Shown here piece after piece: positions 1 to 44,032 of a stretch of 44,032 nt of DNA. This DNA comes from Desulfocapsa sp. (lineage in GTDB: Bacteria; Desulfobacterota; Desulfobulbia; Desulfobulbales; Desulfocapsaceae), in contig JANTGG010000011.1 in NCBI GenBank assembly GCA_024763035.1, positions 1-44,032 on the forward strand. Direction: 5' to 3'. Every line of letters begins with the position of its first letter. The first letter of the stretch is position 1. The position numbers and the translations under genes were made by a program. The notes below the pieces were generated by a model. It was not told where the DNA came from, did no database searches, and was given only the letters and a program-made list of their open reading frames with translations.

Positions 1-123
1 TTGCTGTCATTACCATTCGAGGTTTAGGGTCATTTATTTTCTCGGAGTCTTCGCTTACCTGTTTTTTATTACAGCTTTTCAGCAGTAAGGCACTAACACC
101 GGTGATAAACGGTAAGCCGGCAC
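1..123 (+). repeat. Dispersed A/B repeat, copy 1 (cut by window start)
   Basis: Positions 1-96 (part A) match 24560-24638 almost base for base, apart from an extra stretch of about 18 bases near 43-60 that copy 2 lacks. Positions 95-122 (part B, containing the palindrome CACCGGTG and ending AAGCCGGCA) match 24521-24548 with one visible difference. Here A precedes B; in copy 2 B precedes A, as expected if the basic unit is a tandem A-B array of which each locus keeps a different part. Part A ends in GTAAGGCACTAA. No protein is encoded. The family is not one I recognise. Confidence 0.8.
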
Positions 124-151
124 TCTTTTCAGTACCCCCTTGAGGGGTATA

Positions 152-208
152 AGTACCTTACAGATAATTTTCTTGCGAAAAAAACAAGAAAATTATCTGT
201 AAGGTACT
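152..208 (-). repeat. 24-bp perfect hairpin at the end of uspA
   Basis: Positions 152-175 and 185-208 are exact reverse complements (24 bp), separated by a 9-base loop. The uspA stop codon (207-209) lies in the arm. The hairpin could end the dctPQM-uspA transcript, but no U-run follows it on the minus strand, so it is not a textbook intrinsic terminator. The arm termini (AGTACCTTAC) resemble the outer ends of the nearby A/B repeat (AGTGCCTT and GTAAGGCACT), so it may instead be a small palindromic relative of that repeat. Confidence 0.6.
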
Positions 209-635
209 AAAATAACAGCACCGGACAACGCACGTTATGCAAAACATAATTGGCCACCGAGCCAAACAGCACATCGCGGATTTCGCCACCGCCTTCATGC
301 CGCCCTATTACCACCAGATCAAAATCTCTACTGTTGGCAATATCTGTTATAATATTACGGGGTTCACCTGTCTCTAGCAATAATTCACAGTCAAATCCAA
401 CTTCCCGCAGCTGGACTTCATATTTTTCCAGCAGTCTTTTTCCTGCCTTCAAGGTGTTCTCCCTGACCATCTCAAGCTGCAGCTCCGGGATCATTTTATA
501 CGCTAGCTGCTTCATATTGACCACACAAAGAAGAGTGATGGTGCGGGAAAAACGCTGCTGCTGAGCAATCACACTGCTGATGGTTGCCTGGGCAGTCGGT
601 GAATCATCCACAGGAATAAGAATTTTCGGTTCCAT
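207..635 (-). CDS. Universal stress protein, UspA family
   Basis: A 142-residue protein of normal UspA length. It begins with the family's first beta strand (KILIPVDDSPTA) and ends with the nucleotide-binding signature G-x2-G-x9-G-S at about residues 113-127 (GRHEGGGEIRDVLFGSVANY) followed by CPVLLF, so it probably binds ATP. The start is supported by GAGGAG placed 6 bases before the ATG. It is the last gene after dctM, 76 bases downstream. UspA proteins commonly sit beside TRAP transporters, where TeaD-like examples bind ATP and modulate uptake; that role here is inferred from context. Confidence 0.93.
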   Translation of the reverse strand: MEPKILIPVDDSPTAQATISSVIAQQQRFSRTITLLCVVNMKQLAYKMIPELQLEMVRENTLKAGKRLLEKYEVQLREVGFDCELLLETGEPRNIITDIANSRDFDLVVIGRHEGGGEIRDVLFGSVANYVLHNVRCPVLLF

Positions 636-711
636 TTATTTCTCCTCGGTGAGTAAATTGTTCGTTTACATAACAGATTCAGAGACAGTAAAAGCAATAC
701 GGGAAGACCCA

Positions 712-1998
712 TCATCCGTAAACCAGTCTCGGCAGCAGCAGCACAATATCAGGCAGAAAAGTCAGAAACATCAGGATAATAATCTGAATCAACAGAAAAG
801 GCATGACCGCCTTCGAGACATACACAATATCCCTATCGACAGTCGCTCCTGCAATATAGAGACTGACACCAAGGGGCGGGGTGCAGTAGCCGATACCGAG
901 ATTGATCGTCATCAGCAGACCAAAATGCATGGTGTCAATACCGAACTGGGCGAGCAGGGGCAGGAAGATTGGAGTAAGGATCAGGGTTGCCGAGATGATA
1001 TCCATGAACATGCCGATAAAGAGCAGGATAACATTGACAGAGAGCAGAAACACCCAGGGGGAGGAAATGTTCTCCACAACAATGGTGGCAATCTTTCCCG
1101 GAATCTGTTCGAAGGTGAGATATTCGCCAAAAACTGAGGCACCGGCAACAATCACCAGCAAAGTAGCGGAGGTAACGGCAGAAGAGACAACAACCTTTTT
1201 GACGTCCGCAAGTTTCATATCCTTATGAATAACGATTTCCACAAAAAAGGCATAAAAACAGGCAACCACTGCTGCTTCGTTGGCAGTAAAAAGACCGGAA
1301 TAAATACCACCGAAGATGAGAACAGGCAAAAAAAGAGCCCAGACACTCTCTCTCAAAATGGCAAGTGTCTCACTGAGAGGCGGTCGTTTTTTTCTTTTCA
1401 TCCCCATTTTCCTGCAGACAAACCAGGAATAAAGGGACATGGCAATCATGATGATGATACCCGGGATAAAACCGGTGAGAAAAAGGGCCTCAAGCTGGTC
1501 ATTGCTCACCATGGCATACAAAATCATGGCGATGGAAGGTGGAATAATAACCCCGAGGATGGGAGCCGTGGTCATCACTCCCACAGCAAATTTTTCATCA
1601 TAGTCGTTTTCGATCAGAGCCGGAATCATAAAGCCACCGATGGCAACAACCGTGGCAACAGTGGAGCCGGAGATGGCACCAAAAAACCCGCAGGCAAGAA
1701 TCCCTGCCATGGCTAGCCCACCGGGGAGAAAACCCACAAGAGCATTGGCAGTCTTGATGAGTTTTTGCACGATGGAACCCGTGGTCATGATATTGCCGCA
1801 GAGCACAAAAAACATCACCACCACAAGGGCAAACTTATCCATCGAACGGTACAGCACTTCAATCACTATCTGGGGATCAATCCCCACCATATAGACAAGC
1901 CCGATGGCACCGGTAAAGAACAGTGCCATGAACACCGGCATGGTAGAGGCAAGGCAGCCAAGGAGAAAAGCAAAGATCAGAATATAACTGTTGTTCAT
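712..1998 (-). CDS. dctM: TRAP transporter large permease, DctM family
   Basis: A 428-residue, very hydrophobic protein with about a dozen membrane segments and the DctM landmarks (GFFGAISGSTVATVVAIGG near residues 103-122, IIPPSIAMILYAM near 150-162, IGYCTPPLGVSLYIA near 372-386). It is the ion-coupled translocation subunit in the inner membrane and works with DctQ and the periplasmic receptor DctP. It starts 7 bases after dctQ and is followed by uspA. The substrate cannot be read from the permease; the neighbouring IorAB and phenylacetate-CoA ligase suggest an aryl or 2-oxo acid. Confidence 0.95.
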   Translation of the reverse strand: MNNSYILIFAFLLGCLASTMPVFMALFFTGAIGLVYMVGIDPQIVIEVLYRSMDKFALVVVMFFVLCGNIMTTGSIVQKLIKTANALVGFLPGGLAMAGILACGFFGAISGSTVATVVAIGGFMIPALIENDYDEKFAVGVMTTAPILGVIIPPSIAMILYAMVSNDQLEALFLTGFIPGIIIMIAMSLYSWFVCRKMGMKRKKRPPLSETLAILRESVWALFLPVLIFGGIYSGLFTANEAAVVACFYAFFVEIVIHKDMKLADVKKVVVSSAVTSATLLVIVAGASVFGEYLTFEQIPGKIATIVVENISSPWVFLLSVNVILLFIGMFMDIISATLILTPIFLPLLAQFGIDTMHFGLLMTINLGIGYCTPPLGVSLYIAGATVDRDIVYVSKAVMPFLLIQIIILMFLTFLPDIVLLLPRLVYG

Positions 1999-2005
1999 GA
2001 CCCCG

Positions 2006-2512
2006 TCAGCCCCCTGTGATATCGTTTACGCCAAACCAGTCTTCGTAAGCGACAATAAGGGTGCGGATAAACATCATCACACCCATAAGGGGCAGGACAC
2101 CGTAAAAGATCCACTCCGGAATCCTGAGAGTTGCAGTCAGCGCATACTCGTCGTGATACATCATCACTGTCATCTGCATCCCCAGGTAAATCATGATTAC
2201 GGAAAACACCAGTACCGCGACATGCGACAACAGGGTGAGGGGCTTTTTCAACACCGGCAGCATCTGCGGCAGGGCATCAATACGAATCAGAGAACGACTG
2301 CGAATGGCGGCAATACATCCGATATAGGTGGAGAAGTAGATCACTTTCCGCACAACCTCATCGGACCAGTAAAGATTATAGTCATTGGTGGCCTTACGTA
2401 AAACGACATTGGCCATGGCTGTCAAAAGAGCTATAACAACCGCAGCAAAGAGCGACCATTCCTCGAAAAAAAGAAAGATGCGATCAATTTTTATAAAGAC
2501 TTTTTTCAACAT
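2006..2512 (-). CDS. dctQ: TRAP transporter small permease, DctQ family
   Basis: A 168-residue protein with four predicted membrane helices (around residues 20-35, 50-70, 90-115 and 130-155) and the typical DctQ layout, including ATNDYNLYWSDEVVRKVIY, where a W-x-(D/E)-E element precedes the second helix. It forms the membrane unit with DctM. It is separated from the receptor gene dctP by an intrinsic terminator (2535-2561), so the permeases are probably made at lower level than the receptor. Confidence 0.9.
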   Translation of the reverse strand: MLKKVFIKIDRIFLFFEEWSLFAAVVIALLTAMANVVLRKATNDYNLYWSDEVVRKVIYFSTYIGCIAAIRSRSLIRIDALPQMLPVLKKPLTLLSHVAVLVFSVIMIYLGMQMTVMMYHDEYALTATLRIPEWIFYGVLPLMGVMMFIRTLIVAYEDWFGVNDITGG

Positions 2513-2534
2513 TCGTTTTCCAGACGACCAAAAA

Positions 2535-2561
2535 AAGGGTCGATGCTGAACATCGACCCTT
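2535..2561 (-). terminator. Intrinsic terminator between dctP and dctQ
   Basis: The 11-bp perfect inverted repeat AAGGGTCGATG/CATCGACCCTT, with a 5-base loop, is followed on the minus strand by TTTTTT. It lies in the 93-base gap after dctP. Because dctQ and dctM continue on the same strand, it is best read as a partial terminator that gives excess receptor over permease. Confidence 0.85.
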
Positions 2562-2605
2562 GCATAAGCATTTTCACGTGAGTGACTGACCTTGAAATCC
2601 GGTGA

Positions 2606-3643
2606 TCACTCTCCTAAAGCAGCCTGAACCCTGGCAAGATACTCCGGACCAATTTTTTTGCTCCACTTCTCCATGACGGGTTCCACCTCTTTTTTCAGGG
2701 AGGCCATATCTGCATCGCTGAGTTTGTAGAAGTTAACACCGGCCTCCTTCGCCTTTGCAACCTGAGTGGCATGCTGTTTTCTGGTCAGCTCACGGGTTTT
2801 GGCACTTTCCTCCTTAATAACACTGAGAAAAGTATCCTGCAAGTCCTTCGGCAGCTTCTGGAGCCAGCGTTTATTCACCAGATGAACAAAGAGTCCCTGG
2901 GCATAATTCAACTCGGTGAAGTTCTTGGCAATGGTGAATTTTTTGGTGATATTGCAGACAATGGCAGTATGGTCAAGACCTGTAATAACTCCGGTCTGCA
3001 GTGCCTGGGGAACGTCAGGCCAAGGCATAACGGTGAATTTCAGTCCCCACGCCTTATAACTGTCGGTATTCACAGGAGCTTCAGCAATACGGAAGTTAAC
3101 CTTTTTGGCATCGGCCAGTGTTTTCACGGGAATGGTTGTTGCCCAGCCGTACATTCCGTAACCGGTGATATCTGCAACCAGCAGACCCTGCCGCTGAGCA
3201 CCATTGGCAAAAGGTTCCCACAGCTCAGGAGTATTCCTGAATGTGTCCAGTTTATCAAATGTGTCCACCACATAGGGCAGATTCACAATACCGAGACGGT
3301 CGGAAACGTTGGCAGCAGCCACGGAAGAGGAGAGCATACCCTGAACAGCACCGATTTTCAGTTTACTGATAACGTCTTTTTCACCGCCCAGTTGAGCAAG
3401 GGGGCGGAAATCAACATAAATCTGACCATTTGTTTTTTCCCAGACAGCGTCTCGAATCCTGTATCCAACGGCAACACCTTCAATAACCGGATGGGAAACA
3501 TTGGAAAGGATATATGTGTATTTCGCTGTACTCGGATCAAACTTCGGTTTCCAGGCTGCAAGAGGATCTTTCTTGGCGACTGCCGTCAGCGGAACGGCAA
3601 AACACAGAAGGGCCATCAGGACCAGGGCAATATTTTTCTTCAT
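2606..3643 (-). CDS. dctP: TRAP transporter periplasmic solute receptor, DctP family
   Basis: A 345-residue secreted protein. Residues 1-23 form a Sec signal peptide (KK, then a hydrophobic core ending AVA-KK). The mature part shows DctP-family features: GG-x-KD near 85, FRIAEAPVNTDSYKAWG near 185-201 (the conserved segment with the substrate-contacting Arg) and TGVITGLDHTA near 218-228. A strong AAGGAG site precedes the ATG, and a good sigma-70-type promoter lies about 75-100 bases upstream. It captures the substrate in the periplasm for DctQM. Ligand class is unknown. Confidence 0.95.
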   Translation of the reverse strand: MKKNIALVLMALLCFAVPLTAVAKKDPLAAWKPKFDPSTAKYTYILSNVSHPVIEGVAVGYRIRDAVWEKTNGQIYVDFRPLAQLGGEKDVISKLKIGAVQGMLSSSVAAANVSDRLGIVNLPYVVDTFDKLDTFRNTPELWEPFANGAQRQGLLVADITGYGMYGWATTIPVKTLADAKKVNFRIAEAPVNTDSYKAWGLKFTVMPWPDVPQALQTGVITGLDHTAIVCNITKKFTIAKNFTELNYAQGLFVHLVNKRWLQKLPKDLQDTFLSVIKEESAKTRELTRKQHATQVAKAKEAGVNFYKLSDADMASLKKEVEPVMEKWSKKIGPEYLARVQAALGE

Positions 3644-3714
3644 CTCTTTCTTCTCCTTTGAAAATTGAAATAGTATTCCGCTGCCTAAACAACTTGTCCA
3701 GCAGCAGGAATTTG

Positions 3715-3743
3715 ATTATATCGGCTGAGGCGAGGTGGTTCAA
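3715..3743 (-). promoter_or_regulatory. Sigma-70-type promoter for the dctP operon
   Basis: On the minus strand TTGAAC (3743-3738) and a consensus TATAAT (3720-3715) are 17 bases apart and point at dctP, leaving a leader of roughly 65 bases. The gap 3644-3837 contains no other clear signal. Confidence 0.65.
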
Positions 3744-3837
3744 ACCCTTCTTTTACCATATTAACATCGACAAATCAACCAGCTAACAGGACAAACAGGA
3801 CTTCCAACAATTTCAACAACTAAGACTGATTCTCCGC

Positions 3838-4269
3838 CTACAGAGCACAGATTTCCTCACTGCTTAAGATGGTGTAGCCTGTGCGCCGCAAGGATTCAAT
3901 GGCCTTGTCCATATCATCGAAACGAAAGATCAGAACCGCATTTTCCCCTGATTTATTCACAAAAGCATACATGTATTCAACATTCAGCTTTTCCTCTTCA
4001 ATGGTCTTTAAAACTCCTGCAAGTCCACCGGTTTTATCAGCAACCTCCACGGCAATAACATTGGTGACTCCCACCGTAAAACCATTTTTTTTCAGCGTTT
4101 CCTTCGCCTTCTCCACATTATCCACGATAAGACGGAGAATACCGAAATCTGCCGTATCCGCCACGGAGAGAGCACGGATATTGATATGTTCTTCGGCCAG
4201 TTTTGCGGTAATCTCCGCCAGACGTCCTGATTTATTCTCTAAAAATACTGCAATCTGTTCCACTCGCAT
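3838..4269 (-). CDS. Tandem ACT-domain protein
   Basis: A 143-residue protein made of two ACT domains only (about residues 3-68 and 70-140). Each shows the beta-alpha-beta start of the fold ([16 protein letters not shown] and [17 protein letters not shown]). ACT domains bind amino acids and similar small ligands. Stand-alone tandem ACT proteins are frequently found beside phenylacetate-CoA ligase and indolepyruvate oxidoreductase genes, as here (15 bases after paaK), where they are presumed to sense an aromatic or branched amino acid. The site AAGGGG precedes the start. The regulatory role is inferred. Confidence 0.9.
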
Positions 4270-4284
4270 AGCAGACCCCTTTGC

Positions 4285-5592
4285 TTATAATTTTCGGTTG
4301 TCAATGACCCGTTGAGCTTTTCCTTCACTACGCTGGATGGTTTTCGGCTCCACAAGTTTCACCTTACAGGTGACACCAAGCATATCCTTGATATCCATCT
4401 GGATACGTTTACTGAGATTCTCAAGGGTTTTGATCTCATCGGAGAAGATATCGTCACTTACCTCCACCTCCACTGCCATGGTGTCCATGTTTCCTTCACG
4501 GTTAACCACAATCTGGTAATGGGGTTCAACACCTTCGGTTCCCATCAGCACATGCTCCACCTGTGAGGGAAAGACATTGACACCGCGGATAATCAGCATA
4601 TCATCAGTTCGTCCGGTCACCTTCTCCATACGAACAAGGGTACGCCCGCAGGCACAGGTATCATACATCAGTCTGGAAATATCCTTGGTGCGATAGCGGA
4701 TAATGGGAAAGGCCTCTTTTGTCAGCGTGGTGAATACCAACTCCCCTTTTTCACCGGGGGGAAGCACCTCGCCACTATCCGGGTCGATGATCTCAGGGAG
4801 AAAATGATCCTCAAAGATATGCATGCCTTTTTCGCCCTCAAGACACTGCATGGCGACCCCCGGTCCCATAACCTCGGAAAGGCCGTAGATATCCACAGCC
4901 TTGATATTCAGTTTACGCTCAACTTCATCCCGCATATTCTCACTCCAGGGCTCTGCCCCAAAGACCCCCACACGCAGGGAAAGGGATTTCGGGTCAACGT
5001 CGAGAGCTTCCATGGTCTCGGCAAGGTTAAGTGCGTAGGAGGGCGTGGCAAGGAGCACAGAAGATTTAAAATCCTTCATAATGGTGATCTGTCGTTTAGT
5101 GTTGCCGCCGGAAACCGGAATAACAGTGGCACCAAGGCGCTCAGTACCGTAATGGGCACCGAGACCGCCGGTAAACAACCCGTATCCATAAGCATTATGC
5201 ACCATATCCTGTGCAGTGGCTCCGGCACAGGTAAGGGCCCGTGCCATAAGACCGGACCAGGTTTTGATATCCTTTTGAGTATACCCGACAACGGTGGGTT
5301 TCCCCGTTGTCCCGGAAGAGGCATGCACCCGCACAACCTGATCCATGGGAACGGTGAAGAGACCGAATGGATAGTTATCGCGAAGATCCTCTTTCACGGT
5401 AAACGGCAGCCTGGCAAGATCTGCAAGGGACTGGATATCATCGGGTTTCACCCCCGCCGCATCCATCTTTTCACGATAGGGAGCGACGGTTTTATAGACA
5501 CGTGCCACCAGATGCTGCAAGCGCTTCAGTTGAATGGACTCAAGCCCTACCCGCGGCAGGGTCTCCATCTCCTCTTCCCAGTATAGTGTCAT
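4285..5592 (-). CDS. paaK: Phenylacetate-CoA ligase (AMP-forming)
   Basis: A 435-residue member of the adenylate-forming PaaK family at the usual length. The P-loop-like motif [14 protein letters not shown] (about 91-104), YGLSE near 236-240, YRTKD near 304-308 and a C-terminal domain beginning near [14 protein letters not shown] are all present. It converts an arylacetate plus CoA and ATP to the aryl-CoA thioester. Gene order iorA-iorB-paaK-ACT fits recycling of aryl acids produced from aromatic amino acids, or the reverse carboxylating route; direction and exact substrate are not shown by sequence. Confidence 0.93.
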
Positions 5593-5631
5593 GACTTAGC
5601 CTCGTTTTTTTTTGGTAAAAAGTTTTTTTTC

Positions 5632-6213
5632 TCAGGCAGTAATTTTTCTGCCTGCTGCAAATGCCTTCATATTGACTTCACGAAAACGCTCGGGGATCCG
5701 GGTAGTAATGATATTTTCGTATACTTCGACATCCATGGGCAAAAAGGCAGACATGGCACCCACCATAACAATATTGGCAGCCTTCACCTCACCGGCATCC
5801 CGGGCAATATCAAAGGCGTCCACGCTGACAACCGTTATTCCCCTGGAGCTGATACTGTCAAGCACATCCGCAGGATAGGGAATTTTTCCCATGGCAACCG
5901 CCGGTGGCTTGATCTGCTGGGTATTGACAACCACCTTGCTCTTTGCGTGCAGATAGGGAAGGTAGCGCGCCGCTTCCATCATCTCAAAAGAGATCAGGAT
6001 ATCTGCCCTGCCGGGCTCGATAAGGGGTGAATACACCTTATCACCGTAACGCAGCTGAGCAGTAACAGACCCGCCCCGCTGTGCCATACCGTGGACCTCG
6101 CTTTTTTTGGCATCGTATCCAGCCGAAAGGAGAGCATACGCCGTCACCTCACTGGCAAGGAGAATCCCCTGCCCGCCCACTCCGGAAAAAAGAATATTTC
6201 CTGTTGCAGCCAT
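5632..6213 (-). CDS. iorB: Indolepyruvate:ferredoxin oxidoreductase, beta subunit
   Basis: A 193-residue gamma-domain-type subunit with NILFSGVGGQGILLAS near the start and KKSEVHGMAQRGGSV near residues 36-50, both diagnostic of the pyruvate/2-oxoacid oxidoreductase gamma family. With IorA it oxidatively decarboxylates arylpyruvates to aryl-acyl-CoA and reduces ferredoxin in the cytoplasm. It begins 3 bases after iorA and has a strong GGAGAA site, indicating coupled translation. Confidence 0.95.
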   Translation of the reverse strand: MAATGNILFSGVGGQGILLASEVTAYALLSAGYDAKKSEVHGMAQRGGSVTAQLRYGDKVYSPLIEPGRADILISFEMMEAARYLPYLHAKSKVVVNTQQIKPPAVAMGKIPYPADVLDSISSRGITVVSVDAFDIARDAGEVKAANIVMVGAMSAFLPMDVEVYENIITTRIPERFREVNMKAFAAGRKITA

Positions 6214-6216
6214 TGT

Positions 6217-8022
6217 CTATTCTCCTTCCCTGTTGATTGCTTCAAATTTACACAGAGCTGCACACTGACCACAGCCATTGCACTGTACTTCGTTTATCAC
6301 GGCAAAACCCTTCTGTTTTTCTTTATAGCCTTTGGCAACTGCCTCTTCCGGCGTGATATTCGTCCAGCTGATTGCAGGACAGCCAAGTTTCACACAGGCC
6401 ATACAGCCGGCACAATTTTCTGTTTTGGTGTTATACGGTCTGTGCTCTGCCTTTTTCATTTCAGGCAGCAATACACAGGGAGCACGGGAAATAACCACTG
6501 CCATCTCATCAAGCTCCAGAGCGGTTTTTAATGCCTTACGGCATTCCGCGATATCATGGGGATTGACAACCTCCACATGTTTCACACCCACAGCATGACA
6601 CAGCTCTTCAATATTAATGGCATTTGCCGCCTCGCCTTTAATATTGTGGCCGGAGGCCGGATTATTTTGCTGTCCGGTCATGGCGGTGATGCGGTTATCG
6701 AGGATCACAAGCACCGTTTTCGAATCATTATATACGGAGTTGATCAGACCGTTGATTCCTGTGTGAATAAAGGTGGAATCACCAATCACCGAGACCAGTT
6801 TTCCTTTGCCCTCATCTCCCAGTGCCTTTGCCATTCCATGGGCAATGGTCACAGAGGCACCCATACAGACACAGGAGTCCATGGCAGACAGGGGAGGGAG
6901 AAACCCAAGGGTATAACAGCCGATATCCCCGGACACGAACACATCCTTCATCCTGGAGAGATTGAAGAACACGCCACGATGCGGACAACCAGCACACATA
7001 TTGGGCGGACGCATGGGAAGTTCCGCCGGTGCAAACAATTCAGGGGCGGAATCGGGATCAATGGAGCTGCGAACGATTGCGGTGTTCAGCTCACCCTGAT
7101 TGGGGATAAGATCCTTGCCGTGACATTCAACGCCCATTGCCTTGATATGATACTCCAGAAAGGGGTCGAGTTCCTCAACAATAAAAAGCTCATCCACAGA
7201 AGCTGCAAATTCCTTAATTTTCTTCTCAGGAAGGGGCCAGCTCATGCCCAGTTTCAGCACTGCGGCTTCGGGGAATGCCTCTTTTACATAGAGATAGGAA
7301 ACGCCGCCGGTGATAAAACCACGTTTACGATCGCCCTCCTCCACCCTGTTAAAGGCGTCACCCTCTGCCACTTCCATAAGTTTTGCTGTCCGCTCCTCCA
7401 CAACCTTACGCCGAGCGCGGGCATTTGCCGGCAGCATCACAATCTTGGCAGGTGCCTTTTCTATGCCGCATGTTGCTGCAGATTCACGCATATCACCTTT
7501 TTGAAGCACACCTTTCACATGTGCCACACGGGTGGTGATGCGAAAGAGCACCGGAGTATCAAATTTCTCGGACAACTCAAAGGCATCTTTTAGCAGATCT
7601 TTTGCCTCCGCCGGTTCTGACGGTTCAATCATGGGCAGTTTGGCAGCATAGGCATAGTTGCGGTTATCCTGCTCATTCTGGGAGGAGTGCATCTCTGGAT
7701 CATCTGCGGTGATAACCACCAGTCCCCCTCGAACACCAGTGTAGGATGCGGTAAAGAGCGGATCCGCCGCCACATTTACCCCCACATGTTTCATGGTTGC
7801 AAATGCACGTACCCCCGCAAAAGAAGCACCGATGGCAACTTCGAGTCCAACCTTTTCATTGGGTGCCCATTCGGTATACACCCCTTCATACTTGGAGAGA
7901 TTCTCCATGATCTCTGTGGATGGGGTTCCGGGATAGCCGGAAGCCACCTTGACTCCCGCCTCATAGGCACCCATGGCAATGGCCTCATTGCCGGACATCC
8001 AGAGCGAATTATCGTCTGTCAC
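6217..8022 (-). CDS. iorA: Indolepyruvate:ferredoxin oxidoreductase, alpha subunit
   Basis: A 601-residue thiamine-pyrophosphate enzyme. The N-terminal transketolase-like domain starts GNEAIAMGAYEAGVKVASGYPGTPSTEI. The TPP-binding region carries GDS...N (SVIGDSTFIHTGINGL...VLILDN) near residues 405-435. The C-terminal end has two 4Fe-4S cluster motifs (CAGCMACVKLGCP and CNGCGQCAALC). It starts with GTG behind CAGGTG. The ferredoxin-type domain is complete, so the complex should be able to pass electrons to ferredoxin. Confidence 0.96.
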   Translation of the reverse strand: MTDDNSLWMSGNEAIAMGAYEAGVKVASGYPGTPSTEIMENLSKYEGVYTEWAPNEKVGLEVAIGASFAGVRAFATMKHVGVNVAADPLFTASYTGVRGGLVVITADDPEMHSSQNEQDNRNYAYAAKLPMIEPSEPAEAKDLLKDAFELSEKFDTPVLFRITTRVAHVKGVLQKGDMRESAATCGIEKAPAKIVMLPANARARRKVVEERTAKLMEVAEGDAFNRVEEGDRKRGFITGGVSYLYVKEAFPEAAVLKLGMSWPLPEKKIKEFAASVDELFIVEELDPFLEYHIKAMGVECHGKDLIPNQGELNTAIVRSSIDPDSAPELFAPAELPMRPPNMCAGCPHRGVFFNLSRMKDVFVSGDIGCYTLGFLPPLSAMDSCVCMGASVTIAHGMAKALGDEGKGKLVSVIGDSTFIHTGINGLINSVYNDSKTVLVILDNRITAMTGQQNNPASGHNIKGEAANAINIEELCHAVGVKHVEVVNPHDIAECRKALKTALELDEMAVVISRAPCVLLPEMKKAEHRPYNTKTENCAGCMACVKLGCPAISWTNITPEEAVAKGYKEKQKGFAVINEVQCNGCGQCAALCKFEAINREGE

Positions 8023-8075
8023 GTTCGTTCACCTGTTTTGTAAAGTTATCTTGAAAATGAAAAGTTTTCGTACAA

Positions 8076-9764
8076 TCAGTCTTTTTTCGGGACAAATGGA
8101 TAGATAAGCAGGGTGGAATCATCACCGGAGATCATATCCAGAAAACCACCCTGGGTCACAACGCCGACAAAGAGCCTGTCCTTTTCACCGGCACTGTCCG
8201 TGTGTCCGGATTCCAGCTCATAATCCACCACATAGCCGTCTATGCGTTTGGTCTGCCAGATCTCTTCCAGTCCCAGACCATTCCATTTCATGCCCATCAC
8301 CGTGCCGGAAGGAAATGTCTGCATATCCCGTACGACATTGGTGGCTGTCTCCTTATTTTTATTAAGAATAATATCGTCAATTCCATCCTGATCAAGATCT
8401 TTCACCACGATCCTGGAATGAATCCATATTTTTTCAAATGCGTCTCCGGCCGTGCCGTCAGGCATCTCTGAATAATTCTGAGACGTTGGTGTTTTAGCGG
8501 TATTTTCACCACCCACATACCTCCTGGTGGCACCATACCTGTCCTGGCTCTTCCAGAGTATCTTACCACTGGTTTCAAGGACACGAATCCTGCTGAACTG
8601 ATCGACCACCACAACCTTCCAGTCGCCATTTCCTTCAAGATCTGCAAAGGCTATATTAAATACATTAAGTCCCTGCGGAATGGGAATGACCTCATCTGTG
8701 ACCAGCGTATCACCGTTACGAATAAGGGTGAAAATAGGACCATCAATAAGCTTTGAATCGACACCCTTTTTCTGACCGACCAGGGTCACCCCAAGACTCG
8801 GCACCATCATCGGACGGATAAAGTAGCGGGCTTCATCAAAAAGGCTTACAAGCTTCTCACCGTCCCACGCCACTCCGCGGGAACCTGCAACGATGGTGTC
8901 TGCAGCACTTATATATATTTCAGACTTGCCGTCATTGTTCAGATCAGCCGTGTTCACTGCATGAATCTTGTAACGGGGAAGCAGACTGGTGCTGGCGAAT
9001 TCATTCAGACGATTATTATTCAGATGAAAGACCTTCACAGTCTGCCTGTCCGCCATAACCACGTCCAGCTGACCATCACCATCCACATCTCCCACCGCCA
9101 TGGCTTCAAGGGAGAGGCTGATATTGCGTGTCTTTACGAAGCGCTGTCCTCCATCAAGCCATTTGCTTGAAACTCCCGAGAACCCGCCACTCTTTATATA
9201 ACTGCGGTCGGGATGTGCTGTTTCATAAGGGTTAACAGGTGCTGCCGCCTGCACTGCGTTCGCCCTATACTTTGCAGGTCGCTGTCTGCCGAACACATCT
9301 GCGGCGATATCCCAGGAGAGCTTGTCTATGGCATCCATCACCTCTGCCTCAGTGGAGGCGGTGGCATAGAAGGTCTGACTCTTCTTTTCCTTTGCAGAAT
9401 ATACCTTGGCATCAAAACTCATTCCGCCGCCAAGGGCAGTAACAGAACCGGACAAAACATAGCCCGCACCCACTTTCCTGGCAAAAGCTGCGCTCTTTTC
9501 GTTAGAGAGATCTTTCCCTGCCGTTTTCAAGGCAGAATCAACCTTTTCTCTTGCAAGCACAGAAACTCCAGCCTCTGCAGAGAGACGACTGCTCAACATC
9601 TGCCGCAAGCCCTCGCGCAGGTAACTCATGTCTTTACCACTGTTCACCGTGAACGGCAGCAACGCCATAGCATTCTGTCCGGATTCTGCCTGAACCGTCC
9701 CGGGGAGAAACGGACACAGCAGACAGCAAAAGAGCATGAAACTATTTATAATATATTTTTTCAT
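8076..9764 (-). CDS. Secreted TolB-like/FG-GAP (VCBS) repeat protein
   Basis: A 562-residue exported protein. A signal peptide covers about residues 1-26 (KKYIINSFMLFCCLLCPFLPG...VQA). Residues 30-140 look like the TolB amino-terminal/FlgO-like fold (NAMALLPFTVNSGKDMSYL, then VLAREKVDSAL and ADYV-like VGAGYVLSGS). The rest holds at least four FG-GAP-type calcium-binding repeats of the form D-x-D/N-x-D/N-G (DVDGDGQLDVV, DLNNDGKSEIY, DLEGNGDWKVV, DLDQDGIDDII), which normally build a beta-propeller. The start is taken at the second ATG (9764), which sits better behind CGGGA than the one two codons upstream. It is probably periplasmic or cell-surface; no enzymatic role is visible. Confidence 0.8.
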   Translation of the reverse strand: MKKYIINSFMLFCCLLCPFLPGTVQAESGQNAMALLPFTVNSGKDMSYLREGLRQMLSSRLSAEAGVSVLAREKVDSALKTAGKDLSNEKSAAFARKVGAGYVLSGSVTALGGGMSFDAKVYSAKEKKSQTFYATASTEAEVMDAIDKLSWDIAADVFGRQRPAKYRANAVQAAAPVNPYETAHPDRSYIKSGGFSGVSSKWLDGGQRFVKTRNISLSLEAMAVGDVDGDGQLDVVMADRQTVKVFHLNNNRLNEFASTSLLPRYKIHAVNTADLNNDGKSEIYISAADTIVAGSRGVAWDGEKLVSLFDEARYFIRPMMVPSLGVTLVGQKKGVDSKLIDGPIFTLIRNGDTLVTDEVIPIPQGLNVFNIAFADLEGNGDWKVVVVDQFSRIRVLETSGKILWKSQDRYGATRRYVGGENTAKTPTSQNYSEMPDGTAGDAFEKIWIHSRIVVKDLDQDGIDDIILNKNKETATNVVRDMQTFPSGTVMGMKWNGLGLEEIWQTKRIDGYVVDYELESGHTDSAGEKDRLFVGVVTQGGFLDMISGDDSTLLIYPFVPKKD

Positions 9765-9924
9765 TACCATTCCCGTTAGTTAAGAAATATGCAGGTCGCA
9801 GCTGTTCACTTACTGACATTTCTGCAATCCGCAAAGTTGCAGGCTTCCCTGCAAAATCCTAGCAAACTACTCTGTTTGGTAACTATCAGGCAAGGTTTTT
9901 TTGAGGCGAGCTTGTCATAGCTGA

Positions 9925-9952
9925 CACAACCGGTACAGCAATACCGGTTGTG
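9925..9952 (-). terminator. Hairpin downstream of the multi-Cache histidine kinase
   Basis: The 11-bp perfect stem CACAACCGGTA/TACCGGTTGTG with loop CAGCAA lies 10 bases past the kinase stop codon. No U-run follows on the minus strand, so it may act as a 3' end stabiliser or as a weak terminator. The rest of the gap 9765-9924 shows nothing else I can name. Confidence 0.45.
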
Positions 9953-9961
9953 CGCAACGAT

Positions 9962-12900
9962 TCAGGAACCAGATCTGTCTGCCAGGGCTTCTTTTACCAT
10001 GCGGCCGAGCTGAAAAAGAGAGTAAGGTTTTTTAATAAAACCCCAGGCTCCCATCTGCAGCGTAGCTTTTACATCCTCACTCTCGGCAAAGCCACTGGCA
10101 ACAATAGCTCTTTGATCAGGATTCAATTTCAGGGCTGCTTCATAGGTCTGCCGTCCATTTATTCCCGGCTCCATCAGCATATCAAGGAGCAGCAGATCTG
10201 CTGAATATTTCTGCAAAAAGCCGATGGCCTCTTCACCCGAAGCAGCCATACTGGTTTGATAACCAAGACCTGTCAGAATCTGCACAGCTATATCCCGCAG
10301 CTGTGCCTCGTCATCCACAACAAGAATATGTTCTCCTGCCGTGCTGTGCAGTTTTTCTCTCTTCTTTTCTTCCGGCGCGATCTCTTCGTCGGAACTCACC
10401 GGAAAATAGAGCGTAAAGCATGTCCCTTCGGCACCACTTACAACCTGTACCTGCCCGCCATGATCCTCAACGGTATTCCAGACCACTGTAAGCCCAAGGC
10501 CGGTACCGCTTCTTCCCATAACCTTCTTGCTATAAAACGGTTCGAAGATATGCAGAATATCTTCATCATCGATCCCGGGACCATCATCCCGAATGGTGAG
10601 AACCACATACTTTCCTGCCGGTACTCCGTCACCGTTTTTCCGGTCATTCTCTACCACTATATTTGAGGTGGCAACATCTACCCGCCCCGTATTTCCGATG
10701 GACTCAACGGCATTTGCCACCAGATTCATCACCGTTTTCTTGATATGCACCGGAGAACAGGAGATCACTGACTGCTCCGCCTGCAGATCCTCCACACACG
10801 CCACATCAGGATACAGCGATTTCAGTTTTTCCCCTTCCGGCGAACAGAGATACTCGTGGACAATCACATTCAGATCATGCGGTTTTCTGGTACTTGCCAC
10901 ACCCCTTGCCACAGTCAGCAGATCCGCCACCACCGTTGCCGCCCGTTTTCCGGATTCCCGGATAGCCTCAATGGGCTTTCTGAGGCTGCTTGTTTCCGGC
11001 AGCTGCATCAACAGAAGATCCGGGTAACTGACAATCCCTGAAAGGATATTATTCAGATCGTGGGCAACACCTCCCGCCATCACCCCTATCGCCTCCATCT
11101 TCTGGGCACGGGCGAGTTGATTCTGGGTATTCTTCAACTCGGTAATATCAAAATAGGTGAGCATTCTCCAATCGTCAGCCAGGACAACACACTGATACTG
11201 CAGAACCATGCCGTCTTTACGTTCAAATGGAACCGGTCCGAAGGCTCCGTTACGCACCGCTGTCTCCTGCTCATCAAGGTAGTGTTCAAACTCGCTGTCG
11301 GGAACAGGATAGAGGTTGTTATAACGATTAAACTCCATCAGCTCCCGCATGGTCGGTGTTGTCGCCACAAACTCATCAGTTACCTTCCAGATATCGCGAA
11401 ACGCCTTGTTGACAATCCGTGCCTGCAGCTGATCATCCATAAACAAAACACCGTAATTGATACTATCCATAACCGCGCTGAACTCGGAAAGGGTCTTCTG
11501 CAGCTTCTTTTCTGCCGCTTTTTTGGCATTGATATCCCGCCAGACGACATGGATAAGATGGGCATCACGAATAACAATGCTGGTAAGAACAACCTCAACA
11601 AATGTTTCACTGCCGTCTTTACACACATGCACCCACTCGAACCGATTTCCTCCCTGCTGCAATGCTGCAGCCATCATCTCGTCAGCCTTCTCCTGAGAAT
11701 TTCTGCCGTCAGGCTGCAGTCGGGGTGATATCTCGGAAGGGTGCAGACGTATCAGCTCGTCTCTGTTTTCATAGTGCAGCATTTCATACGCCGCCCGGTT
11801 GCAGTCAATAAATTTTCCATCCTGTATCAGCAGGATTCCATCACTTGATTCGTAAAAAAGTGTTTCAAAGACCCTGTTCTTTTCTTCAATTTCCTCTGTT
11901 TTGGCAGCCACATTTTTATCGAGGTTCTGGATGCTGTCTTCAATGGTGTCAACCATTACATCAAATTCACGGGACAACACTCCAAGTTCATCATTTCTCT
12001 GAAGATGGGAACGGGCAGAGAAATCTCCACGGGTGACACGGCTGGCCAAAGCGGAAAGTCCTAAAACAGGCTGAAACATTCTTCTGAAAAACAACATGCT
12101 GATAACAAATGCCAGGGAGAGGATCACAAGCCCGATCAAGAGAATTCTGTCCCTCAACTCTCTGGATATGGATTGCAATTCACTCACATAGGCTGATGAT
12201 GCCACGTACCAATGCAGTTCCGGTATATATTTAACCCAGGCGACCTTCTCGTATACATAGTTCCCTTTGTCATCAGGACGATCCCATTGAAAGTAAAGCG
12301 GTTGATTGGAGTGGGCAGCGGTGGTCAGATCATTAAATATGTTATGACCGGTGGATGGGTTCTTCATGGTACCAGTATCTTTTCCCTCCATGTACTGATT
12401 AGGATGAATAAGCATCCGGGCATGATCATCAACAATAAAAAGATACCCGCTCCTGCCGATAACAGTCTGCTCCATAATCTGACGAAGCTGACGGGTCAGT
12501 TCCTCCTTGCGCTTAGCCACCTCTTTTTGGATATCATCTATGTAAATTCCTGTACTGATAACCATCTCCCAGCCCGGGAAGTCCCTGGAAAAAGTCAGTT
12601 TCAAGGAAGTTTCCTCCTTTTCAGGATCTTTAGTCCACCAATATTGAGTAAAACCTTCCTGCTGTTCTCTGGCGACCCGGATCATGGGAGGAACAATCAG
12701 ATTCCCTCTGCAATCAACTTTACTGCTGTAATCTTTCCCCTTTGCCACGTACGGGTGGGCAATCACCCGATTATCGTAGCCATTAATAAAAAAATAGTTA
12801 TTCTGCCCGTAGCGGATTTTCTCTGCCAGGGAAATGACCTCTTTTCTCAGCTCGCTCTGCAGATCCCGAACAGAAGCCGTTGTTCCTATTATCCAGTCAA

Positions 12901-13576
12901 AGGGTTCAAATTTAAAGACATAGGCGACTTTTTCCTCCAGCTCCTTCGTCTTTGCATGTTTCCACTGATACTTCAGTATCCCGGAACCGCTCTCATCACA
13001 GATCCTTTTAAACTCCCGTACAAAATACACCCCGTTCTGATCCTGGATGGAGGAAAAATCTCTGCCCGTAAACTCCGGATAAATGGGATGTTCCACCACC
13101 GTGGTCCCCTTATGGATAAAAAAATGACCGGAACCGTCATCATAGCGAAAGATATTCACATAATTAATAATTGCCCGCTTCAACTCTTCCCGTCTCATAT
13201 CATCTTTGTTCTGCAGATAAAAACGGCTGAGATTTCCATGGAATTCTTCCCCCCGTTTGCGAAGAATCGAACCGATTTTCTCCGGTCGCGACTGCTCATA
13301 TTTTGTTTGAGCCATGGACCAGAACACGTCGGTAAGCTCCCTCAGCTCCTCTTTGTGGTATTCCAGGGCATTTTTCTGGAAATCTTCAAGATTTTTCTGC
13401 ATATTGGTGGTAAGCAGGACAATCTTGTTGAGACCCTCTTTCCCGTTTTTTTCTTCAAGGAAACGGGTACTTTTTTCCACCCCGGGAATAACAACAAGAA
13501 AGAGTGCCAGGGTGTAAGCAAGGAGAATCGCCGCCACCATCAGCATTGCTTTAAGAAAAAGTTTTGACTTAAACAC
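9962..13576 (-). CDS. Multi-Cache PAS hybrid histidine kinase with receiver domain
   Basis: A 1204-residue membrane sensor. Residues 8-28 form a first membrane helix and about 482-505 a second, enclosing a large periplasmic part with three Cache-like units (landmarks DGSGHFFIHKGTTVVEHP, GQNNYFFINGYDNRVIAHP, GRSGYLFIVDDHARMLIHP). Next come HAMP (about 506-560), two PAS domains (about 600-710 and 725-825), a HisKA region with phospho-acceptor His839 (HDLNN), an ATPase domain (NLVANAVES, DDGPGI, GTGLGL) and a C-terminal receiver with Asp1132. It starts with GTG behind CAGGAG. Ligands of this Cache type are usually small organic acids. No partner regulator is adjacent except the HDOD-GGDEF gene upstream. 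Confidence 0.93.
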   Translation of the reverse strand: MFKSKLFLKAMLMVAAILLAYTLALFLVVIPGVEKSTRFLEEKNGKEGLNKIVLLTTNMQKNLEDFQKNALEYHKEELRELTDVFWSMAQTKYEQSRPEKIGSILRKRGEEFHGNLSRFYLQNKDDMRREELKRAIINYVNIFRYDDGSGHFFIHKGTTVVEHPIYPEFTGRDFSSIQDQNGVYFVREFKRICDESGSGILKYQWKHAKTKELEEKVAYVFKFEPFDWIIGTTASVRDLQSELRKEVISLAEKIRYGQNNYFFINGYDNRVIAHPYVAKGKDYSSKVDCRGNLIVPPMIRVAREQQEGFTQYWWTKDPEKEETSLKLTFSRDFPGWEMVISTGIYIDDIQKEVAKRKEELTRQLRQIMEQTVIGRSGYLFIVDDHARMLIHPNQYMEGKDTGTMKNPSTGHNIFNDLTTAAHSNQPLYFQWDRPDDKGNYVYEKVAWVKYIPELHWYVASSAYVSELQSISRELRDRILLIGLVILSLAFVISMLFFRRMFQPVLGLSALASRVTRGDFSARSHLQRNDELGVLSREFDVMVDTIEDSIQNLDKNVAAKTEEIEEKNRVFETLFYESSDGILLIQDGKFIDCNRAAYEMLHYENRDELIRLHPSEISPRLQPDGRNSQEKADEMMAAALQQGGNRFEWVHVCKDGSETFVEVVLTSIVIRDAHLIHVVWRDINAKKAAEKKLQKTLSEFSAVMDSINYGVLFMDDQLQARIVNKAFRDIWKVTDEFVATTPTMRELMEFNRYNNLYPVPDSEFEHYLDEQETAVRNGAFGPVPFERKDGMVLQYQCVVLADDWRMLTYFDITELKNTQNQLARAQKMEAIGVMAGGVAHDLNNILSGIVSYPDLLLMQLPETSSLRKPIEAIRESGKRAATVVADLLTVARGVASTRKPHDLNVIVHEYLCSPEGEKLKSLYPDVACVEDLQAEQSVISCSPVHIKKTVMNLVANAVESIGNTGRVDVATSNIVVENDRKNGDGVPAGKYVVLTIRDDGPGIDDEDILHIFEPFYSKKVMGRSGTGLGLTVVWNTVEDHGGQVQVVSGAEGTCFTLYFPVSSDEEIAPEEKKREKLHSTAGEHILVVDDEAQLRDIAVQILTGLGYQTSMAASGEEAIGFLQKYSADLLLLDMLMEPGINGRQTYEAALKLNPDQRAIVASGFAESEDVKATLQMGAWGFIKKPYSLFQLGRMVKEALADRSGS

Positions 13577-13950
13577 GAACCATAAACTCCTGACAGAAAT
13601 GAACCTGACTCCCGCTGGGATCCAGGTAAGACAAAATGGAAATGCAGGATCTCACCCCGCGATCTCCCGCATGGGATTCAACCGTGTTTTCACAAGAGTC
13701 ATAAGACTGTATACACAAAATGTAGTAGATCACAAAGATCTGCACCATACGGACGACCTGCCTGTTTATAGGAAAGCATATCATCTAAAAGGAAATTTTA
13801 ATAAACTTTTATCAGCCGGAGACATCTCTTAAGAGAAGAAGGTGGAATATCCGCAGAATGAGGGGAAACAGGAGAAGAATCAAACCCAGGAAAGGGACGT
13901 GGAAATATGATTGGCGGCAGAGTGCGGGCTGGAAGATTAAAAGGCTTAGA
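13577..13950. other. 374-base intergenic region upstream of the multi-Cache kinase
   Basis: No credible gene is present: the small open frames here lack start signals and family features. The left part contains the probable kinase promoter described separately; the right part (about 13830-13950), which follows the HDOD-GGDEF stop codon, is purine-rich on the plus strand, and I see no strong hairpin or repeat in it. Confidence 0.6.
13708..13735 (-). promoter_or_regulatory. Possible promoter of the multi-Cache kinase gene
   Basis: On the minus strand TTGTGA (13735-13730) and TATACA (13713-13708) are 16 bases apart, leaving an untranslated leader of about 125 bases before the GTG start. The match is moderate only. 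Confidence 0.35.
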
Positions 13951-15450
13951 TCACGTCGACTCAACCCGGTTCCTGCCATTCTTTTTAGCCTGATATAATG
14001 CCTGATCACTTTTTTCAATAAGATAGGCACGATCGACTTCCCTTTCACACATATCTGTGGCGGAAAACCCGATACTGACGGTGATCCTGATACGTTTTCC
14101 GTCATGCTCCATCCTTATCTGCTCAATGCCGCGCCGCAGACGCTGTGCCAGGACTTTTGCTCCTTTGGCACCAGTTACAGGAAGGATAACGGTGAACTCT
14201 TCACCTCCATAGCGGCAAACGGTGTCGCAGTCACGCACAAGCTTAACAAGCTCATGACTCACTGTTTTTAAGACATAATCACCAGCGGGATGCCCATGGG
14301 TATCGTTTACCCTTTTAAAGAAATCGATATCAAGTATGAGCAGAGAAAGAGGATGTTTGTACCGGTGGGAACGCTTCAGTTCAGACTCCAGACAATCCTG
14401 GAAATAGCGGTGATTGTAGAGATTGGTGAGTCCGTCACGAACGGCGAGTTCACGCAGACAATCATTGGCATCTTTTAATTCTTTCGCAAGTTTATCGGCA
14501 CTCTCTTTAGCCTGTTTCAGCTCAAGGACAACCTGTTCATAGGTAAAGTTCAACCGCCCAAGCTCAACATTTGCCGCCTGAATGATCTGAGAAAACGGCT
14601 GCATCGCACCGGGATTTATAGAAAACAACCCCAAAACTTCTTTTGCCTTTTCCCCGACGGAATCAATCAGTTCGTCGGCTTCCTCCCCGGAAAGCCCCCA
14701 ATGTTCCACAAGCCCTTCATGCGCAGTCTCACATTTGCTGTTGCTGTGCTCGCTGTGATAGATGGCCGAGATATGGTCGGCATAATAGAGAACCCGCGCC
14801 TCTTCCATATACTCCCCGGCACGTTCAAAGGAATGATGGTAACGAATGGGCCTGCTGATCTCTTCTGGCAGATTCCAGGCACAGAGCAGATGTTCTCCAA
14901 TGGAGGTGTGGTCAAAACTGAACAGCTCCTCCTCCGTTTCGCACGTCCCCTTACCGCTCACCCGTTTACTGTCAAGAATCATGGTGTAATCAAAGGAATC
15001 AGAGAGATAAAAGATGAGGATACCGATATCCTGCAGCAGGGCAGAGACGAAAACAGATTTACTCTTATGCTTTACCTTCTCCGCCAGCATCTCAGCTGCC
15101 ACAGCCGATGTAATCGCACGCCGCCAAAAAAGAGTAAGATCAAAGCTGTTTTCGGATTCCCCCTGAAACTCCTGCACAATAACAAAAGAGAGGGCGATGT
15201 TTTTCAGGGCATCGGTACCAAGCAGCGACGTTGCCTGGGCAAGGGAACTGACGGGGGCTGCCAGTCCGTACAGTGAGGAGTTGGCAATTTTTAAAATTCG
15301 GGCGCTGAGAGACGGATCAACGGAGACAATCCGGGCAAGATCTTCAAAAGAGTTCTCCTGCTCACGCACCGCCTCAAGGATTTTCAGGGCGATGGCCGGT
15401 GGAGAGGGCAGCCTGAGCTTTTCAGCAAAAAATGTCTGAACATCTGTCAT
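13951..15450 (-). CDS. HDOD-GGDEF diguanylate cyclase
   Basis: A 499-residue soluble signalling protein. An N-terminal HDOD domain (about residues 10-250; LPSPPAIALKILEAV, DPSLSARILKIANSSLYG) is followed by a coiled linker (about 275-330) and a GGDEF domain. The active site is GGEEF at 415-419, and an intact inhibitory RxxD site (RDCD) lies five residues before it, so it should make cyclic di-GMP and be product-inhibited. HDOD domains are related to HD domains but lack the full metal-binding set and serve as signalling scaffolds. It shares the strand of the multi-Cache kinase downstream. Confidence 0.93.
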   Translation of the reverse strand: MTDVQTFFAEKLRLPSPPAIALKILEAVREQENSFEDLARIVSVDPSLSARILKIANSSLYGLAAPVSSLAQATSLLGTDALKNIALSFVIVQEFQGESENSFDLTLFWRRAITSAVAAEMLAEKVKHKSKSVFVSALLQDIGILIFYLSDSFDYTMILDSKRVSGKGTCETEEELFSFDHTSIGEHLLCAWNLPEEISRPIRYHHSFERAGEYMEEARVLYYADHISAIYHSEHSNSKCETAHEGLVEHWGLSGEEADELIDSVGEKAKEVLGLFSINPGAMQPFSQIIQAANVELGRLNFTYEQVVLELKQAKESADKLAKELKDANDCLRELAVRDGLTNLYNHRYFQDCLESELKRSHRYKHPLSLLILDIDFFKRVNDTHGHPAGDYVLKTVSHELVKLVRDCDTVCRYGGEEFTVILPVTGAKGAKVLAQRLRRGIEQIRMEHDGKRIRITVSIGFSATDMCEREVDRAYLIEKSDQALYQAKKNGRNRVEST

Positions 15451-15565
15451 GGAACGTTAACTCCGAAGAAAGCGAACAGAAAAATAAAATAAGAGATCGT
15501 TTTCATATAAACATATTGCACTCTGTTTTTACAGGAAAATATTCCTGTCAGGAGAATGTGCAGCA

Positions 15566-17542
15566 TCAGCCAAGTGCCTTCTCCACTTCCTCCTGGGCTG
15601 TTTCCCATTTTTCATACCAGCGTTCAAGATGTCGCAGACATGTATCATACTTTGCGGACGTTTCAGCCCATGCCTCCTGATTCTGGTACAGATCAGGATC
15701 TGCCATTTGTACTTCCAGCTCAGCTTTCTGCCCTTCCAGGACCTCCACCTTTTTTTCAGCCTCATCCGCCCTCTTTTTCCAGGGGCCAAGTTTTTTACTG
15801 CGTTCCCGACGTGCCTGAGCCTCCTTTTTCCGCAGCTCTTTACGGGACTCCCGACCGGTATCACTGGACTCATGTTTCTCCTGCCCTCTGGAGCTGCTCC
15901 ATGCCTTCCCGGATTTACCATCCACCTCTTCGGCCTCAGCTTCCAGTTTACGCAGATAATCGGAGATATTTCCTTCAAACACGGAAATACGATGGTCCTT
16001 CACTTCAAGGACCTTGTTCACAAAGCTGTCCAGAAAGTAGCGGTTATGGGAAACAACAAGAATAAAACCGTCGTACTGTGCCATAGCCTCCTGCAACACT
16101 TCCTGAGAGCTCATATCAAGATGGTTGGTGGGTTCATCGAGGAGCATGCAGTTAGCAGGAGTTGCGATCATTTTGGCAAGGGCAAGGCGGCTTTTTTCTC
16201 CACCGGAAAGCACCTCCACCTTTTTATCCACATCCTCACCCCGAAAAAGAAAGGCACCAAGAAGTGAACGTATCTGCGTCACCGTCATATCCTTCACCGA
16301 CAGAGACAGAGTATCAAGGGCTGTGAGAGCAGGACTGAGTTCCTGTGCCTGGTGCTGACCGAAATAGGAAAGAAGCACATTATGACCCACAATCACTTCA
16401 CCGGAGTCGGCAGGGATTTCACCGCTGACAATTTTTAAAAGGGTGGATTTTCCGGCACCGTTATCACCGACGACAGCCACCTTGTCTCCCCGCTGAAACT
16501 GGAAATCCACCTTCTCAAACACCTGTTTCCCGGAAAAGCCCTTACTCAACCCTTGCACACCCAGAACATCCCTGCCGGATGCGGGAGCAGGCGGAAAACT
16601 GAATTTGATCTGTCTGTTTTCCTCGCTGATCTCCAGCAAGTCAAGTTTTTCCAGCTGTTTGACCCGGCTCTGCACCTGCTTTGCCTTGGTGGATTTTGCC
16701 CGGAAACGGTCAACAAAGCGCATCGTCTGCTTAATATGTGCCTGCTGATTAGCGTAGGCCGCCTTTTCAATGGCCATCCGCTCGGCCTTTTCCTTGACAT
16801 AATAGGAGTAATTGCCCTTGTAGACAGAGAGCCTGCCGAGACTGAGGTCCCAGGTTCTTGACGTCACCTTGTCCAAAAAGGCACGATCATGGGAGATAAT
16901 AACCATGGCACCCTTATAGGATTTCAAAAACTCCTCCACCCAGGTCAGTGAACGCAGATCGAGATGATTGGTGGGTTCATCGAGCAGCAGAAGAGAAGGG
17001 GCGGCAAGCAGCATCTTGGCAAGCATCAGACGCATGATCCAGCCACCGGAAAAGGATGATGCCGGCAGATCCATATCATCGGCACGAAATCCCAGCCCCA
17101 GCAGGATCTTCTCAATCTTTGCCCGCATGGCGTAGATATCGCTGCCCTCAAGAATGTGTTGTATTTCCCCCTGTCGTTCCAGGAGCTTTTCACATTCCTG
17201 AGAATGATGGTCCATCCCGCCAAGCTGTTCATGGATACGATCCGCCTCATCCTGCAGCTGCAGAAGTTCGGCAAAAGCACTCTCCGCCTCTTCATACAGC
17301 GTTTTCCCGGAAGTAAGCGCACTGGATTCCTGGGGCAGGTAGGCAACAGTGAACTTTTTGGCAATATTTAACACACCATCATCACAGCCGGTGACACCCG
17401 CCATGATTTTTAACAATGTGGATTTTCCCGCTCCGTTCACACCCATAAGGCCAATACGGTTTCCTTCGTACACCTGAACGGACAGATCCTTAAACAGGTG
17501 CTTCTCGCCGTAACGAAGATCGAGATGGTTAATTGACAGCAT
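15566..17542 (-). CDS. ABC-F family ATPase (Uup/YheS-like)
   Basis: A 658-residue soluble protein with two ATP-binding cassettes and no membrane segments. The first Walker A is GVNGAGKSTLLK (about 34-45), the second GDNGAGKSTLLK (about 355-366); signature sequences are SFSGGWIMRL and LSGGEKSRLALAK, and both Walker B sites read LLLDEPTNHLD or CMLLDEPTNHLD. The interdomain linker (about 240-300) is charged and helical as in ABC-F factors. The C-terminal 110 residues form a lysine- and glutamate-rich coiled coil typical of Uup/YheS types. ABC-F proteins act on the ribosome E-site. The gene overlaps the preceding radical SAM gene by 14 bases. Confidence 0.95.
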   Translation of the reverse strand: MLSINHLDLRYGEKHLFKDLSVQVYEGNRIGLMGVNGAGKSTLLKIMAGVTGCDDGVLNIAKKFTVAYLPQESSALTSGKTLYEEAESAFAELLQLQDEADRIHEQLGGMDHHSQECEKLLERQGEIQHILEGSDIYAMRAKIEKILLGLGFRADDMDLPASSFSGGWIMRLMLAKMLLAAPSLLLLDEPTNHLDLRSLTWVEEFLKSYKGAMVIISHDRAFLDKVTSRTWDLSLGRLSVYKGNYSYYVKEKAERMAIEKAAYANQQAHIKQTMRFVDRFRAKSTKAKQVQSRVKQLEKLDLLEISEENRQIKFSFPPAPASGRDVLGVQGLSKGFSGKQVFEKVDFQFQRGDKVAVVGDNGAGKSTLLKIVSGEIPADSGEVIVGHNVLLSYFGQHQAQELSPALTALDTLSLSVKDMTVTQIRSLLGAFLFRGEDVDKKVEVLSGGEKSRLALAKMIATPANCMLLDEPTNHLDMSSQEVLQEAMAQYDGFILVVSHNRYFLDSFVNKVLEVKDHRISVFEGNISDYLRKLEAEAEEVDGKSGKAWSSSRGQEKHESSDTGRESRKELRKKEAQARRERSKKLGPWKKRADEAEKKVEVLEGQKAELEVQMADPDLYQNQEAWAETSAKYDTCLRHLERWYEKWETAQEEVEKALG

Positions 17543-18536
17543 ATTCCACTGTTCCCCGCTGCATAGTATTATCAGTTGTCAGCTCAAGCCGTGCAAGCAG
17601 ATTCAGCGTATCCAGACGTTTCATGTTCATCCGCTTCTGACCGACAAAGGTTGACATATCACGGCCGGATATCCGCAGCCGCACTTTTTTACCCGGGGGA
17701 CAGGCAGCAAGGAGACGCCGAACCCTACGGAACCAGACGCGCCCTGCCACCATCTCTCCAAATGCAGGGTGATACGGCCCTGCCAGCAATTCACTCTCAA
17801 GGGACTCAGACGCCTGCAATCCCATCCGGATAATTGCAATTTTTGCCTTATCCAGACGCTCTTTTGCCATACAGCAAAGAGCCACCGCCCGCTGCATACT
17901 CAGCGGCTGATACTCTTTTTTCCGGTAGCTCACAGCAAGCCCGGAACCTTTAATCACAAGGGTCGGGTAGAGTCTGACAAACTCAGGATGCAGTTCAACC
18001 ACCTGCTGTATTGTTGCGGCAAAAGAACGGGTGCTTTCTGCGGGAAGCCCCGGCATAAGCTGTATCCCCAGCCGCAGCCCTTTCCCCTTCACCATCTGTG
18101 CCGCATCCAGCGACTGCCGGGCACTGTGCCCCCTCTCGGCTGCAGCAAGTACCTGATCGTCCAGGGACTGCACACCAAGTTCCACGGTCTGCACGCCCTT
18201 TGTCAATAGAAAATCACATACCGCCTCACTGACACAGTCGGGACGGGTGGAGAGCCGGATCGAATTCACCTGCCCGGTACGCAGAAAGGGCTGCACAGCA
18301 TCAAGCAGCTGTTCCTGTCTGCCTGCGGCAAGGCAGGTAAACGAACCGCCATAAAAAGCGACCTGCACAGTATCATGGGATCGGGAACGGTTCAACCATT
18401 TGAGAATGGTTTGTGACACATACTCCTCATCTTTCACCGTTTGCGTCTGCTGACCGCTGATGGAGGTCTGATTACAGAACAGACACTGCCCGGGGCAGCC
18501 CTGGTGGGGAATAAAAACCGGAATGATCATTGCCAT
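17529..18536 (-). CDS. Elp3-like radical SAM protein
   Basis: About 335 residues. The 4Fe-4S/SAM motif is C-x3-C-x2-C in GCPGQCLFCNQ right at the N terminus, followed by AFYGGSF and the family's HPEFVRLYPTLVIKGS segment. It belongs to the Elp3/coproporphyrinogen-oxidase-like radical SAM group that, as I recall, is often found next to rnc in anaerobes; its substrate is unknown. The start is set at 18536 (MAMIIPVF). A longer reading from 18608 would place part B of a dispersed repeat inside the protein and adds residues with no family similarity. The Elp3 acetyltransferase domain is absent. Confidence 0.85.
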   Translation of the reverse strand: MAMIIPVFIPHQGCPGQCLFCNQTSISGQQTQTVKDEEYVSQTILKWLNRSRSHDTVQVAFYGGSFTCLAAGRQEQLLDAVQPFLRTGQVNSIRLSTRPDCVSEAVCDFLLTKGVQTVELGVQSLDDQVLAAAERGHSARQSLDAAQMVKGKGLRLGIQLMPGLPAESTRSFAATIQQVVELHPEFVRLYPTLVIKGSGLAVSYRKKEYQPLSMQRAVALCCMAKERLDKAKIAIIRMGLQASESLESELLAGPYHPAFGEMVAGRVWFRRVRRLLAACPPGKKVRLRISGRDMSTFVGQKRMNMKRLDTLNLLARLELTTDNTMQRGTVEYAVN

Positions 18537-18579
18537 ATCAGTACACCCTGCAGAACAGACGAAAGAAGTTACCCACTGA

Positions 18580-18722
18580 CACTGGTGAACGGTAAGTGAG
18601 ACCGGCATACAGGTCTCGAAGGTCTCACACCCTGTTGCCTGTGGGTGTTCACAACACCCTGAGACTCAGTTATTTATGCAGTTTTCCATTATTTACTACA
18701 GCTTTTCAGGGTAAGGCACTAA
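18580..18722 (+). repeat. Dispersed A/B repeat, copy 3 (diverged)
   Basis: Positions 18580-18609 resemble part B (ACTGGTGAACGGTAAG then ACCGGCATA) and 18669-18722 resemble the end of part A (GTTATTTA ... CTACAGCTTTTCAGGG, then GTAAGGCACTAA). The middle is different from copies 1 and 2 and is rich in short inverted repeats (GTGAGACC with GGTCTCAC; GGGTGTT-CAC-AACACCC). It fills the gap between rnc and the radical SAM gene, and the last codons and stop of rnc (TGA at 18708-18706) are read from its right end. Confidence 0.65.
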
Positions 18723-19449
18723 AGCGCTCAATCACCGTTTCGAGATCGGCAAGGGTTGCCGCAGCCGCCCGCTGTTCCGCCTCTTTTTTGGAACCGGCTG
18801 TTCCCACACCAAGGGAGACATCACGAAAAACCACAGAAACGGTGAAGATTTTCTGATGCGACGGTCCTTCCTCTTTGTCCAGCTGGTAGGAGGGGGCTTC
18901 ATTAAACTTTTCCTGCAATGCCTCCTGCAGTCTGCTTTTGGCATCCGCCATCAGCAGCACTTCCTTCTTACCGTCCATTGCCGGCAGGAAGAAACGATTA
19001 ATTATTTCCGCAACGGTGGTGTAGTCACTGTCTTCAAAAACGGCACCAATAACAGCCTCATAGGCACAGGAAAGGATGGATGACTTCTTTCTTCCGTTTG
19101 ACGCACATTCTCCTTTGCCCAGACACAGATACTCACCGATATCGAGATCTTTTGCCATCAGTGCCAGGTGGGTTTCGTTCACCAGGGAGGAACGCAGCCG
19201 GGTGAGTTCTCCCTCCTGCATGGCGGGAAACCGTCTGCAGAGGGTATGACCAATAACAAGATCAAGGACGGCATCACCCAAAAATTCCAGAATCTCGTTG
19301 TTTTTATCGATCTGAGCCTGCTCAAAAGCAAAAGACGAATGAATCAGTGCTTTTTGCAACAGGCGCAGATCGGTAAAACGATAGCCCAGCTTTTGCTCAA
19401 GTAAAGCCAGATCGTCCTTATTTCGCTGTACCAGTGAATCGATATCCAT
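18706..19449 (-). CDS. rnc: Ribonuclease III
   Basis: About 247 residues. The RNase III signature NNEILEFLGDAVLDL lies near residue 40, with the second acidic site in SYEAVIGAVFEDSD (here CAYEAVIGAVFEDSDY), so the metal-binding Glu/Asp set is intact. A double-stranded RNA-binding domain occupies about 165-240 (DAKSRLQEALQEK ... GSKKEAEQRAAAATL). It processes rRNA precursors and structured mRNAs. The start at 19449 (MDIDS) has AAGGGG at 9 bases; an ATG two codons upstream is too close to that site. The final residues SALP are encoded in the terminal sequence of a dispersed repeat. Confidence 0.95.
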   Translation of the reverse strand: MDIDSLVQRNKDDLALLEQKLGYRFTDLRLLQKALIHSSFAFEQAQIDKNNEILEFLGDAVLDLVIGHTLCRRFPAMQEGELTRLRSSLVNETHLALMAKDLDIGEYLCLGKGECASNGRKKSSILSCAYEAVIGAVFEDSDYTTVAEIINRFFLPAMDGKKEVLLMADAKSRLQEALQEKFNEAPSYQLDKEEGPSHQKIFTVSVVFRDVSLGVGTAGSKKEAEQRAAAATLADLETVIERFSALP

Positions 19450-19462
19450 CAACATTTTCCCC

Positions 19463-19490
19463 TTGTGAAAAAAACAAACTATGGTATAAA
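19463..19490 (+). promoter_or_regulatory. Promoter of the tRNA-Cys gene
   Basis: TTGTGA (19463-19468) and TATAAA (19485-19490) with 16 bases between, ending 28 bases before the mature tRNA. A short leader hairpin TGCCC-ATC-GGGCA lies at 19501-19513. It diverges from rnc, whose start is only 13 bases away. Confidence 0.5.
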
Positions 19491-19518
19491 GTGTGGCTCA
19501 TGCCCATCGGGCATTTCA

Positions 19519-19594
19519 GGCGGCGTAGCCAAGCGGCTAAGGCACTGGTCTGCAAAACCATGATTCAGCGGTTCAAATCCGCTCGCCGCCTCCA
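19519..19594 (+). tRNA. tRNA-Cys (anticodon GCA)
   Basis: Seventy-six bases with encoded CCA. The acceptor stem GGCGGCG pairs with CGCCGCC (19584-19590) and is followed by discriminator T, the identity base of tRNA-Cys, then CCA. The anticodon GCA is at 19552-19554, exactly position 34-36. The T arm is AGCGG-TTCAAAT-CCGCT. The anticodon stem has four pairs and one C-T mismatch at its outer end. It stands directly before cysE and cysK on the same strand. Confidence 0.95.
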
Positions 19595-19602
19595 GAATTT
19601 TC

Positions 19603-19639
19603 AAGGTGATATCCTGCATGCAGGATATCACCTTTTTTT
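19603..19639 (+). terminator. Intrinsic terminator of tRNA-Cys
   Basis: A perfect 32-base palindrome, with arms AAGGTGATATCCTGCA (19603-19618) and its reverse complement (19619-19634), is followed by a T-run to 19639. It starts 9 bases after the tRNA CCA end, so the tRNA is transcribed separately from cysE. Confidence 0.92.
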
Positions 19640-19748
19640 ATTGCCGCTCCATTTCAAAAAAGAGTGTATAGCACAAAACAACGAGGACGGCACCTTTTTC
19701 CTTATCGTGCAGCAAGCGAACTTTCCGCTCCTTTTCCCCCGTGAGAAT

Positions 19749-19776
19749 TTGACAGTCCTGTTATTCTGCCTATACT
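19749..19776 (+). promoter_or_regulatory. Sigma-70-type promoter of cysE
   Basis: Consensus TTGACA (19749-19754), 16-base spacer, TATACT (19771-19776). The expected start of transcription near 19783 leaves a leader of about 30 bases containing the site AGGAGA before the GTG start. This is the best promoter match I see in the window. Confidence 0.75.
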
Positions 19777-19813
19777 GTATGCATACACTTTCACAGAATA
19801 CCAGGAGAGACAG

Positions 19814-20782
19814 GTGACAGAAAGCATCCATATTCCCGAACACTGCGAACATGAAACAGACAGCATAAACCGTCTCCACGACAACATCCCCCCTGTGGTA
19901 AGAACCCTTGTGGATGCCTGGCAGACTGAAGACTGCTTTGACCATGTGGGACCGGTCCCCATCCCTTCCCACACTGCCATTATCGACATTATCTATCAGG
20001 TACGACAAATCCTCTTTCCGGGATATTTCACCAAGACAAAACTGCATGGCTCAAACCTGGAATACTATCTGGGCAAAGAGACCACAGAGCTCTACGAGCG
20101 ATTGAGCAGGGAAATTATCCTGGCAATCCGTCACGACTGCCGCCGCACAAACCTGCCCTGTTCAAACTGCGAAGAGCGCGGACACCGCATGGCTCTCAGC
20201 TTTATCAGAACCCTGCCCGGCATCTCGGCACTGCTCTCAACAGATATCCGGGCAACCCTTGCAGGAGATCCGGCGGCAAACAGCAGTGATGAGGTGATAT
20301 TCTGTTATCCCGGTCTGCTTGCCACCTCCATCTTCCGTATGGCACATGAGCTCTACCTGTTAAAAGTGCCCCTGATTCCAAGGATCATGGCGGAGCATGC
20401 CCACAGTCTTACAGGTATCGACATCCACCCCGGTGCCGCAATCGGCCCCGGGTTCTTTATCGATCACGGCACAGGAGTGGTGATTGGCGAAACTTCCGTC
20501 ATCGGAGCAAATGTCCGTATCTACCAGGGAGTCACCCTGGGTGCATTATCCCTGCCCAAGGATGCCGGCACAAAACTTAAAGATCAAAAACGGCACCCCA
20601 CCATCGAGGACGATGTGATTATTTATGCCAACTCAACCATCCTCGGCGGCGGGACAACCATCGGCAGCCGTGCCGTTATCGGCGGCAATATCTGGCTGAC
20701 AGAATCTGTGCCCCCGGACACCCGGGTGGTTTTAAAACGTCCGGAACTGGTCTATTCCGGACGTAAAGGCGGAACATCCTGA
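19814..20782 (+). CDS. cysE: Serine O-acetyltransferase
   Basis: A 322-residue protein, longer than the E. coli enzyme, with the extended N-terminal helical domain of the SAT type found in many anaerobes. The left-handed beta-helix starts near residue 200 and includes GIDIHPGAAIGPGFFIDHGTG, with the catalytic His pair, and GANVRIYQGVTLGA. It transfers acetyl from acetyl-CoA to serine, making O-acetylserine for CysK. GTG start with AGGAGA 7 bases upstream. The C-terminal tail is short and basic (SGRKGGTS), unlike the Ile-ending tail that docks into CysK in E. coli. Confidence 0.95.
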   Translation: MTESIHIPEHCEHETDSINRLHDNIPPVVRTLVDAWQTEDCFDHVGPVPIPSHTAIIDIIYQVRQILFPGYFTKTKLHGSNLEYYLGKETTELYERLSREIILAIRHDCRRTNLPCSNCEERGHRMALSFIRTLPGISALLSTDIRATLAGDPAANSSDEVIFCYPGLLATSIFRMAHELYLLKVPLIPRIMAEHAHSLTGIDIHPGAAIGPGFFIDHGTGVVIGETSVIGANVRIYQGVTLGALSLPKDAGTKLKDQKRHPTIEDDVIIYANSTILGGGTTIGSRAVIGGNIWLTESVPPDTRVVLKRPELVYSGRKGGTS

Positions 20783-20881
20783 CCCCTATTACGACCATTG
20801 TATTTACCGGCATATTGATCTGCAAATGATGCAATCAGATAGTGCCTGGTTTCATTCATTCCAATACAGACAGGTTCTCCT

Positions 20882-21805
20882 ATGACCAGCCTCCTCACAA
20901 CCATCGGCAACACCCCCTTGCTTCCCTTATCCCGTATCTGCCCTACCTGCCATGCAAACATCTTCGGCAAGCAGGAATCGCGAAATCCCATGGGCAGTGT
21001 GAAAGACAGAATAGCCCTTGCCATGATAGAAGCCGCTGAACGGGCTGGAAAGATCAGGGAAAACACGGTGGTGATCGAGGCAACTTCTGGAAACACCGGA
21101 CTTGGCCTCGCCTGGGTCTGCTCGGTAAAAAATCTGCCCTTGATCCTCACCATGCCGGAGTCCATGTCCCTGGAACGAAGGACTCTCCTGAAGCATCTTG
21201 GGGCAAAGCTGGTACTTACACCTGCAGCAGAGGGCATGAAGGGTGCCATTGCCGCAGCCGAGGAACAACTCGCAGCACATACCGACAGTTTTATGGTAAG
21301 ACAGTTTGAAAACCCGGCAAATCCTGAAGTGCACCGGCAGACCACTGCTGAAGAGATCTGGCAGGCAACGGGCGGAAAAGTTGATATCATCGTTGCCGGA
21401 GTAGGCACGGGCGGAACATTTACCGGCGTTGTGGGACGCTTAAAGGAACTTCACCCGGAATTAACCGGAGTTGCCGTTGAACCCGCAGACTCACCGGTAC
21501 TTGGAGGCGGCAAACCGGGTCCCCACAAGATTCAGGGAATTGGCGCCGGATTCATCCCGCCTGTCCTGCAGCGCGATCTGATTGACGACCTTATTGCAGT
21601 GACTAATGACGATGCCATACAAACGGCACGGATTCTTGCCGCAAAAGAGGGTCTGCTACTCGGAATTTCTTCCGGAGCTGCAGTATGGGCTGCCCTGCAG
21701 CTTGCACAGGACAGCGCCAACAAAGGAAAGACCATAGTCACCATTCTTCCCGATACCGGAGAACGCTACCTGAGCACGGATCTCTTTACACAGACAGAGA
21801 CATAA
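20882..21805 (+). CDS. cysK: Cysteine synthase (O-acetylserine sulfhydrylase)
   Basis: A 307-residue PLP enzyme of usual length. The Schiff-base Lys is in NPMGSVKDR (about 36-44); the substrate loop TSGNTG is near 67-72; the phosphate-binding GTGGTFTG is near 177-184; and [11 protein letters not shown] plus PDTGERYLS lie toward the end. It forms cysteine from O-acetylserine and sulfide. It follows cysE by 99 bases without an obvious terminator, so the two probably share a transcript. Odd: an early [12 protein letters not shown] segment (residues 20-31) puts a CxxC pair just before the active-site Lys. Confidence 0.95.
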
Positions 21806-21854
21806 GAAGCAGAGGGCACATCAGCCATTCCACTCATAATACTTCCGGCGTCCC

Positions 21855-23324
21855 TCACAACCTGCAGCTTCTGGCAAAATCATCCTCCCCCACAATCAGT
21901 TTCACGGTGGCAAATGATCCAAGGATCGTGCCGATCACCCCCGGTGCCATCACATTCTGACCGGCAAGGAACAATCCCTGCACAGCAGTACGGTTCAGCA
22001 ATGCCGTCCCCAGCACCTGACTGGCAGAACGCAGCACCCCATAGGCAGAACCGTCTGGACTGTTCACCCAGTCCCGCAGGGTAAGCGGTGTGGAGGAATC
22101 AAGCAGTTCCAGCCCCTGCAGTTTGCCAAAGATCTGTTCGGCTTCTTCCAGAATCAGCTCACTGTATTTCTGCTTTCTTGCATAATAGGCATCGGCACGC
22201 CTGCCAGTTGTACTGTGTACCCACGGCTGCCACAGTTCGTCATGTCCGGATGTGAGAATGGAAAGCAGATTCACCCCTTCCCTTCGACTCCTGCGTATCT
22301 GATAATAACGAAGATCCGATACATTGCCGGATGAATCGGTGTCCACCTTAAACAGATTATGGGGAATCTCCGGGTGAGCAGCAGCATCCACTGCGGCATG
22401 TACAGTGAAGATGCCGTGCGTATCCTGCAGCCCTTTAATCCGATTGGCATAGGATGGCTTTACAGCTCCCTGCGGCAACATCTGTAAAACGGCTTTCGGA
22501 TGCAGGGCAGCAACCACAATATCTGCTGCAAGTGTCGTCCCGTCCTGCAGCTGCACCCCTTTTACAACCCGGGATTTCACCTGAATTTCAGACACATCCG
22601 CACCGCGGAGAACCTGTCCACCCAACTCTTCAAAACGTGCCGTAAGCGCATCTGCCATATACGCACCACTGCACTGCAGCCGCCAGGATGAAGAGACATA
22701 GGAGGCGAGGGCAATATTATGATAGTATGCAGGGCAATCAGCAAGGGGAACACCGAGCCAGGAAGAGGGAATGGCAAGAACACTGCGCAATCCGGGCGAA
22801 CAGCCGAGAGTATCCAATACTTCACCAAAAGGAAGCGACTGGTCAAGGAGGGAAAAATCAGCCCCTGAACTGTTCAGCAGTTCAAGACTATGGAGCTGAT
22901 CTGCCGCTTTACAGATGGGAGACATAATACCATCTATACATCTGAGCTCTTCTGGAAAAGCAGCTTTCAGATTATCAGCATAGGCATCGAGACCTTCCGG
23001 CATATCAAACTGATGCGGGTGGGTGGCAGGGGAGTCGAAGAGATAACGATCAATAACCCCATCTTTGCCCATACGCTTCACAGGGATGGAATCGGTCACA
23101 CCGAGATAATCGAAAAACCTGCGGAGGATCTGTCCCCGGTCAAGGGAGCCGAGATAATGCACCCCCACCTCACAATCCAGCCCACCGCGTCGATAACTGC
23201 GAAGCAGACCGCCGGCCATCCTGTTTTTTTCGACAACAGTGACCCGAAAGCCTAATTTCGCAAGGATTATTGCCGCACTGAGCCCTCCGATTCCGGATCC
23301 CAGAACCAGAATACTCTTCCTCAT
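21855..23324 (-). CDS. Phytoene-desaturase-like FAD oxidoreductase (CrtI family)
   Basis: About 489 residues. The N-terminal dinucleotide-binding motif is VLGSGIGGLSAAIILAKLG followed by VVEKNRMAGGLLRS, and the C-terminal FAD signature is GLFLAGQNVMAPGVIGTILG. This is the carotenoid desaturase/isomerase/saturase superfamily (CrtI, RetSat-like). The start is set at the ATG in an ATGA overlap with the preceding radical SAM stop, so the two are translationally coupled. No crtB, crtE or other carotenoid gene is present, and CrtI-like proteins are a known component of ladderane-candidate gene sets, so the substrate is more likely an acyl chain. The reaction (desaturation, saturation or isomerisation) is unknown. 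Confidence 0.88.
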   Translation of the reverse strand: MRKSILVLGSGIGGLSAAIILAKLGFRVTVVEKNRMAGGLLRSYRRGGLDCEVGVHYLGSLDRGQILRRFFDYLGVTDSIPVKRMGKDGVIDRYLFDSPATHPHQFDMPEGLDAYADNLKAAFPEELRCIDGIMSPICKAADQLHSLELLNSSGADFSLLDQSLPFGEVLDTLGCSPGLRSVLAIPSSWLGVPLADCPAYYHNIALASYVSSSWRLQCSGAYMADALTARFEELGGQVLRGADVSEIQVKSRVVKGVQLQDGTTLAADIVVAALHPKAVLQMLPQGAVKPSYANRIKGLQDTHGIFTVHAAVDAAAHPEIPHNLFKVDTDSSGNVSDLRYYQIRRSRREGVNLLSILTSGHDELWQPWVHSTTGRRADAYYARKQKYSELILEEAEQIFGKLQGLELLDSSTPLTLRDWVNSPDGSAYGVLRSASQVLGTALLNRTAVQGLFLAGQNVMAPGVIGTILGSFATVKLIVGEDDFARSCRL

Positions 23325-24358
23325 TTCCCGCCGTTTTTTGTGTTTCGCCAACAGGTGGGATCAGAGGCAAGATAATCTCCCGTCAGCTGATAGGCAGCAC
23401 CGCGACAGCCGTAACATTCTTCTGCTTTTTCACATTCCCGGCATTCTCCCTTGATGGTCTGTCGAAAGTTTTTCAGATTATTCACCACTTCACTGTTTTT
23501 CAGGATATGGGCAAGACTGTTATTGCGGATATTATCAAGGGCAATGGTCACTCCCACACACGGCGTCACTTCTCCCGTCGCCGTAACCAGACAGGAGACC
23601 TGATGACGCATGCACCTGTTGCCGACCAGCGGCGGCTGCGGATCCCACTCTCTGCCAAACTTTTCCCTGTCTATCCGGGCAAGGGCAGTGAAGAGCTCCT
23701 TTAATTTATTGCTGTCCACAGAAAGCCAGATGTTATCCAGGGCATTTGCCTGGGGGGTAATCACCTCAAAATAGGGTTCAATCCCCTGTTCACGAATCCA
23801 TGTCCACATATCCGGTAACTCATTCAGGTTCGGCTGGCAGATCACCGTGGAAAGTGCCAGAAACAGCTCATCCGAAGGATAACCCGCCCCCTGTAAAGCA
23901 GCCAGTGCCTTTTGAATAATATCATACGCACCCTTGCGCCCGGCGACCCTGTCCTGCACTTCGGGATCCATGGAGTTCAACTTCAGAACCACCCGCACAT
24001 GGTTCCCGGCGAGGAATTCTGCAAAGTCGGCAGAGATCCCTGTTCCGTTACTGAACATCTCAATCTCAAATTCCTGCTCCACCAGAAAACGGATCATCTC
24101 CTCAATGTGCGGATAGATAGTGGGTTCACCACCAAGAATAATGATCTTTCCGGCTCCCAGGGCCTTTGCCTGCAGGATAACATCTTTTATTTCATCCCGG
24201 CTCAACTCCCCCCTGCATTCTTTTTTCTCAGGAACATAACAATAGGAGCAGCGAAAGTTGCAGATCCGACTGAATTCAATCTCCATGGACAGCAGCCGGT
24301 TCGCTGCCACGGCTTTTTGTATCTCATCTTCTGTAAATTCAAGATTATATAACTGCAT
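23321..24358 (-). CDS. Radical SAM/SPASM-domain protein
   Basis: A 345-residue protein. The radical SAM motif C-x3-C-x2-C is in CNFRCSYCYVPE (about residues 33-44), with IILGGEPTIYP near 73-83 as the SAM-binding GGE. The C terminus is a SPASM-type Cys-rich region (CMRHQVSCLV, TPCVGV, CRECEKAEECYGCRGAA, DPTCW) likely to bind extra iron-sulfur clusters. SPASM enzymes commonly modify peptides, but no small Cys-rich or leader-type peptide is visible next to it. Co-expression with the CrtI-like gene and the lipid genes suggests a role in that pathway. It starts 295 bases from the divergent ppnP gene. Confidence 0.88.
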   Translation of the reverse strand: MQLYNLEFTEDEIQKAVAANRLLSMEIEFSRICNFRCSYCYVPEKKECRGELSRDEIKDVILQAKALGAGKIIILGGEPTIYPHIEEMIRFLVEQEFEIEMFSNGTGISADFAEFLAGNHVRVVLKLNSMDPEVQDRVAGRKGAYDIIQKALAALQGAGYPSDELFLALSTVICQPNLNELPDMWTWIREQGIEPYFEVITPQANALDNIWLSVDSNKLKELFTALARIDREKFGREWDPQPPLVGNRCMRHQVSCLVTATGEVTPCVGVTIALDNIRNNSLAHILKNSEVVNNLKNFRQTIKGECRECEKAEECYGCRGAAYQLTGDYLASDPTCWRNTKNGGK

Positions 24359-24520
24359 AGTTCACTCTATTGATTCTAAACATGGATTTTTTTCTTTCCA
24401 GCGGAAACGTCCTGCAGGAATCCCGGTTGAGAATATATCCCTAAAAGCCTCCCGGGCACAATACTATTTACTTTTTTCCTGCAAAAGTGTACTGCTCGTT
24501 TCACTTATTCAACTCACCCT

Positions 24521-24638
24521 AACACCGGTGATGAACGGTAAGCCGGCATAAGTGCCTTGTTGCTGTCATTACCATTCGAGGTTTAAGGTTATTTATTTTC
24601 TTGTTTTTTATTACAGCTTTTCAGGAGTAAGGCACTAA
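24521..24638 (+). repeat. Dispersed A/B repeat, copy 2
   Basis: Part B (24521-24548) is followed directly by part A (24560-24638), both near-identical to copy 1. Around A the ends AGTGCCTT (24551-24558) and AAGGCACT (24629-24636) are inverted, so A looks like a small element with 8-base terminal inverted repeats, reminiscent of a miniature mobile element. It occupies most of the 24359-24653 gap and ends one base before the AAAGGAGAAAAC ribosome-binding region of ppnP, so it could supply that gene's promoter or leader. The remaining part, 24359-24520, shows nothing I can name. Confidence 0.75.
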
Positions 24639-24653
24639 AAAGGAGAAAACGAT

Positions 24654-24935
24654 ATGTTCAAAACAAACGAATACTTTGACGGAAAGGTAAAATCGATCGC
24701 CTTCACCACTGAAGAAGGACCTGCCACCGTTGGTGTTATGGCCGCAGGCGAATATGAATTCGGTACCGCATCCATAGAAATCATGACAGTTGTCTCCGGC
24801 AGCATGGATATCTTCCTGCCGAACAGTGACACCTGGCAGACATTTCAGGCAGGCCAGAGCTTTGAAGTGGCAAAAGGCGTAAAATTCGGCGTCCGTACCG
24901 GCGGCGACGTCAGTTATCTCTGTCTTTATAAATAA
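24654..24935 (+). CDS. ppnP: Pyrimidine/purine nucleoside phosphorylase, PpnP (YaiE) family
   Basis: A 93-residue single cupin of exactly the family length, with the typical [16 protein letters not shown] start and the conserved [15 protein letters not shown] ... [15 protein letters not shown] segments. PpnP enzymes phosphorolyse a wide range of nucleosides. A strong AGGAG site lies 9 bases before the ATG. It is the only plus-strand gene between 21.8 and 41.3 kb and ends 4 bases before the convergent acyltransferase stop, so it appears unrelated to the lipid genes around it. Confidence 0.93.
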
Positions 24936-24939
24936 AGCT

Positions 24940-25722
24940 TCATTGTGCTGACTTTCTGTTTTTCCTGAGCGTCTGATCGTTCTGTGCCTGCCGGAGAATG
25001 CGGCGGACTTCTTTTTCCAGTCCGGCGGCAGAAACGGGATGCTCCCTGTCGGGGAGAATACGGTCAAGAATGTTCAATCTGATTGTATTCTCCCTCCTCG
25101 TATGAAAGAAGAATTCACCCGGTGTAAACAGCCTTTCGGTACCGCCTGCGCCAACAACCAGTACCGGACAGCGATACATGCGGGCTATCTTGAAAACACC
25201 TCCATGCAGTCTGCCCAGCTCCCCGTTCCGGCTCCTTGTCCCTTCCGGAAATACAAAGAGATTGCCCCCCTTCTGCAGGTACTCTCCCATCTTCTCCATC
25301 TGCCGGATCATTCGCACGCCGTTTTTCCCCGTGCTCTGCGCCGGCAGATAGCCGGAAACCTTTAGAATCCAGCCAAACACAGGGGCCTTAAAAAAGACAC
25401 TCTTGACGATGGTTTTCTGCTGCGGCAGAAGTGAGATCAGGAGCAGCGGGTCGAGATACGAGAGATGATTGCAGACTATAACAGAACCCGATATTTTTCC
25501 AATAAGCGGATCAAGCCGCCACTGCTGACGGGGAGAAAGAAAACGCAGCAAGGTAAAGAAGCCCAGGAAAAACCGATGATTCAGGTGCTGAAAAGCCCTT
25601 TCCCTGTCTCTTGCAAACAGCCTGGCAGCCCCATAAAAAAAGGAAAAGAAGAAGAGAAATGCAAAGATGAAATAGAGCCAGCAGGCAAGGGTCACCACGG
25701 CATCGGGCAGACGATTCAGCAA
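24940..25722 (-). CDS. 1-acylglycerol-3-phosphate acyltransferase-like (PlsC family)
   Basis: A 260-residue protein with an N-terminal hydrophobic region (about 8-32), the catalytic NHLSYLD (H-x4-D, near residue 85) and the acceptor-binding FPEGTRSRNGELG near 159. It should transfer an acyl chain from ACP or CoA to a lysophospholipid or similar acceptor on the inner membrane. It begins with TTG after GGAG, 19 bases behind the ketosynthase, as the last gene of the lipid operon. It may load the unusual acyl product of this cluster onto glycerolipids, which is inference. Confidence 0.88.
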   Translation of the reverse strand: MLNRLPDAVVTLACWLYFIFAFLFFFSFFYGAARLFARDRERAFQHLNHRFFLGFFTLLRFLSPRQQWRLDPLIGKISGSVIVCNHLSYLDPLLLISLLPQQKTIVKSVFFKAPVFGWILKVSGYLPAQSTGKNGVRMIRQMEKMGEYLQKGGNLFVFPEGTRSRNGELGRLHGGVFKIARMYRCPVLVVGAGGTERLFTPGEFFFHTRRENTIRLNILDRILPDREHPVSAAGLEKEVRRILRQAQNDQTLRKNRKSAQ

Positions 25723-25741
25723 AACATCTCCATCAAAACCC

Positions 25742-26977
25742 TTACTGCCACTTTCGAATCAGCAGGCAGGTATTCACACCGCCAAAAGCAAAATTCTGAA
25801 CAGCCGCAATTTCAGTCTCTGCATCCATCAGTTCCGGCACATGCTTAAGCATCCCGCAGCGCGGATCTACCGTCTCCAGATTGAGCGTGGGAGCGAGAAA
25901 ACCCTCATCCATCATATACAGACTGAGAATCAGCTCAATGGCACCACAGGTTCCCATGGTGTGCCCCATATATCCCTTCAAACCGCTCACAAAGGGGCTG
26001 TCGCCGTAGACCTGGTCAATGGCCTGAGATTCAATTACATCACCCATTTTCGTCGCTGTGGCATGGGCACTGATAAAATCAACATCTTCTGCCTGAATCG
26101 CCGCATCAGCAAGACCAAGGCGCAGGGTAGCGGTGATACCATCGAGATTGGGGAGTATCAGGTCACCGCCATTATTATTGCAGGCAAAACCAATCACTTC
26201 CCCGAGTATACTTGCTCCGCGTTTTTTTGCCGTCTCATACTCCTCCAGCAGCAGCGCCGCACCACCCTCTCCCACCACCAGACCATCACGTCCGGCATCA
26301 AAGGGACGGGGGGTACATTCCGGAGAATCGTTGTAATCAACAGAGCAGGCAAGGAGATTATCAAAAACAGCAACTGTGGTTGTATCGTACTCGTCAGCAC
26401 CGCCGCAGAGCATGGCATCCTGCATTCCGTATTTCACCATCTCGTAGCCGAAACCAATGGATTGGCTCGATGTTGTGCAGGCAGTGGAAGAGGCGATCAC
26501 CCGCCCTGTGATGCCAAACATCCGGCTGATATTCACCGCCGTGGTGTGCACCATGGATTTCAGGTAATCAACGGCTCCGATGGAGGAAAAACCCGATTCC
26601 ATCCCACTGAAAAATGTTTTATAGATCTCTCTTTGAACCGTGGGGCTGCCGTGGGTGGAACTGAACGACACCCCCAGACGTCCGGAGGTGATAAACTCCT
26701 GCTCAAGTCCCGACTGAGCAAGCACATCTTTTGCAACCTGGCAGGCATAAAAAGAGACCGGTCCCATGGTTTTGCTATCCTTTCTGGAAAAGCCGAAATC
26801 AATGGGATAGTCTACCGTTCCAAAAACCTTGGAATGGATACGCTGTGACAGCAGTCCGTCATCACGCAAGGGTTTGACTCCGGACCGGCCCTGTTGAAGA
26901 CTCTCCACAATGGCATCTTTTCCGTAGCCGATGGGAGTGATGGCGGAACTGCCCGTTATAACAACTCGTCGTTTCAT
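25742..26977 (-). CDS. Beta-ketoacyl-ACP synthase (KAS I/II type)
   Basis: A 411-residue condensing enzyme. The catalytic Cys167 is in SSTACTTSS, His305 in SAHATAT (the usual HGTGT is altered) and His339 in GYMGHTMG with Lys334 nearby, so the Cys-His-His set is complete. It should elongate acyl chains on the ACP encoded 11 bases upstream. It differs from housekeeping FabF in the altered second-His motif and resembles ketosynthases of aryl polyene-type clusters. Confidence 0.92.
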   Translation of the reverse strand: MKRRVVITGSSAITPIGYGKDAIVESLQQGRSGVKPLRDDGLLSQRIHSKVFGTVDYPIDFGFSRKDSKTMGPVSFYACQVAKDVLAQSGLEQEFITSGRLGVSFSSTHGSPTVQREIYKTFFSGMESGFSSIGAVDYLKSMVHTTAVNISRMFGITGRVIASSTACTTSSQSIGFGYEMVKYGMQDAMLCGGADEYDTTTVAVFDNLLACSVDYNDSPECTPRPFDAGRDGLVVGEGGAALLLEEYETAKKRGASILGEVIGFACNNNGGDLILPNLDGITATLRLGLADAAIQAEDVDFISAHATATKMGDVIESQAIDQVYGDSPFVSGLKGYMGHTMGTCGAIELILSLYMMDEGFLAPTLNLETVDPRCGMLKHVPELMDAETEIAAVQNFAFGGVNTCLLIRKWQ

Positions 26978-26988
26978 AGAGTCCGTAT

Positions 26989-27246
26989 TCAGCCCTGATG
27001 GGCAGCCTGCATTGTTTCTATATAGTCAAGAATATCATCAATGGTACGGATGGTCATTGCCTGCTCTTTTTCCTTTCGCGAGAGCTGGAATCCGATCATA
27101 TCCTCGATTTTAGCGAGAAGTTCAATGGCATCAATGGAGTCAAAGCCGTGGTCGTCACGTAGATTATCCTTCAGACCTGGATTTTCAAACTCAAATTCAT
27201 CCACTAAAATTGCTACAATTTTTTCCTGCAGTTCAACTCTTTCCAT
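26989..27246 (-). CDS. Acyl carrier protein
   Basis: An 85-residue acidic protein with the 4'-phosphopantetheine attachment Ser in HGFDSIDAIEL (about residues 34-44) and the helical pattern of ACPs. It lies between an LpxL-like acyltransferase and the ketosynthase. It is distinct from the ACP at 41300 and probably carries the chain for the block-one enzymes. The 97-base gap upstream (27247-27343) is AT-rich and could hold an internal promoter, but none is convincing. Confidence 0.92.
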   Translation of the reverse strand: MERVELQEKIVAILVDEFEFENPGLKDNLRDDHGFDSIDAIELLAKIEDMIGFQLSRKEKEQAMTIRTIDDILDYIETMQAAHQG

Positions 27247-27343
27247 AAGTCAGCAACCTGATGTGATAATGTTTACAATCCTTTTATACAGTGATACTAC
27301 ACAGTTTTTTATGAAATGAAAAGGAAATCAAACAGGCTCAACC

Positions 27344-28213
27344 TCACTCCACAAAACGCTGAAAATGATACCACTCGTACGGATGACGGCGTAGCTGCTC
27401 TTCAAGCAGGGTCGCGTACTGCTGAGCAGAATCACGAATAACCTGTCTGCGTTCTTTTCGCTCCCCGCACTGCAGTCGTATGGGGTCGGCAAACAGGAAA
27501 CTGTAGCTGTTTTTCCCTGTGCGAAAACTGAAAAAACAGAAAATCGGGGCACCTGAAACCAGGGCGAAAACGTAAGGAGCCTCCGGCAACCGGGCTTTTC
27601 CTCCGAGAAATTCCACCTCCACATAGCGCTGGTCATCACGCCAAAGGATATCACCGGTCATGGAGACAAGCCCACCATCCTGCAGAAAACGGATCCCCTC
27701 CACCGCATCAAAAGGCGAACCACCATCCCGTTCCACGCCGACAATCCTCACTCCGGACTCGCCCAGTCCCTCCTTCTGCAGCCGCTCCACACCTTCTTTT
27801 TCCTTAATCCCCATATAGAGAAGCAATGGCAGCTGTTCTTCCTGCTGTTTCAACAAATGTGCTGCAATCTCCCAGTTTCCCAGATGAGACATCAGAAGAA
27901 TAGCCCCTTTTTCGTGAACCACCGAGAGCATTTTTTCCCAGCCGCTGGATGAAAATGTTGTCTGCTGTCCATGATCGTTCAAAAAACGATCATAATGAAT
28001 GGTGGTGAAATTCTGATACTGCCAAAAGGCTGCCAGGAGATGGTGGTATGTTTTTTTCGTGGGATAGAGCAGACGATAGAAACGAACACTTTCCTTCACA
28101 TTGCCGGAAAATAAAAAATAGCATGCAGCAATACAGCGGGACACCAGAGAAAAAAACCACCCGCCGACGATTCCTGTTACACAGACCAGTAACCGATACC
28201 ATACCGCGTTCAT
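27344..28213 (-). CDS. LpxL/HtrB-like lysophospholipid acyltransferase
   Basis: A 289-residue protein with an N-terminal membrane anchor (about 5-35) and the LpxL-family catalytic block MSHLGNWEIAAHL (about 108-120), with the His and Glu of the H-x4-E motif. GDILWRDD follows near 189. In aryl polyene-type clusters a homologous domain is often fused with a GT2 domain; here the two are separate genes overlapping by ATGA. It likely attaches the acyl product to a lipid or sugar acceptor at the inner membrane. Confidence 0.88.
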   Translation of the reverse strand: MNAVWYRLLVCVTGIVGGWFFSLVSRCIAACYFLFSGNVKESVRFYRLLYPTKKTYHHLLAAFWQYQNFTTIHYDRFLNDHGQQTTFSSSGWEKMLSVVHEKGAILLMSHLGNWEIAAHLLKQQEEQLPLLLYMGIKEKEGVERLQKEGLGESGVRIVGVERDGGSPFDAVEGIRFLQDGGLVSMTGDILWRDDQRYVEVEFLGGKARLPEAPYVFALVSGAPIFCFFSFRTGKNSYSFLFADPIRLQCGERKERRQVIRDSAQQYATLLEEQLRRHPYEWYHFQRFVE

Positions 28214-28923
28214 TTTCCTGAAAATCCTCTAAAAAAACGATAAAAAATCAGTCTTGAAAATGTCATGGAATTACGCAGAAAATCTTTCCATGGATGAAAA
28301 TGGGATATCCGTTCCGCTCCCCGCTGATACACAACCTGAACCGGTGCTTCAACAATGGGGATTCCCTGCTGATGTGCCTTCACCAGGATCTCAACCTCAA
28401 ACTGAAACCGGCGGGCCTGCACTGCAAGATCAAGGGATTCGGGAAGGGGATAGAGGCGGAATCCCGACTGGGAATCATTCACCCATGGGCCGCCGGAGAC
28501 ATACACCCAGAAGTTTGAAAACTTCCGTCCCCAGCGTGAAGTCCAGGGTACATGCTCCCCTTCCATTCCCTGCCGGCAGCCGATAACAAGAGGACGACTG
28601 CCAGGTGCCACCGCCTGCAGCAGATTTTTCACATCTTCCGCCTTATGCTGACCGTCCGCATCAATGGTCACCGCCCAGTCGCAGTTTTTCACTGCCTGTT
28701 TAAAACCGGTTCTGAGTGCCGCCCCCTTCCCCCGGTTCACAGGATGTTCAAGCACTGCAATCCCTTCTTCTGCAGCAAGGATATCTGCCGTACTGTCCGT
28801 CGAGCCGTCATTGACAACAATCACCGCCAATCCCAGCCGTACCGCACTTTTGACCACGGCACGGATACGGCTGCCGTGATTATAGACCGGAATAACAAGA
28901 GCCACTCTGCTGCTGTCTTTCAC
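28210..28923 (-). CDS. Family 2 glycosyltransferase (dolichyl-phosphate-mannose-synthase-like)
   Basis: A 237-residue GT-A enzyme with VALVIPVYNHG at the start, VNDGSTDSTADIL near 38-50 and the metal-binding DADGQH near 90-95; no C-terminal membrane helices. It starts with GTG inside the stop of the DhaL-DegV gene (GTGA overlap) and overlaps the acyltransferase downstream. It may transfer a sugar to a lipid carrier or head group of the cluster's product. Confidence 0.88.
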   Translation of the reverse strand: MKDSSRVALVIPVYNHGSRIRAVVKSAVRLGLAVIVVNDGSTDSTADILAAEEGIAVLEHPVNRGKGAALRTGFKQAVKNCDWAVTIDADGQHKAEDVKNLLQAVAPGSRPLVIGCRQGMEGEHVPWTSRWGRKFSNFWVYVSGGPWVNDSQSGFRLYPLPESLDLAVQARRFQFEVEILVKAHQQGIPIVEAPVQVVYQRGAERISHFHPWKDFLRNSMTFSRLIFYRFFRGFSGK

Positions 28924-30656
28924 AATGCTCCTTTTTCAGCAAAGGCAATGCTCCAGGTTCCGGGCCCCATATGCACTCCTGAAGTAAGTGAGAGGGGAAC
29001 AAGGAGGATTTCGGCCTCCGGATAGTGTTTTGCCACAGCGGACTCCACCGTTTCCTGCAGCCACTCCCTGTTGTCAGTATACTGCAGCAAAATGAAGAGT
29101 TCCGCATCGCTGTGCCCGAAATCACGCAGTTTAGCCAGGGCGAAATCAATCTGCTGCTTCCTGTTTTTTACCGTTCCGTATTTTTGCACACCCGCAGGCT
29201 TCGGGCTGATGATCGGTTTTCGCTGCAGCAGATCACCGAGCAGGCCTTTGGGTTTTGAGACACGCCCTCCGGCAACCAGGTATTTTAACTGATCGATAAA
29301 AACATATTCCTGCACGGACGCAACAAGGCTCTGCACATATGCCAAGACCTCATCCGCTGTCGATCCTTTTGCAGCATGCTTTGCCGCAAGGATCGCCATA
29401 AGAGCCAGCCTGCCGGAGGCAGCACCGGAATCCACCACGTGCAGAGTTCCCTTCCCCTCCCATTTTCTTTCCCAGGCAGCGGCAGCAGCAACATTACCGG
29501 TATAGGCAGCCCCCGCAGCAAGATACAACACATCTCCAAACTGCTCACATGCCGACTGGTAATGCAGATGCCGTTCACGATTGGAAGCCTGAGCCGTGCT
29601 CACCCGTTCACCAGCACGCAATCGCTGGTAAACCGTATCCGGGACACAGAGACTTTCCGGAAGCATCTGCTCTGTGCCCAGGATATAACTATCCAGAAGA
29701 AGAATCCCGTATTTTCGTGCCGCATCAAGGGGAAGTGAGCCGGCACCGTCACTCATTATTCTGACATGATTATCTGCAAAGCTCTTTTGATTCCACTCCA
29801 TCCCCCCGGAATCCATCAACTCTTCAGACCAGTGACTGAGTTCTCCATAGCGTTTCAACTTCGCCTGCAGATCCTGCGGGTCACAGGTGTGCAGATGCAG
29901 TTTCACCCCCCCCTCTTCCGGCAGCACGACACCACTCCCGCCAAGGGCTGCGATCTCAGCCAGCATTTCCGGCTCCTGCCCGCTGGTGCTGAGCAATGCC
30001 TCCACACAGTGCTCTCCCGTAGGCAGGGCTGAGAATGAGGCGTTTATCTGCAGGCTGTCACCAAAAAGATTCGCAAGGGGGGGGATAGTGGGCTCATTAC
30101 CGCCTGCCACTGCGAAAAAGCCGTCCAGGAAGATGAACATACCAAGGGCTCCGGCATCCACCACCCCGGCATCGGTAAGTTCCGGCAGGAGTCGGGTCGT
30201 TTCCAGCACCGAGTCTGCAAGTATTCTACGCAGCACCGGAAAATCAGGGAAATCACGATGGGCAGGAAGCTGAGACAGGGCATCGAAAACTTCAAGCATG
30301 GTACCGGCCCGAGGTTCGGCTATGGCCTGATAGGCTGCTGCCCGTGCCCTTTCCACCTGTCCGTAAGGATCAGTGTCCGGACGCAGAAATTCTCTCAGGA
30401 AGGCAACGGCGATATTGCCGGAATTCCCCACACCGCGAAGCCGGTTCAAAGTGTCCGAAAGATCTTTATCACATTTGCGCAACGAAGAGAGGCTCATGCG
30501 GAGGTTGGCACCGGTATCCCCGTCTGCCACCGGAAAAACATTGATCCGGTCAAGTAAAGCGGAAGAAACAGAGAGATTTTCGTAGGCACTGATGCAGGCG
30601 GGAACAAGAAGAGAGGGAGAAATTGCGTTGCGATGATTCCCGTTTTCACTTAACAC
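28920..30656 (-). CDS. DhaL (DAK2)-DegV fusion, predicted fatty acid kinase
   Basis: A 578-residue three-part protein. Residues 1-200 are a DhaL/DAK2 ATP-binding domain (NVFPVADGDTGANL near 39-52, with metal-binding aspartates). About 205-275 resemble the FakA middle domain (CVEALLST ... VKLHLHTCDP). Residues 300-578 are a DegV fatty-acid-binding domain (IMSDGAGSLPLDAARKYGI, RVSTAQAS near 355, YLVAGGRVSKPKGLLGDLL). FakA and FakB together phosphorylate fatty acids to acyl phosphates, and this fusion holds both parts. It overlaps the upstream REC-GGDEF gene by 11 bases. Placement before acyltransferase, ACP and KAS genes suggests it activates free fatty acids for them. Confidence 0.9.
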   Translation of the reverse strand: MLSENGNHRNAISPSLLVPACISAYENLSVSSALLDRINVFPVADGDTGANLRMSLSSLRKCDKDLSDTLNRLRGVGNSGNIAVAFLREFLRPDTDPYGQVERARAAAYQAIAEPRAGTMLEVFDALSQLPAHRDFPDFPVLRRILADSVLETTRLLPELTDAGVVDAGALGMFIFLDGFFAVAGGNEPTIPPLANLFGDSLQINASFSALPTGEHCVEALLSTSGQEPEMLAEIAALGGSGVVLPEEGGVKLHLHTCDPQDLQAKLKRYGELSHWSEELMDSGGMEWNQKSFADNHVRIMSDGAGSLPLDAARKYGILLLDSYILGTEQMLPESLCVPDTVYQRLRAGERVSTAQASNRERHLHYQSACEQFGDVLYLAAGAAYTGNVAAAAAWERKWEGKGTLHVVDSGAASGRLALMAILAAKHAAKGSTADEVLAYVQSLVASVQEYVFIDQLKYLVAGGRVSKPKGLLGDLLQRKPIISPKPAGVQKYGTVKNRKQQIDFALAKLRDFGHSDAELFILLQYTDNREWLQETVESAVAKHYPEAEILLVPLSLTSGVHMGPGTWSIAFAEKGAL

Positions 30657-31638
30657 GGGAATAAACCTTCTTGCGGCGATCGATAAAGAAGCTGGACCCG
30701 GCTATCTCCTTTGCCTTTTTCTTGACCTGAGCACAGGCATCATTTACTTCAATAAAATGCTCATAACGTGACCAGCCCAGGTTAACAACACCAAGGCTTA
30801 TAGAGATAAGAGGCATTGAACACACATTACCCTGACGATCCACACTCTGCACACAGCCCCTTTCTGCATCTTCCGGAGAATAGAAAGAAGGTATCTTCCG
30901 GTCAAATTGCTGAATAACAAAATGAACTGTCTTTTCCAGCCCGTTTTCCGGGAGCAGGAGAACAAAATCATCTCCACCTATGTGACCGAGGAAGCTGCTG
31001 TCAGGAGCATGAACAGCAAGGGAATCCTGCAGCAGAGAAGCGGTATAGTGGATAATTTCATCACCCTTGGCAAAACCGTAGGTATCATTATAGGTCTTAA
31101 AATTATCAAGATCTGCATAGACGATATAACAGTAGGCACCCTCTTTCACTGCCAGCTCTATTGCCTTCCGGATGCTGTTGTTCCCGGGGAGTCCGGTGAC
31201 GGGGTTGGAGTCTTTTGCCACCTGATAGAGTTTTTTCAGCTCCTGGATGACTCGGCGCAGTTTTATCTGATGTCTCACCCGTACCTTGACCGTTGCTGCC
31301 TCAAAAGGTTTGCTCACATAATCAGCAGCCCCCACCTCAAAGGCTTTTGCATCACGCATGGACTCGGTTGCGGCAGAGATGAAGATAACCGGGATATCCC
31401 TGGTCTTCTTATCTGCCTTCAGACGCCTGCAGGTTTCATAGCCGTCGATGCCAGGCATCATGATATCCAGGAGAATTAAATCCGGCCGCAGCCCTCCCTC
31501 TATTTTCTCAAGGGCTGCCTCTCCACTGGTCGCCGGAATGGTTGCGTAGTCGGACTTTAATATCTCCATGAGCAGGTAAATATTTGCCGGTGCATCATCG
31601 ACTATCAGAACGGTCGTATCAGGATTGGCATCTGTCAT
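30646..31638 (-). CDS. Response regulator with GGDEF-type output
   Basis: A 330-residue protein: receiver domain at about 8-125 with phospho-acceptor Asp58 ([13 protein letters not shown]) and the KP switch (YVSKPFEAA), a helical linker (about 125-143), then a GGDEF domain. The active-site motif is GGDDF at 221-225, a variant; the RxxD inhibitory site is not seen at the usual place. It may be a diguanylate cyclase without product inhibition or a c-di-GMP-independent output. Its start overlaps the hybrid kinase stop by ATGA and its end overlaps the fatty-acid-kinase gene, so it is cotranscribed with both. Confidence 0.92.
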
Positions 31639-34600
31639 GATCGTATTGAATCACTTATCTTTTTCAGGGAATCAATGGCTCCGCCCTCATCAAAATTATC
31701 CAGACAGTCCCGTGCCTGCTGAACCTCTTCTGCAAATTCCGTATTCTGCAGATGCCCGCTCAACAGTGGGAACTTATCAATGGCAAGAGCATAATTCTGT
31801 CCCACCAGCTGCACAATCTCAGCGATCAGATCCGAAACCTCTACTGCCGTCTCTTCTGATAACTCTACAGTGTGGTCAGCGCTGCCTTTCTCTGTTTCCG
31901 GAGCAGATCGAATGGAATCGATACTTCCAAGCACAACCTGCATCGCCTCCCTGAAATCCTCTGACATCTCATCCACCTGTGACAATTCCCGGTTGGACAG
32001 TCCCGTTTCAAGATCTCCGGCGGCGAAAGCAAGCTCCCGTGCGCCAAGATTCGCTGCCGCCCCCTTGATCAAATGAGCCAGTCTCTGTGCCTGGTCAAAA
32101 TCCTCTTTGCCGAGAGCAGCTGTCAGCTCATCGGGAATATGCAGATAATTATCATAAAACTTAAAAAGAAGTCGCAGATATAACTGATCATTCCCACCAA
32201 ATCGGGCAACGCTCTCTTCCAGGTCAAATCCCTGTAATGTCTCCGGCATCCTGACATTCGTCATACGTTCACTCTGCTCGCTTGTTCCTCTGTCACCAGC
32301 CATATCAGCTTCCCCAAGGTCTTCCGACGGGCTGATAATGCCCGCCGGGTCAACCCACTTAACCAGACTTGCATACATCAAATGAGGAGTAATCGGTTTG
32401 GCAAGATGATCACACATACCCGCCTGCCGGCATTTCATCCGTTCGGTGTCCATGGCGTGGGCAGTCATGGCAATAACGGGAATCTTTGCCAGTCTCCCGG
32501 GAAGTTTCTTAATCGCTTTGGTGGCGGTATAGCCGTCCATCACCGGCATCTGAATATCCATCAAAACCACATCAAAATGATTTTGAAGATCGGTCAGCAG
32601 ATCAAGTGCTTCCTGACCGTTTTCTGCTACTGTAACATAAAATCCCTCCTTACTCAAAAGCTCAGAGGCCACCTGCTGATTAATTTCATTATCTTCAACC
32701 AGGAGAACGCGGGCACCCCTGATCCGCTGAAGCCCCTTCACGCGACTGTCCATGGTCAGACCGACGGGAGCTGCAAACACCCCTTTCTTGCACCCGCGGA
32801 CACTCATAATGGCATCAAGAAGCATGGATTCATCCACAGGTTTCATCAGAAATTCATTGATCCCAGCCGCCCTGGCATTTGCCCGGATTTCGTCATTGCC
32901 ATACGCTGTCACCATCAAAATCTGCGGAATGTTATCCGCATGCAGCTCTTCTCTTTTGATCCGGGAAGCTGTCAGATCATCCATGGTTTCCATCTTCCAG
33001 TCCATAATAATCAGATCGTATGATTGTTTATCCTGCTCAGCCTTATTGACCAGTTCTATCGCCTCCCCGCCGGACGCCGCCTGACTTACAATAAAGGAAT
33101 ACCTGTGCAGGATATCGCTGATGATTTGTCGTGCCTGTGGATTATCGTCCACCACCAGCACTTTCAGGTCAGAAAATTCATTTGCCTCCTGTACAGATCC
33201 CATGAGGGTGCCGGGCTGCATGGCAAAACCGGCAACAAAGCTGAATACCGTCCCCTTTCCGGGTTCACTGCTCACCTCTATTTTGCCACCCATCATCTCA
33301 ACGAGACGACTGGAAATAGCAAGCCCCAGACCTGTACCGCCAAACTTCCGGGTTGTGGAGCTGTCCGCCTGGGTAAAGGATTCAAACAGGACTTCCACCT
33401 GCTGTTCCGTAAGTCCGATCCCGGTATCTTCCACGGAAAAACGAATATCCACATGTTCGCCCTTTTCCCCCCGGGCAACCACCTCGGTCTTAACAAGCAC
33501 ATGCCCGGTATCGGTAAATTTAATACCATTAACGGTCAAATTGAGGAGGATCTGAAACAGACGCAGTCCGTCACCTATAAGGTTTACCGGCGTATCAGAT
33601 GCTATCTGAAATAACAGCTCAATACCCTTTTCCTCGGCACGAACTGTGGCTATGTTTCGCAGACTGCTGAGTACTTCATTGAAGTTAAAGTCAATCTTTT
33701 CAAGAACTAATTTTCCCGCCTCGATCTTGGAGAAATCCAGGATATCATTAATAATATCAAGGAGGATATTTGAAGAAGAATGCACCTTGGAGAGATAATC
33801 CCTCTGCTGACTGGTCAACCCGGTTTTCAGGGCAAGCCCGGTGAGACCGATTATGGCATTGAGGGGAGTACGGATTTCATGACTCATATTGGACAGGAAA
33901 TCACTCTTTGCCACATTTGCCGATTCCGCTTCCTGCTTGGCAACATTCAGGGCACTGTAATTTTCTCGCAACTGGCGCATCATGTAATTAATAAGAGTGG
34001 CCAGCAGGATAGTCACAAAAAGCGGAAAGAAATTTGAATAAATCTGGTTTCGACGTTGATCGACAAAAAACGACTGCTCCAGCAGAATGGCAAGATCCCC
34101 CATGGACTCACCCAGATAATTCACCATGGGCTTCATCCTGTACACATATTTTATCCCGTTAAAAGTGACCTCCTTATCAAGAGGGTAGGAGAGGACATCA
34201 CTACTCCCGAGATTGGAAAGTATGGGACGATGATCGGCGTTAAAAATTATAAAAGGTGACTTGATGGCGGTATCAAGCTGGGTGGCAAGGGAGGTATTGT
34301 AATCGATAAATTTAACCAGAACCACATAGCCGTAGATATCTCCAAGATCGTGGAGAATGGGAACAACCAGCTGCATACAGGTTCTATAGGTATTTTTCTC
34401 TTTCAGCTGCCGGATTTCCCTGCCGGAATTTGCGAAAAAATATGCGGGGATATGCTCGAGTGTGGCAACACTATCAACATCACGGATTAGGGTTTTAAAC
34501 TCTTTAGGGTGGATAATATCACTATGAGACTGGGTGTTCGTCACAAGAAGATACCTGTCTTCATCGAGAAAGAACACCTTGCTCATGTCATACTTTGAGG

Positions 34601-34913
34601 CAATGGTCTGCAGCATGACCTGAATGGGGCGCAGTTTGTCAAAATCGATGTACTTTACAAACTTCTGTTCCTGTTCTTTAACGATACTGCCGACCATATC
34701 GAGTTCCATCAGCTCATAGCGGATAACAGATTCGGCATTTGTGAGACGTTCGGAAAGGGTGGAAGAAACCAGTTCACCGCTCACCAGAATACCCTTGTAA
34801 ACGGCATAGCCGCCATTGAGAAAGATGAACAGCACCAGAACAATGGTGGTGAACCGGAGTTTGCGGATAAATCCCGGCTGGGCCGGATTATTAGAAGACA
34901 ATGGAGGGGTCAT
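31635..34913 (-). CDS. Hybrid histidine kinase with two receivers and Hpt
   Basis: A 1092-residue membrane sensor. Helices near 21-38 and 293-312 enclose a periplasmic Cache-like domain. Then come HisKA with His345 ([12 protein letters not shown]), an ATPase domain ([26 protein letters not shown]), receiver 1 with Asp638, receiver 2 with Asp786, and a C-terminal Hpt domain with His947 ([12 protein letters not shown]). All phosphorelay residues are present. The gene heads a run of minus-strand genes with overlapping ends (REC-GGDEF, fatty-acid kinase, GT2, acyltransferase), so it likely controls, or is controlled with, the lipid genes. Confidence 0.94.
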
Positions 34914-35009
34914 AAAAACTCAGATCTCTGAGCTGCTTATTTGCATGGATACCACCGGGTGCTTCTCGATTCGCTGACGAAACCGGCAGCCCGATTCACG
35001 ACAGCCATT

Positions 35010-35780
35010 TTATTCTATATCTTTATCCTTCACGTCTCGATGCTCAAAAGGATAGCCTTCGCTCTCCCAGCGAATCATCCCGCCTTTTAGAACACCAAGA
35101 ACATTATCATAGCCATTTGCCATCAGATATCTGGCAACCAAGGGAGACTGGCGCATGGCCCAGTCAGTCAAAATGATGGGTCGGTCTTTGGGAACCTCTC
35201 CAATTCTTTTGGTTATGGTTAAAACAGGGAAATTTTGTGATCCGGCGATAAAATTCGGCCCTTTCTCAAAATTTTTAGGTCGAACATCCAAAATCAGCAC
35301 ATCCTCTCTGGCAATGAAATCAGAAATTTGTTTGGGAGTGAGCTTCTTGGGTCTGATATCACGAAATTTATTGTTGATAAACTGAGGATAGTTAAAACTG
35401 CGCCACTCCGCATTACCGCCGGTGAAACGATAGACCTGACTGTATCCTATTTTGGCTGCAAACCTTGCAGCACGAAGAGAGTAGGGTCACCTGGGCCCCA
35501 TACAGTAAAAGATAATCGGAGTTGCCTTATCTTTTGGCAGAAGAGCTGAGCCCTTCAGCTGATCGATGGGAATGGAGATGGATCCCGGAATATGCTGCAG
35601 TTCATATTCCAGTGCACTGAGAACATCCACGAGGATAACCGCAGAATCTTCCTCCATCATCAGTTTCGTTTCGGGGGCGGTTATTTCCTTGAACCCTGCA
35701 GCTGCCGCAAATCGAAACGAAGCAAAGAAGCAGAAAACACAAAAAAAGAGGCCTATCCTTTTAACTGTCACAGGTCGCAT
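35010..35780 (-). CDS. Tandem rhodanese protein, probable selenoprotein (in-frame UGA = Sec98)
   Basis: One 256-residue frame read through a single in-frame TGA at 35489-35487. Residues 1-30 are a signal peptide (hydrophobic, ending AAA). Rhodanese domain 1 (about 33-120) has FYC-MGPR-Sec-PYSLRAA, then YSQVYRFTGGNAEW; the canonical Cys is Cys93 and the UGA falls five residues later, where related periplasmic rhodaneses have a second Cys. Domain 2 (about 145-245) keeps the fold (ILDVRP ... GVLKGGMIRW) but has LTDWAMRQ where a catalytic Cys is expected. The frame and rhodanese similarity continue unbroken after the UGA, and a SECIS-like hairpin follows it. The start is the ATG at 35780; a GTG sits one codon upstream. 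It is probably a periplasmic sulfur-handling protein. Confidence 0.82.
35446..35489 (-). promoter_or_regulatory. Bacterial SECIS-like element next to the in-frame UGA
   Basis: On the minus strand the stem GCUGCAA (35471-35465) pairs perfectly with UUGCAGC (35461-35455) around the apical loop GGU (35464-35462). The loop begins 22 bases after the UGA. A lower stem CCUA/UAGG (35485-35482 with 35449-35446) closes the structure. Size, distance and the G-rich GGU loop match the SelB-binding hairpin of E. coli formate dehydrogenase mRNA. Confidence 0.8.
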
Positions 35781-35826
35781 CACTATACCGTAGCTGATTC
35801 ACACACAGGTGTCCGAAATGGAACAC

Positions 35827-35844
35827 AAATATATGCATATATTT
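35827..35844. promoter_or_regulatory. 18-base AT-rich perfect palindrome upstream of the rhodanese gene
   Basis: AAATATATGCATATATTT is its own reverse complement and lies about 47-64 bases before the rhodanese ATG, in the 147-base gap after the AMP-ligase. It could be an operator or promoter region for the selenoprotein gene. No clear terminator for the AMP-ligase operon is visible in this gap. Confidence 0.25.
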
Positions 35845-35927
35845 ATCTCACGCTCCAGTATACGTCTTAAAAAGTGCGAAGGTAAAGATTTTTTCTGAAC
35901 TTTTTACAGGAGGGCGCAGGTAGCAAG

Positions 35928-37277
35928 TCAGGTGAGTAAGCGAAGAATCGCCTCCCTGTCATATTTACCGCTGCCTGTAGTGGGAATAGCAGCTGTTTCT
36001 TTCAGGATTCGCGGCAATGCGGCCGTCTCAAGAAGGGAAGGCAGCTCTTTTCTGATTCGGGTCAGTTGAATACCTTCTCCACGAACAAGGGCTCCGATCC
36101 TGTTTCCCCTCCCCGTTTTGTCGGCAATACCAATTACCACACACTCTTTTACTCCTGGCTGCTGCTGCAAAACATCACGCACCTCATCAAGATCAACCCG
36201 TTCCCCGCCAACCTTGGTAACCGCGTCTGCCCTGCCATGCAGGGAAAAACAAGTCTCTCCGCAGGAGCGTACCTTATCACCGGAAAGAAAGAGATTTTCT
36301 TTATTTACAGGAACATCTGGAGAGATAAACGGCGACTGCACGTAAAGACGCTGACCCCGAATCTGCCAACGCACCGGTTTTAAAGGGGTAAAGTATTTCT
36401 CACAGGCAAATCTGTTTCTTGATGCCAGTCCGCCGGTTTCTGTGGAGCCATACACTTCCACCACAGGCACTTTATTCTGTTTTGAAAAGGCAAGGCTGTC
36501 TTCTTCTGCGAGCATACCAGCAGAGGAAAAGGCGATACGCAGCTTCTCAGATGTCTTACGACCGTTTAGAACACGATAATGAGCAGGGACACTGATAAAA
36601 ACGGTGACATTGTTCTTCTTCACACATTCAGCTATTTCTGCAGGAAACAATGGGGTCTCGGCAAGAACCGATGCCGATGCCATCAGGGGAACAATTACAG
36701 AAAAAAGAAGCCCGTAGATATGACAGGGGCTGATGGTAGCAGCAAGAGTATCCTCTTCCACAATCCCGAACTCCTGAACCATGAACAAAGCTTCGGAAAA
36801 GATATTTGCCGCTGTTTTCGACCAGATTTTGGGACTGCCGGTGGAGCCACCGGTAAACAAAGAGAGCAATTCGGCTCGCAGGGAAACCTGTGCAAACGAT
36901 ATCTCCGTGGCTTTTTCCTCAGTTTCAGGGAAAAATGTTGCAACTGAGGTTGGCAGTCTCCTTTGACAATCTACCACTGCAGAACAAAAACCCGTCATAT
37001 TCTGCATCTCCTCAAGCGCCATCGAAGAAAAGCTGTGCGGCAGGGCAAGTGTGGTGCCGCTTGAAAATGCGGCAAGAACCGCTGCCGCAATAACGGTCCG
37101 GTCTTCAGCTGCGAGACAAACCGGCAGAGAACGGTCTTTGGCTTTCAGGAAACAAGAACGGAAATATGCCGCCATCGCATACAGCTTCTGATAACCTGTT
37201 TTACCGGGAATAAAATCGTGCCCACAGCACTGTGCCCTCGTAAGAGAGGCAATAATCTGTTCCCTGTCAGCGTACAT
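35928..37277 (-). CDS. AMP-dependent acyl-CoA/ACP synthetase-like ligase
   Basis: About 449 residues of the adenylate-forming superfamily, shorter than typical acyl-CoA synthetases (over 500) but like the ligases of aryl polyene-type clusters. The phosphate loop is FTGGSTGSPKIWSK (about 139-152), the adenine motif VEVYGSTETGG near 272-282, and the hinge LHGRADAVTKVGGERVDLDEV near 350-370; the C-terminal GSGKYDRE holds the catalytic Lys. It should activate a carboxylic acid starter or a free fatty acid for an ACP. ATG chosen at 37277; a TTG three codons upstream also fits. It overlaps the radical SAM gene before it. Confidence 0.9.
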   Translation of the reverse strand: MYADREQIIASLTRAQCCGHDFIPGKTGYQKLYAMAAYFRSCFLKAKDRSLPVCLAAEDRTVIAAAVLAAFSSGTTLALPHSFSSMALEEMQNMTGFCSAVVDCQRRLPTSVATFFPETEEKATEISFAQVSLRAELLSLFTGGSTGSPKIWSKTAANIFSEALFMVQEFGIVEEDTLAATISPCHIYGLLFSVIVPLMASASVLAETPLFPAEIAECVKKNNVTVFISVPAHYRVLNGRKTSEKLRIAFSSAGMLAEEDSLAFSKQNKVPVVEVYGSTETGGLASRNRFACEKYFTPLKPVRWQIRGQRLYVQSPFISPDVPVNKENLFLSGDKVRSCGETCFSLHGRADAVTKVGGERVDLDEVRDVLQQQPGVKECVVIGIADKTGRGNRIGALVRGEGIQLTRIRKELPSLLETAALPRILKETAAIPTTGSGKYDREAILRLLT

Positions 37278-38529
37278 TCCGACCAAATGCCTGTCCGGCT
37301 AGCTCTCTGTTGCGAGGGGAAAAAGTCCCGTCTTCCATTTCTTTACTCACCACCTGCTTAAAAAGCTTAAACATCTTCACCTCCTGCGGTTCATCCCGGT
37401 AAAATGAGCTCCAGGCATAATCGAGAAGTTCCTGCAGACGTTCCGGGCTCATCTGTTTCGGCTGATAGACAACCTGGTCTGCTGAGAAATTATTCCAGTC
37501 TCTGGTGAGAATTCGCCCCTCTTTTTCCAGATCGTCATAGGCCTTTGTATGGGGAAACGGGGTCAGCACCGTAAACTCTGCAAGATCAAGTTCAATATCC
37601 AGCAGAAAATCAATCAGCTCCCGGATAAAGTCCTCACTGTGGCTGTCAAGCCCGAGAAGAATTGTTCCTTCCACACCAATACCATGATCATGGTACCTTT
37701 TTATGCGCTCCCGGATATACTCCGAGGTATCAAACACTGCCTGATACACGTACCAGGCACCTGCCTGTGCTGCCAGATCAAGGATCTCCGGTTTATCTTC
37801 TATGGGATGGGAGCACCATTTCTTTTTTAAGGGAATCATCTCTTTAAAAAGATCTTTCTCCCACTGACTGTCCTGTGCCAGAGAGTTATCCACGATAAAC
37901 ATGCGGTTATTATCGATACCCGCCATCTCAGCCACCGCCTGATCAACGGGACGCGGCCGGAAATCCCGACCACCGAGATAGGAGACCGCACAGGGATAAC
38001 AGTTAAAACGGCATCCCCTGGAGGCGTGCACCAGATCAACCATCTGCACCCCTTTGTAGTTGTAAAGCTTTCTATCAAGGATATCCCGACGGGCGGGACC
38101 GACAAGTGCGATATCGGGACGATTATTCATGTAATCGTACACCGGCTTCAGCTCATTCTTTTTAAAATCAGCAAGGACACCCTCCATTCTGCTTTCCGCT
38201 TCACCCAGAAACACCGAATCGGCGTGGAGCATGGTTTCCTCTGCATGGAGCATGGTGGCAATGCCGCCGAAGATAACCTTCACCCCTTTTTTGCGATAGA
38301 TGTCGGCGATCTCCCAGCCACGTTTGACCTGCACTGTGAGCATCATGGAGATACCGACAATATCAACATCCTCGTCAAAATCAATGGTTTGCAGATTCTC
38401 ATCCACAAAATCAACATTCACATAATCCGGCAGGGCCGCTGCGAAAACAACCGGTCCATGCGGCGGCAGATGAAATTCGGTCTGTCGATGCAGTTTCGCC
38501 CATTTGGGATAAATCAGTTTAAAATTCAT
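37267..38529 (-). CDS. B12-binding-type radical SAM protein (lipid cluster type)
   Basis: A 420-residue protein with an N-terminal Rossmann-like domain of the cobalamin-binding kind (about 20-130; DVDIVGISMM, KVIFGGIATMLHAEE) but without the DxHxxG cobalamin-ligating motif, and a radical SAM core with C-x3-C-x2-C in SRGCRFNCYPC (about residues 173-183). FLLDIELDLAEFTVLTPFPHTKAYDDL near the end is typical of BchE/HpnP-like members. Similar proteins methylate, cyclise or rearrange unactivated carbon chains. ATGA overlap links it to the lipoprotein gene upstream. The precise reaction is unknown. Confidence 0.88.
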   Translation of the reverse strand: MNFKLIYPKWAKLHRQTEFHLPPHGPVVFAAALPDYVNVDFVDENLQTIDFDEDVDIVGISMMLTVQVKRGWEIADIYRKKGVKVIFGGIATMLHAEETMLHADSVFLGEAESRMEGVLADFKKNELKPVYDYMNNRPDIALVGPARRDILDRKLYNYKGVQMVDLVHASRGCRFNCYPCAVSYLGGRDFRPRPVDQAVAEMAGIDNNRMFIVDNSLAQDSQWEKDLFKEMIPLKKKWCSHPIEDKPEILDLAAQAGAWYVYQAVFDTSEYIRERIKRYHDHGIGVEGTILLGLDSHSEDFIRELIDFLLDIELDLAEFTVLTPFPHTKAYDDLEKEGRILTRDWNNFSADQVVYQPKQMSPERLQELLDYAWSSFYRDEPQEVKMFKLFKQVVSKEMEDGTFSPRNRELAGQAFGRNVR

Positions 38530-39191
38530 ATTTTCTCAGCACTGATCAAATTCATTGTTAAAGTATATCCGCGGCTTCCCGGAACAGTAAGTTCTATTTC
38601 CCCTGCTGTCCTGCCTATTGCAGTGTCTGTAAAGGAACGAAAGACCACATTTTTCACCCGCCTTTTTTTATCATCATACACATTGATGTGAAAAGTATCG
38701 CCCTCAGAGACGATGATATCGGTACTCCTGCCGTAGGATTGCTCATAGCGGCACAGCTGTTCTCCTTCACTGGATGTACCACAGTTCACAACATCCCCAT
38801 CCGGCAACAGAAAAAGTGTCTGCACATCCTCCATCAGCCCCGCAGCAAAGGCGGAGTTGTCAAAAGGAGGCAATGCCCTCTCTATTTTGAGACTCTCACC
38901 CAGTTCAGCCTCAAACAAAACAAATCCTTCCACCCCCATCAGGCCGCACTTAAGCGTGTCACCGTCACGGACGGTGACACCAAGCACCGTCGCTCCCCGA
39001 CCATCTGCCTTGGAAAACCTGATGCTGTGCACCTGCTGAAAGGTCCCCGGAGCAAACAGACTTTCACAACGATCACGGAGAACCCTTGCGACATCCCCGC
39101 CGGCAGTATTTGTCATAAACGGCTGTTGCACCTGCACTAGCGAACAGGAAGAAAGAAGCAGCAGACAAAGAATCCGGACAGCTATTCTCAT
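38526..39191 (-). CDS. DUF3261-like outer-membrane lipoprotein
   Basis: A 221-residue protein with a lipoprotein signal peptide: hydrophobic residues 5-14 then lipobox LLSSC with Cys16 as the acylated residue. The body is mainly beta and matches the general appearance of DUF3261 lipoproteins that accompany aryl polyene-type clusters (GFVLFEAELGESLKIERALPP). It overlaps the LolA-like gene upstream by ATGA, and the pair probably works in moving the lipid product to the outer membrane. The family assignment is from memory and moderate. Confidence 0.7.
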   Translation of the reverse strand: MRIAVRILCLLLLSSCSLVQVQQPFMTNTAGGDVARVLRDRCESLFAPGTFQQVHSIRFSKADGRGATVLGVTVRDGDTLKCGLMGVEGFVLFEAELGESLKIERALPPFDNSAFAAGLMEDVQTLFLLPDGDVVNCGTSSEGEQLCRYEQSYGRSTDIIVSEGDTFHINVYDDKKRRVKNVVFRSFTDTAIGRTAGEIELTVPGSRGYTLTMNLISAEKI

Positions 39192-39787
39192 GGTGAGACA
39201 AAGGTGGTTTCGGGAATTTTCCCGTTTAAAACACTGTCTGTAAAAGACATCTTTGTATATGCCCCCTCTCCTTCATACAGCGTCACTGTTTTCATAAACC
39301 CTGCCTGGTCTGCAAGCTGCAGTTCTATACGGCGGATGAATTTTGCAAAAGCTCCATCTCTTGGGGTGAGTATAATGCGCTCTTCTCCGACCTCTGTAAC
39401 AGAAAACGTCTCCGTGTCGCTGATATTTCCATCCAGCCAGCCGCTTATTTCCTGCAGCACAATCTGCATGGCATCCACCCCCATGCCCTGCTCCTCACGA
39501 AAACTCCCATCTTCTTCAATAAACTTGCGTACCTGCCCCTGACGCATCAGCAGCACTGTATGCAGAGGAGTGAAGTATTCCCAGCGCAGGGACTGGGGGG
39601 CCTGAAAAATAAAGCGACCTCTGGAAAATAACGGCTTTGCGAGAATGGGGAGCTGTTTTTCCTGGACAAAATCAGCCTGTACCGATCGAATCAGTGGCTG
39701 TCCGGCTTTTTCCTTCCCGGCGTGTAGAAACAGAGGAAAACAGAAAACGAAAACAGTAAAAGCAAGAATCAGATAGATACGTTTCAC
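39188..39787 (-). CDS. LolA-like outer-membrane lipoprotein carrier protein
   Basis: A 199-residue periplasmic protein: signal peptide about 1-24, then the LolA-type open barrel pattern (VQADFVQEKQLPILAKPLFSRGRF, LRWEYFTPLHTVLLMRQGQVRKF, ITPRDGAFAKFIRRIELQL-like end). Housekeeping LolA shuttles lipoproteins; copies inside aryl polyene-type clusters are thought to carry the hydrophobic product or a dedicated lipoprotein. It starts 3 bases after fabG. Confidence 0.85.
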   Translation of the reverse strand: MKRIYLILAFTVFVFCFPLFLHAGKEKAGQPLIRSVQADFVQEKQLPILAKPLFSRGRFIFQAPQSLRWEYFTPLHTVLLMRQGQVRKFIEEDGSFREEQGMGVDAMQIVLQEISGWLDGNISDTETFSVTEVGEERIILTPRDGAFAKFIRRIELQLADQAGFMKTVTLYEGEGAYTKMSFTDSVLNGKIPETTFVSP

Positions 39788-39790
39788 TAG

Positions 39791-40528
39791 TCAGCACATC
39801 CCGCCGTTAACAGACAGGATCTGCCCGGTCATATAGGAGGCAGCATCCGAACAGAGAAAGGAAACCACCTTTGCCACCTCTTCGGGTTTTCCAATGCGTG
39901 CCATGGGGATAAGGGTTTTTATATGATCCTTGGGGGCGTCATCAATCATGTCCGTCTCAATGAGCCCGGGTGCCACCACATTGACCCGGATACCGAGACG
40001 GGCAACCTCAGAGGCGACCACCCGGCTCGCCGCGTTCAGCCCTGCCTTTGCAGCGGCATAATTTGCCTGCCCCCGGTTGGGAAGAAGGGAAGAGGCGGAA
40101 GATATGGAAACAACCACACCGCTTCGCTGCCGCACCATCTTCTCGATCACCGGACGGGTCATATTGTAAAAGCCGGTCAGGCTGGTATCCACAACCGACT
40201 GCCAGTTTTGTGCTTCCATCATCATAAACAGTCCGTCGTGGATGATTCCGGCATTGTTTATCAGAACATCAATCCCCCCCAGACGTTCTGCCACAGCATC
40301 TATCAACTGTCCTGTCTGCCCGGCATCCCGGACATCAAAACCTGCCGTTTCGCCCTCACTCCCTGCCGCCTGTACCAGTGCCAGAGTCTGTTCTGCCCCT
40401 TTTTTGTCGGACAGATAATTAATGACAACATAATACCCTACCCGGGCAAGCTCCACGGCTATTGCCCGCCCGATTCCTTTGGCGGCTCCGGTCACAATGG
40501 CTGTCTGCTGACGGTTTTCCTTACTCAT
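39791..40528 (-). CDS. 3-oxoacyl-ACP reductase (FabG-like short-chain dehydrogenase)
   Basis: A 245-residue SDR with cofactor motif VTGAAKGIGRAIAV (about 12-25), NNAGI near 91-95 and the catalytic Ser-Tyr-x3-Lys (SISSASSLLPNRGQANYAAAKAG). The ending SYMTGQILSVNGGMC is standard for FabG. It reduces the ketoacyl-ACP made by the cluster's ketosynthases with NADPH. It overlaps the dehydratase gene by ATGA, giving a coupled KR-DH pair. Confidence 0.93.
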   Translation of the reverse strand: MSKENRQQTAIVTGAAKGIGRAIAVELARVGYYVVINYLSDKKGAEQTLALVQAAGSEGETAGFDVRDAGQTGQLIDAVAERLGGIDVLINNAGIIHDGLFMMMEAQNWQSVVDTSLTGFYNMTRPVIEKMVRQRSGVVVSISSASSLLPNRGQANYAAAKAGLNAASRVVASEVARLGIRVNVVAPGLIETDMIDDAPKDHIKTLIPMARIGKPEEVAKVVSFLCSDAASYMTGQILSVNGGMC

Positions 40529-40974
40529 ATATCCTCATCCTCCACCTGAAAAAGCTGCAGAGTAACCTCTCCGATCAGTTTTTCGTCCATGGAGAGGCTG
40601 CAGAATACTTCCCGTAAATTTCCAAAGCTGTGACGATTTTCAGACCGTGTCACAATGACACTGCCAAAGGGAAGCAGCTCCACATAAAACTGTGCCCGTT
40701 TCACCCCCACAAGCCAGCCGCTCTGGTCCGAGTCAAGCCCTTTGCTTCTGATGCGATCCAGACCATTACAGACCCCTGCAGCCTGTGCTGCAAGCTCCAC
40801 CATGAGAAGCGGCTGCACCCCGGATTTTCCGGACAGCGGACTGTTTTTTCCGATACGGGAAGAAACCAGGGCACTCTCTTTATCCACCTCCACAATATCA
40901 TCGATAAGCAGCATAGTACCGCGATGGGGCAGAATATCTGTCAGACCAATATGGGAGAGCTCATCTGTCGGCAT
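40525..40974 (-). CDS. 3-hydroxyacyl-ACP dehydratase-like hotdog protein (ApeI/FabZ type)
   Basis: A 149-residue single hotdog domain. LPHRGTMLLIDDIVEVDKES (about 16-35) carries the active-site His, and PLLMVELAAQAAGV (about 55-68) holds the acidic residue of FabZ-like dehydratases. The C terminus lacks extra domains. It should remove water from 3-hydroxyacyl-ACP; repeated KS-KR-DH cycles without an enoyl reductase would give a polyene chain. It is the first gene of the leftward operon, and its start is preceded by an A/T-only stretch with no ribosome-binding site. Confidence 0.85.
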   Translation of the reverse strand: MPTDELSHIGLTDILPHRGTMLLIDDIVEVDKESALVSSRIGKNSPLSGKSGVQPLLMVELAAQAAGVCNGLDRIRSKGLDSDQSGWLVGVKRAQFYVELLPFGSVIVTRSENRHSFGNLREVFCSLSMDEKLIGEVTLQLFQVEDEDI

Positions 40975-41299
40975 AAAAAAATAAAAAAAATTCAGGTTGT
41001 GAAAAATATCTGCACGGTTTTTATGTTGGACATCACTCTATATACATTGCTCACTCCAAGAGAGCAAAATAATTCCTGTCCCATGTGTATCCGCAGACCG
41101 GCAGAGAGAGAATTACTCCCAAAAGTTATGCTATTACCAAAGTTCCTGCAATCATCCTTTTGCTCTTTTTAGCAAAAACAGCAGCTTCAGTGTAAATATT
41201 TTTACTGGTAAATTACGATACCTCTGGTATTACTACAAGAAAGAACATTTCTCTCTCCATAAAAAAGAATAAGCAAGGTACTCAATACATACTGGAACC
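40975..41299. other. Divergent promoter region of lipid block two
   Basis: This 325-base gap separates the leftward dehydratase operon from the rightward ACP operon, so it must hold both promoters. It is markedly AT-rich. Visible structures are the hairpin TTTTGCT-CTTTTT-AGCAAAA (41158-41177) and a second AGAGCAAAA at about 41060 that is inverted relative to TTTTGCTCT at 41158, a possible pair of operator half sites. I cannot assign -35/-10 pairs with confidence and see no gene here. Confidence 0.5.
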
Positions 41300-41566
41300 A
41301 TGGACGAACTCACAGCACAATTAAAAGAAAAACTTATAAAAATTTTAAACCTTAGCGATGTCAGCCCCGAAGATATCGACGAAAATGCACAGCTGGTCGG
41401 CGGGGAACTGGGCATCGACTCCATTGACGTTCTGGAGATGGTGGTCATGGTGGAAAAAGACTACGGCATTGTTATCAACAACAAGGAAATCGGAGAAAGG
41501 GTATTCAGCACCCTCTCCGCCCTTTCCACCTACATTCGTGACAACTCCTCCACATTCTCTTCTTGA
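41300..41566 (+). CDS. Acyl carrier protein (second copy)
   Basis: An 88-residue acidic ACP. The phosphopantetheine Ser is in LGIDSIDVLEM (about residues 36-46), and DELTAQLKEKLIKILNL forms helix one. It begins the rightward operon with ACP, KS-CLF and B12-type radical SAM genes; its TGA overlaps the TTG start of the next gene. It is probably the carrier for the iterative ketosynthase. Confidence 0.93.
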   Translation: MDELTAQLKEKLIKILNLSDVSPEDIDENAQLVGGELGIDSIDVLEMVVMVEKDYGIVINNKEIGERVFSTLSALSTYIRDNSSTFSS

Positions 41567-43665
41567 GCGTCCCAAAAACATATATCAGCGGACTGGGTAT
41601 CATCAGCAGCCTGGGAAACGGACTTACGGCAACTGCACGGGCATTACAGGAAAACCGCTGCGGCATCAGCCCGTTACAGCTTTTTCCGCTGCAGCAGCCA
41701 CCGCTGCCGGCTGCTGCAGCGATCGACCTTGCCGAATCATCCCTGCCAAGAACACACGCTCTGGCACTGACTGCAGCAAAAGAGGCAACACACGAATGCA
41801 CTGAAGCACCTCAGGCAGTTATCATCGGCACAACCACCGGTGGTGTTCTCACAACGGAACACCACCTTACCGCAGGGCTGACAGATCCGCAGGCATATCA
41901 ATACCACGGTCTCACAACTGTCGCGGAAGCTGTGGCAGAGCAATGCGGTTGCACAGGGAAGGCATTTACCGTTTCCACTGCCTGTTCCTCCGGTGCCGTA
42001 GCCCTTGCCCTTGCCCTGCAAATGCTGCAGTCCGGTGAAGTTCGCTCGGTCCTCGCAGGTGGAGCAGACAGCCTCAGTTATCTGACTTATTTCGGTTTTC
42101 ATTCCCTGCAGCTGGTGGACCCCGAAGGGTGCCGCCCCCTGGACAGACACCGCTGCGGAATGTCTGTTGGTGAAGGCGGGGCACTGCTCCTGCTGACTGC
42201 AGACAGACCTGAAAACCCTTTTGCAGAACTGCTCGCCGCTGGTCTTTCCTGTGACGCCCATCATGCCGCCGCCCCCCATCCTGAAGGAAAGGGGGCACAA
42301 CAGGCAATGGTCACAGCTCTGCACAGTGCCTCACTGCAGCCCGAAGAAATAGATTATATCAACCTGCACGGCACCGGCACTCCGGATAATGACCTAGCTG
42401 AAGCAAAGGCTGTCCGGAACGTTTTTCAAAATCCTCCGCCGCTCTCTTCCATTAAGGGGGCAGCGGGGCATACCCTTGCTGCAGCAGGTGCCATTGAAGC
42501 GGTAACGGCAGCCATACTCATAAAAGACAACTTCCTGCCGGCAAACAGGGGGCTGCAAGAAACTGACCCTGAACTGCAGCTCCAGCCTCTGCTCAAAACG
42601 CAGCAGCAGAAGGTATCATCCGTACTCTCAAATTCTTTTGGTTTCGGTGGCAACAACGGCTGCCTACTCATCGGCAGGACAGATCATTACCCGGCACCGG
42701 AACTGACCCAAAAGAAAAACGACGGACTGACGATACTCGGCACATCCTGCATCACCGGTGCCGGATTGACAGAGGCAAGTATGGACAGGCTGCTGCACAA
42801 CAGCAAGGTGGCGGGCCAGCTGCCGCTGGATGAGATATCGGCTATACTTCCTGCAAAAAACATCCGTCGTTTAAAACGATTTTCCCGAATGGGGCTCGCC
42901 CTTGCCCACGAAGCCCACAGGGATTCAAACAGCAACGAAGCGCCGGACAATATTTTTCTTGGCACCGGCTGGGGGGCACTCAGCGAAACCCATGATTTCC
43001 TGCAGAAGTTGCGGGAGACCGATGAACAATTCCCAAGCCCTCTGGACTTTGTCGGCTCAGTCCATAACAGTGCCGCCGGACAGATCGCCATTCTATTTGC
43101 TGCCACAGGCTGCAACATCACAAGCAGCGGCGGAGATTACTCATTTGAACAGGCTCTGTGCACTGCCGAAAGCATGCTCACAGACGATTCCCCCGCAGCT
43201 TTCGTTGTCGGTGTCGATGAGGGTCATCCGCATTTTTCTCCCCTCTTTGACCCATCCATCAACACAACAGATTCTCTCTGCGACGGCGGCGGCGGGTTCT
43301 CACTCACACGAAAGAAGATCGCCGGAAAGGTGCGGGTGCGTCCTCTTTTCTTTCAGCGTTCCTTTGCTGCAGACAGCTGCACAGTAAAAGCAGACGCTTA
43401 CGATCTGATCCTTGCCGGCATTCCGGCAGCGGACAAAAAAAAGGGAGAAAAGCAACTGGCACAACTGAGACAAAAGACAGGAAAAAGCACACCGGTTCTC
43501 CTATATCGTGAACTTACCGGAGAATTCGCCTCGGCCTCAGCCATTGCAGCCGTCATGGCAGTTCATCTTCTGGAAAATAATGTCCACCACTCTCTGCAAC
43601 AAAAACGCATTCTGCTGCTGGGACTTGGCAGATGCGTGTGCGCAACCGAGTTCAGCATCCAATGA
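41563..43665 (+). CDS. Ketosynthase-chain length factor fusion
   Basis: A 700-residue protein of two fused condensing-enzyme-like halves. Residues 1-375 form a complete KAS with Cys141 (STACSSG), His269 (HGTGTPDND), Lys298, His303 (GHTLAAAG) and NSFGFGGNN near 357-365. Residues about 387-600 resemble the short KAS-like family (Ketoacyl-synt_2 type) with VGSVHNSAAGQ at 499-508 and ITSSGGDYSFEQAL at 520-533, where a Gly stands at the Cys position, so this half is probably inactive and sets chain length or dimerises with the first half. Start TTG lies within the ACP stop (TTGA). No later start is credible. Confidence 0.9.
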   Translation: MSVPKTYISGLGIISSLGNGLTATARALQENRCGISPLQLFPLQQPPLPAAAAIDLAESSLPRTHALALTAAKEATHECTEAPQAVIIGTTTGGVLTTEHHLTAGLTDPQAYQYHGLTTVAEAVAEQCGCTGKAFTVSTACSSGAVALALALQMLQSGEVRSVLAGGADSLSYLTYFGFHSLQLVDPEGCRPLDRHRCGMSVGEGGALLLLTADRPENPFAELLAAGLSCDAHHAAAPHPEGKGAQQAMVTALHSASLQPEEIDYINLHGTGTPDNDLAEAKAVRNVFQNPPPLSSIKGAAGHTLAAAGAIEAVTAAILIKDNFLPANRGLQETDPELQLQPLLKTQQQKVSSVLSNSFGFGGNNGCLLIGRTDHYPAPELTQKKNDGLTILGTSCITGAGLTEASMDRLLHNSKVAGQLPLDEISAILPAKNIRRLKRFSRMGLALAHEAHRDSNSNEAPDNIFLGTGWGALSETHDFLQKLRETDEQFPSPLDFVGSVHNSAAGQIAILFAATGCNITSSGGDYSFEQALCTAESMLTDDSPAAFVVGVDEGHPHFSPLFDPSINTTDSLCDGGGGFSLTRKKIAGKVRVRPLFFQRSFAADSCTVKADAYDLILAGIPAADKKKGEKQLAQLRQKTGKSTPVLLYRELTGEFASASAIAAVMAVHLLENNVHHSLQQKRILLLGLGRCVCATEFSIQ

Positions 43666-44032
43666 ATATCCTGCTCATTTCCCCCAACACTCTCACTGTG
43701 CCCTATCCGGTCTACCCCATCGGGCTTGATTATGTGGCGGGCTCTCTTGACGGGAAACATCAGGTGCAGATAGTGGATATGAATATCATACGCCCCTGGG
43801 AATTAACAAATATACTTCGTTCCTTCACTCCCGATATCGTTGGCATTTCATTTCGCAATATCGACAACACGGAAATTGACAAGCCACTCTACTTTATAGA
43901 AGAGTACAAACATCTTATCGAACATATCCGCAGACACTGTCGGGCAGTTATTGTCGGTGGCGGGGCTGGATTCACAATCCTTCCCCACGAATTTTTTGAG
44001 ATCCTTGACCTCGATTACGGGATTGTCGGAGA
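43662..44032 (+). CDS. B12-binding-domain radical SAM protein, 5' part only
   Basis: The first 123 codons are present; the gene runs off the window end. It starts ATGA-overlapped with the KS-CLF stop and reads MNILLISPNTLTVPYPVYPIG then LDYVAGSL, a start typical of B12-binding/radical SAM proteins annotated for lipid biosynthesis beside ladderane-type clusters (from memory). PDIVGISFRNIDNTEID and VIVGGGAGFTILP show the cobalamin-type Rossmann fold; no DxHxxG is seen. The radical SAM half lies beyond the window, so its presence is inferred. Confidence 0.82.
   Translation, partial: MNILLISPNTLTVPYPVYPIGLDYVAGSLDGKHQVQIVDMNIIRPWELTNILRSFTPDIVGISFRNIDNTEIDKPLYFIEEYKHLIEHIRRHCRAVIVGGGAGFTILPHEFFEILDLDYGIVG

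Follow-up and report, generated by a model that had tools for sequence, protein, structure and literature searches.

A predicted tandem-rhodanese selenoprotein of Desulfocapsa sp. is encoded in a conserved pair with a membrane signaling gene, suggesting a role in sulfur or redox sensing

On sequence evidence, the gene at positions 35010 to 35783 on the minus strand of a 44,032-nucleotide stretch of DNA from Desulfocapsa sp. (the window; GCA_024763035.1, contig JANTGG010000011.1, positions 1 to 44,032 of the forward strand) encodes a tandem-rhodanese selenoprotein whose first domain carries Cys-x4-Sec in its active-site loop. Comparison across genomes indicates that it leads a conserved two-gene unit, in which the second gene encodes a predicted membrane signaling protein, mostly with a LuxQ-like sensor. 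The first-pass annotation had recognized the selenoprotein, a reading that is supported here, and had missed the sensor kinase gene directly downstream, which is probably the most informative feature of the locus. The genome assembly comprises 3.3 Mb in 209 contigs and is 92% complete.

With its only TGA (codon 99; 35487 to 35489, minus strand) translated as selenocysteine, the stretch from 35783 to 35010 reads as one 257-residue frame from a GTG start to a TAA stop, or as 256 residues when started from the ATG at 35780. Pfam Rhodanese matches both halves of the protein (6.5e-27, two stretches), with the first domain at 35400 to 35678 (54.9 bits) and the second at 35061 to 35339 (42.1 bits), both on the minus strand, in agreement with the earlier proposal that two short rhodanese-like frames lie in the same frame and are joined through one TGA. 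The first domain holds the canonical rhodanese cysteine, Cys94 (TGT codon, 35502 to 35504, minus strand), which is invariant in the rhodanese alignment A1 and is followed five residues later by Sec99 in the active-site loop Cys94-Met-Gly-Pro-Arg-Sec99. Residues are counted here from the GTG; the first-pass numbering, Cys93 and Sec98, denotes the same residues and is right when counted from the ATG at 35780. An AF2 model of the protein, in which Cys was put for Sec (mean pLDDT, 86.2), places the Cys94-Sec99 loop between a strand (residues 90 to 93) and a helix (residues 100 to 111), and its Foldseek matches in the PDB are mostly rhodaneses. The second domain has Asp207, likewise invariant in A1, at the place of the catalytic cysteine and is therefore probably inactive. 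The protein is probably exported, given an N-terminal hydrophobic segment (35700 to 35783, minus strand) that was judged by eye to be a probable signal peptide and that AF2 models as a helix at residues 13 to 25.

The same TGA recurs in related genomes. Some rhodanese match (E 1e-10) is found in 130 of the 193 genomes of the order, and the best 20 matches, which come from 13 genomes with the window's own included, carry exactly one TGA each, while the next match carries none. Since all of these best 20 matches share the feature, the in-frame TGA is not a product of chance, and a sequencing error is very unlikely, as 12 further genomes of the order have this TGA as well. In a 65-row alignment, for which loci were taken from the best and TGA-bearing matches in the order and not from all matches, the canonical cysteine is Cys in 65/65 rows, and the residue five past it is Sec in 41 rows and Cys in 24, with nothing else in the column (the rows of L093 and L094 sit on the other domain copy, which has Cys, and not on the TGA-bearing copy). 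Homologs thus carry Sec or Cys only (65/65 rows) at the position for which the first-pass annotation had proposed such an alignment. That annotation had also made its reading depend on selABCD, and the machinery is present in the Desulfocapsa genome: selA, selB and selD each score above their cut-offs, as does tRNA-Sec (74.8 bits; cut-off, 47). Within the window, the sole tRNA detected is a tRNA-Cys (gca) at 19519 to 19594.

When GTDB contigs were scanned, 44 loci were obtained, and 24 of these are clear orthologs with the same two-domain layout; the 20 weak loci (≤32% identity), where the column holds other residues, Cys or a gap, were left out of the counts. The 24 orthologous named loci divide into 16 with Sec and 8 with Cys. 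Among the Sec loci, 14 bear Deltaproteobacteria or deltaproteobacterial-group names and 2 are named Proteobacteria only, and the Cys loci are named Gammaproteobacteria, Thiotrichales, Neptuniibacter and Sulfurivirga. We observe that selB is found above the cut-off in 14/16 Sec-bearing named genomes versus 0/8 Cys-bearing ones. Two Sec-bearing loci are thus exceptions. For L127, a selB-like fragment lies where a contig ends; for L124 (genome G577), no selB above the cut-off was found, and its contig appears in the order search as part of G065, a genome that is 84% complete.

A predicted SECIS-type hairpin with a G in its apical loop is conserved in the clade. In the window it spans 35455 to 35471 (minus strand), has 7 bp and a GGU loop (35464 to 35462), and begins at the 16th base past the UGA. 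The first-pass annotation had described this hairpin; its position and its conservation in the clade hold up, but it is unconvincing from the window sequence alone, where it does not rise above chance in three foldings (z = −0.48 to −1.00) or against synonymous-codon shuffles (P = 0.14), and these nonsignificant results rule it out as proof from a single sequence. Across 28 Sec sequences (the clade's share of 50 Sec rows, with other Sec types lying outside the alignment), the hairpin is held in the same register without gaps. In these 28 rows, 92.0% of the hairpin cells are paired (84.9% in shuffles), 22 cells are changed on both sides (9.5 in shuffles), and the covariation score is 0.312 (0.188 in shuffles), each value lying above all 500 shuffles, with the caveat that related rows can beat shuffles without structure; this applies less to the number of pairs with two-sided change (3, matched by 197/500 shuffles) and to the further pair types (11, matched by 31/500 shuffles), neither of which stands out. 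Shifting the hairpin by 1 to 3 columns leaves 18 to 52% of cells paired. The main covarying pair, at columns 21 and 33 (C-G in 14 rows, U-A in 10, U-G in 3 and G-C in 1), occupies the third positions of two codons for alanine in nearly all rows, places to which the protein is largely indifferent. As to exceptions among the 28 rows, pair 24-30 is broken in 3 and pair 25-29 in 1, and the outermost pair, 18-36, is missing in 14.

In the eight Cys orthologs, 53.1% of the hairpin cells are paired, meaning that the hairpin is broken. The synonymous-codon test gives P < 0.05 for 22/50 Sec rows (one of them, the first row of L056, being a chance frame) versus 4/32 Cys rows, the rows being related and no combined P value being used. 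The row pattern of this test demanded U or C at the Sec place, and the exchange of Sec and Cys is argued from the 65-row alignment because the column there was not preselected for these residues. Could the TGA nevertheless be a true stop, whether in a pseudogene, through an error in sequencing or between two short proteins that are made separately? Such a reading fits the plain ORF listing, which cuts the gene into two ORFs (98 and 96 aa), and the nonsignificance of the hairpin in the window sequence alone, but it is at odds with the one TGA shared by the best 20 matches of the order, with the restriction of the aligned column to Sec and Cys, and with the hairpin in register, the complete Sec machinery and the selB contrast between Sec and Cys genomes, and we consider it hardly credible.

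Sec in a rhodanese is no new principle, since rhodanese selenoproteins are already known, and the first-pass claim of a probable new selenoprotein falls short in this respect: a 2026 review describes five forms of rhodanese-like selenoproteins, among them form 3 (NF041203, CxU) and form 5 (TsoB, NF045694, UxxxxU), the latter with two Sec residues five apart (PMC13188914). The window protein resembles the catalogued forms in having a rhodanese domain with Sec in or beside the active-site loop, and the two Sec residues of TsoB are spaced as its Cys94 and Sec99 are (PMC13188914). TsoB, however, is a DsbD-like fusion with Sec at both places, whereas the window protein has one TGA and Cys at the first place, and in the CxU form Sec lies two residues past Cys and not five. 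Neither model reaches its cut-off on the window protein (NF041203, 75.7 versus 115 bits; NF045694, 64.5 versus 805 bits). Form 1 (WP_010941598.1), compared by motif only, has a UxxS motif that fits the U-P-Y-S of the window protein and may share its Sec site, and the term CxxxxU is absent from the main text of the review (PMC13188914). In structural comparisons, the best PDB match in both sequence and fold is the Francisella tandem rhodanese 6mxv, in whose aligned sequence the second active-site Cys is missing; Bacillus halodurans BH2092 (3nhv, 3o3w) has a Cys-x4-Cys loop in the alignment, but it is a single-domain, all-Cys protein.

Because the order, the phylum and the Desulfocapsa genome itself contain more distant rhodaneses of this kind, the Cys-x4-Sec site probably represents a broader class, within which the window protein would be a distinct subfamily marked by its sensor partner. 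What is new here is this partner, the adjoining membrane signaling gene with a LuxQ-like sensor. A pair of rhodanese selenoprotein and sensor kinase was not found in the literature searched, a scope outside of which lie the 2025 Haft and Tolstoy and 2007 Olavius symbiont papers, which may mention it.

TGA codons are present in 4/13 rhodanese matches of the Desulfocapsa genome. One of the other loci (L001/L103; contig C14, 23129 to 23374, minus strand) is a second kind of rhodanese selenoprotein, in which TGA takes the very place of the catalytic Cys (YUHSGVRS) and the C-terminal part is ferritin-like by eye. Another (L004; C31, 15371 to 15652, plus strand) is a small rhodanese with an LYCAU motif (CxU, NF041203-like by name), and a third (L086; C13, 19167 to 20090, plus strand) is a multi-rhodanese protein with CGGPTUGMS, a Cys-x4-Sec site, and has TGA-bearing relatives in the order. 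Furthermore, selD (L116; C25, 2835 to 3770, minus strand) is probably a selenoprotein gene itself, with one TGA in KAAGUAAKLGP.

Directly downstream of the rhodanese gene and on the same strand lies the gene for a hybrid sensor histidine kinase of 1,092 aa (31635 to 34913, minus strand) with a sensor, HisKA, HATPase_c, two receivers and Hpt. Its LuxQ/Cache-like sensor region (33975 to 34844, minus strand) is flanked by two hydrophobic helices and is, by this arrangement, probably periplasmic. The next gene encodes a response regulator with a receiver and GGDEF (30646 to 31638, minus strand), which is likely the output of the kinase; its start shares 4 nt with the 3' end of the kinase gene, an overlap that points to translational coupling and a c-di-GMP output. 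The window kinase has no Pfam match in its sensor region (E ≤ 0.1), and one relative (L125) shows a weak sCache_3_3 match in its sensor, below the cut-off. The AF2 model of the sensor (pLDDT, 87.1) is predicted to have the fold of LuxQ-type periplasmic domains, which are its top Foldseek matches (3c30 and 3c38, E = 1.6e-8 and 2.4e-8; TM 0.71 to 0.73 by target length), the likeness being one of fold only at 11 to 12% identity; other Cache-type sensors, for example KinD and DctB, match nearly as well. The region before HisKA is homologous among the proteins that adjoin this rhodanese in other genomes, and the outputs behind the sensor differ, ranging over hybrid kinases with or without Hpt, plain kinases and PAS-kinase-receiver proteins.

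The pairing of the two genes extends well beyond Desulfocapsa. In 21 of the 24 named loci, the sensor HMM matches the gene right after the rhodanese, with 11 to 224 nt between the rhodanese stop and the first matched sensor position. In the remaining loci (L140, L141 and L142), the partner place is held by a GGDEF-EAL protein (two ORFs in L141), which the sensor HMM does not reach. One cultured strain, Sulfurivirga caldicuralii DSM 17737, has the Cys form next to a GGDEF-EAL gene. Within the order, 14/193 genomes have the sensor, in one copy each; these include all 13 genomes with this rhodanese, and the two genes are adjacent in 13/13 (12 retrieved loci plus the window). The other genome, G113, has a sensor without an adjoining rhodanese, and a search at E 1e-10 gave no hit to this rhodanese there. 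Its sensor protein (L199) is a same-family sensor kinase, upstream of which lies a 230-aa ORF without a Pfam match. In a sample of 395 genomes from the phylum, the sensor is found in 4, namely, three with this rhodanese and one (G233) with a weak partial match (54 bits); its 3.5 kb contain no rhodanese, and it was counted as a sensor without rhodanese. The same sample holds an A1 match in 18 genomes, 15 of which have more distant tandem relatives (4 of those with TGA), and the sensor is found in 0/15 of these. Since distant tandem relatives occur without the sensor, the pairing marks this clade and not the Cys-x4-Sec site itself. A sensor match was likewise found in 0/44 loci with a more distant rhodanese (L059 to L106), a weak negative result as many of these loci have only about 1 kb of flank.

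Distances between the rhodaneses and between the sensors correlate (Mantel r = 0.79, 23 rows, reached by 0/2,000 permutations), a value that is confounded by species history and that shared descent alone could yield. At several loci (L051 to L058, L128, L129, L132 to L135 and L137), two successive rhodanese genes precede the sensor gene, the first of the CMG type and the second of the CLS or CQS type, and each has Sec wherever the two sites can be seen; in L058, the contig ends within the first of the two copies.

LuxQ acts together with LuxP, a ligand-binding partner in the periplasm, and the genes stand in the order luxPQ. The arrangement in the window is alike in that the gene of a probably periplasmic protein lies directly upstream of that of a membrane kinase with a LuxQ-fold domain, which in the window is also a hybrid kinase. 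The likeness is drawn from genes and predicted fold, and it has limits, as LuxP is a periplasmic protein of the sugar-binding type whereas the partner here is a rhodanese, and sensor identity is 11 to 12%. By analogy with LuxP and LuxQ, we consider it somewhat probable that the rhodanese selenoprotein is exported and serves the adjoining kinase as a periplasmic co-receptor of sulfane sulfur or of the redox state. The fuller version, in which the Cys-x4-Sec rhodanese would sense periplasmic sulfane sulfur or redox state and, through docking, switch the LuxQ-like kinase (a c-di-GMP enzyme in some relatives), we hold to be an evenly balanced proposition.

To judge from the rhodanese fold, Cys94 would take up sulfane sulfur or become oxidized, and Sec99 could then attack the Cys94-bound sulfur, giving a selenenylsulfide and freeing sulfide. 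The reduced, persulfidated and Cys-Se-bridged forms of the rhodanese may dock differently on the sensor, as LuxP does on LuxQ, and the docking state would act as the on-off switch of the kinase (of the c-di-GMP enzyme in some relatives). Sec in place of Cys might make the switch faster and more easily reversed, and in the window the output would probably pass by phosphorelay to the adjacent receiver-GGDEF protein. Export, the sulfur or redox chemistry of Cys94 and Sec99, docking and phosphorelay are steps that we infer. As a general mechanism, a relay in which the rhodanese hands sulfur on to a conserved cysteine in the sensor was rejected, since sensor alignment A4 has no invariant Cys (one common position holds Cys in 8/14 rows), and docking is the preferred model for the same reason.

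Two other accounts of the gene pair have to be weighed. The selenoprotein could be a periplasmic sulfurtransferase or a polysulfide or disulfide reductase, the gene of which is merely regulated by, or cotranscribed with, the kinase. We regard this as unlikely, though a serious contender: the rhodanese fold and the canonical Cys are kept in the clade, more distant tandem relatives exist without the sensor, and periplasmic rhodaneses are reported to be well expressed in cable bacteria and Dv. alkaliphilus (PMC13047784), but the partner place is taken by histidine kinases of several layouts and by GGDEF-EAL proteins in three loci, a plain target gene is not expected to keep one neighbor from Desulfobacterota to Gammaproteobacteria, and the second rhodanese domain is without a catalytic Cys. 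Alternatively, the UGA could serve as a selenium gauge, such that the full rhodanese is made when selenium is available and translation otherwise stops at the UGA with less downstream kinase, the operon thereby reporting supply. The UGA does lie upstream on the same strand, with the genes close together; however, Cys orthologs without a UGA keep the gene pair, which indicates that the pair does not need the UGA, and any Sec gene in an operon has such a property, so that we consider this account quite improbable.

The co-receptor reading is the one that we prefer, and the pairing with a membrane signaling gene suggests that the selenoprotein contributes to the sensing of extracytoplasmic sulfur or redox conditions. 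Annotated genomes may well hide members of this family, since a plain ORF search breaks the gene in two and the protein stays below the cut-off of every NCBIfam model. That pairing with one sensor has been kept from Desulfobacterota to Gammaproteobacteria, and across the exchange of Sec and Cys, points to a specific and testable function in periplasmic sulfur or redox sensing. If this is true, the pair would represent a new class of co-receptor and would give a bacterial selenoprotein a sensory role, as a receptor of extracytoplasmic signals.
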